From Pseudanabaena galeata CCNP1313 (GTDB taxonomy: Bacteria > Cyanobacteriota > Cyanobacteriia > Pseudanabaenales > Pseudanabaenaceae): a stretch of 64,000 nucleotides of DNA. The DNA lies in contig NZ_CP112874.1 in NCBI RefSeq assembly GCF_029910235.1, positions 1,302,001 through 1,366,000 of the forward strand, read 5' to 3'. The position numbers and the translations under genes were made by a program. The notes under the pieces are model-generated. The model was not told the origin of the DNA and did no database searches. It saw only the letters and a program-made list of their open reading frames with translations. Below are positions 1 to 64,000 of this stretch, piece by piece (positions within the stretch are counted from its first letter, which is position 1; each line of letters opens with the position of its first letter).

Positions 1-375
1 CTCACCGAAGCGCCTGAAAAAGAGATTCCAGTTTGCTACAGTATTTTGCAGTCCCTCGGACTCCGCAAAACCATGGTGGAATATGTCGCCTGTCCATCTT
101 GCGGTCGGACTCTATTTAACCTCGAAGAAGTCTTGCATAAAGTTCGTGAAGCCACCAGTCACCTAGTTGGGTTAGACATTGCGGTTATGGGTTGCATCGT
201 CAATGGACCTGGAGAAATGGCAGATGCTGACTATGGCTATGTCGGCAAAACCCCCGGCATAATTTCACTTTATCGTGGCAAAGAAGAAATCAAGCGTGTG
301 CCTGAAGCCGAGGGTGTAGAACAGTTAATCGCACTAATTAAATCCGACGATCGCTGGGTTGATCCTCCTCAATAA
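1..375 (+). CDS. ispG: 4-hydroxy-3-methylbut-2-enyl diphosphate synthase, C-terminal part
   Basis: IspG (GcpE) makes HMBPP from MEcPP in the plastid-type MEP isoprenoid pathway and uses a 4Fe-4S cluster, reduced by ferredoxin in cyanobacteria. The window opens inside the gene: frame 1 is open from base 1, so the internal ATG at 46 is not a start. The visible 124 residues hold the C-terminal cluster-binding region, with CPSCGR around residues 31-36 and the motif [10 protein letters not shown] around 63-72, which together supply the three cluster cysteines. The protein ends normally at 373-375. The family assignment is firm from these motifs; the N-terminal barrel lies outside the window. Confidence 0.93.
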
Positions 376-465
376 GCTATAAAAGAAGACCGCACAAAGC
401 ACTACCTTCTTTTACAGTTTATTGAGGATTAATATCAAGTTAAGAAATGTCTACGTTATTTCTTA

Positions 466-603
466 ACTGATGTTACGTAGAAAAAAGATCGCCATACCGT
501 TTCTATATCATTTTAAAAGATGATTTGGAGACCAAATCCCTACATATTGGTTGTAGGGGCTTGGTCTCCAAGACCCATTCTCAGCGTTCTATGTAACATC
601 ATT
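466..603. repeat. MITE-like element with ACTGATGTTACGTAG ends
   Basis: The left end reads ACTGATGTTACGTAG (466-480) and the right end is the near-inverse CTATGTAACATCAT (589-602). Inside is an imperfect hairpin built on GGAGACCAA...TTGGTCTCC (about 527-569). The same ends recur at 42760-42927 and, on the right side, at 21588-21602 and near 45113-45126. No ORF is present, so this looks like a non-autonomous mobile or hairpin element. Confidence 0.65.
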
Positions 604-608
604 TCTTA

Positions 609-699
609 TATAGCGCTCCTAAATGAGTTGTAAGATTTTGAGGGTTGAGAGGTGCGCCCCTTCGGGGCGCACTCTCACAACCTATTTAGGATTGCTATA
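609..699. repeat. 91-bp hairpin element, family A copy 1
   Basis: The ends are inverted: TATAGCGCTCCTAAAT on the left and ATTTAGGATTGCTATA on the right. The centre is the hairpin GCGCCCC-TTC-GGGGCGC. The reverse complement of almost the whole element is found at 40478-40569 and a same-strand copy at 35744-35835. Partial copies lie at 4313-4348 and 48275-48304. Confidence 0.8.
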
Positions 700-712
700 G
701 CTATAGCTATAG
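695..712 (+). repeat. three tandem CTATAG hexamers
   Basis: CTATAG occurs three times without gaps, joining the family A element to the next hairpin. TATAGCTATAG also forms the outer end of the GCGC-apex hairpin family at 26240 and 48158, so the run may be an expanded element end. Confidence 0.7.
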
Positions 713-727
713 CAATTAGGACATAAA

Positions 728-776
728 ACCCAAGAGATGAGTAGTGGCGCAAAGCGCCGCTACTCATCTCTTGGGT
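728..776. repeat. GCGC-apex hairpin, family B copy 1
   Basis: Arms of 23 bp starting ACCCAAGAG pair across a three-base loop, with a single G-T type mismatch; the apex is GGCGC-AAA-GCGCC. The outer sequence AGGACATAAAACCCAA is the inverse of TTGGGTTTTATGTCCT flanking the hairpins at 26274-26328 and 48190-48242. Confidence 0.75.
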
Positions 777-811
777 CTGGCTACAGCTACAAAAAAAGAC
801 TTCTTAGAGGA

Positions 812-2236
812 TTAATAATTATTGCTACTTGGAAAAAGTCTTCTGCCATTCAAACTTCTAAAAGCAGCCAGAAAAGCTAGATAAGTAGAAGTAGGATTTA
901 GAAATATAGCAATAAAAAAAAGTCCTAAGAATAAGTAGGAAAAAATATCATAAATATATATCGAATTATTCTTATAAGAATCGAACAGACGATTAGTGTA
1001 ATTTAATACAAGCTTTAATGCAGGAAACCACAAAATACTAGCTCCTACGAGTCCAATATCAAATAAGATTGTCAAAAGATGGGAACTTAAAACATCTAAA
1101 AAACCACCTTCAAAAACCCCAGCACTTCCAGCGAATTCTTGATTCAGTAGAAAATTATAGTTACCTAAGCCTACACCAAATACAATTAATTCAGGCTTTC
1201 TTAATATGAGATCTAAAGCATAGTACTCAAGCCTTCTTGTGTTAAGCTGATTGCTGATACGAGACTGAAATATATCATCAAAAAATTTCAGATCAAATAA
1301 TAAATAAATAATTAGAAAACCGACAATACATAACATTATTAAATTGACAGATTTACTAAATCCATTTTTTGAGATGTTTATCATTAGATAAAAAATGACA
1401 AATATAGATACAGAAATATATGTTGAAGAGGAATAAGTCAGAAAAAAACAAATACTATGAATGAGTATTAAAAAGTAAGATAGAAAATTCCTAGAAAACA
1501 ATTTAATTTCAAATTGTTTTTGGTGTATGTCCAAGCTGACTATTAGTAAAATTATAGAAATAGCAAGAGTTATAGAAAATTGCTTCGGTTCAATACAAAA
1601 TGAATTAACTCTAAAAATCAAATCTTCAGCAGATTTAAAAGCTCCAATACCTACCTTGTCAGCATTATAAACAATCCCCCTAAACGGCAGACTGATATTA
1701 TATGCAAGGATTTGATAGCCCGCATACAAACATAAAAAAGTTGTAGTACCTATATAAAATCTAAAAAATGACAATACTCTATCAATATTTTGGGAGTTAT
1801 ACCAAATAATTGAATAAATCAGTAAGTAATTCAAATATGTAAACATTTGAATTATTGTTCTAAAAAATGGAGATTGAAAACTAAAATTTTTCCCTTCTAA
1901 AATGGCGTAATTTTCACTACTAAATAGCCCCCAGATAGTAGCCATAAATACTACTATTAAAAACGACCTAAACCAAGAGTCTTTAAATATTTCTAGATTG
2001 AATTTCACATGCGGATTTAATATTAGTGAAAGTATAAATATTGGGGGGACTATTTTCTCAGGAGTCCACCTAGTCCCCATTTCAATAAAAAAGTAAAAAG
2101 TTAAACAAGCTGGCAAAATATAAATAATTCGATAAGGTTTAGTGAATGCTATCCATATAGTTACAGCAGCAAAAATTGCAAGAACAATATAGTCCCAAAT
2201 ACCTTGTCCATATAATTGAAGTGATTCAGATTGCAT
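812..2236 (-). CDS. O-antigen polymerase/ligase-like membrane protein
   Basis: The 474-residue protein is almost entirely hydrophobic, with about ten membrane segments and a large loop around residues 325-385, the layout of Wzy polymerases and WaaL-type ligases that polymerise or transfer surface glycans at the plasma membrane. The loop carries RRLEYYALDLILRKP and GVGLGNYNFL, resembling the conserved region before the last helices in this superfamily. It starts with ATG at 2236 and overlaps the end of the glycosyltransferase upstream by 11 bases, so the three genes form one operon. Codons are markedly A/T rich compared with the neighbours, which suggests transfer. Which activity it has cannot be told from sequence alone. 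Confidence 0.8.
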   Translation of the reverse strand: MQSESLQLYGQGIWDYIVLAIFAAVTIWIAFTKPYRIIYILPACLTFYFFIEMGTRWTPEKIVPPIFILSLILNPHVKFNLEIFKDSWFRSFLIVVFMATIWGLFSSENYAILEGKNFSFQSPFFRTIIQMFTYLNYLLIYSIIWYNSQNIDRVLSFFRFYIGTTTFLCLYAGYQILAYNISLPFRGIVYNADKVGIGAFKSAEDLIFRVNSFCIEPKQFSITLAISIILLIVSLDIHQKQFEIKLFSRNFLSYFLILIHSICFFLTYSSSTYISVSIFVIFYLMINISKNGFSKSVNLIMLCIVGFLIIYLLFDLKFFDDIFQSRISNQLNTRRLEYYALDLILRKPELIVFGVGLGNYNFLLNQEFAGSAGVFEGGFLDVLSSHLLTILFDIGLVGASILWFPALKLVLNYTNRLFDSYKNNSIYIYDIFSYLFLGLFFIAIFLNPTSTYLAFLAAFRSLNGRRLFPSSNNY

Positions 2237-3419
2237 TAGTAGTCAATATTTTGTAGGTTTCTATCATTTCCTGTCCTACTCGCTGCCATGAATATTTTTG
2301 TCTAATAGTAGTGAGTGTATCCTCGTTGTAGACATATTCAGGAAGTAGATTCCATGTATGAGTAATTGCATTAGCAATTGAAGGTGAATATGCCTCTGTT
2401 AGCACTCCTTTAGCCTGCTTAATAATCTCAGGAATAGCTCCTTGAGGTGTACCTATAATTGGTATTCCATAAAAGGCAGCATCTAGCGTGGCAAGGCAAA
2501 ACCCCTCTTCTAAAGAAGGTTGTACATAAATGTGGCTATTATAATATGCTAACTGCAATTCTTGTTCAGTTACATTGACCCTAAGATTAACTACCTCATT
2601 TAACCCTAATTCTGTAATCCTATCTTGCAAATAGTTATAATATCTTTGATTGCGAATTACTCCAATTATTGTCCAAAAGAACTGAAAGTTATCACCCAAT
2701 AATTGCGAAGCTACTTTTAAAGATAAATGGTGTCCCTTGTGAGGAACATATCCACCAACTGTTAGTATTTGACACTTCTGATCATTGATAAGTTTAGGTT
2801 TATAAGGTTCTATAGGGTTGGGTGATTTTGCTCCAAGTTGAATTTCTACAATCTTTCTTTCTGGCAATATTGCTGACAAAATCTGTTTTGTCTGAGCGCT
2901 AACTGTAATATAAGTGTCATAATTATGGATTAGCAGCCTCCGATAATTAATCCAGCCTACAGCTTTTTTCCTTAAAATATCTGTAACATATCTCCAATGA
3001 CTATCTCCTAACCAAGAAGTCCCGCACTCCCTTGGTGGAATATTGTGTATAGTTACACAAAATGGAATCTTAAATTCTTCAATTTTAAGTCTTTCTAGTA
3101 AGAACATACCAAAAAGTAGATGAATGATGTCTGGCTTTAATTCATCAACAATTTGATGTAGATAAATATTGACATTTTCAACAAATTTAAATCGCAAATT
3201 TCGAGGAATACTAGTAAGATTACAGCCTAATCCGATATAGTGGATTCTCCAGTTGGAATGAATTTGTACGATATTTAATTTGCCAATAGTTGTATTTTGA
3301 GGTGCGATCAACTCTACTGAATGACCTAGAGTTGATATCTGTTCACAAACAGACTTTACATAGGTAGTAGTTCCTCCTAAGATTGGCTCATAATGTTCAG
3401 AAATAAAAATAATTTTCAT
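2226..3419 (-). CDS. glycosyltransferase, GT4 type (GT-B fold)
   Basis: This 397-residue enzyme should transfer a sugar from a nucleotide donor during exopolysaccharide or O-antigen assembly on the cytoplasmic face. The N-terminal GGTTTYVKSV loop (about 15-24) and the C-terminal EEGFCLATLDAAFYGIP region (about 304-320) are the GT-B acceptor loop and the E-x7-E type donor site (E304/E305 onward). The ATG overlaps the stop of the GT2 gene by four bases (ATGA), so translation is probably coupled. Base composition is low in G+C. The sugar and linkage are unknown. Confidence 0.88.
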   Translation of the reverse strand: MKIIFISEHYEPILGGTTTYVKSVCEQISTLGHSVELIAPQNTTIGKLNIVQIHSNWRIHYIGLGCNLTSIPRNLRFKFVENVNIYLHQIVDELKPDIIHLLFGMFLLERLKIEEFKIPFCVTIHNIPPRECGTSWLGDSHWRYVTDILRKKAVGWINYRRLLIHNYDTYITVSAQTKQILSAILPERKIVEIQLGAKSPNPIEPYKPKLINDQKCQILTVGGYVPHKGHHLSLKVASQLLGDNFQFFWTIIGVIRNQRYYNYLQDRITELGLNEVVNLRVNVTEQELQLAYYNSHIYVQPSLEEGFCLATLDAAFYGIPIIGTPQGAIPEIIKQAKGVLTEAYSPSIANAITHTWNLLPEYVYNEDTLTTIRQKYSWQRVGQEMIETYKILTTNAI

Positions 3420-4294
3420 CTATTTTGAGATTTAAGAGTTTTCTGTGCTTGATTAAATCCATTGAATAATTTAACAATGGAAACTCCTATTAACCAAGGA
3501 TTTTTTATGTTTTTATTGTTAAATACAAAGTAGCGTAATGCACAAAATAAATGATCTGGGTATTGGGTAAGAGGTATATTTTTTAATATAAAATAAGCAC
3601 AGCCAAAGAAGTGATGATCTGGCATAACCTGCTGATTACTAATCCAAGTACGACAACCACCTTGAGGATTACCAATGTGGACTAAATCCGCATCTGGATC
3701 ATAAACAAACTGACCATATCTTTGCTTCACTCTAAGACAAAAGTCAGACTCTTCTCGATGCGCTCCCTTAATATAGTTTTCATCCATACCACCAACATCT
3801 AAGGCTACTTGCCGACGTACCGATAAATTACCAGAGCCGCCACCATCCACCAAACAGGCGCAACCATAGTTTCTGGGGAAGTAAAGCCAACCAACATCAG
3901 GTCTATAACTCATCCAGTGTCGGGTATAACGCTTAACCTGATTTTGAGCCAAAATTAGACCAGCAACTCCTGAGACTCTTGGATCGATATAATGGCGAAT
4001 ATGATTATGAATAAAGTCATTGTTCTCAATGATGACATCATCATCTAAAAATAGAATGATCTCTCCTTTGGCTTTCTGTATTCCTATATTACGTGCTGCT
4101 GAAGCTGAGGGAATTTCAGAGTGATAGTGGTAGAGCACTAACTCATTGTTCGTAATTACTTGGAATTCCGTAATTGGTGTTTGGTCAATGATAATAACCT
4201 CAAAATCTTTATAACTTTGCTGACTAAGATCCGACAAAGTATTATTTAAGTCATGATAACGATTGATCGTAGGAATAATGATAGATAATCTCAT
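3416..4294 (-). CDS. glycosyltransferase family 2
   Basis: The protein begins MRLSIIIPTINRYHDLNNTL, the typical GT-A nucleotide-binding start, has the metal-binding DDD at about 84-86 (LFLDDDVII), and carries REESDFCLRV near residue 190, the usual ED-type catalytic region. It would act in the same glycan pathway as the two genes downstream. The frame is open to a TTG at 4312, but the ATG at 4294 is the better start because the protein then opens directly on the family motif. It is the first gene of the operon; a truncated repeat lies just upstream. Confidence 0.87.
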   Translation of the reverse strand: MRLSIIIPTINRYHDLNNTLSDLSQQSYKDFEVIIIDQTPITEFQVITNNELVLYHYHSEIPSASAARNIGIQKAKGEIILFLDDDVIIENNDFIHNHIRHYIDPRVSGVAGLILAQNQVKRYTRHWMSYRPDVGWLYFPRNYGCACLVDGGGSGNLSVRRQVALDVGGMDENYIKGAHREESDFCLRVKQRYGQFVYDPDADLVHIGNPQGGCRTWISNQQVMPDHHFFGCAYFILKNIPLTQYPDHLFCALRYFVFNNKNIKNPWLIGVSIVKLFNGFNQAQKTLKSQNR

Positions 4295-4312
4295 TTTCTT
4301 GTTTTTGAGCAA

Positions 4313-4348
4313 TATAGCAATCCTAAATAGGTTGTGAGAGTGCGCCGT
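4313..4348. repeat. truncated family A element
   Basis: TATAGCAATCCTAAATAGG followed by TTGTGAGAGTGCGCC matches one end and half of the hairpin arm of the family A element at 40478-40569, then the similarity stops abruptly. It is the remains of an element immediately upstream of the polysaccharide operon. Confidence 0.65.
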
Positions 4349-4370
4349 AGAATATTCTTCATTATCCTAA

Positions 4371-4450
4371 ATTACCGATCAAACTAACCACAAGAAAATT
4401 TTTGAAAGCGTTGCTTTGCAACGCTTTCAAAAATTTTCTTAGTTTGGGTT
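4371..4450. repeat. long hairpin, family C copy 1
   Basis: Perfect 23-bp arms (4392-4440, beginning AAGAAAATTTTTG) close a TTT loop. The left flank ATTACCGATCAAAC is shared with the copy at 7899-8000, whose arms are identical but whose loop reads AAA. The right flank has decayed here. It lies between the polysaccharide operon promoter side and the end of thiS and could end thiS transcription. Confidence 0.75.
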
Positions 4451-4496
4451 TGAGCGCAAAGCGCTGTTAGTTGAGAATACAAACTCATATCTCAAT

Positions 4497-4700
4497 TTAA
4501 CCACCACCTACGATAGTTACAATTTCTAGTTGATCGCTATTTTGGATAATCGTGTTTTCCCATAGTTGACGATGTAAAATCTCACCGTTGTATTCCACCG
4601 CCACTAGGCGAGGATTCATTCCTAAATATTTCAGTAATTCGATCATCGTGAGATTTGACTCACAGGTGCGATCGTCACCATTTACTTGCAACGTAATCAT
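4497..4700 (-). CDS. thiS: sulfur carrier protein ThiS
   Basis: ThiS is a small ubiquitin-fold protein whose C-terminal glycine is adenylated and then loaded as a thiocarboxylate, giving the sulfur of the thiazole ring of thiamine. This 67-residue protein begins MITLQVNGDDRTCE and ends VTIVGGG, the typical terminal glycine pair with one extra glycine. Length is normal for the family. It stands alone here, with no thiG, thiE or thiO beside it; thiD is about 31 kb away. Confidence 0.87.
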   Translation of the reverse strand: MITLQVNGDDRTCESNLTMIELLKYLGMNPRLVAVEYNGEILHRQLWENTIIQNSDQLEIVTIVGGG

Positions 4701-4780
4701 AGAAATTAAGTTTAAACTCTGATTTTCAATATTGACTTAGAGATCTTATACTGCTTACTAAAAATGATACCTGTGTGTCT

Positions 4781-7288
4781 ATGCCACAATCTACATCAGC
4801 AAATACATCAGACTCGCCTGAGAACGCCTCACCAAATATTTCACTCAATCCCGACATAGGACTTAGTGAAGCTGAAGTCGCTGATAGAAGACGGCGCGGC
4901 GATATTAATGTCGTAGTGATGCGATCAAGCCGCACCTTTAAGGACATTTTTCAGGAAAACGTTTTTACATTATTTAACGTTACTTTTGGTGTGGTCTTAA
5001 TCTTGATGATGGCGCTCGGACAAATTACCGATGCGATCTTTTCAGGATTTTCAGTATTTATGAATATTCTTGTGGGTGTAGCCCAAGAAATTCAAGCCAA
5101 GCTGACGCTAGATAAGCTAGCTCTACTGTCAGTGCAGAAGGTGAAGGTGCGGCGAGATGGTGAATCGAAGGAGATTCCTGTAGGTGAGGTGGTACGTGAT
5201 GATCTGATCGAACTGAATCCAGGCGATCGCGCTCCCGTGGATGGCGCAGTGTTGGTATCCCAAAATGTAGAAATGGATGAATCACTGCTCACAGGGGAAT
5301 CCGATCCTGTGGCTAAACAAATTGATGACATTGTGCTGTCGGGTTCCTTCTGTTTAGCAGGAAGTTGCGTATTTCGTGCCGACAAAATTGGCAATGAAAG
5401 CTATGCGGTGAAGCTATCGCAGTCTTCGCGAGTATATAAGCGAGTCTTTACACCTTTACAGAAAAAGATTGATGTTCTCGTCGAAATTTTTGTGCTAGTG
5501 CTGATTGTGGCTGCCTTTTTGCATGTTGCATCCAGCCTCAATTCGGGGCGGACGATGGTGGACACGATTCGCTATGCTTCGGTAATCATCAATAGCTTTG
5601 TGCCAGCAGGTTTAATCCTATCGATTAGCGTAGCCTTTGCGATCGGTGCGGTGGAAATTAGTAAGCGGCGCACCTTGATTCAAAAGATCAATGCTGTTGA
5701 TTCGATGAATAGTGTGCGGATTCTCTGTACTGACAAAACGGGTACGCTGACCCAAAACAAGCTTGTCGTTAAAGAGATTGTGCCTTTGGGAGATACTGAT
5801 GAGGATTCGCTTCGCGAGTTAATTGCTCTCTATACAAATCTGATGGGTTCTCAGAATAGTAGTGCCAAGGCGATGGCAACTTTTACGGATAAGCCCCGAT
5901 CTCCAGCCAAATTTGTTAGCGAAGTTCCCTTTAGTTCTGGACGTAAATGGGGGGCGATCGCGATTGATATCGGCACAACAATCATGGTTGGTGCGCCCGA
6001 AATCTTATTTGCCAATCCTGAAATGCAGGAAAGAGCTAAGCAATACGGAAGACAAGGATTGCGGGCGATCGCTGTGGTTACCAGCGAAGATAGCTTTGAT
6101 ACTTCTGAAAAAAATCCCGCCTTACCTAATAATCGACGCGATCGCGGATTGGTCTTGCTTGAAGATAGTCTCCGTCCTGATGTAATCGAGACGATCGCCG
6201 AATTGCAAAACAAAAATATTCGCCTCAAAGTAATTTCAGGCGATAGTGTCGAAACTGTTGCCTCGATCGCCCGTCAGGCAGGAATTGCGGTTCCCGATGA
6301 TGCGGTGTTTACCCAAAAGACGTTAGAAGCGATGGATGCACCCACCTTTAGCCGAGCCGCCGCTTCTGGTGCAGTCTTTGGCAGAATTACCCCCGACATG
6401 AAACGTCGTTTAATTTCATCAATGGTGAAGCGTGGCGGCTATGTGGGGATGGTTGGGGATGGGGTCAACGATGTACCCGCCTTTAAGGAAGCGCAACTAG
6501 CGATCGCGATGAATGATGGCGCACAGATCAGTAAAGATGTGGCGGATATCGTTCTACTTGACAATAATCTTTCTGCTCTACCGCAAGCCTTTAGCGCAGG
6601 AGATGACATTAAACAGAAGATTCTCTCTACGGCTCTGCTCTATCTCACCAAAAATATTATGGTGATTCTGACAATTTCCTTTGCAGGATTTGTGCAACTT
6701 CCCTTTCCCGTCGAACCTCGTCACATGACAGTTTTAACTATGGCTGTAGTTGGCTTCCCGACGATTTGGATTGCCTTTGGCTGGCTAAAACCTGTGAGAC
6801 TTGAGAACTTCTTACGCGATGTCTTGGGCTATAGCTGTATTGCTGGTATTTTTGGGGCGATCACGATGACCATCGGCTATGTCTTTTCCTATTACATCAG
6901 TGGTTGGGCTTTGCTAAAGGTTCCCTATAGTTCAACTGTGATTAACACAGAGGCTTTTGCGGATATTGCTAGGGGTCAAGCGCAATGTGTTAGTACTTTT
7001 ATTGGGATGCTTTTCTGTCTCTTTGTATTTTGGCATATTACAAATATATCGATATGGAAAGTACAAACTCTTTTCAAAAACTTGACTGCTTTTATTCTGG
7101 GTTGTTTATCGGTTGGCATTTCAACAGTTTTGATGTTAGCCTTCCCCACATTTTTTCAAATAGAAGTCCCCGATCAGTTTGGTTGGTCGATGATTATCTT
7201 TTTGCCAACTGCTAGTTTTTACACCTTCCGTATGATGCAGTCTAGCAAGTTGTTTCGCCATTTGCCACGCTATCTCAGCCAACCCTAA
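4781..7288 (+). CDS. cation-transporting P-type ATPase
   Basis: This 835-residue pump couples ATP hydrolysis to ion movement across the membrane. It shows the actuator-domain TGES (171-174), the phosphorylation motif DKTGTLTQN with aspartate 318, and the hinge motif GDGVND at 559-564. Membrane segments lie at about 45-90, 225-290 and six more after 620. The fourth helix reads VPAGLILSIS, so the ion-site motif is PAGL rather than PEGL (Ca/Na pumps) or CPC (Cu/Zn pumps), which leaves the ion uncertain; the closest general resemblance is to CtpE-like pumps. An in-frame GTG at 4775 is possible, but ATG at 4781 is preferred. The N-terminal 30 residues are Ser/Pro/Asn rich and look disordered. Confidence 0.88.
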   Translation: MPQSTSANTSDSPENASPNISLNPDIGLSEAEVADRRRRGDINVVVMRSSRTFKDIFQENVFTLFNVTFGVVLILMMALGQITDAIFSGFSVFMNILVGVAQEIQAKLTLDKLALLSVQKVKVRRDGESKEIPVGEVVRDDLIELNPGDRAPVDGAVLVSQNVEMDESLLTGESDPVAKQIDDIVLSGSFCLAGSCVFRADKIGNESYAVKLSQSSRVYKRVFTPLQKKIDVLVEIFVLVLIVAAFLHVASSLNSGRTMVDTIRYASVIINSFVPAGLILSISVAFAIGAVEISKRRTLIQKINAVDSMNSVRILCTDKTGTLTQNKLVVKEIVPLGDTDEDSLRELIALYTNLMGSQNSSAKAMATFTDKPRSPAKFVSEVPFSSGRKWGAIAIDIGTTIMVGAPEILFANPEMQERAKQYGRQGLRAIAVVTSEDSFDTSEKNPALPNNRRDRGLVLLEDSLRPDVIETIAELQNKNIRLKVISGDSVETVASIARQAGIAVPDDAVFTQKTLEAMDAPTFSRAAASGAVFGRITPDMKRRLISSMVKRGGYVGMVGDGVNDVPAFKEAQLAIAMNDGAQISKDVADIVLLDNNLSALPQAFSAGDDIKQKILSTALLYLTKNIMVILTISFAGFVQLPFPVEPRHMTVLTMAVVGFPTIWIAFGWLKPVRLENFLRDVLGYSCIAGIFGAITMTIGYVFSYYISGWALLKVPYSSTVINTEAFADIARGQAQCVSTFIGMLFCLFVFWHITNISIWKVQTLFKNLTAFILGCLSVGISTVLMLAFPTFFQIEVPDQFGWSMIIFLPTASFYTFRMMQSSKLFRHLPRYLSQP

Positions 7289-7338
7289 TCGAAAGATTGT
7301 CACTGCACGAAGCTCCTTCTCAATCTAAAACTCACACT

Positions 7339-7872
7339 ATGAGCATGATGAAATCTAAAACTGTCAAACGCCCAATCGCAATTACCACTCTTGCAACTAC
7401 GATGTTGGGGATGAGTATTGTCTTGATTTGCGATCGCATTCTTAATTTTTATATCTATCGCTTATTAGAAAGCAATGTTCCTTTGGTAGATAGCAATTCA
7501 ATTAATTTGCAATTAGTTTCTAATATTGCTTTTCTAGGATTTAGCATTGTGCCAATTTTATTGGCGATCGGATTGTGGTATTTAAAATCTTGGGCAAGAT
7601 TTCTGAGTTTGTGTCTTTTTAGTTCCATCATGTTTCCTGCGATCGCCGCTTCTCTAAATTGGATCTCACCGCCATCTGCCGATAATATGCTGGAAATTCC
7701 TACGGTTTTTGATGATGTTTTTAGTGTAGATGCCTCAGTACCAACCTCCCGTCTAATTATTCTCAACCCATATATTGCTCTTGGCTGCGCGATCGCCATT
7801 GCTATTTTGCTTACCCCTGCGATCATAAAAGCTTTTAGAGTTCAACATATTTCTACCAATTCAGAAGAATAA
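7339..7872 (+). CDS. hypothetical four-helix membrane protein
   Basis: Not recognised. The protein has a short basic N-terminus (MSMMKSKTVKRP) followed by hydrophobic stretches at roughly residues 15-35, 55-80, 85-105 and 150-175. It follows the P-type ATPase by about 50 bases on the same strand and may be cotranscribed. The frame is open to a TTG at 7297, but ATG 7339 gives the expected positive-inside start. No catalytic motif is visible. Confidence 0.6.
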   Translation: MSMMKSKTVKRPIAITTLATTMLGMSIVLICDRILNFYIYRLLESNVPLVDSNSINLQLVSNIAFLGFSIVPILLAIGLWYLKSWARFLSLCLFSSIMFPAIAASLNWISPPSADNMLEIPTVFDDVFSVDASVPTSRLIILNPYIALGCAIAIAILLTPAIIKAFRVQHISTNSEE

Positions 7873-7898
7873 ATATTTCTAAGTATCTAACCATAATT

Positions 7899-8000
7899 AC
7901 AGCAATTACCGATCAAACGAACCACAAGAAAATTTTTGAAAGCGTTGCAAAGCAACGCTTTCAAAAATTTTCTTGGTTTGGTTTGATCGGTAATTGCTGT
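7899..8000. repeat. nested inverted repeat, family C copy 2
   Basis: The outer 20-bp arms are perfect inverted repeats (7899-7918 against 7981-8000, starting ACAGCAATTACCGATC). Nested inside are 23-bp perfect arms (7926-7974) around an AAA loop. The inner arms equal those at 4392-4440. It sits in the gap between a membrane-protein gene and the CobW gene. Confidence 0.85.
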
Positions 8001-8110
8001 AACACAGCGTACTGCCATCTGCCATCATCTCTCAGGTTTTTGAAAGTTAAGGGCGCTATAATCATTTTTAGTAAATTTTTTGTAGACATCACCAGCGTTT
8101 GGCCTAATCT

Positions 8111-9187
8111 ATGATTGCAACATCACAAATCCCCGCTACCGTCCTAACAGGCTTCCTCGGCGCAGGCAAAACCACCTTACTAAATCATATCCTCACGGCT
8201 GAGCATGGTAAGAAAGTTGCTGTGATTGTCAATGAATTTGGCGAAGTAGGTATCGATCAGCAACTGGTCATCGGTGCTGACGAAGAAATTTTTGAAATGA
8301 ATAATGGTTGCATTTGCTGCACAGTCCGTGGTGACCTGATTCGGATTATTGGGAACCTGATGCGCCGCCGCAATAAATTTGATCATCTCTTGATCGAAAC
8401 CACGGGATTAGCTGATCCCGGTCCTGTGATTCAAACTTTCTTTATGGATGAAGATATTCATAAACAAGTTGAGCTTGATGCTGTGGTGACAGTAGTTGAC
8501 GCTAAGCATGTCCAACAACATTGGGGCGATCGCGAAGTTCTTGAACAAATTGGTTTTGCCGATATAATTTTACTGAATAAAACTGATTTGGTGACTGAAG
8601 CGGAATTAGTGGAATTAGAAGCAAAAATCAAACATCTCAATATTTTAGCCAGAGTTGATCGCGTCCAGTTAAATCAAACCAACACTGAGAATATCGAGAA
8701 CAGCATTAATAAGGTTCTCAATGTTGGCGGATTTGACCTCAATCGCATTCTTGAAAAGAACCCAGAATTTCTCGCTGCTCAAGCCCAAGAAGAACATGAT
8801 CATGCCCATGACCACGACCACGATCATCATGAGCATGAACACCACCATCATGAGCATGAACACCATGATCATCACCACCATATCCATGATGAGGAAGTTG
8901 GTTCGGTCAGCATTTTAGAAGCAGGAGCCGTCAATCCTTACAAGTTCCAAGTATGGATTAGTGAATTATTGAAAACTCAAGGTCAAGATATTTTCCGTTC
9001 TAAAGGAATCCTCAATCTTTCTGGTTCGGAGGAGCGTTTAGTATTTCAAGGTGTGCATATGCAGTTTGAGGCAAACCGCGATCGTCTCTGGAAAGACAAT
9101 GAACTTCGCAAGAATCAATTGGTCTTCATCGGCAGACATTTAGATGGCGACAAGCTGCGTGAAGGTTTTATGGGTTGCTTGGTTTAG
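8111..9187 (+). CDS. CobW/COG0523-family GTPase, putative metal chaperone
   Basis: COG0523 G3E GTPases deliver metals, often zinc, to target enzymes. The 358-residue protein has a P-loop GFLGAGKTT (14-22), the family metal motif CICC at 67-70, the NKTD guanine motif near 157, and a very His-rich stretch at about 228-259 before the C-terminal CobW_C domain. The His run supports metal storage or transfer. It converges on ureC across a shared hairpin. UreG, the urease nickel GTPase, is in the same superfamily but is much shorter and lacks a C-terminal domain like this one, so this is not UreG. Zinc is the most likely metal; nickel or cobalt cannot be ruled out. Confidence 0.88.
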   Translation: MIATSQIPATVLTGFLGAGKTTLLNHILTAEHGKKVAVIVNEFGEVGIDQQLVIGADEEIFEMNNGCICCTVRGDLIRIIGNLMRRRNKFDHLLIETTGLADPGPVIQTFFMDEDIHKQVELDAVVTVVDAKHVQQHWGDREVLEQIGFADIILLNKTDLVTEAELVELEAKIKHLNILARVDRVQLNQTNTENIENSINKVLNVGGFDLNRILEKNPEFLAAQAQEEHDHAHDHDHDHHEHEHHHHEHEHHDHHHHIHDEEVGSVSILEAGAVNPYKFQVWISELLKTQGQDIFRSKGILNLSGSEERLVFQGVHMQFEANRDRLWKDNELRKNQLVFIGRHLDGDKLREGFMGCLV

Positions 9188-9241
9188 CCAATTATTTGGC
9201 GATCACCTACTAGGGCGTTTACCAATCTAGTGCAGTATGGA

Positions 9242-9272
9242 TTTGTTTCCCCGCCGAAGGCGGGGAAACAAA
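9242..9272. terminator. bidirectional hairpin between cobW-like gene and ureC
   Basis: TTTGTTTCCCCGCC and its perfect inverse flank a GAA loop, with A/T-rich tails on both sides. It lies between two convergent genes ending at 9187 and 9302, the expected place for a shared terminator. Confidence 0.7.
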
Positions 9273-9301
9273 CCTTTTACCAGACTTGCTTAAAAAGTGC
9301 C

Positions 9302-11017
9302 TTAAAACAAAAAATATCGCTGAGCCATTGGCAACACTGAAGCAGGTTCACAGGTTAATAGTTCACCATCGGCACGGACTTCATAGGTTTCCGAATCAAC
9401 TTCGATGCGTGGTAAAGCATCATTAAGCTTCAAATCACGCTTGCTAATGTTGCGATTTCCCTTAGTTGCCAATACCTGTTTTTGTAATCCTAGCTGCTGG
9501 GGAATACCGCGCTCGATCGCAATTTGGGACATAAAAGTAAAAGAGGTCTTGGAGATCGTGCTGCCGTAACTGCCAAACATGGGACGCATATGCACAGGCT
9601 GCGGCGTAGGAATACTAGCATTGGCATCACCCATCTGCGCCCATGCAATGAAACCACCCTTAAGCACTATTTCAGGTTTCACACCAAAAAAGGCTGGTGA
9701 CCACAAACAGAGATCAGCGATTTTACCAACTTCAATGGAACCCACATATTCGGAAATACCGTGAGCGATCGCAGGATTGATCGTATATTTAGCCACATAG
9801 CGCCGCGCACGGAAGTTATCAGCACGATTTAGTCCTTCCACATCTGCTAACACACCGCGCTGGACTTTCATCTTGTGGGCAGTTTGCCAAGTTCTCGTAA
9901 TTACTTCTCCAACTCTTCCCATTGCTTGCGAATCGGAAGATATCATACTGAATGCACCAAGGTCATGGAGAATATCTTCAGCAGCGATCGTTTCGCGGCG
10001 AATACGTGACTCTGCAAAAGAGACATCTTCAGGAATGCTCGGATCAAGATGGTGACAGACCATCAGCATATCCAAATGTTCGTCTAAAGTATTTAAAGTA
10101 TATGGACGAGTGGGATTAGTGGAAGAAGGCAATACATTCGCTTCACCACAAATTTTGATAATGTCAGGTGCATGACCGCCGCCTGCACCTTCAGTATGAT
10201 AGGTATGGATCACGCGGTTCTTGAAGGCAGCGATCGTATCTTCCACAAAACCCGCCTCGTTGAGAGTATCGGTGTGAATGGCAACCTGCACATCATACTC
10301 ATCAGCAACACCCAAACAAGTATCAATCGTGGCAGGGGTGGTTCCCCAATCTTCATGGAGTTTTAAACCCATCGCTCCTGATTCTATCTGTTCTACTAAG
10401 CCTTCGGGCTTGCTACTATTGCCTTTACCTAAGAAACCTAAATTCATGGGGAAAGCTTCGGCGGATTCTAACATTCGCGCCATATTCCAAGCCCCAGGTG
10501 TACAGGTGGTGGCATTAGTGCCAGTGGCAGGACCTGTGCCGCCGCCAATCATGGTCGTAACTCCCGAAGCGATCGCTACTTCAATTTGCTGTGGTGAGAT
10601 AAAGTGAATATGCGAATCAATACCACCTGCGGTGAGAATGCGTCCTTCCCCTGCGATTACCTCGGTACTAGCTCCGATAATGATATCGATATTGTCCTGA
10701 ATATAGGGATTTCCCGCCTTGCCGAGCGCCACAATTTTGCCGTCTTTAATGCCCACATCTGCCTTGACAATTCCCCACCAATCAAGGATTAGCGCATTTG
10801 TAATCACTACATCCACCGCACCGCCTTCTCGCGTGATTGGTGATTGTCCCATGCCATCACGGATCACTTTGCCGCCGCCAAACTTGACTTCATCGCCATA
10901 GGTGGTGTAATCGCGTTCCACTTCGATAAATAGTTCTGTGTCTGCTAAGCGCACGCGATCGCCAACGGTTGGTCCATAGGTTTCTGCGTAAGCACGACGA
11001 GACATTCTGTAGCTCAT
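9302..11017 (-). CDS. ureC: urease subunit alpha
   Basis: UreC is the catalytic subunit that hydrolyses urea to ammonia and carbamate at a di-nickel centre. The 571 residues match the family length. Lysine 219 in MGLKLHEDW is the carbamylated nickel bridge; HIHF near 136-139 supplies nickel ligands; MVCHHLDP with H322/H323 is the mobile-flap histidine region. The start at 11017 ([20 protein letters not shown]) fits the conserved N-terminus and has AGGAC upstream. Eleven bases separate it from an unrelated nuclease-like gene placed between it and ureB. Confidence 0.97.
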
Positions 11018-11028
11018 AGTTCTAAGTC

Positions 11029-11652
11029 CTAAATGATTATGGTTCCAATAGTTTTTAATATTTGCAAGATCTCGTATAGATCGTTCTCATGACGCATTAA
11101 TGTATATTCATCGGAAATTCCATAAATAGGTTTATCTCGCCATGCTAGTTTCAAGAAAATAAAATTACTGCCATTTGTAACCATTCCGTAAACATCTTTT
11201 GCTGGATTAGGATTAGCCAACATATAGGCTAGTGCTTGAGGAATCCCTTTTTGTAACGAAACTCCGACTTGTTTGGATTCAATTACTAAAATCCAAAACC
11301 GATCTTGCAGTACCAAGACATCAATTTTGCCGCGAATTGTTAAGTTCTCATCTTTAACGGAAACCTTAACAGATTTTTCGGCAACAGAATAAAATGGAGA
11401 TTGATAAAATCCTGCGATGTCTAGAAGTGGTGACAACACAACCATTTTTACCATTTCTTCAAGCATTGGACGCTTAGACAAATGGATGTAATTAGTTTTG
11501 ATACGGTCTAATTGCTCTTTTTCTTTGCCTGATATTGTTAAAGTCTCAATATTCCATTCTGGGAAAAAGTCAGCGTGATCGCACAAAGTCAAATCAAAAG
11601 ACTTTTCCAAATCATAGAGTGTCAATTTTTCCGCAGCAAATGTAGTAACCAT
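11029..11652 (-). CDS. PD-(D/E)XK nuclease-like protein inserted in the urease operon
   Basis: This 207-residue protein is unrelated to urease. The stretch [22 protein letters not shown] (about 105-126, key residues D109, E123, K125) is a D-x(n)-ExK nuclease core like the N-terminal domain of type I restriction R subunits and the many solitary HSDR_N-type proteins of cyanobacteria. It starts three bases after the ureB stop and ends 11 bases before ureC, so it is cotranscribed with urease. Whether it cuts DNA is unknown; no methylase or specificity subunit is nearby. Similar solitary proteins are often inherited as scattered paralogues, so an insertion into the operon is the likely history. 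Confidence 0.75.
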
Positions 11653-11655
11653 AAA

Positions 11656-11967
11656 CTAGTCCTCTAACTTGCCTTCAACCAGTGCATTAAATCCATAAAC
11701 TTCGCGATCGCCTACATAGGGAACTAGATTAACCTCCTTCTCATCTCCTGGCTCAAAACGAACTGCGGTTCCCGCAGGAATATCGAGGTGTGTGCCTTTG
11801 GTGCGATCGCGATCAAAGATTAAAGCTCGATTAGTTTCATAAAAATGATAATGGGAACCCACTTGGATGGGGCGATCTCCTGAATTGGCAACCTTGATTG
11901 TAATTACTTCCCGCCCAGCATTTAATTCAATATCCCCTTCTTGGGTAATGATTTCACCAACTATCAT
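11656..11967 (-). CDS. ureB: urease subunit beta
   Basis: UreB is the non-catalytic beta subunit that packs around UreC. The 103-residue protein [20 protein letters not shown]...has the conserved [19 protein letters not shown] region (about 31-49), and the typical length. The frame opens 16 codons earlier at 12015, but ATG 11967 is preceded by GGAGG seven bases away and gives the standard N-terminus. The next gene downstream is not ureC, as usual, but a nuclease-like gene. Confidence 0.95.
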
Positions 11968-11972
11968 TGTTT

Positions 11973-11982
11973 TGCCTCCATT
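11973..11982 (-). promoter_or_regulatory. ribosome binding site deciding the ureB start
   Basis: On the minus strand AATGGAGGCAAAACA stands immediately before the ATG at 11967. The strong GGAGG favours this start over the upstream in-frame ATG at 12015. Confidence 0.7.
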
Positions 11983-12039
11983 GTTGATTGATAGGATGTG
12001 TTTCCGCGATCGCAATCATCTCAAACCTCCACAGCTAAA

Positions 12040-12342
12040 TTAGCGAATAGGATTATGCACTGTAACCAGTTTTGTGCCATCGGGAAAAGTTGCTTCCACT
12101 TGCACATCATGGATCATTTCGGGGATGCCTTCCATTACATCATCACGGGTTAGCAAAGTCGCACCGTATGACATCAAATCAGCAACCGTGCGCCCTTCTC
12201 GCGCCCCTTCCATAATTTCGGCACTAATAAAAGCGATCGCTTCAGGATAGTTTAACTTCAAACCTTTAGCTTTGCGCCGTTCAGCTAACAGAGCGGCTGT
12301 GAAAATCAGCAATTTATCTTTTTCTTGAGGCGTAAGTTGCAT
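12040..12342 (-). CDS. ureA: urease subunit gamma
   Basis: The 100-residue protein [20 protein letters not shown]...VHNPIR matches urease gamma over its full length, including [16 protein letters not shown] (about 42-57) and the C-terminal [13 protein letters not shown]. It forms the alpha-beta-gamma trimer with UreB and UreC. It lies 69 bases after ureD and 72 bases before the ureB start, as in many cyanobacterial urease operons. Confidence 0.96.
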
Positions 12343-12411
12343 GGATAGTTACCAAATTTTAGGTACGCATTTACTTACTTCTTAAATATTGCCTTTGACA
12401 AAATTAAAAAG

Positions 12412-13236
12412 TTACCAAACTCGCGGTACGCAAATCGTTCTATTTCTATAGGATACACGCAAAAGCTGCCAAATTTGCTGAAACCATTTACGCGCATCGC
12501 TAGAAGAATCACCAAAATATCGACAGACTAAACCTGTTAGCGATCGCGTCACTCCTGAGACTCCCTGATAATTACCCTGCTCCCAAGTAGAGCGAATGCA
12601 GTTAATTAGTTCAGGCTCAATTGTTTTACCCACAAAAATGAAATTAGCAGCGATCGCATAGTTATTTAATCCATTAGGGCTTCCTAACATTTCCGAATTC
12701 CCATTTAGATATTGCCGATCAATCCATAGAGGAGTTTGATCTCGCCATACCTCCGTATGCGATCTCCAATTACCATCTAGAAATTTCTCGCCTCTTGCTG
12801 TGCGTCCAAACCTGACGATTTCCCACAGAGTACAGGTAGCCTCTGAAGCAAGGTCTATTCTTGTGGTTTGACGATATTTGGCTTCGGCAAAGGCGATCGT
12901 TTCTTGGGGAAACCATTCTAAACTTGCCCCTTCATCAATGCGAATATGGATATTTTGGAGGGACTCTGCCCCCGTGCTGCGATAAATCTTGCTGGCGGTT
13001 GCTGTAGTGATCAGGGCTTGAGTGTGGGGTTGAAGATGGATTTTCGCAGATAGGCGATCCCCCCCCACTAGTCCACCTGCGGTATGCAATAGAATGCAAT
13101 GACAAACTTCTTCACCTTCGGGATATAGCGATCGCTGTATTCTCCAAGGAGCTACGGTATAGCTACGAGCAAGTAAAGTTTGCTGATGCCTTTTTGCAAA
13201 TTCTAGTTCTAGCTCTCCTGCCCAAGGTGCAACCAT
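12412..13236 (-). CDS. ureD: urease accessory protein UreD
   Basis: UreD (UreH) binds apo-urease and, with UreF and UreG, forms the scaffold for nickel insertion. The 274-residue protein contains LHTAGGLVGGDRL (about 49-61) and the TTATASKIYRS stretch (about 75-85), both hallmarks of UreD. It is the first gene of the urease operon. UreE, F and G are absent from the window, which is normal in cyanobacteria, where the accessory genes are often elsewhere. Confidence 0.95.
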   Translation of the reverse strand: MVAPWAGELELEFAKRHQQTLLARSYTVAPWRIQRSLYPEGEEVCHCILLHTAGGLVGGDRLSAKIHLQPHTQALITTATASKIYRSTGAESLQNIHIRIDEGASLEWFPQETIAFAEAKYRQTTRIDLASEATCTLWEIVRFGRTARGEKFLDGNWRSHTEVWRDQTPLWIDRQYLNGNSEMLGSPNGLNNYAIAANFIFVGKTIEPELINCIRSTWEQGNYQGVSGVTRSLTGLVCRYFGDSSSDARKWFQQIWQLLRVSYRNRTICVPRVW

Positions 13237-13280
13237 AGGAATATTTTATTTGAGTCTGTGTAATAGGAAACATAGCATCA

Positions 13281-13400
13281 AATACCAATTCACAAAAGTA
13301 TTGTCATAGTTTTTCAGTAATTCTCGTTATAAAAATCAGTTTTTTGAGAGAGGGTTTGCGTAGCAAACCCTCTCTCAAAAAACATTTTAGATTATCTCGC
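13281..13400. repeat. hairpin plus remnants of two repeat families
   Basis: Perfect 21-bp arms at 13339-13383 (starting GTTTTTTGAGAGA) close a GTA loop, upstream of ureD and downstream of pdhA. To the left, AATTCTCGTTATAAAAATCAG resembles the end of the element at 16240-16369, and AATACCAATTCACAAAAGT resembles the end of the two-hairpin family at 21681. So the gap holds remains of at least two elements. Confidence 0.6.
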
Positions 13401-13449
13401 ACTCGCGTATGTGCTTCTCAAACACTCTCTAAAACAACGAACTGAATTA

Positions 13450-14478
13450 TTACTCGTCTTCAGCAAATTGATATCGGAATAGATCCTTAGGATCTGGCTC
13501 AGGTGATGTTTCAGCAAAGCGGACACATTCCTCAACTACATCACGGATCTTTTTGTCGATCGCTTTCAACTGACTTTCTTCTACTAAGCCATGCTCCAGA
13601 ACGCGACTAGCAAAAATTTTAATTGGATCGCGACCAAACCATTTGTCCTTATCTTCCTTACTCCGTAACTCGTCAGGATCGGCTAGGGAGTGCCCTCTAA
13701 AGCGATAGGTCATGCATTCTAAAACAGTGGGGCCTTCACCAGCACGACCACGACGGATTGCTTCCTGAGCCAGTTCCCTAACCGCCAAAACATCCATCCC
13801 ATCAACTTCAAACCCCGGCATCCCAAAAGCTTCTGCCTTCTTATGAATCCGCACATCAGAAGTAGCACGATGGTGCTTCATGCCGATCGCCCAATCGTTA
13901 TTTTCGATCACAAAAATGATTGGTAAATTCCACAAAGCCGCCATATTCAGGGTTTCATAAAATTGACCGTTATTACTTGCCCCATCACCAAAGAAGCAAG
14001 CCGTTACTTGGTCAGCATTGGGATCGCCCATCACTTCGCGGCGATATTTGGACTGAAATGCTGCTCCTGAGGCAACGGGAATCCCCTCTGCGACAAAGGC
14101 ATAGCCCCCTAAGAAATTATTTTTTGCTGAAAAAATATGCATTGAGCCGCCGCGACCTTTACTGCATCCTGTCTCTTTGCCAAACAGTTCAGCCATGACT
14201 TCATTGGCGGTGACACCTGCGCTGAGTGCATGAACATGGTCGCGGTAGGTGCTGCATACGTAGTCATCGGGACGCATTGCTTTGATTACACCAGTAGCAA
14301 CGGCTTCTTGACCGTTATACAAATGCACAAATCCAAACATTCTTCCGCGATAATACATTTCCGCGCACTTATCCTCGAAAGTACGCCCTAATACCATGTC
14401 TTCGTAAATGGTTAGAGCTTCGTCTGTGGTGATATTGGGAGCAGAAGTCGAAACAGTCGCAACAGTGTCTTGAGGCAT
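13450..14478 (-). CDS. pdhA: pyruvate dehydrogenase E1 component subunit alpha
   Basis: PdhA with PdhB forms the thiamine-diphosphate-dependent E1 of pyruvate dehydrogenase, making acetyl-CoA. The 342 residues include the TPP-binding GDGASNN (164-170) through IENNDW (191-196), the substrate-side GSMHIFS (111-117) and the phosphorylation-loop region [15 protein letters not shown] near 260-275. Length is typical for cyanobacterial and plastid forms. pdhB is not adjacent, as usual in cyanobacteria. Confidence 0.95.
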
Positions 14479-14558
14479 CGATTCAGTAAATGTGCTAATC
14501 GTTAAATTTTTCTTTTGTTTAGTCTAGCAGTGAATGTATAGCTGTCGCTAGTTTTGTT

Positions 14559-14597
14559 GGAGATGAGTGTCGGCGCTTCGCGCCGACACTCATCTCC
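14559..14597. repeat. GCGC-apex hairpin, family B
   Basis: Arms of 18 bp (GGAGATGAGTGTCGGCGC and inverse) close a TTC loop. GTATAGCTGTCGCTAG just upstream resembles the TATAGCTATAG end of this family. It lies in the promoter-side gap of pdhA. Confidence 0.7.
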
Positions 14598-14703
14598 TAG
14601 TTTGCGTGGTTCGATGCGCTATACAATTCTATCCATTAATAAAGTTGTGTGGCAGCCAAGTCTCCATACATACTTACCTATCAAATTATAAAGATCAAAC
14701 ACA

Positions 14704-14901
14704 ATGACTACCCATTTTATTACTGCGGAAATTGAGATTAATGAAAATCAAGAAACGATCGCTAAAACTGTCGAGCAGGAACTAGCCAAACATGGTGAAC
14801 CACTACGTTGGGCGATCGCCTCTGTTGAGAGTCAAGTTGATGCTAAGACAAATGTAAAAACTCAAACGGCTCATATTGAGGCGGTCGTCACTCGCAATTA
14901 A
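14704..14901 (+). CDS. conserved small hypothetical protein
   Basis: A 65-residue soluble protein of a kind common in cyanobacteria but without known function. It begins MTTHFITAEIEINENQET, has a predicted beta-alpha-beta-beta pattern (TIAKTVEQELAKHGEPLRWAI, then ASVESQVDAKT, then TAHIEAVVT), and no catalytic motif. It reads like a ferredoxin-like small fold. It is monocistronic, followed by two hairpins. The codon pattern and GCGATCGC in frame support it as real. Confidence 0.7.
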   Translation: MTTHFITAEIEINENQETIAKTVEQELAKHGEPLRWAIASVESQVDAKTNVKTQTAHIEAVVTRN

Positions 14902-14909
14902 ATAACAAA

Positions 14910-14985
14910 TGTAGGGGCTTGGAGACCAAGCCCCTACAATAAAACTTTGAGAAAGTATCGCGAAGCGATACTTTCTCAAAGTTTT
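14910..14985. repeat. two adjacent hairpins between convergent genes
   Basis: 14910-14938 is a perfect 13-bp-arm hairpin (TGTAGGGGCTTGG around AGA), of the same type as those at 42716-42734. 14941-14985 has perfect 21-bp arms (AAAACTTTGAGAAAGTATCGC) around GAA and includes the stop codon of the GAF gene at 14984-14986. The pair probably ends transcription from both sides. Confidence 0.75.
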
Positions 14986-16168
14986 ATTGGTTTGATGTTA
15001 GGGCGCGATACATTTCGACAACCGCATCTTTGATGTTTTGAGTTAAATTTTCAGATTGCAAATCCAGCAATATTTTCCGAAATTCCTGTTGAGATGCAGT
15101 TAATTCTTGCACTTGTTGCTGAAGCTCGGCAATTTCATCTAGTTTTTGTTGCATGTTTTCGATCAGTTCACCAACTCGTTGTTGTAAGTAATCAACCTTA
15201 GTCTGCGGTTGAACTTGAACTGGATCTTGGGTGCAACTTTCTAGAACATCCTCTAGAGTTGTGGATTCCAAATCAACACCGTAGATGTCCTCTGGCTCAT
15301 CGATCACTGCAAAAACATGTGGATAGGGACTAGAGTTATACAAATTTTTTTGGTCTAGTCTTTGCATAGCAAGATTAATGGCTTGATTAATAGAAGTCTC
15401 ACTATTTCTGATACGACTTCTATCTAATATTTCATTCTCTTCACCATCTGACAAAATGAAGTTGTTAGATAGGGCTATACCATCAATGGTTGACTCTGGC
15501 TGGGCTTCTGCTACTTCTGACTCTTCAGATAGCTCTACTCGCCTGACCGTAAAATCTTCTGTTTCAAAGGGTTCATCAAAAAGCAGATCACTCTTAAGAG
15601 ATGATTTTGAGGATATGGGTGATCGCAAACTTAATTCCCAAGACTGCAAACATTGCCCTAAAACTTGGGATAACTCAAATAAAAAACAAGCTTCTTGAGG
15701 TTCCCATTGTCTTGGGCGATCGCATTGTTGGACCAATGCTATTCCCCAGATTTGGTTAAACACTCCCAATGAATCAAAAAAAATTGGAGCTGACAACATC
15801 GCCTTAACTTGCGTACTTTGCCAGCATTGATGGACTCTGAGGACTTCAGGTATTTGAGCAACATCTGATAACTTTACAGGGCGATCACGAGGATAGTTCT
15901 TAAGGGAGTCTACTCCAAAATATGAAATTGGATATATTTGATTTTTAATGCTCTGGATATTAGGCAAAATTGCATCTACTAATACAATTCCCTGTTCTTG
16001 ATTGGTGAATTGATAAATTGCTGCTCGACTGACATCCAAGCGATCGCCTAAACTAGTTAAAAAAATTTTTAACAACTCTTCAGGGCTATTGCTGGAGAAC
16101 ATTGCTGTAGCAATTGATTCACATTCCAGTTTTTCATTAGGATCAAAAAAATTCGGAACCCCGTTCAT
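14984..16168 (-). CDS. GAF-domain sensor protein with C-terminal coiled coil
   Basis: Residues about 15-185 form a GAF domain (PEELLKIFLTSLGDRLDVSRAAIYQF ... MLSAPIFFDSLGVFNQIWGIALVQQC), the fold that binds small ligands or bilins. The bilin-attachment cysteine in a typical C-H position is not obvious: the nearest motif is HQCWQS (about 113-118). A long acidic linker follows, and about 325-390 is a coiled coil (LQQRVGELIENMQQKLDEIAELQQQV). No kinase or cyclase domain is attached, so it likely acts by protein contact. Ligand unknown. Confidence 0.75.
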   Translation of the reverse strand: MNGVPNFFDPNEKLECESIATAMFSSNSPEELLKIFLTSLGDRLDVSRAAIYQFTNQEQGIVLVDAILPNIQSIKNQIYPISYFGVDSLKNYPRDRPVKLSDVAQIPEVLRVHQCWQSTQVKAMLSAPIFFDSLGVFNQIWGIALVQQCDRPRQWEPQEACFLFELSQVLGQCLQSWELSLRSPISSKSSLKSDLLFDEPFETEDFTVRRVELSEESEVAEAQPESTIDGIALSNNFILSDGEENEILDRSRIRNSETSINQAINLAMQRLDQKNLYNSSPYPHVFAVIDEPEDIYGVDLESTTLEDVLESCTQDPVQVQPQTKVDYLQQRVGELIENMQQKLDEIAELQQQVQELTASQQEFRKILLDLQSENLTQNIKDAVVEMYRALTSNQ

Positions 16169-16239
16169 AAGTTGCTAAGTATCAGCGATCGCCATAATAT
16201 CTCTTTTTAGGATTTTTCGTACCAATGAAATCGAATCTA

Positions 16240-16369
16240 TGGCAATTCTAGTCATAAAAATCGTTTTTTGAGAGCAAGCCCAAGGCTTGCTCTCAAAAAA
16301 CGATTTTGGTGTTTCCAGTGCCTGCGGCACTGGAAACACCAAAATCGTTTTCATAATGAGAATTGCTGA
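16240..16369. repeat. element with two long hairpins, family K
   Basis: The left end CAATTCTAGTCATAAAAATCG and the right end, read inverted, GCAATTCTCATTATGAAAACG, are alike. Between them are two large hairpins: one with arms ATCGTTTTTTGAGAGCAAGCC, one with arms starting TTTTGGTGTTTCCAGTGCC around TGC. Related ends lie at about 13312 and 35667. Any ORF across this stretch is a product of the palindromes. Confidence 0.7.
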
Positions 16370-16439
16370 CATAATTTAAGCTTGTACCGTTCACAGTATC
16401 AGTTACTGATTATTTCGTGAAACTAGTTCGTCAAATTTT

Positions 16440-18977
16440 ATGAGTACAGGTCGGTTAATCGTCCAGTTAGGTTTTGCAGCCTATATTTTATTCACTCTGC
16501 TACCCGATAGTAGTACCCAGATGGTGACTTTCCCTTGGGTGTTGCTATGGCAAGTGGGATTGCTATGCTTTGCGATCGCAGGTTTACTAAATCTATGGCG
16601 GCGCGAGAACCCATTTTATTTATTAGGTAGCGGCTTTGACTGGGCGATCGGTTCTGGCTTGGTAACGCTGTGCTTATCGACCATGTTTTCTCGATTTCCA
16701 AATCAGGGTATGTGGTATAGCCTAACTGCCTTTGGATACTTTACTGCTCTATATGTGACCAATAATTTTTTGCATGTCGCGTCATCTCCAGCAATTTCTC
16801 CCCCGCCAATGGTGCGGGAGAAATTGTTCAAAATTATACGATTTCAGGGCTTATTAGGCTTTGCAGTAATTATTGTAAGTTTATTTCTGTGGATTACCCA
16901 ATCATGGCTGCCACAGTTAACTAATTTTGCCAAGCTAAATCAATGGGGACTAAATCTTAGTTATGATTTTTCAGATTTGCAGTCCCGCAATTGGGCTCCA
17001 ATGGGACATCAAAACTATGTGGCGGGATTTTTGATACTCGTTTTGCCGATTTTTGCAAGTTTGGCGATCGCACAGAGGGGAATGTGGCGATCGCTATGGT
17101 TAACGGCGATCGGCTTAGGGTTAATTGATTTGTATACCACCAGTTCGCGGGGCGGATTTTTAGGACTGGGAGCAATTGTTTTGTATGGAATTATCGTGGC
17201 ATTTTTTCGCAATCGTAGTCATCGCGGTTTGGTGGCTTTAGGTGGTGGTGGGGCGATCGCTTTGGTAGCATTTTTAATTTCTACAAATAATCGCTTGCGA
17301 TCGCTTATATCAGGACTAATCTCTAGTTTTGCTAATCCCACTCAAGGATCGGGAGAGTTACTATTTAGAGCGATCGCGGCGGATGTGGGTTGGCGGATTG
17401 GTTTAGAGCATTGGCTATTTGGCGCGGGCGCAGGCTCAGCAGTCATGCTCTATCAGCAATATCGCCCCCAATGGGCTGGACGCGAAGCCGAACTTTTATT
17501 TCAGTTACATAGTACGCCTGTGCATCTTTGGGCAGAATTGGGAATCGGTGCAGTAATTACCTTTGTGTTTTTACTAGCCGCCATCATTTCTCTGTTCATC
17601 AAATTGCATAAATCTCGCAGTTGGCAAGCTAGTCTACAGGATCAGGCGATCGCCTATGGCTTATTCGGTAGTCTGATCGGTTATGGCATGTTAGCGATTA
17701 CTGACTATCAGCTTGATGTACCTGCGATTAGTGGCAGCTTGGTGATTATATTTGCTTGTCTTGCTTATTTAGGGCAAGTACATACGCGGGAGTTAATTAG
17801 TCTCGGTCATCAAAAACAGCCCCGACTCTGGTTAGCCGTTACTGCCACAGTTTATTTGGTAGCCGCGATCGCTTGGCTGGTTCCTGTGAATATCGCTTGG
17901 CAAGCATCAAGTATAGGATTCATCTATCTATCAACAGTGAGAGTAGATTTAGCAACCGCCAAACCAGAATTTTTATCTGAAGCGATCGCTGCCGTTGACA
18001 AGTTCCAAGATCGCCTTAAATTCGCGCATCAACTGGCTCCTTGGGAACCCTACTATTCCTATCAGTTGGGTTGGAATTTAGCCGATCTCGCGGGCGACTA
18101 TCCAAATTTACCGCAATCATCCGCATGGCAAAAGGAAGGTTTGACATGGATTAAAACAGCGCTCGCCTCTAATCCTTATAACGAAGCAGGGTATAACGCT
18201 GCTGCATGGCTCAGTCTCCGAGAAACTGAAACCAGCGCGGCTCAAGCAGCAGAAACTTATTTCCGCCGAGGTTTAGAACTTGTTCCTAATAAGCGATCGC
18301 TTTCCTTCGGTTTAGGTATAAGTCTATTGCGCCAAGGAAAACAAGCTGAAGCGATCGCCGCCATGACGACGGAAGTAATTAACGATCCTATTTTTATTAC
18401 TAGTCCAATTTGGAAAGATGCGCTCTATCAAAGTATTTATCTGCAAGTATTAGCCAATCTAGAAACGAGCTATCGTGGTAATCCCCAAAAAACATTAAAT
18501 TTTGCTGCCTTACAATGGTGGAATGGTAATCCTAATGTAGTTAACGAACTCCAGCAAACGGGTAATCCCACCGCAGTTCTACTCGCTAAGGCGATCGCCA
18601 ATGACACCAATGCTTTGCAATCGGTCAAACAAAATCCCCAAACCCCTTTGGAGATGGTCATTTCCGCATGGTTAAATCCTAATTTGCGAGACAAGTTATT
18701 GGAACGCGCCTATGTATTTGCGACGAGTAGTTTACCTGATGAGCGCTCAGCAGCCATCGTCAAAGCAATGAGCGATCGCATGGCGCAGTCTCCGAATTTT
18801 GATGCTTGGTTCCGACTACCTGTACCAGCGAATAGTCCGTTAGTCATAACCTATCGTCGAGCAAGATTAGGCTTTGGTGTAGTTAGTCGTCATGGGGATG
18901 GAGTAGTTCCCCTTGACTTCTTTAATGTGAGGGAACGAGCGGAAATATCGCTTTTTCTTAAAGATTTATTTTCTTGA
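16440..18977 (+). CDS. O-antigen ligase-like membrane protein with C-terminal TPR region (IctB-like)
   Basis: The 845-residue protein has about eleven membrane segments in residues 5-500 containing an O-antigen ligase/Wzy domain (TTSSRGGFLGLGAIVLYG near 220-238; LFGAGAGSAVMLYQQYRP near 325-342; QLHSTPVHLWAELGIGA near 350-367). After the last helix (about 470-490) comes a 340-residue soluble part with TPR-like repeats (NPYNEAGYNAAAWLSL, AAETYFRRGLELVPNKRSL). The superfamily includes IctB, linked to inorganic carbon use in cyanobacteria, but the biochemical role is more likely glycan ligation. It is a single gene. Confidence 0.8.
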   Translation: MSTGRLIVQLGFAAYILFTLLPDSSTQMVTFPWVLLWQVGLLCFAIAGLLNLWRRENPFYLLGSGFDWAIGSGLVTLCLSTMFSRFPNQGMWYSLTAFGYFTALYVTNNFLHVASSPAISPPPMVREKLFKIIRFQGLLGFAVIIVSLFLWITQSWLPQLTNFAKLNQWGLNLSYDFSDLQSRNWAPMGHQNYVAGFLILVLPIFASLAIAQRGMWRSLWLTAIGLGLIDLYTTSSRGGFLGLGAIVLYGIIVAFFRNRSHRGLVALGGGGAIALVAFLISTNNRLRSLISGLISSFANPTQGSGELLFRAIAADVGWRIGLEHWLFGAGAGSAVMLYQQYRPQWAGREAELLFQLHSTPVHLWAELGIGAVITFVFLLAAIISLFIKLHKSRSWQASLQDQAIAYGLFGSLIGYGMLAITDYQLDVPAISGSLVIIFACLAYLGQVHTRELISLGHQKQPRLWLAVTATVYLVAAIAWLVPVNIAWQASSIGFIYLSTVRVDLATAKPEFLSEAIAAVDKFQDRLKFAHQLAPWEPYYSYQLGWNLADLAGDYPNLPQSSAWQKEGLTWIKTALASNPYNEAGYNAAAWLSLRETETSAAQAAETYFRRGLELVPNKRSLSFGLGISLLRQGKQAEAIAAMTTEVINDPIFITSPIWKDALYQSIYLQVLANLETSYRGNPQKTLNFAALQWWNGNPNVVNELQQTGNPTAVLLAKAIANDTNALQSVKQNPQTPLEMVISAWLNPNLRDKLLERAYVFATSSLPDERSAAIVKAMSDRMAQSPNFDAWFRLPVPANSPLVITYRRARLGFGVVSRHGDGVVPLDFFNVRERAEISLFLKDLFS

Positions 18978-19063
18978 GATCGCTATACTCTAAAGAGAGT
19001 TATACCGTAACTCTCTTTTGCTTTTCTGAGTTTCTGATTTTAGCAAAACTAGGCTATTAATCT

Positions 19064-20197
19064 ATGAAATGGAAGTTGTCGAAATTGATCGGAGTTTTGG
19101 CGATCGCAATGATTGTCTTATTCGCTTCTACCGCTAGCGCTAATGCTCCACCTCCACCTCCAATGAACTGGTTCACATTCTCTTATCCAGTAGGTCAACA
19201 AACCCTGCAAGGCTTACAGATAGTTGAATGTAATACAGCTACCTGTGAGCAGCCAAGGTTGTTTATTCAATATGGTGAATGTCGCGATGTGGGCTGTTTA
19301 AAATCCCCAGCCGTTGCCTTGAACATAGATCAAAGCTATCGATTTACCTGTGCTAGCGATCGCTGCTTATTGCTTAGCGATCGGGTTAATACTTTCCCAA
19401 TAGATAAAACTAAACCTCAAGATGATCCAAATAGATGGTTTAGACTAATTGGTCAGTTCTCAGATCGCTTGCGGCTAAGCTCTCCCACATTAAAAGATTC
19501 GCGAGAAAAAACTGCATCTTTCCCCCATAGTGGTGTTTGGCAAGTGCAAGTTACTCAGGACTCTTTACAAGTAATTCAGGAAGAGGATAAACTTGCGTAT
19601 TTTATTTTAACGCCTCTTCAAGAATATACAAGTCAGATGTTTTTGACTGGATGGCTTCTGACAATTGCCTCTGAACTATTGGTAGGTGCAATTGTTTTAT
19701 GGTGGCGCAAAGCATCCCAGTCAAAGATTTTTAGAGTATTGATAGCGATCGCGATGGTCAATCTATTTAGCTATCCTGTAGTTTGGTCATTTTTTCCATC
19801 TTTAGAACCATTTCAAATTCTCTTAGGAAGGTACTTTGGAATTAGCTCCTTATTTGTAGCTATGTTCTATGGTTTGGCTATGCATGTAAAGCGCCAATCT
19901 TCCTCTAAAAAAATTGTCTTCTTCTCTTTGCTTATTTTTGTCACTATGAATATCCTCGGCGGTTTTTTCGCGCTTTGGTTTGGTTACGGAAATCGCACTC
20001 CGATCGCTGAAGGAATTCCCTATCGTTTTACGTTGCCAATTTCTGAAGTTTTTGCGGTAGTCTATGAAGCATGGTTGATATCCACTCTAAGTCTGGGGCA
20101 ATTATCCCTAAAGCAAGCTGGATTACTCAGTTTACTTACTAATGTCACCAGCTTACTTTTAGGTTTTATTTTTTTTGGGGTGAGTTTCTTAGCTTAA
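19064..20197 (+). CDS. hypothetical secreted/membrane protein with cysteine-rich ectodomain
   Basis: Not recognised. An N-terminal signal sequence (MKWKLSKLIGVLAIAMIVLFASTASANA) precedes a proline run PPPPPM and an ectodomain of about 150 residues with cysteines at roughly C58, C63, C72, C77, C94 and C100, spaced as pairs and probably disulfide bonded. Five hydrophobic helices follow (about 192-212, 222-246, 254-272, 283-306, 352-374). The layout suggests a membrane-anchored protein with its cysteine domain outside the plasma membrane. The stop overlaps the end of the convergent LpxB-related gene by 9 bases. Confidence 0.65.
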   Translation: MKWKLSKLIGVLAIAMIVLFASTASANAPPPPPMNWFTFSYPVGQQTLQGLQIVECNTATCEQPRLFIQYGECRDVGCLKSPAVALNIDQSYRFTCASDRCLLLSDRVNTFPIDKTKPQDDPNRWFRLIGQFSDRLRLSSPTLKDSREKTASFPHSGVWQVQVTQDSLQVIQEEDKLAYFILTPLQEYTSQMFLTGWLLTIASELLVGAIVLWWRKASQSKIFRVLIAIAMVNLFSYPVVWSFFPSLEPFQILLGRYFGISSLFVAMFYGLAMHVKRQSSSKKIVFFSLLIFVTMNILGGFFALWFGYGNRTPIAEGIPYRFTLPISEVFAVVYEAWLISTLSLGQLSLKQAGLLSLLTNVTSLLLGFIFFGVSFLA

Positions 20198-21400
20198 ATC
20201 ACTAATATATTTAGCGATTCGAGCTGATGCTCCTGCTTGCCCCATGCGCTCTTCGCCATTGCGACTTACTGCTTGGAAGTAATCAGGATCTTGCAAAATC
20301 TCATTGAGAACATCGGCAACTTGAGCTGGTTTTTCGATCAAGTTAATCGAACATCCTAATAAATCCGTTTGTTCTTCGGCGAATTTGCGCGTAAATTGGG
20401 GGCCATTTCCAGCGATCGTAATTACAGGCTTACCTAAACCCACCATCTGCTCCGTCGCAGTTCCCGCCATAGCCAAACCTAAATGACATTGATGCAGACA
20501 ATCACTAAAGCCATCCTGCAAGAGAATCAGTCGCGCATTCTGTACCTTAAAAGTAGTTTCATCAATGCGTAGCCAACCCTTTTGAATGATGCTCTGTCCA
20601 ATGACTTCTATATCCAAATCTGGGGCGATCGCGACTAGGAAATGCACATTATGGGGAATCGCACGGGAAACAACTTGAGCGCAAAGCATCAAGGTCATCC
20701 AGTTTTCGTAGGCTTCAGGCGATCTCGAACCAGGTAAGATTGCTACCGCCCATTCATCTTCACCAATACCAAAATTAAGCCCCTTAGGTTCTAGCCCATC
20801 CATCATCGAGTTACCGAGATAAACCGCAGGTAGTTTAAAATCTTGATTTAAGATCTCGGCTGTTAGCAGATCTCGGACAAATACCGCCTTACAGCGATCG
20901 CTATTCATCAAAGCGCGTTCCCAAGGAAAAAAGATCGAGCCGCCAAAAGGCTTTTTGACATGGGGTAAATTACTTTTGCGATCGCGCCAATAATATTCGG
21001 ACTTGGCTGTGGCGACAAACACAAAATTACAACCGCCAAACTGCGATGGCAACCATGCAAATAGCAATGGCACAATATCACCCACCGCTAAAATTAGCCG
21101 CTTGGTTCTACGGTTTTCACGCGACCATTTCCACACAAAGCCCAATTGTTTACGGGTTAGCCCCACCAATCCACTTTTAACATCACGGGCTAACTGACGA
21201 CTATCCATGCGGACAAATCCCCCCGATGGCATTGCCTGTGTAAACTTTTCGACAATCGGGATATTTGCTTTAGCATAGGCATGTCCCACACCCACAAGCG
21301 GCAAGGCGATCGCTGAAAATCCTAATTTTTCCAATTCAATGCAGATACGGGCTGCGATGATATCTTCACCATGTCCGTTGCTGATACATAAAATTTCCAC
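20189..21400 (-). CDS. lipid-A-disaccharide synthase-related glycosyltransferase
   Basis: The 403-residue protein belongs to the LpxB-related family that is conserved in cyanobacteria alongside or instead of true LpxB (GT-B fold). It begins MEILCISNGHGEDIIAARI, the family N-terminus, and contains ILPGSRSPEAYEN (about 222-234) and GTATEQMVGLGKPVITIAGNGPQF (about 322-345), the donor-site region. The start codon is GTG at 21400. Substrate unproven; a glycolipid or lipid A-like step is the family expectation. Confidence 0.82.
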   Translation of the reverse strand: MEILCISNGHGEDIIAARICIELEKLGFSAIALPLVGVGHAYAKANIPIVEKFTQAMPSGGFVRMDSRQLARDVKSGLVGLTRKQLGFVWKWSRENRRTKRLILAVGDIVPLLFAWLPSQFGGCNFVFVATAKSEYYWRDRKSNLPHVKKPFGGSIFFPWERALMNSDRCKAVFVRDLLTAEILNQDFKLPAVYLGNSMMDGLEPKGLNFGIGEDEWAVAILPGSRSPEAYENWMTLMLCAQVVSRAIPHNVHFLVAIAPDLDIEVIGQSIIQKGWLRIDETTFKVQNARLILLQDGFSDCLHQCHLGLAMAGTATEQMVGLGKPVITIAGNGPQFTRKFAEEQTDLLGCSINLIEKPAQVADVLNEILQDPDYFQAVSRNGEERMGQAGASARIAKYISDLS

Positions 21401-21479
21401 GTTTTACCAAACAATCTAATTTACAATTCTGAGTTAATGACTCACCTTACACAGATAGAACTTTGATAGCTGAGTTTTA

Positions 21480-21602
21480 GGGCTGGCACGGGGGGATTGC
21501 CCCTACAGAACATGAATTATTCAGGTAGGGGCAATCCCCCCGTGCCAGCCCTGCTTCGCTACCAGCAAGAGATTCATCATCTATATCCTGCGTAACATCA
21601 GT
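21480..21602. repeat. large 27-bp-arm hairpin element with ACTGATGTTACG end
   Basis: 21480-21551 has perfect 27-bp arms (beginning GGGCTGGCACGGGGGGATTG) separated by 18 bases. The tail runs to CTGCGTAACATCAGT at 21588-21602, the inverse of the element end at 466-480. A close relative, including the AACAAGAGATTC tail, is at 42790-42926, and a partial one at 36826-36892. Confidence 0.75.
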
Positions 21603-21680
21603 TAATGGTTTACTGTGCTAAGAGTACGGCAAATCATTATTGGGCTAATGTAACTTTAGTAGAAACTGCGACATTATGCT

Positions 21681-21794
21681 TAATAGCAATTCACGAAAGG
21701 GTTGTCACACTTTCGTGAATTGAAAAGCAAACCCAGTAAGGGTTTTTAAATCAAGAAATGGCGTAGCCATTTCTTGATTTGGGGTTTGGCTTAG
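21681..21794. repeat. two-hairpin element, family G copy
   Basis: Two hairpins (AATTCACGAAAG.. and AAATCAAGAAATGGC around GTA) are joined by AAACCCAGTAAGGGTTTT. In reverse complement this matches elements at 35835-35945 and 47301-47408: conserved joints, different hairpin stems. The last bases form the stop codon of speA (21791-21793). Confidence 0.7.
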
Positions 21795-23716
21795 CTTAAA
21801 TAGGTGTAACCATTTAGGCAATGCTCGTACTTTTGTAAAAACAACCTTGCTTCATCGAGAGTGATTTGCTTTTCTTGGAGAGCACGTTCAGTTTCTTGGC
21901 GAATATTCTCTAGCATCGAGTCACGATTGTACTGGACATAGGCTAATACCTCAGTCATAGAGTCCCCCTTAATTACATGCTCAACCTTATAGCCAGTAGG
22001 CGTTGCATGAATATGTACGGCATCAGTATCACCAAACAAATTATGCAAATCGCCAAGAATTTCTTGATAGGCTCCACCAAGGAATAAAGCTAAAAAGTAA
22101 GGCTCTTCCGCAATGAAAGGATGTAGCTCTAAAGTGGATTTGACATCACGCAAATCGATAAAGCGATCAATTTTGCCATCACTGTCACAAGTAAGGTCGG
22201 CGATCGTGCCGCGACAGTTAGGTTCCTCATTGAGTCGATGGATCGGCATAATCGGAAATAGTTGATCGATCGCCCAACTATCGGGAGCAGACTGAAATAC
22301 TGAGAAATTGCAGTAATAAGTCAGCGCCATCGCTTTTTCTAGATCTTCGAGATCATCGGGGACATAGTTAAGTTTGCGAGTCACCTTGAGAATGCGATCG
22401 CAACATTCCCAGAATAGGCGTTCTACTCTAGCGCGTTGTCTGAGGGTGAGGTAGCCAAAGGTAAACAGACTAATCGCCTCTTGATTGAATTGAACGGCAT
22501 CATGATAAATCTCTTGATAGTTATTTTCATTGATGTTTTCTAGAGTCTCAAAGAGATTGCGGATAATTAAATGTTCATCTTCTTGTAGTGGCTCAATCGC
22601 TTGATTTGGAATTCCACTAATACCCACGACATCGAAAATTAGAACTGACTGATGAGAAGCGATCGCCCGACCACTCTCGCTGGTCAGTGTTGGTACAGCC
22701 ACACCTTTCTCCGCACATGCATCCTTAATTGCTGCCACGATATCGTAGGCATAATTCTGCATACTGTAGTTTTTAGAAGCGTAGAAATTCGTTTTAGAAC
22801 CGTCGTAATCTACGCCCAAACCACCACCAACATCGAGATGTCCCATTGGTGCGCCTAGGGTCGTAAGCTGCACATAGATTTGACCTGCTTCGCGCAAAGC
22901 ATCTTTAATTGTGCTGATATTGCTGATTTGGGAACCGATATGAAAATGCAACAATTTTAGAGAATCCAGCATATTTGCTGCTTCCAATTGTTCAACGGTT
23001 TCGAGAATTTCCCACATGCTCAAACCAAACTTAGCGCGATCACCTGTGGAGTCTTCCCAATGTCCTAGTCCCTTAGCACTTAGTTTAGCGCGGACACCAA
23101 CCACAGGCGCAATTCCCAACTTCGTTGCAGCACGGATGATCATTTCCACTTCTTCCAACTGCTCGATCACAATGATCGTATTTTGTCCCAATTTTCGAGC
23201 TAGTAGAGCTGTTTCAATATATTCAGCATCTTTGTAACCATTACAAATCAGTAGTGAACCGGGAGTGCGTAAGGTAGCAAGGGCAATTAATAATTCGGGT
23301 TTAGAACCTGCTTCTAGCCCAAATTGGAAGGGTTTCCCATACTTGGCTATTTCTTCCACCAATTGCCGTTGCTGATTGACTTTGACAGGAAAAACGCCAC
23401 GATAAACGCCATTGTAGTTATAACGGGCGATCGCCTTGGCAAAGGTGGAATTAAGCCGTTCAATGCGATCAGCGAGAATATCCGAAAATCTGACTAGGAT
23501 CGGCGATCGCAATCCCCTTTGTTTGAGATCATTCACCAGTTCAAACAGGTCAATACAGCCACCGCGATCGCCTTTGGGGGAGACAGTTACGTGACCAGCC
23601 TCGTTAATACTAAAATAAGGTTCACCCCAGCCATTGATGCGATAAAGGGTCTCACTATCTTGAATTGTCCACTTTTTGGTATCGGCAACGACAGGTAACT
23701 GAATCTCTTGCAACAT
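21791..23716 (-). CDS. speA: biosynthetic arginine decarboxylase
   Basis: SpeA converts arginine to agmatine, the first step of polyamine synthesis, with pyridoxal phosphate. The 641-residue length fits the biosynthetic class. Lysine 112 in GVFPVKVNQQR is the PLP Schiff base; FGLEAGSKPEL (about 137-147) and LHFHIGSQI (about 255-263) are further cofactor-site motifs; LDVGGGLGVDYDG (about 292-304) binds the phosphate. The final codons run into a repeat element. No pathway partner is adjacent. Confidence 0.96.
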   Translation of the reverse strand: MLQEIQLPVVADTKKWTIQDSETLYRINGWGEPYFSINEAGHVTVSPKGDRGGCIDLFELVNDLKQRGLRSPILVRFSDILADRIERLNSTFAKAIARYNYNGVYRGVFPVKVNQQRQLVEEIAKYGKPFQFGLEAGSKPELLIALATLRTPGSLLICNGYKDAEYIETALLARKLGQNTIIVIEQLEEVEMIIRAATKLGIAPVVGVRAKLSAKGLGHWEDSTGDRAKFGLSMWEILETVEQLEAANMLDSLKLLHFHIGSQISNISTIKDALREAGQIYVQLTTLGAPMGHLDVGGGLGVDYDGSKTNFYASKNYSMQNYAYDIVAAIKDACAEKGVAVPTLTSESGRAIASHQSVLIFDVVGISGIPNQAIEPLQEDEHLIIRNLFETLENINENNYQEIYHDAVQFNQEAISLFTFGYLTLRQRARVERLFWECCDRILKVTRKLNYVPDDLEDLEKAMALTYYCNFSVFQSAPDSWAIDQLFPIMPIHRLNEEPNCRGTIADLTCDSDGKIDRFIDLRDVKSTLELHPFIAEEPYFLALFLGGAYQEILGDLHNLFGDTDAVHIHATPTGYKVEHVIKGDSMTEVLAYVQYNRDSMLENIRQETERALQEKQITLDEARLFLQKYEHCLNGYTYLS

Positions 23717-23876
23717 TGTTAATAAACCCTACAAACCTTGATCTACATAGCTGGAATCATCGGCGCTTTAAGCTGACCCTATCAACTTTAGCACTATCAA
23801 CTAAATCTAGGTGCTAAGCCCGTAATTCGTCTAGATCTTTTTGAACAAGCCAAAAATAAAGCCACCGATCTAAGCC

Positions 23877-24419
23877 TTAGCATCTATCATATACAGATCT
23901 ACAAGACCAAAAGTAACCTGCTCCCACTTCTAAAACTTTGTCATTGGGCATAAATAAGTCCCAATAGGATAAATCTAAATCCTCTAAATCTGGTTGCAAA
24001 ATCAATTCATAATCTTCTTCAAATAATAATTGCAACTCTAAATTCTCTGGATTAACTTCAAATTTAAGGATTTTCTTATTTTCTAAACTTTCTCTAGTAA
24101 GTTGTTTAGCATTCTTGATTTCGGCATCAGTCTCAGGTTCTTCAGACTTAAGCAAAAGTTGCCCTGATTTTTTTAATAGCCAAGGCGTTGCCCTTGCTCC
24201 AAACTGCCAGTTTCCTTTCAGTAAATTTCTTAACTTAGGATGGTCACATCTTGACATTTCTCCAAAGTCAAGATGTAGTTCATCTCCATAACTAAAGCGA
24301 ACTTGATGGCAAATCTCTCCAATTAATTGCTCAGTTAAAATATTTATAACATTTACAATTTCTTGAGATATTTGGATATTTGGGTTGGTTGTATCAGGTA
24401 TTTTTGTAGAAATGATCAT
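23877..24419 (-). CDS. hypothetical protein, second gene of a coupled pair
   Basis: Not recognised. A 180-residue, acidic, soluble protein with no signal sequence; the segment NLLKGNWQFGARATPWLLKKSGQL is the most distinctive (about 85-108) and the C-terminal half is rich in Asp, Glu and Leu. Its ATG overlaps the stop of the 67-residue gene by four bases, so the two are translationally coupled. The size and order (small basic then acidic) fit a toxin-antitoxin or effector-immunity pair, but nothing proves it. Confidence 0.65.
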   Translation of the reverse strand: MIISTKIPDTTNPNIQISQEIVNVINILTEQLIGEICHQVRFSYGDELHLDFGEMSRCDHPKLRNLLKGNWQFGARATPWLLKKSGQLLLKSEEPETDAEIKNAKQLTRESLENKKILKFEVNPENLELQLLFEEDYELILQPDLEDLDLSYWDLFMPNDKVLEVGAGYFWSCRSVYDRC

Positions 24420-24619
24420 GGTTTTATTTCTCCTAGAAACTCTTTTGCCTTTTGACGAAGTTCTGCATAAGTAAAGTCACCCTTGTCATTTAAACTACCG
24501 CGATGACCATCTGCTTTTTCCTGCTCAATAAAATCTCCAAAATCTTCTCGGAGCCGTTTGTACATCTTAAACTCTCTAGCGATCGCCTCAATTTGTTGAA
24601 TATCAGGTTTTCTTCCCAT
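24416..24619 (-). CDS. small hypothetical protein, first gene of a coupled pair
   Basis: A 67-residue charged protein: an N-terminal helix (IQQIEAIAREFKMYKRLREDFGDFI), then GHRGSLNDKGDFTYAELRQK, then a short helix. The FGDFIE...GDFTYAEL pattern recurs, from memory, in small cyanobacterial proteins and at the ends of some polymorphic-toxin-like proteins; I cannot verify this here. It is coupled to the 180-residue gene by a four-base overlap. Confidence 0.65.
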   Translation of the reverse strand: MGRKPDIQQIEAIAREFKMYKRLREDFGDFIEQEKADGHRGSLNDKGDFTYAELRQKAKEFLGEIKP

Positions 24620-24729
24620 TAGTTACAGTCACAATCTGTGAAAACCTATGCTATTGCCACTATTGCTATAGTTTGCTGTAGATTATAGGCTGTAGATATT
24701 CTAGCGTTTTACTCATGGCTTGCTGATCA

Positions 24730-26226
24730 ATGAATTTTGAAGCTGACTTAAATCTCACCCTCCGCGCCCGTTATCCCTTGATATACATACCTTCAGCCGA
24801 AGAGGAACGGATCGAAGCCGTGATTACTAATGTAGCAAAATCCCTCGGTCGTAGCGTTTTTATTTGGGATTTTGTCGATGGCTATCAGTCCAATCCCACC
24901 GATGCAGGCGCAGGTAAACGCAATCCCCTCCAAGCTTTAGAATTTGTGGATAAAGTCCCCAAGGGAGCGGTGTTTGTGTTGCGAGATTACGATCGCTTTC
25001 TTGATGATGTGGCGATCGCCCGTAAGCTAAAAAACCTTGCCCGCAAGCTCAAAAGCGAAGCCCAAAATATTATTGTGCTTGCCTCACAAATTAATATTCC
25101 CGATAGCCTCAGTGAATTTTTCTCGATTCTCGAATTTCCGCTTCCCAATCCTAGCGAACTGAAAATAGAAATTGAACAAATCGCCAATTCGACAAACTCA
25201 GCCAATGATCTGCAATTAAATAAACAGGCGATCGATGATTTAGTCCGTGCTAGCCAAGGTTTATCTCTAGAGCGCATCAGACGAGTATTAGCCAAAGCGA
25301 TCGCTGAAAACAACTGCTTGCGCCCCGAAGATGTAGAGCTAATCCTCGAAGAAAAGCGCCAAAGTATTCGTCAAACGCAGATTTTAGAATTCTATCCATC
25401 AACTACGGAAATTAGTGATATTGGGGGCTTGGATAATCTCAAAGAGTGGCTATTGCGTCGAGGGAGCGCCTTTAGCGATCGCGCCCGTAAGTATGGCTTA
25501 CCACATCCCAGAGGTTTGCTCTTAGCAGGAATTCAAGGTACTGGCAAGTCTCTCACCGCAAAGGCGATTTCTCACCATTGGCATTTGCCGCTATTGCGTC
25601 TTGATGTTGGTCGTCTATTTGCGGGACTAGTCGGTGAGAGTGAGTCCCGCACAAGGCAAATGATTCAGCTAGCGGAAGCGCTCTCTCCCTGCGTATTGTG
25701 GATTGATGAGATTGACAAAGCATTCTCAGGTGTTGAAGGTCGTGGTGATTCAGGAACGACGAATCGTGTTTTTGGGACTTTCTTAACATGGATGGCGGAA
25801 AAGACTTCGCCTGTATTTGTGGTGGCTACGGCAAATAATATTCGCGCTTTGCCCCCTGAACTCTTGCGTAAAGGTCGATTCGATGAGGTGTTCTTCGTTG
25901 GTTTGCCAAACCAAGAGGAGCGATCGCAGATTTTTGCAGTGCATTTGAGCAAATACCGTCCCCACAATACTCGCGCCTATGACATCGATCGCCTCGCCTA
26001 TGAAACTCCAGATTTTTCAGGTGCCGAAATCGAACAGGGCATCATCGAAGCCATGCACATTGGCTTCAGCCAAAATCGTGACTTCACCACCGATGATATC
26101 CTCGAAGCGGCTAGTCAAATCGTGCCACTAGCTCAAACGGCTCAGCAGGAAATTCAAGTTCTTCAAGAATGGGCTGCATCAGGTAAAGCTAGACTTGCTT
26201 CCAGACAAAATGTTTTCAATAAATAA
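24730..26226 (+). CDS. AAA ATPase, Ycf46-like
   Basis: Ycf46 is an AAA protein kept in cyanobacteria and some algal plastids, of uncertain role, possibly in CO2 uptake regulation. The 498-residue protein opens with MNFEADLNLTLRARYPLIYI, the family start, has Walker A GIQGTGKS at 267-274, Walker B CVLWIDEIDK around 318-327, the second region of homology RKGRFDEVFFVGLP (about 378-391) with its arginine finger, and the sensor ATANN (about 363-367). A single AAA module is preceded by about 230 residues unique to this family. Confidence 0.88.
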   Translation: MNFEADLNLTLRARYPLIYIPSAEEERIEAVITNVAKSLGRSVFIWDFVDGYQSNPTDAGAGKRNPLQALEFVDKVPKGAVFVLRDYDRFLDDVAIARKLKNLARKLKSEAQNIIVLASQINIPDSLSEFFSILEFPLPNPSELKIEIEQIANSTNSANDLQLNKQAIDDLVRASQGLSLERIRRVLAKAIAENNCLRPEDVELILEEKRQSIRQTQILEFYPSTTEISDIGGLDNLKEWLLRRGSAFSDRARKYGLPHPRGLLLAGIQGTGKSLTAKAISHHWHLPLLRLDVGRLFAGLVGESESRTRQMIQLAEALSPCVLWIDEIDKAFSGVEGRGDSGTTNRVFGTFLTWMAEKTSPVFVVATANNIRALPPELLRKGRFDEVFFVGLPNQEERSQIFAVHLSKYRPHNTRAYDIDRLAYETPDFSGAEIEQGIIEAMHIGFSQNRDFTTDDILEAASQIVPLAQTAQQEIQVLQEWAASGKARLASRQNVFNK

Positions 26227-26273
26227 TTGATGATTTCACGTATAGCTATAGCCACCTGTATCAGGACAAACTC

Positions 26274-26328
26274 AAAACCCAAATAGTGTGAGGCGGCGCG
26301 AAGCGCCGCCTCACACTATTTGGGTTTT
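26274..26328. repeat. GCGC-apex hairpin, family B copy
   Basis: Perfect 26-bp arms (AAAACCCAAATAGTGTGAGG...) close a GAA loop. TATAGCTATAG lies to the left and GGGTTTTATGTCCT to the right, as at 48158-48248, where the loop reads TTC with the flanks in the same orientation. Confidence 0.8.
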
Positions 26329-26356
26329 ATGTCCTAAGCAAAACTTACATTGATAT

Positions 26357-26465
26357 ATTAAGTAGCTAGGCATAATTAAAACCTAAAACCAGAATCTGTC
26401 CCGTCCGCTTAGAGGGTGAGAAAGCTTTCTAGGTTTTTATTTTACTCATGCCTAGCTACTTAATA
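26357..26465. repeat. 109-bp element with perfect 18-bp terminal inverted repeats
   Basis: TATTAAGTAGCTAGGCAT (26357-26374) is matched exactly in inverse at 26448-26465, and the next bases (AAAACCTA / TAGGTTTT) extend the pairing imperfectly. The interior, with CCCGTCCGCTTAGAGGGTGAG, has no ORF. It lies upstream of the DUF3611 gene. No second copy is seen in this window. Confidence 0.7.
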
Positions 26466-26553
26466 AAGGCACTTTGTACCTTTATTACTTTTTTGGAAGA
26501 AAGCGGAAAACGCTATAGTATTTACTGATTTTATTAGCAGCCCCACTAAAAAA

Positions 26554-27171
26554 ATGCCCAGAGAACTAAAAAATGCCAAAAATGAAGACGATAATAGCGA
26601 TGTCTCACCCAATGTGTTGCGCGTTGTTTTAGCATTTCGGCGTTGGGGCTGGACTGCCTTTTGGACGCAAGTTGTTTTGTGTGTAGTTTCATCCGTTGTC
26701 TTACTGCAACTTTTTTTATTTCCTAGGACTGGTCAAGTAGCTAGTCCCACAGGTTTAGATACTAGTCCCGCGACACTCCCAGGGCTAAGCTTTGCTTGGG
26801 TAGGCGTGGCAGTATTAGGCGCAAGTATTTTCTGGAATTATCGTTATACGCAAATGGCAAAAAAGCTGCGATCGCCTGATCGCCCAACCAAAAGCCAAAC
26901 TATATTTCAAATCAAAATCGGATTGATTATTAATCTGATTGGGATGTTCGTCACTTTACTGGGAGCCTTTGCGATTATTGGTGCGTTAACTCTAAGGGCA
27001 GGACAAGGACAAGCAATATTACCTGGTGCAGGTAGCTTTAACTCTGTAATTCAGCCCCTCGACTTTCAAATTATTCAAGCTAGTTTCAATATTATCTTTG
27101 CCCACTTTGTTGGTTTAGTCGCATCTCTCTTGCTACTAAACCGTGCCGCCGACAAACCTAATCGGGAATAA
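26554..27171 (+). CDS. DUF3611 family membrane protein
   Basis: The 205-residue protein carries the family sequence LAFRRWGWTAFWTQVVLCVV (about 27-46), IFWNYRYTQMAKKLRSPDRPTK (about 89-110) and FNIIFAHFVGLVASLLLLNR (about 177-196), with four membrane helices. DUF3611 is widespread in cyanobacteria and plastids and is distantly compared with Tic20-like proteins; its role is not established. It ends at a hairpin shared with the next gene's leader. Confidence 0.85.
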   Translation: MPRELKNAKNEDDNSDVSPNVLRVVLAFRRWGWTAFWTQVVLCVVSSVVLLQLFLFPRTGQVASPTGLDTSPATLPGLSFAWVGVAVLGASIFWNYRYTQMAKKLRSPDRPTKSQTIFQIKIGLIINLIGMFVTLLGAFAIIGALTLRAGQGQAILPGAGSFNSVIQPLDFQIIQASFNIIFAHFVGLVASLLLLNRAADKPNRE

Positions 27172-27251
27172 ACAAGGGGCTTAAGCCCCTTGTTCTACTG
27201 CTAAAAAAGGAGAGGGGATGCGATGCATCCCCTCTCCTTTTTTAGCAGTAG
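27170..27251. terminator. double hairpin after the DUF3611 gene
   Basis: 27170-27193 is a perfect palindrome on AACAAGGGGCTTAA; 27195-27251 has perfect 27-bp arms around GAT (CTACTGCTAAAAAAGGAGAG...). The second carries a T-run on its descending side, as in an intrinsic terminator, and ends 36 bases before the next start codon. Confidence 0.7.
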
Positions 27252-27287
27252 AATGAATATAAAGAAATGTAAAGAGTGGCAAAACTG

Positions 27288-28049
27288 ATGGAGTGGAAGC
27301 AAATTGAAGAAAATTGGGTATTGACACCACCCAAACCCAAAGGCGTAATTCACTTTTTGGGGGGAGCATTCTTTGCGGCTGCCCCCCATGTTGCCTATGG
27401 TCGAGTCCTAGAGCAACTTGCTAAAAATGATTATGCGATCGTCGCTACCCCATTTTTAAATAACACCTTCGATCATCGTCAAATTGCTCGCGAAGTCCAC
27501 ACTTCATTTCGCAAGGTACGCAGCAAACTATTTCTCGATTATTTCCCTGTATTTGGGATGGGACATAGCATGGGCTGCAAAATCCATCTATTAATTAATA
27601 GCCTGTACAAGCCTACCCGTGCTGGCAACATCTACATCGCCTACAACAACTACAGCGCCGATCGCTCAATTCCGTTCTTCAAAGAACTAGCTGGTAAGAT
27701 TCCCGAAATGTCGTCAATGGATTTCACCCCCACACCAAAGGAAACTGAACAGCTAATTACTGCCAACTATCAGACCGCAAATAATTTATTAGTCAAATTT
27801 GTGGACGATGGTATTGATGAAATTTCCACCCTTGCTCAACTACTCAAACAAAAATTTCCTAAAACTATCAGTTTACAAACCCTCGAAGGTACTCATCTCA
27901 CATCTATGGGGCTGGATGTGAAATGGCAAGCAGGATCTAGTTTTTCGGCGATCGATGCGATCGCGCAATGGGTCAAGCAAGAAATGCACAAAAATAATCA
28001 GAGCTTAGAACTAGTCTTACTAGCATGGCTGACACAGCAAATCGTCTAA
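27288..28049 (+). CDS. DUF1350 family protein (alpha/beta-hydrolase-like)
   Basis: The 254-residue protein starts MEWKQIEENWVLTPPKPKG and contains HFLGGAFFAAAPHVAYGRVLE (about 22-42), typical of DUF1350, a cyanobacterial and plant family with an alpha/beta-hydrolase shape. GMGHSMGCKIHLL (about 86-98) carries the nucleophile-elbow GHSMG. Function unknown. The frame extends to a GTG at 27276, but ATG 27288 gives the standard family N-terminus. Confidence 0.85.
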   Translation: MEWKQIEENWVLTPPKPKGVIHFLGGAFFAAAPHVAYGRVLEQLAKNDYAIVATPFLNNTFDHRQIAREVHTSFRKVRSKLFLDYFPVFGMGHSMGCKIHLLINSLYKPTRAGNIYIAYNNYSADRSIPFFKELAGKIPEMSSMDFTPTPKETEQLITANYQTANNLLVKFVDDGIDEISTLAQLLKQKFPKTISLQTLEGTHLTSMGLDVKWQAGSSFSAIDAIAQWVKQEMHKNNQSLELVLLAWLTQQIV

Positions 28050-28082
28050 AAAAGTAGGGGGGCAAAGCCCCCCTACTTTTTT
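28048..28082. terminator. intrinsic terminator after the DUF1350 gene
   Basis: AAAAAAGTAGGGGGGC pairs perfectly across AAA and ends in a T-run. It begins at the stop codon of the DUF1350 gene. Confidence 0.85.
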
Positions 28083-28748
28083 TAGCAATAATAGCAATGA
28101 GTAAAAATACTCTATTTAAATCAATAGATAAGATAACAACAAAGTCAGATCAAAACCAATTGATTTTGTATTTATATATAAGTCATTAGGATTTCTAATA
28201 TTGTTTTAATCTTATTAAAATTCCTAACTATTCATATTAGTTTTTGTGTAGGTATGTATCAGGCGATCGCTAAAATAGATTGCGAGATTGCTATTTTTCT
28301 TAACATAAACTTATAACCAGACTTATCCGTAAATCCTTATTAATCAAGCCTTTGAGGTTAATGATTTAGGAATATCTCGCAAAAACAAGTACTAGGGGAT
28401 ATATCTAGCTTATTAGAGTTATATAAATTTTTTATATGAATTTGTTGTCAAAAATAGCAAATTTCAAAAATTTTTTTACAAAAAAAGTAAATGTGGATAC
28501 GCACTTTATGTTTAAATTAGAGACATCGCTCAAGGAATTCACACGAAGGATTCCTGATAGGATTAACTTATATAAAGCAAAAAAGTATTTCAACGAAGAA
28601 GCAGACATCAAAGGGCTAATTAGATTTTTAATAGATTTTTAATCTTTCTTTAATTTTCGATTTGACTATTGACTCTGACTCTTAAGTTTTTTTTGCAGAG
28701 CTTCGTGCAGTTTACTGATTCTCATTTAAATCTAGTAAGGAGATATTA
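28083..28748 (+). promoter_or_regulatory. long AT-rich leader upstream of rbcL
   Basis: This 666-base stretch contains no repeat element and no convincing gene, in contrast to the other gaps. It is A/T rich, with several AATT and TTTT blocks, and ends with the ribosome site AAGGAG at 28737-28742, six bases before the rbcL ATG. It should hold the rbc promoter and CO2- or nitrogen-responsive sites, but I cannot place a -10 box with confidence. A 68-codon ORF at 28436-28642 lacks a ribosome site and was not accepted. Confidence 0.6.
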
Positions 28749-30179
28749 ATGTCTTACTCAAAAACACAGTCTAAAGCTAAGGCTGGGTACGACGCAGGTG
28801 TTCAGGACTATAAACTAAAGTACTATACCCCCGATTACACCCCCAGAGATACTGACCTTCTCGCCGCTTTTCGTTTCGTGCCTCAACCAGGCGTACCTCC
28901 AGAAGAAGCTGCTGCTGCGGTAGCTGCTGAATCTTCTACAGGTACATGGACAACTGTATGGACAGACTTGTTGACCGACCTCGATCGCTACAAAGGTCGT
29001 TGCTATGATGTCGAACCAGTAGCCAACGAAGACAATCAATATATTGCTTACATCGCATATCCTCTTGACTTGTTCGAAGAAGGTTCTGTAACCAACTTGC
29101 TAACTTCATTGGTTGGCAACGTATTTGGTTTCAAAGCTCTTCGCGCACTTCGTCTAGAAGACATCCGTGTTCCTATTGCATACTTGAAGACATTCCAAGG
29201 TCCTCCTCACGGTATTCAAGTTGAACGCGACAAGTTGAACAAGTATGGTCGTCCTCTATTGGGTTGTACCATTAAGCCTAAATTGGGTCTATCTGCTAAG
29301 AACTACGGTCGTGCAGTATACGAATGTTTACGCGGCGGTTTGGACTTCACGAAAGACGACGAAAACATCAACTCTCAGCCTTTCATGCGCTGGCGCGATC
29401 GCTTCCTGTTTGTACAAGAAGCAATCGAAAAAGCTCAAGCTGAAACTGGCGAAGTTAAGGGCCACTACCTCAACGTAACTGCTCCAACCTGTGAGCAAAT
29501 GATGGAACGTGCAGCTTTCGCAAAGGAAATCGGCACACCAATCATCATGCATGACTTCTTGACTGGTGGTTTTACAGCTAACACCACTCTTGCTAAGTAC
29601 TGCCGTGACAATGGCTTGCTATTGCACATTCACCGCGCTATGCACGCAGTTATCGACCGTCAAAAAACCCACGGGATTCACTTCCGCGTTTTGGCTAAGT
29701 GTCTGCGTATGTCTGGTGGCGATCACCTCCACTCTGGAACCGTTGTTGGTAAGCTCGAAGGCGAAAAAGGTATCACCATGGGCTTTGTTGACCTAATGCG
29801 TGAAGATCACATCGAACTCGACCGTGAACGTGGTATCTACTTCACTCAAGATTGGGCTTCTATGCCTGGTGTTATGCCCGTTGCTTCGGGTGGTATCCAC
29901 GTATGGCACATGCCTGCGCTCGTCGAAATCTTCGGTGACGACTCTTGCTTACAGTTTGGTGGTGGTACTTTGGGTCACCCATGGGGTGCTGCTCCTGGTG
30001 CAACCGCTAACCGCGTTGCGCTCGAAGCTTGCGTACAAGCACGTAACGAAGGTCGCGACATGATGCGTGAAGGTGGCGACATCCTTCGTGAAGCTGGTCG
30101 TTGGTCTCCAGAGTTGAACGTTGCTCTTGAACTCTGGAAAGAAATCAAGTTTGAATTTGAAGCAATGGATACCGTCTAA
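28749..30179 (+). CDS. rbcL: RuBisCO large subunit, form IB
   Basis: Fixes CO2 onto ribulose bisphosphate in the carboxysome. The 476-residue protein has [10 protein letters not shown] (about 174-183), the carbamylated lysine K202 in DFTKDDEN, and loop 6 [10 protein letters not shown] (about 331-340). The C-terminus [10 protein letters not shown] is the peptide gripped by the RbcX chaperone, whose gene follows. Codon choice differs from neighbours (strong C/T-ending preference), as expected for a very highly expressed gene. A hairpin at about 30189-30222 separates it from rbcX. Confidence 0.98.
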
Positions 30180-30186
30180 TCGATTT

Positions 30187-30224
30187 GCTATTGTGAGAAT
30201 GGGCTACGCCCACTCTCACAAAAA
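30187..30224 (+). terminator. hairpin between rbcL and rbcX
   Basis: TTGTGAGAATGGGC and GCCCACTCTCACAA pair with one mismatch around a TAC loop, followed by AAAAAA rather than a T-run. It probably protects or attenuates the rbc message and makes rbcL more abundant than rbcXS. Confidence 0.55.
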
Positions 30225-30246
30225 AACTCTTGGTTAAGTTCAGCCT

Positions 30247-30768
30247 ATGGATATTAAGCGCAGTACTAAGTCCACAGCCAAAATGTTGATCAACTTTTTG
30301 ACCTTCGAGGCTGTTAAGACAATTGGTGAGCAATTGCAGGAAACCGATAAGTTAAAAGCTCTTTGGTTTAATCAATTCTCGACGCGCGAGAGACTCCAAA
30401 ATGGTGAACTTTATATTAAAGACCTTTTTGAGGTTAACCAAGAAATGGCTTTTCGAGTAATGACAGTTCGAGAGCATTTGGCTAATGAAATTTTAGAATT
30501 TTTGCCTGAAATGACTCGTACTGGCATCCAACAATCAAATATGCAACTTCGTCGTCAGCATTTTGAACGCATCATGAATGTTCAGGCTTCTGAGGGATAT
30601 GCAGAATGCGAGAATCTTGATAATAGGTTAGATACTGAGGTTGATCAGAAAAGCAATCCAGAATCTAGTTTAGAAGTTAATCTCGAAAGTCTCTCAGAAG
30701 AACCTTTAGAATCGATTGCAGATTCAGATGTTGATGCCGATCGCGCTACCACTCAACAAAATCAATAG
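30247..30768 (+). CDS. rbcX: RuBisCO assembly chaperone RbcX
   Basis: RbcX dimers bind the C-terminal peptide of RbcL after folding and help RbcL8 assemble. Residues 1-120 match the family helical domain (STKSTAKMLINFLTFEAVKTIGEQ; NPS-type groove region LWFNQFSTRERLQNGELYI; QLRRQHFERI). About 50 residues then form an acidic Glu/Asp/Ser-rich tail (residues 125-173), longer than in most RbcX proteins and probably disordered. It sits between rbcL and rbcS, the standard cyanobacterial order. Confidence 0.95.
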   Translation: MDIKRSTKSTAKMLINFLTFEAVKTIGEQLQETDKLKALWFNQFSTRERLQNGELYIKDLFEVNQEMAFRVMTVREHLANEILEFLPEMTRTGIQQSNMQLRRQHFERIMNVQASEGYAECENLDNRLDTEVDQKSNPESSLEVNLESLSEEPLESIADSDVDADRATTQQNQ

Positions 30769-30795
30769 CAATATAATTTCAATCGCGAGGAAATA

Positions 30796-31131
30796 ATGCA
30801 AACTTTACCAAAAGAGCGTCGTTACGAAACTCTTTCTTACCTTCCCCCTTTGAGCGATGCTCAAATCACTCGTCAAATCGAGTACACCTTGAAGCAAGGT
30901 TTCTATCCTGCGATCGAATTTAACGAAGATTCCGATCCTGCAATCCACTACTGGACTCTTTGGAAGTTGCCCTTGTTCAACGCCAGAACTCCTCAAGAAG
31001 TTTTGAGCGAAGTTCAAGCTTGCCGCTCTAGCTATCCTGGTAGCTTCATCCGTGTTGTTGCTTTCGACAACATCAAGCAGTGCCAAGTCCAAAGCTTCAT
31101 CGTCCACAAGCCTAACGCTGCTCGTTACTAA
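30796..31131 (+). CDS. rbcS: RuBisCO small subunit
   Basis: The 111-residue protein caps the RbcL8 core. It has [18 protein letters not shown] (about 7-24) and [12 protein letters not shown] (about 54-65), the family signatures, and the length of cyanobacterial form IB subunits. GAGGAAATA precedes the ATG. Last gene of the rbcLXS operon, directly before a strong terminator. Confidence 0.97.
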
Positions 31132-31135
31132 GCTT

Positions 31136-31182
31136 TAACAAAACAAAAAAGCCCCGCATTGCGGGGCTTTTTTGTTTTGTTA
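31136..31182 (+). terminator. rbc operon terminator
   Basis: A 22-bp-arm hairpin (TAACAAAACAAAAAAGCCCCGC) with an ATT loop, followed by T-rich sequence, five bases after the rbcS stop. A textbook intrinsic terminator. Confidence 0.93.
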
Positions 31183-31229
31183 TACTGGATATCAGATGAT
31201 ATAAAATCATAAAAAAATAAGGTGGATTA

Positions 31230-31442
31230 ATGATTGATATCCCAAAGCAATATGTTTTTGATGAGCAGCACCGTCCTCTTGCGGTGCAAATCCCCATAGC
31301 TATATATAATCAAATCGAAGAAATTTTAGAAAACTTTGGTCTAGCTAAGTTAATGCAGGAAGTAGAAGATGATGAGTTGCTTTCTGGTGATGAGGCTTAC
31401 TCGTACTATCAATCCTTAAAATTACAAAATGTGGAAAGTTGA
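31230..31442 (+). CDS. antitoxin-like protein of a RelE/ParE-type pair
   Basis: A 70-residue acidic protein (MIDIPKQYVFDEQHRPLAVQIPIAIYNQIEEILENFGLAKLMQE...) with a short beta start and long helix, as in small antitoxins paired with RelE-type toxins. Its end overlaps the toxin gene by 14 bases. The N-terminus would bind DNA and the acidic C-terminus (EDDELLSGDEAYSY) would wrap the toxin. Assignment rests mainly on the partner. Confidence 0.7.
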   Translation: MIDIPKQYVFDEQHRPLAVQIPIAIYNQIEEILENFGLAKLMQEVEDDELLSGDEAYSYYQSLKLQNVES

Positions 31443-31701
31443 GTATACTAAGCGCTTTCTGAAAGAGCTTGCTCAACTTCCAGATAATGTGCAAGGACGA
31501 ATTGAAAATATCATTTTTCACGAGCTAAAGTCAGAAAATCCGTTTAATCTCGGTTATATTGAAAAGATGAAGGGCTATCCTGACAAATATAAAATTCGTG
31601 TGGGTGATTACAGGATTGGTATTTCTATAGATGTATCTCTCAAGCAAATAATTTGTCAGAGAGTGGCTCATCGCCGAGAAATATATAGAATTTTCCCGTA
31701 G
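31429..31701 (+). CDS. RelE/ParE-family toxin
   Basis: The 90-residue protein starts MWKVEYTKRFLKELAQLP and has YKIRVGDYRIGISIDVSLKQI and HRREIYRIFP, the standard ParE/RelE fold (helix pair, then four strands). RelE toxins cut ribosome-bound mRNA; ParE toxins poison gyrase; this member is nearer the general ParE/RelE group and the target is not decided. Overlaps its antitoxin and lies directly downstream of the rbc terminator. Confidence 0.83.
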   Translation: MWKVEYTKRFLKELAQLPDNVQGRIENIIFHELKSENPFNLGYIEKMKGYPDKYKIRVGDYRIGISIDVSLKQIICQRVAHRREIYRIFP

Positions 31702-31709
31702 GATAAAAT

Positions 31710-31895
31710 ATGAAGTACCTTGTAGTTATAGAAGAGACTCAAACAGGTTATTCCGCATACTCACCCGATATTTTGGGTTGTGTATCTACAGGGGCAACGC
31801 TGGAAGAAGTTAATGAAAATATGCAAGAGGCGATCGCGTTTCATATCGATGGTCTTATAGAAGAAGGGCTAGAAATTCCTAAGCCTTCTACCTAA
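31710..31895 (+). CDS. HicB-like small protein
   Basis: A 61-residue protein (KYLVVIEETQTGYSAYSPDILGCVSTGATLEEVNENMQEAIAFHIDGL) with the partial RNase H fold of HicB antitoxins, but without a C-terminal DNA-binding domain and with no HicA toxin beside it. Its stop codon is immediately followed by the ATG of the next gene. It begins 9 bases after the RelE-type toxin and may be part of the same transcript. Confidence 0.75.
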   Translation: MKYLVVIEETQTGYSAYSPDILGCVSTGATLEEVNENMQEAIAFHIDGLIEEGLEIPKPST

Positions 31896-32084
31896 ATGAC
31901 CGTTGTTGCTCGTGGTCAGGGAAGAACGAAAAGCGCTGTCACCGTCACCCTAGATCCTGATGTTGCCAAATTATTCCCCAATTCAGGATCAGTCAATGAA
32001 GGACTAAGATTGCTAATGCGATTAATTAAGCAAAATTCATCACAATTAGACGACCCCTTGTTAAGGAAATCTAAAAATCCGTGA
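31896..32084 (+). CDS. small protein, ribbon-helix-helix-like
   Basis: A 62-residue protein: basic start (MTVVARGQGRTKSAVTVTLD) followed by PDVAKLFPNSGSVNEGLRLLMRLI, a short strand and two helices as in RHH DNA-binding proteins. The ATG follows the upstream TAA without a gap (TAAATG), so the two are coupled. Together they look like the two HicB domains on separate chains. DNA binding is inferred from shape only. Confidence 0.55.
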   Translation: MTVVARGQGRTKSAVTVTLDPDVAKLFPNSGSVNEGLRLLMRLIKQNSSQLDDPLLRKSKNP

Positions 32085-32136
32085 ATTTTACTGGTTTTTG
32101 ATATTGTTATCAAAAACTTTTGTTGTGGTTTATTCA

Positions 32137-32224
32137 ATAGCAATCCTAAATAATTAAAAAAGGCAAGGGACTTAAGCCTCTTGTTATAAGCTGAGATTTT
32201 CACGACTCATTTAGGATTGATCTA
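32137..32224. repeat. family A element with a different core hairpin
   Basis: The ends AATAGCAATCCTAAAT and ATTTAGGATTGATC match family A, but the central GCGCCCC hairpin is replaced by CAAGGGACTTAAGCCTCTTG, a relative of the hairpin at 27170-27193. This shows that ends and cargo vary independently. Confidence 0.65.
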
Positions 32225-32282
32225 TAATCGCGATTATTAGATAAACTTGCCTCATGCCTCAATCCTTGGATAATACAAGCCT

Positions 32283-33692
32283 ATGTTGACAGCTTTTTTA
32301 GTGTCGCTATTAACTCCAATTACACCAGTTTCGCCTACAGTAAACCCAGTAAACAGTCCTAATGTCACTCATAAAGTTGCTCAAGCTGCCAGCCAACGCC
32401 AAATTATCCTAGATCGCCAAGAAATGCGTCCCCTTATGGGACAACTTGACGATGTACCAATGTTTAATAGCAACAGTCCTGAGATCGTGCAAACAGAAGG
32501 GATTTTGCTGTCAGCTTTTCCACCTGAAGGGATGGCTCATCCCAAAGCGCATTTAAACTTTCCCTTTCAAGGACGGTTCGATTTATTTACACACCATATT
32601 TCCAAAGCTCCACCACCAGAAGACTTAAGGACTTTGTATATTGGCGCGATCGCCTATAATCCAACCGATCAACCCGTAAAAATCGATATATTGCAAGGCG
32701 CTAGCTATCTCAGCCAGCCCGATGCACCTTTTTACGATGCGCCGAACTACTCTCTAAACAACAATGGCGAAGTGTATCGAGGTCCTGGAGATCGCGCCAT
32801 GCTCGATATTTTACGCGGTCGTCGTCAGGCTATTTTCCCTGCTCAGATTGTGATTCCACCCAAGCAAAGCCGCATGTTAATGAATGTGCCGATTCCTGTA
32901 AAGGAATTAGAGCCACCCTTAAATGGGCGATCGGGCTTATCGCGGTTACGTAGTGATGGCAAGGTCTATATGGCGACGCTTGCACTCTATGCGCGTCTTA
33001 ATGCTGATGGAACCGAACGCGCTCCTGATCTTGCAGAATGGGAAGAGATTCTCAAAAAAGGAGAGTTATCTAAACCTCGCGATGTCGTGCCTACGCCACC
33101 TGATTTGACGGAAGGAAGATTTGAATATAGCCGTGTAGCTGGTGTGCAGCTAGGTTCCCAATGGTTTGGGAATTTGACCGATAAAGATAGTAATGATCTA
33201 GCCATTCCCAAACGTGGCGAATCCTATTCCTATGGTTTGAGTCTGTTGCAATATGGCACGATGGGAACGGGACAAGTACAAACAGCACCGCTAAAGGTTC
33301 GCTATCCTGATACTGCTTATTCTGCTCACGGCAATTATGGAGTGCAGTACAATTTGACGATGCCTCTGCATAACCCTACCAGCGAGACCCAAACCGTCGT
33401 TCTCACATTTCAAAATCCAATCAAATACGATAAACCTGTTGGCGGGTTGCAATTTTTTGAACCTTTACCCGATGATGTATTTTTCCGTGGTTCGGTAAGA
33501 GTGAGATTTCGCGATGACAGGGGCTTAGCACAAACGCGCTATGTACATTTAAAGTTGCGTCGAGGAGAAAGAGGTAAACCTTTGGTGACATTAACTATGC
33601 CACCAAGCGATCGCCGTGTCGTCCAGTTTGATTTCCTCTATCCTGCGGATGCTACGCCTCCACAGGTGTTAACAGTAACAACTACACCTTAG
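32283..33692 (+). CDS. DUF3370 family protein
   Basis: The 469-residue protein has a hydrophobic N-terminal segment (MLTAFLVSLLTPITPVSP) that may be a signal sequence, then the family body: QEMRPLMGQLDDVPMFNSNSPE (about 47-68), EGILLSAFPPEGMAHPKAHLNFPFQGRFDLFTHH (about 72-105, two conserved runs), and an Ig-like C-terminal part. DUF3370 is largely cyanobacterial and uncharacterised; the likely location is periplasm or outer membrane. Confidence 0.8.
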   Translation: MLTAFLVSLLTPITPVSPTVNPVNSPNVTHKVAQAASQRQIILDRQEMRPLMGQLDDVPMFNSNSPEIVQTEGILLSAFPPEGMAHPKAHLNFPFQGRFDLFTHHISKAPPPEDLRTLYIGAIAYNPTDQPVKIDILQGASYLSQPDAPFYDAPNYSLNNNGEVYRGPGDRAMLDILRGRRQAIFPAQIVIPPKQSRMLMNVPIPVKELEPPLNGRSGLSRLRSDGKVYMATLALYARLNADGTERAPDLAEWEEILKKGELSKPRDVVPTPPDLTEGRFEYSRVAGVQLGSQWFGNLTDKDSNDLAIPKRGESYSYGLSLLQYGTMGTGQVQTAPLKVRYPDTAYSAHGNYGVQYNLTMPLHNPTSETQTVVLTFQNPIKYDKPVGGLQFFEPLPDDVFFRGSVRVRFRDDRGLAQTRYVHLKLRRGERGKPLVTLTMPPSDRRVVQFDFLYPADATPPQVLTVTTTP

Positions 33693-33726
33693 GAACTTGC
33701 GACTTAATAAAATACCAAATATAAAA

Positions 33727-33767
33727 CCAGAATCAATTGGGGGGCTTCGCCGCCCAATTGATTCTGG
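33727..33767. terminator. hairpin after the DUF3370 gene
   Basis: CCAGAATCAATTGGG... pairs with its inverse across a TTC loop, with one mismatch in the G-run. The flanks ATACCAAA and TTGGTAT are also inverted, so this may be an element rather than a plain terminator. Confidence 0.55.
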
Positions 33768-33874
33768 AAAATCTGGATTGGTATCTTATTTTCTTACAAG
33801 TTCCTTAGAACCAAGGGCTTGTGGTTTTCATTTTGCCTAAGTCAAAATGAAAGCAGCTGTAAGATGATAAATTG

Positions 33875-34636
33875 ATGACTACGCAGTATTTGGAGATGTT
33901 TATTTTGCGTCAGTTTGGTGTGCTTGGTCTGCCCGTACATATTCATGAAAACTATCGTGATTGGTTAGCTCAAAGACTACAGTCTAGCCAAGGCACACAT
34001 GTAGTCACCATAAATGCAGAAATGACCATGCAGGCTAGGAAAAATCCTGACTTGGCAAGTGTCATTAAGCAGGCTGAGTTAGTTGTGCCAGATGGTTCAG
34101 GCATTGTGCTTTATCTACGATCGCAGGGTCAAAAAATCAACCGATGCCCAGGAATTGAACTGTCGGAGCAGATTGTACAGGTTGCAGCCGAACAGCAATG
34201 GCGCATTTTCTTAATTGGGGGCGCTCCCAATGTTGTGGATAGTGTGGTCAATATTTGGCAGCAAAAATGGAGAGATATGGCGATCGCAGGAATGCATCAC
34301 GGGTATTTTGATGACATGCTCGAACAGCAAATCTGCGAACAGTTACAAAGCACACAACCCGATCTAATCCTTGTAGGGCTTGGAGTACCACGTCAAGAGC
34401 TATGGATTCAAAAATATCGCTATCTTTGTCCTAATGCTGTGTGGATCGGCGTAGGTGGTAGCTTTGATGTTTGGTCAGGGCTGAAAACTCGCGCTCCCGA
34501 ATGGTTTGGTAATAACAATTTAGAATGGCTATATCGACTCTATCAAGAGCCTTGGCGCTGGAGAAGAATGCTTTCCCTACCGCATTTTGTCTGGTGTGTC
34601 ACCAAAGATTCTATATTCAGACCCAAAAAAGTGTAG
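33875..34636 (+). CDS. WecG/TagA/CpsF-family glycosyltransferase
   Basis: This family (GT26) transfers ManNAc or a related sugar to a lipid-linked intermediate in surface polysaccharide synthesis. The 253-residue protein shows VTINAEMTMQARKNPDL (about 44-60), VVPDGSGIVLYLRSQG (about 69-84), IFLIGGAPNV (about 111-120), and the signature LILVGLGVPRQELWI (about 165-179). The ATG at 33875 is preferred over TTG at 33872. Acts at the inner face of the membrane. Not near the polysaccharide cluster at 812-4294. Confidence 0.88.
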   Translation: MTTQYLEMFILRQFGVLGLPVHIHENYRDWLAQRLQSSQGTHVVTINAEMTMQARKNPDLASVIKQAELVVPDGSGIVLYLRSQGQKINRCPGIELSEQIVQVAAEQQWRIFLIGGAPNVVDSVVNIWQQKWRDMAIAGMHHGYFDDMLEQQICEQLQSTQPDLILVGLGVPRQELWIQKYRYLCPNAVWIGVGGSFDVWSGLKTRAPEWFGNNNLEWLYRLYQEPWRWRRMLSLPHFVWCVTKDSIFRPKKV

Positions 34637-34639
34637 GAA

Positions 34640-35035
34640 ATGCAACATCACCACACTTCGATTAAAACTGCGGATATTTTTCGGGCGATCGCCTTTTATG
34701 AAGCTTTAGGCTTTGAGGTGACTGAGCGCTTTACGGCAGGAATTACGCTCGCTTGTTGGATGCAGGGTGCAGGGACTAATCTCGAACTCATGCAGGTTCC
34801 TGAACCGAAAAATGTATCTAATCCATTTGGTGATGAGCATTATGTGGGGTACTATCACCTATCTTTTCATGTAGAAAATTTACAAGTTTTTTTGCTAGAT
34901 CTAGTAAATAAACTAGGAAAAGTTAAATTGTTATTGCCACCGCAAGAACAAACCATAGGCGATCGCACCTATCAAGTTGCCTTTGTCGCTGATCCTGATG
35001 GATTGCCAATTGAGCTAATGGAGAGACAAGATTGA
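34640..35035 (+). CDS. VOC-family (glyoxalase-like) protein
   Basis: A 131-residue single VOC protein beginning MQHHHTSIKTADIFRAIAFYEALGF, with the second half VAFVADPDGLPIELMERQD. The usual metal ligand positions are His4/5, Glu near 54, His near 78 and Glu near 127, so a metal-dependent enzyme is possible. It starts three bases after the WecG-type gene, in an operon with it. The substrate is unknown. Confidence 0.8.
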   Translation: MQHHHTSIKTADIFRAIAFYEALGFEVTERFTAGITLACWMQGAGTNLELMQVPEPKNVSNPFGDEHYVGYYHLSFHVENLQVFLLDLVNKLGKVKLLLPPQEQTIGDRTYQVAFVADPDGLPIELMERQD

Positions 35036-35057
35036 ATTTGCTTTGCAGTCTTAACTC

Positions 35058-35170
35058 AACGTCAGTTCGACGACAGCGAAAGATGGTAAGAATCGCTAAG
35101 CGATTCTTACCATCTTTCGCCATTTGCGGCGTGCTTCGCACGCCGCAAATGGCTATATCGAACTCACGTT
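35058..35170. repeat. 113-bp double-hairpin element, family D copy 1
   Basis: The ends AACGTCAGTTCGA and TCGAACTCACGTT are inverted. It contains hairpins at 35076-35120 (perfect 21-bp arms) and 35119-35153 (perfect 16-bp arms around TTC). The reverse complement lies at 56223-56335, also exactly 113 bp. Confidence 0.85.
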
Positions 35171-35194
35171 AACACATCAGAAAGAAAGTACAGT

Positions 35195-35234
35195 AACAAA
35201 AAAGCCGTCACCAATTGGTGACGGCTTTTTTGTT
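35195..35234 (-). terminator. rpsN terminator
   Basis: AACAAAAAAGCCGTCACC and its perfect inverse form a stem with T-run, ending ten bases past the rpsN stop on the minus strand. It can also serve the plus strand. Confidence 0.9.
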
Positions 35235-35243
35235 TTCCAAAAA

Positions 35244-35549
35244 CTACCAGCTAGATTTAACTACACCTGGCAACAAGCCTTGGTGAGCCATCTCACGCAA
35301 AACGTTGCGGCATAAGCCGAAATCCTTGTAATAGCCGCGAGGACGACCTGTTGCCCAGCAACGATTACGGTGACGGGTAGGGTTGGCGTTACGAGGAATT
35401 TGTTGGATTTCACGATGTACGGCAACTTTTTGTTGTTGTGTCAGTTCAGGACTGGCAAACTTTTCTTTGAGTGCTTCGAGCTTAGTTGCATATTTTTCAA
35501 CTAACTTAGCGCGTTTTTTCTCGCGCTCGATCATGCTTTTCTTAGCCAT
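35244..35549 (-). CDS. rpsN: 30S ribosomal protein S14
   Basis: S14 is part of the 30S head. The 101-residue protein is the long form without the zinc-binding CxxC pairs ([20 protein letters not shown]...[38 protein letters not shown]). The C-terminal SW and the [13 protein letters not shown] motif are typical. Monocistronic with its own terminator, outside the main ribosomal protein operon, as in other cyanobacteria. Confidence 0.97.
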
Positions 35550-35743
35550 TGCGGTTCTATCAGGTGATGTAGAGGTAAAAGTCTAAAAATTTAATACAAT
35601 TCGCGACAGTTATCGATCATAACCTAAATAACCATTTTATTGAGCATAATTTTTCATTTTGTCAGCAATTCTCATTTTGAAACCGATTTTTGGTAGAGAT
35701 AGATAGGTAAGGATGGGCGGTGCTTCGAGCCGATTATCCTTAC

Positions 35744-35835
35744 TATAGCGATCCTAAATGATTTGTAAGATTTGGAGGGTTGTGAGAGTGCGCCCCTTCG
35801 GGGCGCACTCTCACAACCCATTTAGGATTGCTTTA
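35744..35835. repeat. hairpin element, family A copy 2
   Basis: TATAGCGATCCTAAATG at the left, ATTTAGGATTGCTTTA at the right; the core has GTGAGAGTGCGCCCC-TTC-GGGGCGCACTCTCAC with perfect 15-bp arms. Same orientation as 609-699. Confidence 0.8.
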
Positions 35836-35945
35836 TAACCATACCCAAACACAAAATAGTGTAGCCATTTTGTGTTTGGAAAACACTTACTGGGTTGGGC
35901 TTTTAATTCGCAAAAGTGTGACAACACTTTTGCGGATTGGTATTA
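35835..35945. repeat. two-hairpin element, family G copy
   Basis: Hairpin one has arms CCAAACACAAAAT (35844-35879); the joint reads AAACACTTACTGGGTTGG; hairpin two pairs CGCAAAAGTGT with ACACTTTTGCG (about 35909-35934). The same joints but different stems appear at 47301-47408 and, inverted, at 21681-21794. Confidence 0.7.
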
Positions 35946-36012
35946 CTTTTGTGAATTGGGATGGGCTAAAATTTGGGCAAAGCAAAACCTGTTTTTAGAA
36001 TTAACTCATATT

Positions 36013-36828
36013 ATGACCAATTTCCATAGCTCACAAATTCCGATCGCTATGACGATCGCTGGTTCTGATAGTGGCGGTGGCGCAGGCATACAGGCTGATT
36101 TACGCACCTTTGCTTTTCATTGTGTCCATGGAACTAATGTCCTCACCTGCATCACCGCCCAGAATACGCAGGGAGTAACGCGGGTAGATGCGATGTCGCC
36201 TGAATCCGTAACCGCACAATTTGAAGCCGTAATGATTGATATGCGAATTGGAGCCATCAAAACGGGGATGTTGCTCAATCAAGAGATTATTAAAACTGTG
36301 GCGAAGAAGCTAGTTGCCTTTGGATTTGGGAATGTGGTGGTCGATCCTGTGATGGTGTCGCGGACTGGGGCGCAGCTAATTGATGACGAGGCGATAAAAA
36401 CGATGCGGGATGTATTAATTCCCCTTGCAGCGATCTCTACGCCCAATCGCTACGAGGCGCAAATTCTCGCCAATATGGATATTCACACTCTCGAAGATAT
36501 GCAAACGGCGGCTCAAAATATTTATAAATTAGGTACGCGATCTGTTTTGGTGAAAGGCGGAGGGATGACGGGCGCTCTTAAGGCTGTTGATGTTTGGTTT
36601 GATGGCGATCGCCTTGAGGTTTTGCAGACTGAGGTAATTGATACAAACCATACTCATGGCACAGGTTGCACACTCTCAGCCGCGATCGCTGCCAATCTCG
36701 CATTAGGAAAACCACGTTTTCAAGCAGTTCAGGAAGCAAAAAACTATGTGACTGAAGCTTTGAAATATGCCCTAGCGATCGGCAAAGGACAGGGGCCAGT
36801 TGGACATTTCTTTCCCTTGTTAAAGTAG
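36013..36828 (+). CDS. thiD: hydroxymethylpyrimidine/phosphomethylpyrimidine kinase
   Basis: ThiD phosphorylates HMP and HMP-phosphate in thiamine synthesis. The 271-residue protein has the N-terminal AGSDSGGGAGIQADL (about 15-29), VVVDPVMVSRTGAQL (about 109-123), and the ATP-site HGTGCTLSAAIAANLA (about 216-231), matching the ribokinase-like ThiD family at full length. The frame opens 47 codons earlier, but that part is repeat sequence; ATG 36013 gives the standard start. Confidence 0.95.
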   Translation: MTNFHSSQIPIAMTIAGSDSGGGAGIQADLRTFAFHCVHGTNVLTCITAQNTQGVTRVDAMSPESVTAQFEAVMIDMRIGAIKTGMLLNQEIIKTVAKKLVAFGFGNVVVDPVMVSRTGAQLIDDEAIKTMRDVLIPLAAISTPNRYEAQILANMDIHTLEDMQTAAQNIYKLGTRSVLVKGGGMTGALKAVDVWFDGDRLEVLQTEVIDTNHTHGTGCTLSAAIAANLALGKPRFQAVQEAKNYVTEALKYALAIGKGQGPVGHFFPLLK

Positions 36829-36892
36829 GGGCAATCCCCCCGTGGTTGCCCAGATCTCTAGAGGGTAGGCACGGGGGCGCTACCCCTACAGC
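36826..36892. repeat. partial large-hairpin element at the thiD stop
   Basis: GTAGGGGCAATCCCCCCGTGG and AGGCACGGGGGCGCTACCCCTAC are inverted relatives of the 27-bp arms at 21480-21551, here imperfect. It spans the last codon of thiD and the gap before the convergent GNAT gene. Confidence 0.65.
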
Positions 36893-36903
36893 TTTTAGAC
36901 GGC

Positions 36904-37416
36904 TCAAATAATTTTGCCAAAAATTACTAAACTTTGCTCTTGTCCGTCTAATTCGGCAACTTCAGGCAAAAATCCCCATTCTGTAAAACCAAAGTTTTCA
37001 AATAACCTGCGACTGGCTGTATTGTGAGCAAATATAAAGCCGACTAGTTTAGAAATATTTAACGAGGAACATTGGGCGATCGCATGACCAAGCAATTTTT
37101 TGCCGATACCCTTGCCTTGAGATTTAGGATCTATATAGATACTGACTTCGGCGGTTTTATGATAGGCGGGACGACCATAAAACATCTGTAAACTGAGCCA
37201 GCCCAGAATCTGCTCGTTTTGATCGCTTTGAATATCGTGACTACCAATTGCTATTACCCAGACAGGATAACGATCGCCATGCGATCGAAACCAAGCACGG
37301 CGGCTCTCGACGGAGATAGGTTCCAGATCGGCAGTGGCAAGACGGCTGGGAATAGCAGCATTATAAATTTCAATAATTGCGGGTAAGTCAGCCTCTAATG
37401 CCAACCGAATTTGCAT
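36904..37416 (-). CDS. GNAT-family N-acetyltransferase
   Basis: The 170-residue protein starts MQIRLALEADLPAIIEIYNAAIPSR, with acetyl-CoA-site motif A as VSIYIDPKSQGKGIGKKLLGHAI (about 95-117; QGKGIG pyrophosphate loop). It resembles phosphinothricin-type acetyltransferases. The frame extends 20 codons upstream through a hairpin-rich region; ATG 37416 is the better start. The acceptor amine is unknown. Confidence 0.85.
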   Translation of the reverse strand: MQIRLALEADLPAIIEIYNAAIPSRLATADLEPISVESRRAWFRSHGDRYPVWVIAIGSHDIQSDQNEQILGWLSLQMFYGRPAYHKTAEVSIYIDPKSQGKGIGKKLLGHAIAQCSSLNISKLVGFIFAHNTASRRLFENFGFTEWGFLPEVAELDGQEQSLVIFGKII

Positions 37417-37539
37417 AAAACAATACTCCCTAATAGTCCCACCAAAATCGTTTTGTGCGGCAAAGCCGCGCCACACAAAATTGTGTCAACAAAACTCATA
37501 CATTACCGTAATTTGCAACTAAGTAAATTACAACATTTT

Positions 37540-37583
37540 TGTTAAAAGTGTTACTTGGCAACACTTTTAACAAAAGTGTTGGT
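37540..37583. repeat. hairpin between divergent GNAT and DUF2993 genes
   Basis: TTTTGTTAAAAGTGTT and AACACTTTTAACAAAA pair perfectly around ACTTGGC-type loop bases. A second, shorter stem AAACGAT.. / ACAAAATTG lies near 37450-37490. The location between divergent genes means it is not a simple terminator. Confidence 0.6.
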
Positions 37584-37679
37584 TTCTATCTCAGTTCAAA
37601 ATGCGACAAAAGCAGCATGTAGCGCTGCTTTTAATTCTGGGTTTTGGTTTATGATGAGTAAGGTAGTTATCTCCTTTTT

Positions 37680-38477
37680 ATGGAATTATTTGCTGGCTTA
37701 CTTACGACGGTTTTAGGTTTGGCAGGCTCGCCCGGAATTGCGATCGATAAAATTGCGACGGATTTTTTGCGTGGGCAAATTGTAAGGGCTGATGTCCTAG
37801 AAGTGCGCGTTGATAACGCTCCTAACTATCAAGTCCTTTTAGGGAACGTCGATCGCGTTCGTGTAGCAGGTCGTGGTGTTTACATCTTAGAATTTTTGCG
37901 AATTGATCAGATTGACCTAGAAACCGATCCGATTAGCATCGATCCCAACGTGTTGCAATCGGGCAAAGTTGTTTTACGTCGTCCATTACAGGCGGCTGTG
38001 CGCGTCGTCATGCGCTCTGAAGATGTGAATACAGCCCTGCGATCGCCTAACGTCCAAACTTCCTTTAAAAATCTCAGCATTGACATTACAGGAACTAATA
38101 AAAATCCCGAAATTTTGGATTTGATCGATCCTGAAATAACTTTTTTGGAAGGCGATCGCCTCCGTCTGGCTGCTTCCCTCCAGTCGAAACCGACTCCTGC
38201 TAAGCCCAACCCCAGCAAACTTGATGTTTCTATAAATGCAGAACTAAAAACTATCGGTGGTACAAGACTGCAAATTATTAATCCTAAAATTGAATTGTCA
38301 GGTACACCAGTCCCTGAGCGAATTGCTAAAGCTTTTACCGAGGGATTGAATAAAGTTCTAGATTTGCGTCAATTGGAAAGTAAAGGTATTACGGCGCGAG
38401 TGATCAGATTGGAACTTACGGAAGGGAAAATGCAAGTCATTGGTTTTGCCAAAATGGATGCTCTGCCCGAACAATAG
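37680..38477 (+). CDS. DUF2993 (LmeA-like) lipid-binding-type protein
   Basis: The 265-residue protein is a DUF2993 member, a family related to mycobacterial LmeA and to tubular lipid-binding folds. Typical pieces are RADVLEVRVDNAPNYQVLLGNVDRVRVAGRG (about 35-65, two runs) and LSGTPVPERIAKAFTEGLNKVLDLRQLE (about 203-230). The N-terminus has a weak hydrophobic stretch only, so it may face the membrane without a signal peptide. Role unknown. Confidence 0.83.
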   Translation: MELFAGLLTTVLGLAGSPGIAIDKIATDFLRGQIVRADVLEVRVDNAPNYQVLLGNVDRVRVAGRGVYILEFLRIDQIDLETDPISIDPNVLQSGKVVLRRPLQAAVRVVMRSEDVNTALRSPNVQTSFKNLSIDITGTNKNPEILDLIDPEITFLEGDRLRLAASLQSKPTPAKPNPSKLDVSINAELKTIGGTRLQIINPKIELSGTPVPERIAKAFTEGLNKVLDLRQLESKGITARVIRLELTEGKMQVIGFAKMDALPEQ

Positions 38478-38492
38478 TTGCAACTCAAAACC

Positions 38493-38541
38493 CAGAGAAG
38501 TTTTAAAAAGCTTGCTTTGCAAGCTTTTTAAAACTTCTCTG
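38493..38541. terminator. hairpin after the DUF2993 gene
   Basis: Perfect 23-bp arms (CAGAGAAGTTTTAAAAAGCTTGC) around TTT, 15 bases past the stop. It has no clear T-run and resembles the other long hairpins of this genome. Confidence 0.65.
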
Positions 38542-38567
38542 TACTACATAATATCTAGATAGTCTGT

Positions 38568-40463
38568 ATGAGTCAGTGCCTCAACCCTAACTGCAATTAC
38601 CAAAACCCCGATCCTGCACTGATTTTTTGTAGTCAATGTGGGTCAAAATTGAAGATTGGCGATCGCTATCGAGCGATCGCCATTCTCGGTCAAGGTGGAT
38701 TTGGAAAAGCTTTTATGGGCATAGATGAAGCACTTCCTTCCCATCCACACTGTGTGATCAAACAGTTCTTTCCTGCCGATCTTAATAGTGCGGTGAAGGC
38801 AGCCGAGTTATTTCAACAGGAAGCAATTCGCCTTGATGATTTGGGGAAAAATCCGCAAATACCAACATTATTTGCCCATTTAGAACATGATGGTCGCCAA
38901 TATCTGATTCAAGAATTTATAGATGGGCAGGATCTGTTAAAGGAACTGCAAGAGCAAGGTGCTTTTAGTGAAGCCAAGATTCGGATGTTGCTGGGGGATC
39001 TACTTCCAGTTTTGCAGTTTATTCATGAACGCAATGTGATTCATCGCGACATCAAGCCTGAAAATATTATCCGTCGGCGATCGCCAAGTATCTCTGGTTC
39101 TTTATCTGGCTCTGTGGTAACTGGCAGTCATGTTTTAGTTGATTTTGGGGCAGCAAAATTTGTAACATCGGCAGCATTAATGGAAACAGGAACTCGCATC
39201 GGAAGTGCCATATATGTTGCACCCGAACAAGTGCGAGGAAAAGCCATTTTTGCCAGTGATATCTATAGTTTGGGAGTGACCTGCATTCATCTGCTCACCT
39301 GTGCCTCTCCTTTCGAGTTAATGGACATGGATGGATCATGGATATGGCGCGATTTTTTAGAAAATACTTCTGTTAGCCCCGCACTTGGTCAGATTCTCGA
39401 TCGCATGATTGCGGTGGCTCCCAGTCAGCGCTATCAGACAGCTCAAGCAGTTTTAAATGATCTTAAAAATTTAACTTCTCCATCCCATCAAGCTTACACC
39501 CCAAGATTCCAAAGATCGGGTTATGCCAAGGCTACTGCCAAAACTCAGATTACACCGATCGGCACACCTAAAGCTCAACCAATTCAGGCGATCTCACCGC
39601 CGTTATCACAATTTTCCTTTGAAACGGCGATCGTTGCAGTTCATCGGTTAGGGATTGGCAAACTCATCAAACATCAATTGCAAATTAGTACTAGACAGAA
39701 AACAGGAAGAATCTATATTGAGACGCTAGGTAATGTCCAAGGGAAACCGATTGGCTTAGAAATGGTATTTATTCCCGCAGGGAAATTTCAAATTGGTTCA
39801 CCAGTTAGTGAAGTAGAACGTAGCGATGAAGAAACTCCCCGCCATATTGTGAATATTCCTGCTTTCTTTATGTCGCGATTTCCCATTACTCAGAGGCAAT
39901 GGAAAGTCGTAATGGATAATAATCCTGCGATGTTTATTGGCAAAGGCGATCGCCCCGTGGAAATGGTGTCATGGGAGGATACCCAAGCCTTTTGTCAGAA
40001 ATTAGTAGAGAGAACTGGGAAACCTTATCGATTACCGAGCGAATCAGAATGGGAATATGCCTGTCGAGCTGGGACTTTAACTGCTTTTGGCTTTGGCGAA
40101 ACAATCGCTGCAAATTTAGCGAATTACAATGGGGCAAGTCCTTACAAATACGCGCCTCAAGGACTCAGTAACTCGTCAACTACTGAAGTCGGTACTTATC
40201 CAGCCAATGCCTTTGGGCTGCATGATATGCATGGCAATGTGTGGGAATGGTGCGCGGATTATTGGCATGATGACTATGACCTTTTGCCGAGGGACGGTAC
40301 TGCATGGACACAGGGAGGCGATCGCAGTTGTCGGGTAGTGCGTGGCGGCTCATGGCGCGATCCTGCCCATTATTGTCGCTCAGCAAAGCGTTTTAAAAAT
40401 GCAACCAATCAAGGCGATCGCTGCACAGGCTTTCGAGTTGCCGTTACTTTAACCACCCAATAG
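38568..40463 (+). CDS. serine/threonine protein kinase fused to a formylglycine-generating-enzyme-like domain
   Basis: Three parts in 631 residues. An N-terminal zinc ribbon has C4, C9, C21 and C24. A Hanks-type kinase (about 31-300) has the glycine loop GQGGFG 41-46, lysine 65 in VIKQF, IHRDIKPEN near 158-166 and DFGAAK near 194. From about 390 an FGE-sulfatase (SUMF1) domain runs to the end: FIPAGKFQIGSPVSEVERSDEE, PITQRQWKVVM, MHGNVWEWCADYW, RVVRGGSWRD and GFRVAVTL. In cyanobacteria this fusion is seen in several kinases; the SUMF1-like part often acts as a binding module. The active kinase residues are all present. Confidence 0.9.
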   Translation: MSQCLNPNCNYQNPDPALIFCSQCGSKLKIGDRYRAIAILGQGGFGKAFMGIDEALPSHPHCVIKQFFPADLNSAVKAAELFQQEAIRLDDLGKNPQIPTLFAHLEHDGRQYLIQEFIDGQDLLKELQEQGAFSEAKIRMLLGDLLPVLQFIHERNVIHRDIKPENIIRRRSPSISGSLSGSVVTGSHVLVDFGAAKFVTSAALMETGTRIGSAIYVAPEQVRGKAIFASDIYSLGVTCIHLLTCASPFELMDMDGSWIWRDFLENTSVSPALGQILDRMIAVAPSQRYQTAQAVLNDLKNLTSPSHQAYTPRFQRSGYAKATAKTQITPIGTPKAQPIQAISPPLSQFSFETAIVAVHRLGIGKLIKHQLQISTRQKTGRIYIETLGNVQGKPIGLEMVFIPAGKFQIGSPVSEVERSDEETPRHIVNIPAFFMSRFPITQRQWKVVMDNNPAMFIGKGDRPVEMVSWEDTQAFCQKLVERTGKPYRLPSESEWEYACRAGTLTAFGFGETIAANLANYNGASPYKYAPQGLSNSSTTEVGTYPANAFGLHDMHGNVWEWCADYWHDDYDLLPRDGTAWTQGGDRSCRVVRGGSWRDPAHYCRSAKRFKNATNQGDRCTGFRVAVTLTTQ

Positions 40464-40477
40464 AGCTTTTCCCCTTG

Positions 40478-40569
40478 TATAGCAATCCTAAATAGGTTGT
40501 GAGAGTGCGCCCCGAAGGGGCGCACTCTCACAACACTCAAAATCTTACAACTCATTTAGGAGCGCTATA
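40478..40569. repeat. hairpin element, family A copy 3 (inverse)
   Basis: In reverse complement this matches 609-699 nearly throughout, with the core GCGCCCC-GAA-GGGGCGC on the plus strand. It sits just after the kinase gene, where it could end transcription; a degenerate family B-like hairpin follows at about 40572-40660. Confidence 0.8.
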
Positions 40570-40668
40570 TAGCAACGCAAGAGATAGATAGGACATACAG
40601 CGCTTTGCGCTAAAGCCCAAGAAGTGAGGGGGCTTTAGCTATTTCTTGCGTTGCGGTAAGTCCAAGTT

Positions 40669-41043
40669 CTAATCTTGTTGAATCGATAAGACAAGAGCAT
40701 CTAGTTTTCTGATTCTTTCAACCATGATTTTCATCACATTAAGTGCAAAATTAGGAGTTTGTTGCACTAAGAAGGTAAATCGCTTGTGATCGACAGGAAC
40801 TAGCTTACATTCAGTTTTAGCGATCGCGGTGGCGCTTCTTGGACTGGAACTAATCAGAGCCATTTCCCCAACGATTCCGCCAGCAGCCGTGGTGTCTAGC
40901 AACTTACCATCTATCGAAATTTCTACTTCCCCTTCCACGATCGCATACATATGATCAGCGAGTCCACCCTTTTCAAAGATCACTTGACCTGCGGGGAAGA
41001 TCACAAAGTCTTTTGCGTTATTAAACAAGTCAATTGTAGTCAA
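40669..41043 (-). CDS. cyclic-nucleotide-binding-domain protein
   Basis: A single cNMP-binding domain of about 124 residues: PAGQVIFEKGGLADHMYAIVEGEVEIS, then GGIVGEMALISSSPRSATAIA, the phosphate-binding cassette (GEMAL with SPRSATA, arginine near 91). There is no DNA-binding domain, so it is not a CRP regulator. No ATG is available near the domain start; TTG codons at 41049 and 41043 are candidates, and GGAG spaced 7 bases favours 41043. Whether it binds cAMP or works as a scaffold is unknown. Confidence 0.78.
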   Translation of the reverse strand: MTTIDLFNNAKDFVIFPAGQVIFEKGGLADHMYAIVEGEVEISIDGKLLDTTAAGGIVGEMALISSSPRSATAIAKTECKLVPVDHKRFTFLVQQTPNFALNVMKIMVERIRKLDALVLSIQQD

Positions 41044-41239
41044 GATCAAGCTCCACTTTATACAAAAGTAAATTAAACAATAAATGGGAATATGTTATTT
41101 ATTGTAATTGCAAAGTGAGAAATTTTAGCCATTAGTTAAAATCTGGAAAATAATTGGCTATATCCGCTAACAAAAAGGATTTTGGGAATCAAATCAAACC
41201 TAGTAAATCAAATTTGTAATTTAACTAATAAGGTTAAAT

Positions 41240-42004
41240 CTACGTTAACTTAAGATTAAATATTTGTAATAACTGTACAATTAACACTGCGATCGCTGCT
41301 CCAATTGTTGTGTTAATTCCATTAACAAGCTCATTGGTGAGCCAGTCATATTTTTCTTGCAAAGTGGCTCCGATTAGGCTTTCGATATTGGTGGCAATAA
41401 AAGCGGCGATCGCACACCAAAGCAGATCCCAAGGACTAGTTAATAATCCCACTGCCCAACCAATGGCGGCGATTACTAGCGAACCGATAATTCCTGCGAT
41501 TGTGCCTTCTAAGCTAATAGCGCCCTCTGTACCTGCGGCAACTGGCTTGAGTGTGGTGATCAAAAATGTACTTTTACCGTAAGCCTTGCCAATTTCACTG
41601 GCCGTCGTATCCGCAAGTTTGGTGCTGAGACTAGCGACATAGGCTAATAACCACAAGGGATTGGGAGCGATCACCTGACCGATCGCGCAAACCGCACCTG
41701 TAGCAGCCGAACCCCAAAGATTTTCAGGACCTCTTGCACCGTCACGTTTCTCGGCAATACCTTTCGCTTCTTTGATGTCCTTACCGATGCGAGTTACCCC
41801 CGAACCGACGATCAGATAGCTTAAAATGACAAGATAACCTTGCCATCCCAGACAGCCCCAGACCGTTATTCCTAATGCCCATGCATGGCAAATACCTGCG
41901 GTGGTTAAGACTTTGCGAGGTAATAGTAAAGCGATCGCACCAAGGATCGTATTGAGGACGATCGCTATTAACCAGCCCTGTGAAATTGGGAAACTATTTA
42001 TCAT
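41240..42004 (-). CDS. DUF92/VTE6-like phytyl-phosphate kinase family membrane protein
   Basis: The 254-residue membrane protein matches the TIGR00297/DUF92 family, which includes plant VTE6, the kinase that converts phytyl phosphate to phytyl diphosphate for tocopherol and chlorophyll recycling. Signatures: GVTRIGKDIKEAKGIAEKRDGARGPENLWGSAA (about 69-101), SLSTKLADTTASEIGKAYGK (about 125-144) and LKPVAAGTEGAISLEGT (about 151-167), between about six membrane helices. The enzymatic role is by family analogy. Confidence 0.85.
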   Translation of the reverse strand: MINSFPISQGWLIAIVLNTILGAIALLLPRKVLTTAGICHAWALGITVWGCLGWQGYLVILSYLIVGSGVTRIGKDIKEAKGIAEKRDGARGPENLWGSAATGAVCAIGQVIAPNPLWLLAYVASLSTKLADTTASEIGKAYGKSTFLITTLKPVAAGTEGAISLEGTIAGIIGSLVIAAIGWAVGLLTSPWDLLWCAIAAFIATNIESLIGATLQEKYDWLTNELVNGINTTIGAAIAVLIVQLLQIFNLKLT

Positions 42005-42052
42005 AGAAGTTAATCTTAGGTAACTTAATCAACATACTACGGAGTAAAAACA

Positions 42053-42685
42053 ATGGCAGCAGCAATCGAGTTGTTTTGGCAAAATCTTGATAGTTTTATG
42101 GCTTGGAATCTTTTCTTAGCAATGATTCCCTGCGTACTTAGTTTTATTTTATTTGCCAAGCGATCGCCAAGGCGATTACCTATTAATCCTCTGTGGTGGT
42201 TTGGGCTAGTAGTTTTTATATTATTTCTGCCCAATGCTCCCTATGTGATTACTGACATAATTCATTTTGTCAGGGATATGCGCTCCGATGTTTCTGACAA
42301 TGGTCTTATTTTTGTGCTGATTCCTCAATATATCGCCTTTATAATGATGGGCTTCCAGTGCTATGTGATTTCTTTAATTAAGCTGGTTCAATATGTAGAT
42401 TGGCTCAAACTGACTAGAAAGATAACTTTGCTGGAAGTAAGCATAAACTTTATCTGTGCGATCGGCGTGTATTGGGGAAGAGTGAATCGCTTAAATAGTT
42501 GGGATGTGTTCACCAATCCGCAAAGTGTGATCCAAGATGCCATTCGCAACCTAGGGAATCCTAATTTTTTCCTAGGTACAGTTATATTTTTCGTTATCTT
42601 TACTAGTCTTTATTACATTTTCAAATGGATTAATATTGCCATTTTCTTCTATTGGCAAAATCGCTCTAACCGAGTTCCTGTATAA
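42053..42685 (+). CDS. DUF1361 family membrane protein
   Basis: The 210-residue protein has seven hydrophobic segments and the family sequence PLWWFGLVVFILFLPNAPYVITDIIHF (about 47-73). DUF1361 proteins are integral membrane proteins of unknown role. It is divergent from the VTE6-like gene with a gap of 48 bases holding both starts, and is followed by stacked repeat elements. Confidence 0.8.
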   Translation: MAAAIELFWQNLDSFMAWNLFLAMIPCVLSFILFAKRSPRRLPINPLWWFGLVVFILFLPNAPYVITDIIHFVRDMRSDVSDNGLIFVLIPQYIAFIMMGFQCYVISLIKLVQYVDWLKLTRKITLLEVSINFICAIGVYWGRVNRLNSWDVFTNPQSVIQDAIRNLGNPNFFLGTVIFFVIFTSLYYIFKWINIAIFFYWQNRSNRVPV

Positions 42686-42759
42686 CTTACTAATGTTACA
42701 TAGAAATAGAAATTTGGGCTTGGAGACCAAGCCCCTACTATCCGCACCAATTGTCTAAC

Positions 42760-42927
42760 AACTGATGTTATGTGGATGGAATGCCTACGATCATCTAAGT
42801 CTAGGGCTGGCACGGGGGCACAGTCCCTACAAAATCTAAATTATTGGGGTAGGGGCAATCCCCCCGTGGTTGCCCTGTCGTGCTAGCAACAAGAGATTCT
42901 TCATCTTAGTTCCACGTAACATCAGTA
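42760..42927. repeat. MITE-like element with ACTGATGTTATGTGG ends
   Basis: Left end ACTGATGTTATGTGG, right end CCACGTAACATCAGT: 14 of 15 positions match as inverted repeats. The centre holds an imperfect version of the large hairpin at 21480-21551 and the shared tail AACAAGAGATTC. Confidence 0.75.
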
Positions 42928-42928
42928 A

Positions 42929-42981
42929 CAAGAAAAGATTGGAAAGCGAATCCGCAGGGTTCGCTTTCCAATCTTTTCTTG
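42929..42981. repeat. 22-bp-arm hairpin upstream of the peptidase gene
   Basis: CAAGAAAAGATTGGAAAGCGAA and its perfect inverse flank TCCGCAGGG. It abuts the right end of the element at 42760-42927. The upstream part of the peptidase frame (42979-43017) reads from its last bases. Confidence 0.75.
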
Positions 42982-43017
42982 CGATATAATCAAGATTGCA
43001 ATCCTTACCATAAACTT

Positions 43018-44961
43018 ATGTCTGCTGCCCCTTACGGTTCTTGGAAATCACCAATTAGTTCTGATTTGATCGTTTCTAGTAGTATTCGCCTCGGCGCGAT
43101 CGCCATTGATGGGGAGAATGTCTATTGGAATGAAGGCAGACCAACAGAAGGTGGGCGCAACGTGATTATGCGCTATGACATGGATGGCAATTATCGCGAA
43201 ATGACACCCGCATCCCTCAACGTGCGATCGCTAGTCCATGAATATGGTGGCGGCGAATATCTAGTAGAAGATGGACGCATTTATTTCTCTAACTTTAGCG
43301 ATCGCTGCATTTATCGCAAAATTGGCGGTAGTTCATGCAAACCCTTAACGACCGAAAGTGCCTATCGCTATGCTGATTTTGTCTGGAATCGGATTTATGG
43401 CAAATTGATCTGTGTGCGCGAAGATCATACAGGCGGCGGCGAACCAATCAATACCATAGTTGCTGTAAATACTAGCAATGGTGAAGATATTCATGTGTTG
43501 GTTACAGGTGCAGATTTTTACGCTTCGCCACGATTAAATGCCACTGGTGATAAACTCGCATGGATTAGCTGGGATCACCCCAATATGCCTTGGGATGGAA
43601 CCGAACTTTGGGTTGCTGATCTTGTGGAATCAGAGACTGGAGTGATCACAATTCAAAATCCGCAACTGGTCACAGGTGGTATTGAAGAGTCAATATTTCA
43701 GCCAGAATGGTCGCCCGATGGCAATCTCTACTTTGTAAGCGATCGCACTGGTTGGTGGAATCTTTATCGTACTTCCGTAGAAGCTATTACTATTGAATCG
43801 CTCTGTCCCAAATCCGCCGAATTTGGGTTGCCGCAGTGGGTATTTGGGATGACTAACTATGACTTTACAGGTGATGGCAAAATCCTCTGTTCCTATACAG
43901 AGCATGGCAAATCCCATTTAGCAATTCTCGATCCTGCTAATTTAGGAACAGGTTTACAATCAATTTCTACTCCCTTTACTTCGATTTCAGGATTGCATTG
44001 CGAAGGCGATCGCGCTGTGTTTCATGGTGGTTCAGCCACGGAACCAACGGCGATCGTCTTGCTAGATTTACAAACGGGCACTTGGCAAAAAATCCGTGTT
44101 GCTTCTGATTTACAACTTGACCCAGACTATATTTCCGCCGCTCAGTCCATAGAATTTCCCACAGAGAATGGGAAAACAGCCTATGGATTATTTTATCCTC
44201 CTAAAAACAAGGATTTCCAAGCAGATGACTCTGAAAAACCACCTTTGCTGGTCAAAAGTCATGGTGGTCCCACAGCTTCAACATCAGGAAGCCTGAGTCT
44301 AGGTATTCAATATTGGACAAGTCGCGGCTTTGCGGTGCTAGATGTCAACTACGGCGGCAGCACTGGTTATGGACGCGAATATCGCGATCGCCTCAAAGGT
44401 AATTGGGGCATCGTCGATGTCGATGACTGCGCTAATGGTGCGAAATTTCTCGCCGATAAAGGTTTAGTAGATGGCGATCGCTTGGCGATTTCGGGAGGCA
44501 GTGCTGGCGGTTACACGACCCTTTGCGCTTTGACATTTCGCGATGATTTCAAAGCAGGTGCAAGTCATTATGGAATCTGTGATCTTGAAGCTCTTGCGAC
44601 GGATACCCATAAATTTGAGTCACGTTATCTCGATAGTTTGATTGGTAAATATCCTGAACAAAAGGATCTCTATATCCAGCGATCGCCAATTCACTTCACC
44701 GATAAGCTATCCTGTGCAATCGCCTTCTTCCAAGGTTTAGAAGATAAAGTCGTCCCCCCGAATCAAGCAGAAATGATGGTGGATGCTCTACGCAAAAAAG
44801 GTTTGCCCGTTGCCTATGTTCCCTTTGAAGGCGAACAACATGGCTTCCGTAAAGCCGAGAATATTAAACGCGCCCTTGATGGTGAGTTCTATTTCTATTC
44901 CCAAATTTTTGGATTTAAACCTGCCGATGAGATTGAGGCGATCGCGATCGAAAATAAATGA
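43018..44961 (+). CDS. S9-family prolyl oligopeptidase-like peptidase
   Basis: The 647-residue protein has an N-terminal beta-propeller (repeats such as [20 protein letters not shown] near 230-250) and a C-terminal alpha/beta-hydrolase domain. The nucleophile serine is in [10 protein letters not shown] (about 493-502); the His is in [12 protein letters not shown] (about 612-623). It matches dipeptidyl-peptidase-like S9 proteins of cyanobacteria. No signal sequence; probably cytoplasmic. Start at 43018 ([13 protein letters not shown]) is preferred to 42979, which lies in hairpin sequence. Confidence 0.9.
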
Positions 44962-44974
44962 TCTAACGCACTTT

Positions 44975-45126
44975 ACTCGGAGTAAAGATCTGCCCTCATC
45001 CCCCAGCCCCTTCTCCCATTGGGAGAAGGGGAGCAAGAGAGTTTATGGATTCTTTCTTGTTCCCCTCTCCCTCTGGGAGAGGGGCTAGGGGTGAGGGTCT
45101 TGGAGACTTTCACGTAATATCAGTTA
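44975..45126. repeat. GC-rich hairpin cluster with an ACTGATATTACG end
   Basis: Contains CCCCTTCTCCCATTGGGAGAAGGGG and CCCTCTCCCTCTGGGAGAGGG, two inverted repeats of a kind seen widely in cyanobacterial and other genomes, and a right end CACGTAATATCAGTT matching the inverse of ACTGATGTTACGTGG. It follows the peptidase stop. Confidence 0.65.
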
Positions 45127-45171
45127 TTTAATAGAAAGGCGGCGCGAAGCGCCGCCTTTCTATTAAATAAC
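45123..45171. repeat. GCGC-apex hairpin overlapping the end of the ABC ATPase gene
   Basis: Perfect 23-bp arms (GTTATTTAATAGAAAGGCG...) around GAA. The stop codon of the ATP-binding protein (45163-45165) and its last codons are inside the hairpin, so the element supplied the current C-terminus. Confidence 0.75.
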
Positions 45172-45921
45172 ATGATTCAAATCCGAGGGAGATAGATGAT
45201 CATGAATAATTTGACCATCACGAAACCAAATAATCCGTCGCGAACTTCTAGCAACATCGGCTTCATGGGTGACCATCACCACCGTAATCCCACTCGCATT
45301 TAACTCACCAAATAACTCCATTACTTCCTGCGTAGTATGCGAATCTAGCGCCCCTGTAGGTTCATCGGCAAGCAACATCACAGGATTATTCACGATCGCC
45401 CTCGCGATCGCCACCCTTTGTTGCTGTCCACCTGACATTTGGTTAGGTCGATTATTTAACCGATGTCCCATGGCAACCCGTTCTAGAGCCGCCGCCGCTC
45501 GTTCTTTTTGTTCTTTAGGACGAATATTGGCATACGCCATCGGTAACATCACATTCTCCATTGCTGTGAGTTGTGACAAGAGATGATATTGCTGAAAGAT
45601 AAAGCCAATTTTGAGATTGCGGACTCTCGCAAGATCGCCTTCCTCCATATGAGAGACATCTTGTTCATCCAGAAAATATTGCCCCGATGTACTGCTATCC
45701 AGACAGCCAATAATATTCATGCAAGTGGATTTGCCTGAACCAGAAGCACCCATAATCGCGCAATATTCGCCTTCTTTAATCACAAAGCTAACATCATCTA
45801 GGGCTTTTACGAGGGTATCGTCTTGACCATAGAATTTACAGACATTATTCAGACGGACGATTTCTCGTCTGGAATCATCAGATATTTCGGGAATAGATGC
45901 GATCGCGTTGGTAGTAATCAT
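45163..45921 (-). CDS. MacB/LolD-type ABC transporter ATP-binding protein
   Basis: Powers an export or lipoprotein-handling ABC system with the FtsX-type permease next to it. The 252 residues have Walker A GASGSGKST (58-66), signature MSGGQQQRVA (about 160-169), Walker B MLLADEPTGALD (about 180-191) and the H-loop VMVTHEAD. The permease gene lies 52 bases upstream with a GCGC hairpin between (45940-45962). The third component, a membrane-fusion protein, is not adjacent. Confidence 0.92.
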   Translation of the reverse strand: MITTNAIASIPEISDDSRREIVRLNNVCKFYGQDDTLVKALDDVSFVIKEGEYCAIMGASGSGKSTCMNIIGCLDSSTSGQYFLDEQDVSHMEEGDLARVRNLKIGFIFQQYHLLSQLTAMENVMLPMAYANIRPKEQKERAAAALERVAMGHRLNNRPNQMSGGQQQRVAIARAIVNNPVMLLADEPTGALDSHTTQEVMELFGELNASGITVVMVTHEADVARSSRRIIWFRDGQIIHDHLSPSDLNHVI

Positions 45922-45939
45922 AAATTTATTTTCTAATGA

Positions 45940-45962
45940 GAGGCAGCGCTTCGCGCTGCCTC
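45940..45962. repeat. short GCGC-apex hairpin between ABC genes
   Basis: GAGGCAGCGC-TTC-GCGCTGCCTC lies between the permease stop-side and the ATPase start, in the 52-base gap of one operon. Confidence 0.7.
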
Positions 45963-45973
45963 CTATGCTTTTG

Positions 45974-47200
45974 CTAAATACTTCTCAAAGCCACAATGGG
46001 ATCGAGTCTGGATGCTTGTCGGGCGGGGAAAATCCCAAAGAACAAACCAATTCCACCCGAAACACCGACGGCTAGACAAATTGCTGCAACCGATACCCCC
46101 GCTTGCAAAGGTGAAACTGCGGCGATGAATAAAATGCCACTAACCCCAATCCCTGTACCGATCGCTCCTCCTAGCAATGACAAAATCACTGCCTCGATCG
46201 TGAACTGGGTGAGAATATCGCTGGGTGAAGCGCCGATCGCTTTGCGGAGTCCGATTTCGCTGGTGCGCTCGGTGACTGATACCAGCATAATATTCATAAT
46301 GCCAATGCCCCCAACTAGCAGCGAAATCCCTGCGATCGCCGCCAGCATGATCGTCAATGCGCCTGTAATATTACCGACGATTTCTAGAGCATCCTGTTGG
46401 GTACGCACTGTAAATGTATCGTCAGCATTCACATCAGAAGTGCGGTGACGCAGTCGCAATAGGTTAGAAATTTGGAATTGCGCTGCGTCCACATTGGCAT
46501 TGCTTGTCGCTGACACATTAATTACGGCGACAGCCACACCATAGGGAGAAGTTTTACCCGTAAGTTGGCTAGTCATCGTCGTAATTGGCAGAAAAATCGT
46601 GTCATCTTGGTTTGTGCCCAGAAACGCGCCTTTTTCTGACATGAGTCCGATTACTTCATAGCTAGTGCCTCGGATTCGTACTGTTTGACCGACAGGCGAT
46701 CCCTGTGGAAATAATTCCTTAGCGATCGCTGCCCCAATCGTGATTACCCTTGCATTTCGCTTAAGGTCTTCCTCATTAAAAAATCTGCCCACACTAACTT
46801 CCGCATTGCGAACGATCGCATAGGTATCGGTCGTACCGATTAGCGTGGCGCGTTTAGTATTGTTACCTGCGATCGCTAGCTCCGAGCCGTTAATCTGCGG
46901 TGCAACACTGCGAACGGTGGGGACTTGGGTGGCGATCGCCTCGGCATCGGCTAGTACTAGGCGATTGGGCGGTGCGATTACATTCCGACGCGCATTGTCA
47001 GTACCAGTAATCACAAAGATGACATCCGTACCAAGGGACTGAAACTGCTCAGCAGCGTACTTTTGCGCCCCTTGCCCAATTCCCACCATCAAAATTACGG
47101 AAGCATTACCGATAATGATACCGAGCATCGTTAATGTACTACGCAAGCGATTAGCCGCAAGGGTTTTGCCCGCCATCCGAAAGCTTTCCCAAGTATCCAT
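45974..47200 (-). CDS. MacB/FtsX-type ABC transporter permease
   Basis: The 408-residue protein has one N-terminal helix (LRSTLTMLGIIIGNASVILMVGIG, about 19-42), a periplasmic MacB domain of about 220 residues, and three C-terminal helices beginning around 285 with GGIGIMNIMLVSVTERTSEIGLRKAIGA, the classical FtsX/MacB signature. Pairs with the ATPase downstream. Substrate could be a glycolipid (DevBCA-like), peptide or drug. Confidence 0.9.
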   Translation of the reverse strand: MDTWESFRMAGKTLAANRLRSTLTMLGIIIGNASVILMVGIGQGAQKYAAEQFQSLGTDVIFVITGTDNARRNVIAPPNRLVLADAEAIATQVPTVRSVAPQINGSELAIAGNNTKRATLIGTTDTYAIVRNAEVSVGRFFNEEDLKRNARVITIGAAIAKELFPQGSPVGQTVRIRGTSYEVIGLMSEKGAFLGTNQDDTIFLPITTMTSQLTGKTSPYGVAVAVINVSATSNANVDAAQFQISNLLRLRHRTSDVNADDTFTVRTQQDALEIVGNITGALTIMLAAIAGISLLVGGIGIMNIMLVSVTERTSEIGLRKAIGASPSDILTQFTIEAVILSLLGGAIGTGIGVSGILFIAAVSPLQAGVSVAAICLAVGVSGGIGLFFGIFPARQASRLDPIVALRSI

Positions 47201-47532
47201 CCTTAAAATTTCCTAATGTGTCTGCTCTAAACTTTGCAAAACTTAACTCTATTGTATGGTTAAAACTAAATCCTGACTTCAACCATTGGGCGGTATTTGG
47301 GGTAATCCCAAAACACAAAACGGCTAGACCATTTTGTGTTTTTAAAACCATCACTAGAATTGGTTTTAATTCCCAAGAGTGGGGCGACACTTTTAGGAAT
47401 GGGTATAATTGGTCATAAAAGCTGTAATACAATTAAAAATAGTTAGCCTACAGTCAATTGTGTAGGGCTTGAAATGAAACTAATCTAAACTTCTAAATTT
47501 AATACCGCCAAAAGGTTAAGAGACATAGATAA
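47201..47532. other. gene-free stretch with one two-hairpin element
   Basis: The region between the divergent ABC operon and hicBA holds a family G element at 47301-47408 and A/T-rich DNA on both sides. No gene is supported; ORFs reading through it follow the palindromes. Confidence 0.7.
47301..47408. repeat. two-hairpin element, family G copy
   Basis: AAACACAAAA...TTTTGTGTTT forms hairpin one; the joint reads TTTAAAACCATCACTAGAATTGG; hairpin two is a degraded AGAGTGG...ACACTTTT. Alignment with 35835-35945 is clear in the outer flanks (GGTATTTGGGGTAAT / GGGTATAATT). Confidence 0.6.
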
Positions 47533-47784
47533 ATGAAAAGCCATATTAAACTTCAGCAAAATATTAATTCTTTTATTCGCTCAAATTTAGAGGGTGGCTA
47601 TGTCGCGGAATGTTTGGGAATCTCAGTAGTAACACAGGGAAGTACTCTGGATGAAGTTGTCGAGAATCTCATAGAAGCAGTTGGATTACATTTAGAAGAT
47701 GAAAACCCTGAAGATTTCGGTTTAGTTCCTAATCCATCAATTTTGGTTACCTTTGAACTACAACCTGAATATGTCAAAGCTTAA
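47533..47784 (+). CDS. hicB: HicB-family antitoxin
   Basis: The 83-residue protein has the partial RNase H fold: IKLQQNINSFIRSNLEGGYVAECLGISVVTQGSTLDEVVENLIEAVGLHLED. In the type with order hicB then hicA, it neutralises the HicA RNase. It lacks an obvious DNA-binding C-terminus. Its 3' end overlaps hicA by 14 bases. Confidence 0.88.
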   Translation: MKSHIKLQQNINSFIRSNLEGGYVAECLGISVVTQGSTLDEVVENLIEAVGLHLEDENPEDFGLVPNPSILVTFELQPEYVKA

Positions 47785-48010
47785 ACGACTATCTGGCGCA
47801 GATGCGATCGCTATTTTTAAGAGATTTGGGTTTGAAGTTCATAGTCAAAGAGGTAGTCATATTAAACTGCGTCGTATCACTTCTCTTGGCAAAGAAACTT
47901 TAACTATTCCTAACCATCGCGAACTAGCAACTGGTACTTGTCAAGCTCTATTTCGTCAAGCTACTCGCTATATTCTAGAATCAGAATTATTTCCATACTT
48001 CTATGAATAA
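47771..48010 (+). CDS. hicA: HicA-family mRNA interferase toxin
   Basis: The 79-residue protein MSKLKRLSGADAIAIFKRFGFEVHSQRGSHIKLRR has the HicA dsRBD-like fold with the catalytic histidine in RGSH (residues 29-32). HicA cleaves mRNA during stress. The frame opens six codons earlier at 47753, but ATG 47771 gives the standard start (MSKLKRLSG). Confidence 0.9.
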   Translation: MSKLKRLSGADAIAIFKRFGFEVHSQRGSHIKLRRITSLGKETLTIPNHRELATGTCQALFRQATRYILESELFPYFYE

Positions 48011-50096
<2,086 letters not shown>

Positions 50097-50125
50097 AACT
50101 TAGAGCTTTGTTGTAAGAAGCCGCA

Positions 50126-50182
50126 CCATCATAAATTTTTAAAAAGTATGGCGAAGCCATACTTTTTAAAAATTTATGATGG
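50126..50182. terminator. long hairpin between pyrG and dnaE
   Basis: Perfect 27-bp arms (CCATCATAAATTTTTAAAAAGTATGGC) around GAA, 30 bases past pyrG and 43 bases before the dnaE start. It probably separates the two transcripts. Confidence 0.7.
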
Positions 50183-50225
50183 ATCATGTTAACCTGACTG
50201 TTTGAATTTGATTTTGTAGATCACT

Positions 50226-53200
50226 ATGACTGGATTTGTTGGGCTGCACGTTCATACTGAATATAGTTTGCTTGATGGGGCAAGCCAAATCCCTGATATG
50301 GTCAATCGCGCCGTCGAACTGGGAATGCCTGCGATCGCCTTAACCGATCATGGGGTGATGTATGGAGCGATCGAGCTAATCAAGATCTGCAAATCTAAAG
50401 GAATTAAGCCAATCATTGGTAATGAAATGTATGTCCTCAATGGCGACATTACCATCCAGTATAAAAGAGAAGATAAAAAGAAAAAATATCACCAATGCGT
50501 TCTCGCTAAAGATACGCAGGGTTATCGCAATCTGGTTAAACTCACCACCATTTCCCATTTGCAAGGCTATCAAGGCAAAGGGATTTTCGCCCGTCCTTGC
50601 ATTAATAAAGAATATTTACTGCAATATAAAGAAGGCTTAATGCTCACTTCTGGTTGCTTAGCAGGAGAAGTTCCTCAAGCAATTATGAATGGTGATCCGA
50701 AACTCGCGAGAGAAGTGGCGGCTTGGTATAAAGAACATTTTGGCGATGATTATTATCTAGAAATTCAAGATCATGGTTATCCTGAAGATCGCGTTGTAAA
50801 TGTGGAAATTTGCAAGATTGCCAAGGAACTAGAGATCAGAGTAATTGCCACAAACGACTCCCACTTTACCTCTTGCATGGATGTGGAAGCCCATGATGCA
50901 TTACTCTGCATCCAAACTGGCAAATTAATTTCTGATGAAAAGCGTCTGCGTTATAGCGGAATGGAATATTTTAAATCCTATGATGAGATGCGGCAGTTAT
51001 TTCGGGATCATTTGGAAGATGATGTGATCGAAGAAGCTCTAGCGAATACTCTCCATGCTGCCGCCAAAGTTAAGCCCTACGACCTCATGCGCGATCCCCG
51101 TGCTGCGGATTATCCCATTCCTGAAGGGCATACTGCCGATACTTATTTTGAAGAGGTGACATGGCAAGGCTTACTCCAAAGATTTAATGCCAAGACCCAT
51201 GCCGAGATTTCTGCCGAATATCAAGAGCGTTTGCGTTTTGAGCTAGGCATCATTATGCAGATGGGTTTCTCTACTTACTTTTTGGTGGTTTGGGACTACA
51301 TCAAATACGCAAGAGACAAGCAGATTCCTGTGGGGCCAGGACGGGGTAGTGCCGCAGGTTCTTTGGTTGCCTATTCTTTGGGAATTACGAATATTGACCC
51401 GATCCATCATGGACTTCTGTTTGAAAGATTTCTCAATCCTGAACGGAAGTCGATGCCTGATATTGATACGGACTTCTGTATCGATCACCGTAGTGAATTG
51501 ATTGATTATGTAACACAACGCTATGGACAAGAACGAGTTGCTCAAATTGTCACCTTTAACCGCTTAACCTCTAAGGCAGTTCTCAAGGATGTGGCGCGAG
51601 TACTAGATGTGTCCTACAGTGAATCCGACAAAATGGCGAAGATGATTCCTGTTTCTCGCGGTAAGCCAGCCAAGCTGAAGGTGATGATTTCCGAGGAGTC
51701 CCCTGCACCCGAATTTCGCGATCGCTACAAACAAGATGCGAAAGTATTTGAATGGCTGGACATGGCGATGCGTATCGAAGGGGTGAACAAAAGTTCAGGT
51801 GTTCACGCGGCGGGTGTGGTGATTTCACCATTTCCATTGGATGAGGTTGTACCATTGCAGCGTAGTAATGAAGGTCAAGTGGTCACGCAATACACGATGG
51901 AGGATTTGGAATCCCTTGGCTTGCTAAAAATGGACTTCTTAGGACTACGAAACCTGACAACCATTGAGCATACGAGTAAGCTAATTCGCAACAATCAAGA
52001 TCCAAATTTCCATATTGATGCGATCGCCCCCGACATGTCTACGGAGGCAAATCAAAAAACCTATAAGCTATTGGAAAAAGGTGATCTAGAAGGAGTCTTC
52101 CAATTAGAATCTTCAGGCATGAAGCAGATCGTCAAAGATCTCAAGCCTTCCAATATTGAAGATATTTCTTCAATTCTGGCACTTTATCGTCCTGGTCCAT
52201 TGGATGCTGGGCTAATTCCAAAGTTTATTAATCGTAAGCATGGCAGAGAAGCGATCGAGTATCAGCACCATACCTTAGAACCAATTCTAAATAATACCTA
52301 TGGAGTATTATGCTTAGCTAAAGGAACTTTAATTGCGAAACCTGATGGCACAAGCACACCAATTGAGAATATCCGTAAGGGTGATGTAATTCTCTCGTCT
52401 GATGGTAAGCGCGTATGGTCAGCAAAGGTTGCAAAGCAATGGCAAAGTGGTATCAAGTCCATTGTCAAAATCACGCTATCAACAGGTACAGAGATTTACT
52501 GTACGCCAGAACATCGCTTTCTCACACCACAGGGAGATCAGTTTGCCCATGAGTTAAAACCTCTAAATGAAACTGGAGACACTATCACTTATAGATCATT
52601 CCTTTTTGAATTAGATTCTAATTCCTTGAAAGATGTTCGTCCTGTATTTGTGGCATCTATTGAAGACTGGGGAACTAGTGAATGTTTCGACATTGAAATG
52701 GTAGACCAAACCGCTCCCTATTTCTTGGCAAATGGAATTGTTACTCATAATTGCTATCAAGAGCAAATTATGAAAATGGCGCAGGATTTGGCAGGATATT
52801 CCCTCGGCGCTGCGGATTTATTGCGTCGGGCGATGGGTAAAAAGAAGCCTGAAGAAATGGAAAAGCAGCGTTCTATTTTTCTTGATGGTTGTGCTAAGAA
52901 TGGAATTAGGTCGGAGATTTCTAATGATCTATTCGATCAGATGGTGATTTTTGCAGAGTATTGTCTCAGTTACGATACTTTGGTGCGAACTGTCGAATAT
53001 GGTTTGATGCCCATCGGTAAAATCGTAGAGCATCAAATCGAATGTCAGGTTTACAGTGTTGATGAGAATGGCTTTGTCTATACCCAATCCATTGCCCAGT
53101 GGCACGATCGCGGTAATCAAGAAGTCTTTGAATATGAGCTAGAAAATGGCGATCGCCTTAGAGCTACTAAGGATCACAAGTTCATGACTCTTGATGGTGA

Positions 53201-53276
53201 GATGCTAGCGATCGATGAGATTTTTGAGAAAGGGTTAGAGTTGCTCTGTTACAATAATCTAAAATTGTGGAACTAA
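50226..53276 (+). CDS. dnaE: DNA polymerase III alpha, N-terminal half, with an internal mini-intein and an N-terminal split-intein half
   Basis: The replicative polymerase subunit, here only the N-half, as in other cyanobacteria. PHP domain: [13 protein letters not shown] (about 7-19). Catalytic region: [10 protein letters not shown] (about 369-378) and [13 protein letters not shown] (about 407-419). Extein order: residues 1-695, then 843-912; the polymerase continues in a separate gene after FAEY. Residues 696-842 are a contiguous mini-intein between YGVL and CYQEQ. Residues 913-1016 are the split intein N-half ([17 protein letters not shown]... ending KLWN). Splicing with a DnaE-C precursor from another locus is needed for a working enzyme. 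Confidence 0.96.
52311..52751 (+). other. mini-intein in dnaE (147 residues)
   Basis: It starts with cysteine ([13 protein letters not shown], block A), has block B as [11 protein letters not shown] (TxxH), block F as [20 protein letters not shown], and ends VTHN followed by the extein +1 cysteine. Penultimate His and terminal Asn are both present, so all class 1 splicing residues are there. No homing endonuclease domain. The insertion site is in the conserved YGVL/CYQEQ region of DnaE. Confidence 0.95.
52962..53276 (+). other. DnaE split intein, N-terminal half
   Basis: 104 residues starting [20 protein letters not shown], with [10 protein letters not shown] (block B, TxxH) and ending [19 protein letters not shown] before the stop. 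This is the well-known cyanobacterial DnaE IntN found in Synechocystis and Nostoc. It must meet its IntC, attached to DnaE-C, to splice in trans. The last few residues (after LELL) are the least conserved part. Confidence 0.96.
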
Positions 53277-53283
53277 AGTAACC

Positions 53284-53348
53284 AGATCCCCGACTTTTTT
53301 TGTGAACTTGTCAATTCCCTTTGATAGCAAAGAAAAAGTCGGGGATCT
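53284..53348. repeat. inverted repeat downstream of dnaE-N
   Basis: AGATCCCCGACTTTTT and its inverse, 16-bp arms, separated by about 33 bases. A type of hairpin often seen in cyanobacterial gaps. It is followed by AAGGAAAA direct repeats at 53363-53385. Confidence 0.75.
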
Positions 53349-53393
53349 CTGCTGCCAGTGACAAGGAAAAAGGAAAAAGGAAAAATTGGATTG

Positions 53394-53715
53394 TTAATAG
53401 AAACCTGTAGGGGCATAGCATTCACGCAGAAATTTATCAATTGGGTTATAGAATGTTTCGGTGATGATATGCGGATTATGCACAAAGTAGCTTAGTCTTT
53501 CCATCTGGCTTCTGGCTTGGCACTCTCGATGGCTAGGGCAACCAATGACTCAAACTTGCACTGCCTGACTGCAATATCGCGGCTACAGACTCTGCAAATC
53601 CTTGAAGATGTCGTTTATCCTTGGGATTGATCCATTGACGCAGTTGTTGTTGTAGCTGAAGATATAAGTGGGGCATTTGTTTAAGATCTTTTGTTGAGGA
53701 ACTTGAGTATCTCAT
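53394..53715 (-). pseudogene. IS4-like transposase N-terminal remnant, frameshifted
   Basis: Read on the minus strand, one frame gives MRYSSSSTKDLKQMPHLYLQ, then RQWINPKDKRHLQGFAESVAAILQSGSASLSHWLP and a stop. Another frame takes up directly with SHRECQARSQMERLSYFVHN, then PHIITETFYNPIDKFLRECY, before a stop at 53394. The two parts join like the N-terminus of cyanobacterial IS4-type transposases of the LYxQLxxxLRQW...HRDCQARSxxERL kind, with a small deletion near 53540 (about five bases, inferred). The catalytic DDE domain is missing, so it is a dead fragment. No terminal repeats were found. Confidence 0.7.
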
Positions 53716-53912
53716 CTCTTGTCCCTTTTTGCATCTTGTCTCATGATGAGATTCTATGCCTAGTAACGCTTTTCAGGCTTTTCTGCACCTCTAAGGTGAA
53801 AACTATGGGATTAGATCGGATTGTCATTAAATCAGATGCCTGTTTTAGTCATCGGTAGACTATACAAGCGGCTTAGCAAACTTAACCCTCTCATCACTTC
53901 TGCAACGTTTTT

Positions 53913-54485
53913 ATGTGGCGATCGCATCTAGCTCGAAGTTTACATCAGCACCGCAACCAACCCGAAGCAAGATTTTTACAACTCGCTACGATTGATTTGG
54001 AGCAGCGTCCACGCAATCGAACCGTCGTATTTCGTGGGTTTCTCGAAAATAGCGATCGCTTTCAAGACTGTTTAAAAATCGTGACCGATGCGCGTAGTCA
54101 AAAGATTGACCAAATATCTGCAAACCCTTGGGCGGAGATAAGTTGGTATTTCACAAAAACGCGATCGCAATTTCGGATACTTGGCAAACTGCTATTAATT
54201 GATAGTGAATCAGATTTAGAACTCCAGCAAGTGCGCGTAGAGGCGTGGCAAGCTCTTTCAGAACCTGCTAGAACACAGTTTACATGGGCGCATCCAAGAG
54301 AGCCGCGAGTTGAGTTTCTCGAAGTGTCCCCACCTGATCCTATACAACCACTGACTTCTTTTTGTTTACTATTGCTACAACCCATTGAAGTTGATCGCCT
54401 TGAATTACGAGGTACGCCCCAAAATCGCTGGGTCTATCTACGGGATAAGCAAGGAAATTGGAAAGAGCAAGAAGTTAACCCATAA
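53913..54485 (+). CDS. PPOX-class FMN-dependent flavoprotein (pyridoxamine 5'-phosphate oxidase-like)
   Basis: The 190-residue protein matches the alr4036-type group of split-barrel FMN proteins: MWRSHLARSLHQHRNQPEARFLQLATI, RPRNRTVVFRGF (about 33-44), ANPWAEISWYFTKTRSQFRI (about 69-88), and PDPIQPLTSFCLLLLQPIEVDRLELRG. FMN binding is expected. It is not a canonical PdxH; the substrate is unknown. Starts at ATG 53913, TMWRSHLA in other members. Confidence 0.85.
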   Translation: MWRSHLARSLHQHRNQPEARFLQLATIDLEQRPRNRTVVFRGFLENSDRFQDCLKIVTDARSQKIDQISANPWAEISWYFTKTRSQFRILGKLLLIDSESDLELQQVRVEAWQALSEPARTQFTWAHPREPRVEFLEVSPPDPIQPLTSFCLLLLQPIEVDRLELRGTPQNRWVYLRDKQGNWKEQEVNP

Positions 54486-54590
54486 CTTTCGGATGATTAG
54501 CCCGCACTTGAGTGCAAGGCTAAGGTTGATAACTCATCCGTTCTGGCTTAGGATGCGTATGTATAGTAATGATGCTTATTTACTCTCGCT

Positions 54591-55157
54591 ATGAAACTCT
54601 CCGAGCAAACCGATGTAGAAATACTGCAAGCTTGGCGATCGGGAAGCAGTCAAGCTTTTGGCATCTTCTACGATCGCTATGGTGAGTTGGTTTACCGAAT
54701 ATCATTAAGGATCTTAGGTAGCCCCCAAGAAGCGGAAGATCTGACTCAAGAGATATTTATTTTGCTAAGTCGGAATAGTACCTACGACAGTAAAAGAGGT
54801 TCAATCACTACTTTTTTGTCAGTTTTGACCCGATCGCGAGCAATTGATCGTATTCGTAAAACGCGATCGCAACAACAGCATCTCCAAAAATGGGAACAGA
54901 GCATTTCTTCAGAACATGACATCAGAAACTCATCACTTATGGAAAATGCGTCACTTACTGAACGTTCAGAAAAAGTAAAATTAGCGCTAGCCAATTTGCC
55001 TGAAAAGCATTGCCAAGTATTAGAAATGGCATATTTTGATGGACTTAGCCAAACTGAAATTGCTAAAGCTCTAGATACTCCTTTGGGAACGGTAAAGTCT
55101 TGGGCGAGAAGTGGATTGATTCGATTGAGAGAAAGTTTGCAAGATGCTTTGGAGTGA
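54591..55157 (+). CDS. ECF-type RNA polymerase sigma factor
   Basis: The 188-residue protein has sigma region 2 (AFGIFYDRYGELVYRISLRILGSPQEAEDLTQEIFILLSRN, about 22-63; helix with AEDLTQEIF) and region 4 (LANLPEKHCQVLEMAYFDGLSQTEIAKALDTPLGTVKSWARSGL, about 131-175). It directs RNA polymerase to a small regulon, held off by the anti-sigma factor encoded next, whose start lies 5 bases downstream of this stop. Confidence 0.94.
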   Translation: MKLSEQTDVEILQAWRSGSSQAFGIFYDRYGELVYRISLRILGSPQEAEDLTQEIFILLSRNSTYDSKRGSITTFLSVLTRSRAIDRIRKTRSQQQHLQKWEQSISSEHDIRNSSLMENASLTERSEKVKLALANLPEKHCQVLEMAYFDGLSQTEIAKALDTPLGTVKSWARSGLIRLRESLQDALE

Positions 55158-55162
55158 TTATT

Positions 55163-55978
55163 ATGACAACACCACAAAATAAATATCCCTGTGAATGGGA
55201 AGAATTATTAGCAGGATATGTTTTAGGAGATCTCGATCCTGAAGAAGTAACCGAGATGCATCAACTGATTGCAGAGCATCCAGAAATAGTTACAGAAATC
55301 GATTATCTACAAGATACGTTAGCGATGCTTCCGCTTGGCTTAAGTGAAACTCATCCAGCTAGTAGTCTGCGCGATCGCATTGCGGCGGTGGTTATTCCCA
55401 ATAATGTTGAATCTCTCATAGTAGAGCCTCTCGATTCATCCATAGATTCTGTAATCGCTCCTTTAGCATCACCCAAGCGATCTCCTCGTCGCAAAAATCT
55501 CTGGAAATTAGCCACAATTGGTTTAAGTAGTATTGGTGCGATCGCCCTAATTGCCCTTGGCTTAGACAATTACCAAATGCGTCAACAAATCGCCTCTAAT
55601 CAAATCGAGTTACAAAAACATCGTGCAACAATTGCGATGTTACAAGGTTCCGACAATCGCATGATCTCGCTCAAAGGCATGGGAGCAATTCCTGCTGCTT
55701 CGGGAAGTGTAATGATTGCGCCAACTGAAAAAGCTGCGATGATCAGCATTCAGAATCTGAGGCAAATTCCTCAGGACAATAGTTATCGGCTTTGGGCGAT
55801 CGTTGATGGCAAAAAGTTTGATTGCGCTCAGTTCCGTCCTGATGAGCAAGGCAAAGTCTTTATGAAGATTCCATTAGCTAGCGCTCTTAAACAATCTACA
55901 ACATTAATTATTACGATTGAGCCAAATAAAGATATGCCCGAACCCAAAGGCGAAATGGTCATGAAAGGGGAAGTTTAG
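55163..55978 (+). CDS. anti-sigma factor (RskA-like), zinc-finger-free
   Basis: The 271-residue protein has the cytoplasmic anti-sigma part (LLAGYVLGDLDPEEVTEMHQLIAEHP, about 13-38), a single membrane helix at about 116-135 (LATIGLSSIGAIALIALGL), and a periplasmic RskA domain (GSDNRMISLKGMGA; YRLWAIVDGKKFDCAQFRPDEQGK). The usual zinc-binding anti-sigma motif HxxxCxxC is absent. The frame opens 21 codons earlier inside the sigma gene; ATG 55163 is the natural start. Release is presumably by regulated proteolysis. Confidence 0.85.
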   Translation: MTTPQNKYPCEWEELLAGYVLGDLDPEEVTEMHQLIAEHPEIVTEIDYLQDTLAMLPLGLSETHPASSLRDRIAAVVIPNNVESLIVEPLDSSIDSVIAPLASPKRSPRRKNLWKLATIGLSSIGAIALIALGLDNYQMRQQIASNQIELQKHRATIAMLQGSDNRMISLKGMGAIPAASGSVMIAPTEKAAMISIQNLRQIPQDNSYRLWAIVDGKKFDCAQFRPDEQGKVFMKIPLASALKQSTTLIITIEPNKDMPEPKGEMVMKGEV

Positions 55979-56052
55979 CTTTTATACATAGCAATAAAAG
56001 GTTTGCTGTAAAAGCGCTAAGAGCGTGTTTGAGAAGTTAGCGTAAATTCCTG

Positions 56053-56107
56053 CTTTTACCCCCCCTTAATCCCCCCTTGCAAAGGGGGGATTAAGGGGGG
56101 GTAAAAA
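56053..56107. repeat. C/G-rich inverted repeat
   Basis: TTTTACCCCCCCTTAATCCC pairs with GGGATTAAGGGGGGGTAAAA, with further pairing across the middle. This hairpin type is common in cyanobacterial gaps. Confidence 0.75.
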
Positions 56108-56133
56108 CTTCTCTAACACGCTATAAGTGTAAT

Positions 56134-56182
56134 AACCAAGAATTGATTGGCGGCGCGGAGCGCCGCCAATCAATTCTTGGTT
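56134..56182. repeat. GCGC-apex hairpin, family B copy
   Basis: Perfect 23-bp arms (AACCAAGAATTGATTGGCGG...) around GGA. The right flank TTTTTGATTTGTCC is a relative of GGGTTTTATGTCC. Confidence 0.75.
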
Positions 56183-56222
56183 TTTGATTTGTCCGAAGAC
56201 AAGTTACTTTAGCTATAAAATT

Positions 56223-56335
56223 AACGTGAGTTCGATATAGCCATTTGCGGCGTGCTTCGCACGCCACAAATGGCAAAAAATGGTAAGAATCGCTTAGCGA
56301 TTCTTACCATTTTTTGCTTTCGTCGAACTGACGTT
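56223..56335. repeat. 113-bp double-hairpin element, family D copy 2
   Basis: The inverse of 35058-35170, equal in length. The large hairpin 56273-56317 keeps perfect 21-bp arms although two positions differ from the other copy, changed on both sides. The smaller hairpin 56240-56274 has one unpaired change and a loop in opposite orientation. Confidence 0.85.
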
Positions 56336-56433
56336 AAAATTACTTCATCCAATGTGCCAACTCATCCGTATATCCAATAAGTAAACTTCAAAAGGATTAC
56401 TTCACATCAATTTTGGGAAGAGAGCTTACAACA

Positions 56434-56985
56434 ATGAACTATAGATTTATGGGACTTATTGCTGGGTTGACTTTGACTGCGGCAATTATTTCATGTTCCG
56501 CTACATCCACCACAACAACTGAAGCAACTCCCGCATCTACCTCTGCAACCAAGCCTGCTGACACGATTAAGAATGATGCTATGAAAGGCGACGCTATGAA
56601 GGATGGCAAATCTGCTAATGTGTCAGCCCCCACAACATCAAGATCTGGAAGTTTTATCAGTGCAGAGCATCCCACTAAAGGTAAGGCTCGCATTGCACAG
56701 GAAAATGGAAATTATTTTATTGAACTTGACGAAGGTTTTAAGACCTCAGAGAATGGTCCCGACCTATTCGTGATTTTGCATCGATCGCCTAATATTTTGA
56801 ATATATCGAAGCCACCAGCTTATGCGATCGCTGAAGCAGACTATACAGTGATTGCGCCTCTCAAGAGTTTTAATGGCAAGCAACGCTATGCAATCCCTAA
56901 GGATATACAAATCGACAAATACCAATCAATAGCGGTCTGGTGTCGCATGTTTAATGCTACTTTCGGTTTTGCTCCTTTGTCTTGA
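56434..56985 (+). CDS. DM13-domain lipoprotein
   Basis: The 183-residue protein has a lipoprotein signal (MNYRFMGLIAGLTLTAAIIS then C21), a Ser/Thr/Lys-rich linker, and a DM13 domain (SGSFISAEHPTKGKARIAQE, then FIELDEGFKTSENGPDLFVILHR; the end reads IAVWCRMFNATFGFAPL, with the conserved cysteine). DM13 is proposed to bind heme or act in electron transfer. Near the sigma/anti-sigma pair and could be in its regulon (inference). Confidence 0.88.
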   Translation: MNYRFMGLIAGLTLTAAIISCSATSTTTTEATPASTSATKPADTIKNDAMKGDAMKDGKSANVSAPTTSRSGSFISAEHPTKGKARIAQENGNYFIELDEGFKTSENGPDLFVILHRSPNILNISKPPAYAIAEADYTVIAPLKSFNGKQRYAIPKDIQIDKYQSIAVWCRMFNATFGFAPLS

Positions 56986-57055
56986 GACTCAGGGGATTTA
57001 TAGCTGTAGCCATAAGAGAGATGACGCACATCATCATCTCTCTTATATAAACTCG

Positions 57056-58069
57056 CTAAGCAGCGATCGCAGCAGCTTTAGTTGTACCGAGTGATTCCAT
57101 TACCAATTCCGCGAGGTCGTTGATAAAAATTGGATGACTATTTAAAGCAGGAACGCGATCAAAGTTGTGAATCCCCGCTTCTTCTGCAACTTCACGATAC
57201 TCAATATCGATTTCTTGCAAAGTCTCAATATGTTCCGACACAAAACTAATCGGCACAACTAAAAGATCGTTAACGCCACGCTTTGCTAAATTCTTAATTG
57301 CTTCCTCAGTATAGGGCTGGAGCCATTCGACGGGACCAACACGACTCTGATAAGCGAGAGTATGCGCGTTATAGCGTTGATAGTCTCGGCGCAAAGCCTT
57401 CATAATCCCGTCAACACAGTTTTCCATTTCTGATTGATAGGGATCGCCGTATTTGGTCACATATTTCACAGGGACACCGTGAGCGCTGAAGAAAATATGC
57501 ACATTCTCAGGATCGGCAAAATCTTGCAATTTAGAATTGATTAAATCATTCATGGCGCGAATGTAGCCAGTGCGCTCATACCAAGACTTAATCGTAATTT
57601 TCTCGATCGCTTGAAGTTCGGGGTCATTTTCCCAAAGTGCATCAAGTTGCTTAATGCTCGAACCACTGGTGCTGATGGAATATTGTGGATATAGAGGCAA
57701 CACCACAAGTCTGGTAATGCCATCCTGTTTGATTTGGGCGATCGTTTCTTCGGTGTAGGGATGCCAATAGCGCATGGCGACATAGACCTTTGCATCGACA
57801 CCATGTCGTTGCAAGACATTCTCAATATTTTCACCTTGCTCTTTGGTAATTTGGAGCAATGGTGAACCACCGCCGATCATACGGTAATTTTCTTGACTGA
57901 TGGGGGCGCGACTAGCAGCGATCAATGAGGCGATCGGCTTTTGTAAAAAAGGAAAGGGGAGGCGAATGATTTCTGGATCGGCGAATAGGTTATACAAGAA
58001 AAGATAGACATCTTCTAGCTTTTCAGGGCCTCCTAAGTTTAATAGCATTACTCCAACGCGACCAGACAT
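57056..58069 (-). CDS. hemH: ferrochelatase without the CAB C-terminal extension
   Basis: Inserts Fe2+ into protoporphyrin IX to make protoheme. The 337-residue protein has [51 protein letters not shown] (catalytic His) and [20 protein letters not shown] (catalytic Glu). Most cyanobacterial ferrochelatases are about 390 residues with a C-terminal chlorophyll a/b-binding-like helix; this one ends [11 protein letters not shown], right after the enzyme domain. Other frames downstream to 56986 give no CAB motif. Confidence 0.95.
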
Positions 58070-58276
58070 AAAGCAATTTCCTAAATTTGATAAGTTGATA
58101 ATTTAATGAATATGAATGAAGCAAAGCTTCGCTCACAATGATGAATAAATGGATTATTTTATTAAGTGAAATTTTAAAACGCTGTCTAAATCTTAGTCTA
58201 AGTTATTGATAAGTATAAGCTTTTGTTTTGGGATACCTATGCATAAGGTAGTGTGTCACAGAGCTACCCCCTAACC

Positions 58277-58663
58277 CTATTGCTTATCTAGCCATCGCTT
58301 CACACAGGCTTCCAACAAATCAATGTCTAATGGCTTTGTCAGATAATCATCACAACCAGAAGCGATCGCTGATTCTTTATCTCCTTTCATCGCATGAGCC
58401 GTGACCGCAATTATAGGGATATTAGCTGTGCGATCGCTCGCTTTGAGTTGTCGGGCTACTTCCCATCCATCGATTTCTGGCAAAGATAAATCTAGCAAAA
58501 TCAGATCAGGATGATTAGTTACTAGCCAATCTAGCGCTGATTGACCATCTTGGATGCAAGTGACGCGATAGCCTGAATCTAGAAACACCTGTTCTACCAA
58601 AACTTGGTTGTCAGGGGCATCTTCGACCACTAAGATTAGCGGTGGGCTGTTAAGTGCGGGCAT
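58277..58663 (-). CDS. stand-alone response regulator receiver protein
   Basis: The 128-residue CheY-like protein has the acidic pair E14/D15, phospho-acceptor D58 in LILLDLSLPE, the Thr in IIAVTAHAMKGD (about 84-95) and K109 in YLTKPLD. No output domain. It resembles receiver domains of hybrid kinases and CheY-type proteins; kinase partner unknown. Its start overlaps the end of the DUF362 gene by 14 bases. Confidence 0.92.
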   Translation of the reverse strand: MPALNSPPLILVVEDAPDNQVLVEQVFLDSGYRVTCIQDGQSALDWLVTNHPDLILLDLSLPEIDGWEVARQLKASDRTANIPIIAVTAHAMKGDKESAIASGCDDYLTKPLDIDLLEACVKRWLDKQ

Positions 58664-59615
58664 AGGTGCTGAGCGGTTCTTTGATGAACTTGATATAGAG
58701 ATGTTTAAAGGTCGATTTCAAGACTCTGGGCATTCCAAAGTCGATCGCCATCATCGTTTCTGGTAGTTTCCAATCTCTGCTTTGCAATTGAGCGATCGGA
58801 TCGCCGATGATGTCAATTGCATCAAGATCGCTACAAAGTCCTGTGCGGATCGCGGCGGCAACTGTCGGTACATCGAGAGGTTTAACTCCAAGGATCTCCA
58901 CCATAACGCGATCCAGTGCAAAAACATCACAGGAAGCCGCTAAAACCCCTAATTCTTTTGGTTCTCCAGCGCTAGGACCATTCCCTTCATGTCCGACAAT
59001 ACCATCAAGGATTGTCAGTTCAGGATTAATTGCTCTTGCTGTTTCGATGAGCATTTGTGCGAATCGCTCGACATCTTTACCAGCTTCCATATGCCACCAA
59101 GCTTTCATCTTGCCTGGGACGCAACCAAATAGATTTTTGACACCGAGGGTTAGGGTCAGTTGCATATGTGACTTGACCTTAGGTAAGTTAATTACCACAT
59201 CTGCATCCATCGCTTCTTTACTTAGACGCAAATGTTGCAGTTCACCTTCGCCTTCGGTTGCGTAGCGTTTGCCATGAAACTCGATAATTGGTAAGCCCAA
59301 TTCTTCGGCAAGGGGTAATAAGCCATTCGCCTTGGCAATTCCTTTAGCACTACCAAAGGCAGGGCTATCTCCTAAAAATGGTTTCCCGCCTGCTTCTTGT
59401 ACCATTTTAGCGACACAATACACCAATTCGGGGCGAGTGGTACATTCTTTGGTGGGTCGTGAGCCTGTGAGTAAGTTGGGCTTGAGGAGAACGCGATCGC
59501 CTGCTTTGACGATGCTGGACATACCTCCTAGGGGTGCAAGTACGGTCTCTAGTGCTGTCATCAAGGATGCAGTTTCGTAGCTAGAGGTATGTAGAAGACT
59601 GACGATTGGTTTCAT
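58650..59615 (-). CDS. DUF362-domain protein
   Basis: The 321-residue protein has the DUF362 signatures VLLKPNLLTGSRPTKECTTRPELV (about 43-66), FLGDSPAFGSAKGIAKANGL (about 79-98) and NLPKVKSHMQLTLTLGVKNLFGCVPG (about 143-168). The domain is found in uncharacterised proteins, in some with iron-sulfur clusters; this one has no ferredoxin Cx2Cx2C motif. Coupled with the receiver protein downstream. Confidence 0.85.
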   Translation of the reverse strand: MKPIVSLLHTSSYETASLMTALETVLAPLGGMSSIVKAGDRVLLKPNLLTGSRPTKECTTRPELVYCVAKMVQEAGGKPFLGDSPAFGSAKGIAKANGLLPLAEELGLPIIEFHGKRYATEGEGELQHLRLSKEAMDADVVINLPKVKSHMQLTLTLGVKNLFGCVPGKMKAWWHMEAGKDVERFAQMLIETARAINPELTILDGIVGHEGNGPSAGEPKELGVLAASCDVFALDRVMVEILGVKPLDVPTVAAAIRTGLCSDLDAIDIIGDPIAQLQSRDWKLPETMMAIDFGMPRVLKSTFKHLYIKFIKEPLSTYART

Positions 59616-59858
59616 GAATTATATCTAGAAGGTGGTGGGTCAGCAAGCTATTTAAAAATATAACCTAGTAACTATGTCTTACTCCCTTCCCACTCAAGAA
59701 TTAGTTGTGCGGTGTGAAGTGCCGCCGCCATTTATTTGGGGTTTATAATTTCTTGCCATACAATAGCTATAGATAGCCAAAAAAACTGAAAGAGTGGGCT
59801 TACATATTCCTGTATTTTTTATTCTTATATTTTTTTAAGTCATAATCTGAGTAAATTT

Positions 59859-60209
59859 ATGTCTATTCAAATCTATGGCATACCCAATTGTGGGACTTGC
59901 AAAAAAGCGATCGCTTGGTTAGACAATCAAGGAATTGCCTACGAATTTATCAATACTAAAGACTATCCCCCAACTCGCACGGCGATCGCTGAATGGGTAA
60001 ATGCATTAGGAGAAAGAGTAATGCGAAATACCTCTGGACAATCCTACCGATCGCTTGGCTCTGAAAAAGAAACATGGTCACATATTCAATGGATTGAAGC
60101 CTATGCCAAGGATTCGATGCTGCTCAAGCGTCCTTTATTTGTTAAAGATGGTAAGGCGATCGCGATCGGCTTTAGAAACCCTGAAGAAATCAAACAAAAA
60201 TTAGCTTAA
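59859..60209 (+). CDS. Spx/MgsR (ArsC-like) family protein
   Basis: The 116-residue protein MSIQIYGIPNCGTCKKAIAWLDNQ has the thioredoxin-like ArsC fold with CGTC at 11-14 and the C-terminal GFRNPEEIKQKL. Family members include Spx regulators and arsenate reductase-like proteins; the CxxC pair points to a redox role. In the absence of the ArsC resolving cysteines it is not a typical arsenate reductase. Confidence 0.85.
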   Translation: MSIQIYGIPNCGTCKKAIAWLDNQGIAYEFINTKDYPPTRTAIAEWVNALGERVMRNTSGQSYRSLGSEKETWSHIQWIEAYAKDSMLLKRPLFVKDGKAIAIGFRNPEEIKQKLA

Positions 60210-60285
60210 AATCAGCTTGAATGATGCTTCTTGCAACCACACATACTCATTCCAAAGAGTGATAGTAATTTCTAGGTGAGCTAAC

Positions 60286-60365
60286 GTATATTGAATTGGT
60301 AATTACGAACTGGTAATTATCAATTACTAATTATCAATTTTTAATTTACTAATTGATAAGTTATT
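60286..60365. repeat. A/T-rich degenerate direct repeats
   Basis: TGGTAATTA, ATCAATTA and TACTAATT words recur in a run (TTGGTAATTACGAACTGGTAATTATC...). Simple-sequence decay; no function is seen. Confidence 0.6.
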
Positions 60366-60399
60366 TCCAAAAAATTCAATCACATGGGTAAAAATAGTA

Positions 60400-60618
60400 A
60401 TGAGCCAAAGACTAAAGCGATGGGAATCACCACGCAAAGAAGGTAGAAATGATAAAGGTAAAGGTGGCTCAGCACGCCAACGCCAAAAGAAAAAACAACT
60501 GCAAATGCTTCGTAAAAAATTAAAAGAAGGTATTAATACCCAAGCAAAAAGAGATGGCGCTAGCGCCATCTCTTTTTGGTTTTCAGAGGAAGTTGCAAAG
60601 CAACTTCCTTTCGGCTAG
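60400..60618 (+). CDS. possible small basic protein whose 3' end is formed by hairpins
   Basis: The first 49 residues are strongly basic (MSQRLKRWESPRKEGRNDKG, KGGSARQRQKKKQLQMLRKK) and look like a small RNA-binding protein. The frame then runs through a perfect 32-bp palindrome (60546-60577) and a second hairpin (60588-60608) and stops four bases into the end of the convergent VOC gene. So the last about 20 residues are probably acquired sequence. No strong ribosome site. Function unknown. Confidence 0.4.
   Translation: MSQRLKRWESPRKEGRNDKGKGGSARQRQKKKQLQMLRKKLKEGINTQAKRDGASAISFWFSEEVAKQLPFG
60546..60577. terminator. perfect 32-bp palindrome
   Basis: AAAAAGAGATGGCGC and its inverse meet at TAGC/GCTA with no loop, with A- and T-runs outside. 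It could end transcription on either strand, but lies inside the possible small gene at 60400. Confidence 0.65.
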
Positions 60619-61076
60619 TGCGTAACTACAGGAACCTGCTGAGCAAAGTCAGCATCACCAACTTCGTGAAAATCAGTCTCACCAAAAATGGCAGTTTCAA
60701 ACTTGTAATGCTTGAACTCTAAAATATTTCCTGAATGATCAGCTAAGAAAAAAGTTCGATGTTCCAAAGGTGTATCCACAAAGCGAACTTTTGGCTTTTG
60801 ATAAAACTTAAGGCGCTTATCATGGACTTTTTCTAATAAAGCCATCCAGTTATTTTCGGAATAAAATACTAATCCGAAATGGCGCGGATAAATACCACGT
60901 TGCGATTCAAGAGATTCATGAACAACGTGCGCTACCAACTGGTGACCATACAAACTCATGATCAGCGAGTCACTTGACTCGCGTCCTGCCAAACAACCCA
61001 AACCATCAATATAAAAAGCTTTGGTGCTTGCAATATCTTTGACTGGAAATGCGAGATGAAAGAGGATCTTGGTCAT
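60615..61076 (-). CDS. VOC-family (glyoxalase/dioxygenase-like) protein
   Basis: The 153-residue protein KILFHLAFPVKDIASTKAFYIDGLGC has a VOC N-half with His near 7, and the second half SGNILEFKHYKFETAIFGETDFHEVGD with a Glu in LEFKHY. It overlaps purF by four bases (ATGA), so it is translated with it. The link to purine synthesis is not obvious; some cyanobacteria keep the same neighbour order. Confidence 0.82.
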   Translation of the reverse strand: MTKILFHLAFPVKDIASTKAFYIDGLGCLAGRESSDSLIMSLYGHQLVAHVVHESLESQRGIYPRHFGLVFYSENNWMALLEKVHDKRLKFYQKPKVRFVDTPLEHRTFFLADHSGNILEFKHYKFETAIFGETDFHEVGDADFAQQVPVVTH

Positions 61077-62596
61077 GTTGCCGTATTTTCTAGCATAAGT
61101 TTGGTGCGCTTGAGTTTATCAGGAACTTCAATCGGATATTTTCCTGTAAAACAAGCCGTGCAAAAATGCGTGGTATCAATTTGTGTCGCCTTTAACATTG
61201 CGTCGTGACTGAGATACGCAAGCGTATCAACCTCAATCTGTTTGGCGATCGCATCGACAGATTTCTGCGCTGCGATCAAATGATCTTGCGAGTCCGTATC
61301 AATACCATAAAAACAAGGGTGAGTAACAGGAGGCGAAGAAATACGCATATGTACCTCAGTTGCACCAGCCTCACGCAATGCTCTTACTATTTTACGACTC
61401 GTCGTTCCTCTTACGATCGAATCATCGATCACAATTACCCGTTTACCCTGCAAAACATCCTTAAGGGTATTCAGCTTCATACGGATGCCAGACTCCCGCA
61501 TGGCTTGGGTGGGCTGAATAAAAGTTCGCCCCACATAGCGATTTTTGATCAGAGCCTCTCCGTAGGGAATCCCTGACTCTCGTGAAAACCCGATCGCCGC
61601 AGGAATGCCTGAATCTGGCACGCCAATCACAATATCGGCTTCCACAAAATTTTCTTTAGCTAATTCTCGCCCAATTCGCAATCTGTATGTATAAAGACTT
61701 TCATCATGCATGACACTATCGGGTCTTGCAAAATAAATCATCTCAAAAACACAGAGCTTCGGCTGTGATTCTTCCCATTGCCAAGACTCAATCCCTTTGT
61801 CCATGGTAATGATCACTAGCTCTCCAGCTTTGACCTCACGTACATATTCTGCACCGATAATATCTAAGCCGCAGGTTTCTGAAGACAAGACATAGGAGCC
61901 ATCAGGGGTTTTGCCAATCACCAAAGGACGGACACCATAGGCATCCCTAGCACCGATAAGCGCATTGGGAGTTGCCATCACTAGGCTGAATGCACCATGG
62001 CAGCGCTTCAGAGCCGTAACGATCGCCCCTTGCCAGTTTTTACCCTCCTCTACGGCTTCGCTTACCGCAAAGGCTATTCCTTCAGAATCGGTAGTTGATT
62101 CGAGGGCATGACCTTGCGCTGACAGTTCGCCACGTAATTCAGTAGCATTGACTAAGTTGCCATTGTGGGCAAGCGCAAAATCGCCCAATCTCGTATTAAT
62201 GATAATTGGCTGAGCGTTACAAACCTTACTCGAACCTGTGGTCGAATAGCGGTTATGCCCAATCCCTAAAGCTCCTTTCATTTCTGAGAGGATCGTTTCA
62301 TTAAATACTTGGGCAACTAGTCCCATCGCTTTGTGAGTATGGGTCGTGCCGCGATCGTCGTAGACAGTAATCCCTGCTGATTCCTGCCCACGATGCTGTA
62401 AGGCATACAATCCAAAATAAACAAGTTTAGCAACATCCCCTTCTGCTGCTAGTACCCCGAAAACACCACAAGCTTCCTGTGGTTTATCCGTCTCAATGTC
62501 ATTGTTAAAATCTAGATCATCAAAATCGGGTTGATTTATAAGGTTCTTAGGCATCTCATCAGCAAAAACAGAATGGTCAGAATGGTCTGGCAACAT
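61073..62596 (-). CDS. purF: amidophosphoribosyltransferase
   Basis: First committed step of purine synthesis: PRPP plus glutamine to phosphoribosylamine. The 507-residue protein has a propeptide of about 42 residues before the nucleophile cysteine in EACGVFGV, the glutaminase part (GLYALQHRGQESAG), and the PRPP motif VIVIDDSIVRGTTSRKIV (about 362-379). Cysteines suited to a 4Fe-4S cluster are in the C-terminal part (HPCFYGID; HFCTACFTGKYP). A TTG at 62611 would add five residues. Confidence 0.96.
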   Translation of the reverse strand: MLPDHSDHSVFADEMPKNLINQPDFDDLDFNNDIETDKPQEACGVFGVLAAEGDVAKLVYFGLYALQHRGQESAGITVYDDRGTTHTHKAMGLVAQVFNETILSEMKGALGIGHNRYSTTGSSKVCNAQPIIINTRLGDFALAHNGNLVNATELRGELSAQGHALESTTDSEGIAFAVSEAVEEGKNWQGAIVTALKRCHGAFSLVMATPNALIGARDAYGVRPLVIGKTPDGSYVLSSETCGLDIIGAEYVREVKAGELVIITMDKGIESWQWEESQPKLCVFEMIYFARPDSVMHDESLYTYRLRIGRELAKENFVEADIVIGVPDSGIPAAIGFSRESGIPYGEALIKNRYVGRTFIQPTQAMRESGIRMKLNTLKDVLQGKRVIVIDDSIVRGTTSRKIVRALREAGATEVHMRISSPPVTHPCFYGIDTDSQDHLIAAQKSVDAIAKQIEVDTLAYLSHDAMLKATQIDTTHFCTACFTGKYPIEVPDKLKRTKLMLENTAT

Positions 62597-62690
62597 AGCA
62601 GTTATACGCAATACATTAGTTTGGGTAGAAGAGAAAAGCCCACTCTATAGATCGTACCAGTGTTAAGCATTTCTTAACCAAAATTAGCAA

Positions 62691-62755
62691 AGCAACCCCA
62701 GAAGGATGAAGTAGGCTCTCTGGGTTGCCATCCTCCTTCTGGGTTTTAATTTGTC
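62691..62755. repeat. imperfect hairpin element, family B-like
   Basis: CCCAGAAGGATGAAGTAGG and CTCCTTCTGGG arms with a TTTTAATTTGTCC tail like the family B right flank. It lies in the gap between divergent purF and glpX. Confidence 0.55.
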
Positions 62756-62894
62756 CTTCTGCCCTGTAAACTTAATTACGAGGTTGTGTAGTAAGTCACA
62801 ACTAACTTAATTTTGTTTTCTGTTTCTGGAAATTTTCTGGGGCATAACAAAGGCTTAATAGTTATAAAATTTAGACAAGTAAGGATTCCTACGC

Positions 62895-63938
62895 ATGGAT
62901 AATACAATCAGCCTTGAGATTATTGAGGTCGTTGAACAGGCAGCGATCGCATCTTCTCGGTGGATGGGCTTGGGTAAAAAAGATGAAGCCGACGAAGCAG
63001 CGGTTGAAGCAATGCGCGAACGCATGAACAAAATTCATATGCGTGGACGCATTGTTATCGGTGAAGGCGAACGTGACGAAGCACCCATGCTCTATATCGG
63101 TGAAGAAGTTGGTATCTGCACACAGCCAAATGCTGCCGAATTCTGCACCATCGAAGAATTACAAGAAATTGATATCGCTGTTGACCCTTGCGAAGGCACA
63201 AACCTTGTCGCCTATGGTCAAAATGGTTCGATGGCAGTTTTGGCTATTTCTGAACGCAATGGCTTGTTCCGCGCTCCTGACTTTTATATGGACAAACTAG
63301 CTGCACCTCCTGCTGCGAAGGGTCACGTCGATATCCGCAAAACACCTACCCAAAATCTGAAAATTCTTTCGGAATGTTTAAATCGCTCGATCGAAGAATT
63401 GGTCGTCGTAGTTATGGATCGTCCTCGTCACAAGGGTTTGATTTCTGAAATCCGTGCCGCAGGCGCTCGTGTCCGTTTGATCAGTGATGGTGACGTATCT
63501 GCTGCAATTTGCTGTGGTTTCGCTGGTACAAACATCCATGCTCTGATGGGTATTGGTGCTGCTCCTGAAGGTGTTATTTCGGCAGCCGCAATGCGTTGCT
63601 TGGGTGGACATTTCCAAGGTCGTCTAGTTTATGACCCAGCCGAAGTTAACACTCCTGAGAGCGCTAAGTGGACTCGTGAAGGTAACTTGGCTCGCCTCAA
63701 GGAAATGGGTATCGAAGATGGCGATAAGGTCTATGATGCCAATGAATTAGCTTGTGGTAAAGATGTATTGTTTGCTGGCTGTGGTATTACCCCAGGTACA
63801 TTGATGGAAGGTGTCCGCTTCTTTGGTGGTGGTTGCCGTACTCAGTCTTTGGTTATCTCAACTCAATCGAAGACTGCTCGCTTTGTTGACACCATTCACT
63901 TGACTGGTGATGCTCCTAAGACTATTAATTTGCGTTAA
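62895..63938 (+). CDS. glpX: class II fructose-1,6-bisphosphatase / sedoheptulose-1,7-bisphosphatase
   Basis: In cyanobacteria this bifunctional enzyme removes the 1-phosphate from FBP and SBP in the Calvin cycle. The 347-residue protein has the metal and substrate motifs [16 protein letters not shown] (about 56-71), [18 protein letters not shown] (about 96-113; DPxxGT), and [22 protein letters not shown] (about 172-193). C-rich-ending codons and strong expression are likely. Ends at a terminator. Confidence 0.96.
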
Positions 63939-63946
63939 TAACTTAG

Positions 63947-63983
63947 TTAGAATTACTAGCATCTATGGTGCTAGTAATTCTAA
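63947..63983 (+). terminator. glpX terminator
   Basis: TTAGAATTACTAGCA pairs with its inverse around TCTATGG-type loop bases, 8 bases after the stop codon. The following CCCC TCAAAAAA has no T-run, so efficiency is uncertain. Confidence 0.65.
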
Positions 63984-64000
63984 GCCCCTCAAAAAAGTAA

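Follow-up and report, generated by a model that had tools for sequence, protein, structure and literature searches.

A two-intein dnaE-N gene and the probable use of its split-intein 3' end as a cassette insertion site in Pseudanabaena

The DnaE split intein has long been seen as a tool and as an oddity, and DnaE proteins with several inteins are known from Trichodesmium. Two further kinds of described system resemble the locus reported here. Integrons hold compact cassettes of one or two genes, carry toxin-antitoxin payloads and have their newest unit at the anchor end. Genomic islands integrate in the 3' ends of essential genes, as exemplified by the ICE at prfC and by islands at tRNA genes.

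We analysed a 64,000-nucleotide stretch of Pseudanabaena galeata CCNP1313 (the window), which contains dnaE-N, the gene for the N-terminal half of DNA polymerase III alpha, and compared this gene with its relatives in other cyanobacteria. We consider it probable that dnaE-N encodes a precursor requiring two splicing reactions and that, in Pseudanabaena, the 3' end of IntN, the N-half of the split intein, is an insertion site for gene cassettes. As in the Ssp and Npu split DnaE inteins, IntN and IntC lie on separate genes, and the split and insertion site and the catalytic residues are equal. In contrast to them, a second, contiguous intein is located 70 residues upstream, and the end of IntN would also be a cassette site within the genus. 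This second intein (intein 1) shares Cys1, TxxH, the terminal HN, the +1 Cys and the lack of an endonuclease with the Mtu RecA intein and the gp41-1-related class 1 mini-inteins. However, it sits in DnaE, where mini, LAGLIDADG and empty alleles all occur in one genus. The arrays behind dnaE-N resemble those of integrons in their compact cassettes, their toxin-antitoxin payloads and the position of the newest unit at the anchor. They differ in that the anchor is a protein-coding split intein, the repeat is a piece of dnaE-N, and no IntI-type tyrosine integrase is found beside the arrays among the PF00589 matches listed.

The two inteins of dnaE-N and the distribution of intein 1

The dnaE-N reading frame (50226–53276, + strand) encodes 1016 amino acids with family matches to the PHP, polymerase and finger domains. 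Family matches place the PHP and polymerase domains and a part of the finger domain in the first extein part, residues 1–695 (50226–52310, + strand). The initial annotation had proposed a 147-residue contiguous mini-intein at residues 696–842 (52311–52751, + strand), starting with Cys, with a TPEH block and the end VTHN/C. This assignment is confirmed by the motifs Cys1 (CLAKG), block B CTPEH, block F ECFDIEM, the end VTHN and the +1 Cys, by the match to the Pfam family Intein_splicing (PF14890; 41.3 bits against a cut-off of 35.8), and by its similarity to inteins of solved structure, the best being gp41-1 (E 1.5e-6) and then Mtu RecA (E 1.1e-5). The family scan of intein 1 returned splicing-type families only, with no endonuclease match, so the description of the pair as compact and endonuclease-free stands as well. 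The middle extein has 70 residues, as had been noted and as the reading frame bears out (52752–52961, + strand), the first of which is the +1 Cys of intein 1. The remaining 104 amino acids, residues 913–1016 (52962–53273, + strand), are the N-half of the split DnaE intein, again as annotated: the top solved match of IntN is a DnaE split intein with E 2e-45 over residues 1–100, and the insertion is at the conserved DnaE split site AEY/C. The E-values of intein 1 and IntN exclude chance. The class 1 splicing residues are all present in both, and, taken as inteins, both belong to known kinds.

Trans-splicing had been made dependent on a gene for IntC-DnaE-C elsewhere in the genome, and this gene is present outside the window (L003:1408–2784). 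It encodes 458 amino acids with the junction ASN/C and is located on the contig of dnaE-N at about 2,505,069, 1.15 Mb away from dnaE-N. Compared with solved structures, its IntC finds DnaE split inteins, the best at E 9e-13. The three DnaE pieces span positions 2–689, 688–760 and 754–1168 of the model NF005617 (1170 positions), so a cis splice together with a trans splice would restore the complete polymerase. Cross-splicing between the two inteins is unlikely because intein 1 and IntN share only 24% identity over 83 amino acids. Since intein 1 is translated in full ahead of IntN, its splicing in cis is likely to come first. Between pyrG and dnaE-N, at 50126–50182, two 27-nt arms form a perfect inverted repeat around a 3-nt loop. 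Further intein-bearing genes of the same genome (L005, L006/L008, L009 and L012), named by eye, are DnaB-like, GyrB-like with a long insert, DnaX-like with a mini-intein, and ribonucleotide-reductase-like.

Our search of the genus covered 26 genomes including that of the window, in which 25 loci were read, G028 being left out for its weak match. Intein 1 is present as the 147-aa mini form in eight loci and as a 399-aa form in nine, and the site is empty in the other eight; one 399-aa form (L054) has a LAGLIDADG_3 match with E 2e-8. Seven empty sites have a common sequence and one ends in IMR, so that the +1 Cys is a residue of the host gene. When the three states are mapped on a tree built from codons 1–695, each requires six changes, at least five of which are forced by well-supported branches. 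Judged from this tree, the scatter is the pattern expected of intein invasion, loss and decay. In a tree of the splicing domain, the mini forms (L044–L049, L043 and the window) are interleaved with the 399-aa alleles (L050–L058), with at least two forced changes. All eight mini forms are nevertheless equal in length, and this interleaving therefore suggests exchange between mini and endonuclease alleles. Of 362 genomes of the class that lie outside the genus, six hold a clear relative of intein 1, with 52–71% identity. The spans in amino acids are about 176 (G124), 313 (G172), 322 (G303), 365 in two frames (G217), 399 with a stop (G271) and 400 (G344). The notion that the strong relatives outside the genus are all endonuclease forms was dropped in view of the span in G124, which therefore appears to have its own shortened form.

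Arrays of IntN fragments and payload genes in relatives

The first sign of a further feature at this locus came from the genus search, in which the last third of IntN drew numerous additional hits. At least two matches to IntN residues 41–100 occur in 17 of the 26 genus genomes, as against five of the 150 genomes elsewhere in the class that have any match. With a DNA profile of IntN, we identified 28 stretches 3' of the dnaE-N stop codon in 13 of the 25 genus loci and in none of five other loci of the family. These stretches are direct repeats of 62–173 nt, about 80–95% identical to the gene in front of them, and the layout is that of an intact gene followed by repeated units of a payload and an IntN 3' fragment. 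As a control, 800 kb of G013 and G029 with 598 further ORFs were examined for repeats of a gene's 3' end within 3 kb. Such repeats were found for dnaE-N at 11 of 25 loci and for 9 of the 598 ORFs. Inspected by eye, three of these nine lie in a CRISPR array and two in one duplicated transposase-like stretch, two are paralogue-like and two are repeats of 65–66 nt.

Among 80 named loci, IntN repeats occur in 10 of 18 from the Pseudanabaena group and in none of 62 cyanobacterial loci outside it; the arrays are thus mainly a habit of Pseudanabaena. Five genomes outside the genus have two IntN matches, of which G316 and G343 are the only clear cases: the two matches are adjacent pieces of one copy in G046 and G382, and G242 has two IntN copies on two contigs. 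G316 and G343 represent one genus outside the family. Behind their dnaE-N are UPF0175-DUF3368 and DUF433-DUF5615 pairs, then a 218–219-nt IntN copy (93–95% identical) and then more genes like them. Searches of a literature collection with few subscription papers, directed at such arrays, at toxin-antitoxin genes at dnaE, at toxin-antitoxin comparisons in Pseudanabaena and at inteins, brought up no entry that describes them. IntN fragments also lie off the contig of dnaE-N at L068 5182–5341, L070 1800–1983 and L071 5131–5309 (G016 and G010).

The payloads are nucleases of Mrr type and Uma2 type, the pairs YefM-YoeB, MazE-PemK, Phd-ParE (the Phd match being below the Pfam cut-off), DUF4160-DUF2442 and PIN_3 with an unnamed antitoxin, as well as an unnamed gene that has a Cytotoxic domain. 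At 14 of 25 loci, the distance from the dnaE-N stop to the start of a payload is at most 100 nt. Of the 26 payload copies of these families, 20 have an IntN fragment directly behind them, with a gap of –1 to 13 nt for payloads on the + strand. The six copies with no fragment behind are four Uma2, one MazEF and one DUF4160, the four Uma2 being among the six that adjoin dnaE. Where the fragment starts within IntN varies with the payload: at nt 143–144 for MazEF, 144–145 for Mrr (two of three), 168–169 for three intact PIN copies, 183–185 for Uma2 and 181–187 for DUF4160. The tail of the intact IntN tracks the payload as well, being of LLCYN type in all six loci with Uma2 first and KI[LI] in all three with Mrr first. 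One locus, L056, combines the Mrr-type tail, the Mrr-type fragment start and a scrap resembling the last part of Mrr but has no Mrr gene; from these traces, it is best read as a deletion scar. MazEF and PIN copies also occur elsewhere in the genomes without IntN, and around those copies we found no host-gene ends, only repeats of 27–48 nt. The distribution of payloads is not in line with the gene tree: Uma2 requires four changes, a number often matched by shuffled labels (179 of 500).

The genome of the window has a single IntN place, with no cassette and no fragment. Comparison of alleles nevertheless marks a recombinant, cassette-type (Uma2-type) end at IntN nt 256–294 (53217–53255, + strand). 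These 39 positions differ at three sites from the Uma2-bearing loci L044, L050 and L059 and at 15 from the sister genomes L043 and L062, whereas over nt 1–255 the nearest allele is L062 with 17 differences. The switch of affinity falls between nt 235 and 267. We read this end as the recombination footprint of a Uma2-type unit whose payload has been lost; no Uma2 remains were found behind dnaE-N in the window. Directly behind the stop codon, where relatives have their cassettes, the window has a 21-nt inverted repeat, 90% complementary (53284–53348).

Displaced gene ends and a proposed route of insertion

Each of 33 fragments, with the following 500 nt, was compared with the intact dnaE ends. 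For about 600 nt, taking in tail, stop codon and payload, five match the intact dnaE end of another genome collinearly at 84–90% identity: G026 with G019 and G015, G017 with G015 and G019, G014 with G029 and G023, G021 with G032 and others, and G010 with G020. What is a fragment in one genome is thus the working gene end in another. The collinear fragments are therefore earlier dnaE ends that a newer insertion has pushed away from the gene. The other 28 have no clean before/after partner among the ends compared.

We propose that intein 1, a mini-intein which would have lost its LAGLIDADG endonuclease, excises in cis and that trans-splicing removes IntN after it has paired with IntC, which is carried by the separate DnaE-C protein. 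IntN alleles, 98–106 amino acids long, are nearly constant up to about residue 92 and highly variable beyond. The region past this residue would leave with the intein, and the 3' end of dnaE-N could be replaced without a cost to the polymerase. As the tail of the split intein is discarded, its replacement should be harmless, and this tolerance would make the end of dnaE-N suitable for insertion. In a review (PMC12702839), the IntN end is described as unique in composition and length among DnaE split inteins. The incoming DNA, whether circular or linear, would consist of an IntN 3' part, a variable tail, a stop codon, a toxin-antitoxin or restriction gene and an IntN 3' fragment, and would recombine by homology within IntN; neither a circle nor another form of such DNA was observed. 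The gene would thereby gain an intact, donor-derived end with the payload directly behind it, the old end would become a downstream fragment with a cassette-specific start, and repeated rounds would build an array whose newest unit adjoins dnaE-N.

A site-specific recombinase encoded elsewhere, recognising a core in the 3' part of IntN, perhaps the HIP1 octamer, and inserting cassettes as integrases do, is an unlikely but more serious alternative than the two considered below. It would account for the restored gene end as in the integrating islands at 3' ends, to which the present locus is similar in that the incoming copy restores the end of the target gene and displaces the old end (5 of 33 fragments). 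Tyrosine integrase genes are present somewhere in all 26 genomes. Several, though not all, fragment starts coincide with HIP1-like octamers. In the window, these are ACGATCGC at IntN nt 143 (53104–53111, + strand), where fragments start near Mrr and MazEF payloads in relatives, and the HIP1 octamer GCGATCGC at IntN nt 188 (53149–53156, + strand), where they start near Uma2 and DUF4160 payloads. Seven of nine payload types have their starts at such octamers against 27% expected (P 0.0024, a comparison chosen after the fact). Counted as raw starts, however, only 14 of 28 are at an octamer. PIN units start at TGAATA, a word also found behind the stop in copies elsewhere, and the fragment starts in G316 and G343, outside the genus, are not at a HIP1 octamer. 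Background on HIP1 octamers and recombination is given in PMC4390886 and PMC6604393.

The switch points vary as well. G013 and G012 have 14 differences over about 4380 sites, seven of which fall in IntN nt 200–252 (P 1e-10 for this interval, which was chosen after the fact). G012 is a metagenome assembly, and the 53-nt patch may therefore stem from assembly; a search for its donor among 24 other alleles and three fragments gave no exact match. The switch points of this pair and of the window differ, which favours homology over a fixed core. Unlike the islands, the units are about 0.5–1 kb long without an integrase of their own, and among the listed matches to PF00589, the sole recombinase family sought, none lies inside an array. 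Homologous recombination inside IntN fits best. Units may owe their origin to chance joins at short shared words and their later spread to homology in IntN.

Still less probable is tandem duplication of the IntN end together with its payload by microhomology, followed by decay and without any exchange between strains. The short shared words at the junctions (TGAATA for PIN, HIP1 for others) and the two Uma2 units in one array of G021 would agree with such duplication. However, neighbouring array units mostly hold different payloads, and the same unit adjoins dnaE in unrelated genomes. The sisters G029 and G032, whose exteins are 95.9% identical, hold different units and differ in payload, in the IntN tail and in the state of intein 1, and the collinear before/after pairs further weaken this explanation. 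That the locus is merely a two-intein dnaE gene with downstream repeats due to noise or assembly error is highly improbable, although the window shows neither repeat nor cassette, given the excess of dnaE-N over the control ORFs and the arrays in the single-contig genomes G013 and G029 and in named records.

With homologous recombination in IntN as the preferred route, the discarded end of a split intein might represent a general, integrase-free and integron-like site of cassette capture, partly tied to HIP1, with the intein explaining the tolerance of the host; we regard the chances of this wider view as even. The DnaE split intein would gain a visible role in genome evolution by giving an essential single-copy gene a coding end that is free and non-essential. 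Toxin-antitoxin genes would have a simple route to spread and stack without a recombinase of their own, with the before and after states in living strains. The natural variation of IntN tails could be a guide to what may be fused at that end, and the junctions could provide a testable case for the old question of what role the HIP1 octamer has in cyanobacterial DNA.

A unit between IntN pieces in G021 (L069) was considered as an insertion at a foreign site. This candidate was dropped because its right flank is found 5.2 kb behind dnaE-N in G029, by which the unit comes from the genome's own array. It is the older part of the dnaE-N array, displaced by about 34 kb and now in reverse orientation, probably through an inversion. 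At L069 4526–8505, Uma2 and a 945-aa ORF lie between the two IntN pieces, about 34 kb from dnaE-N and in the opposite orientation.
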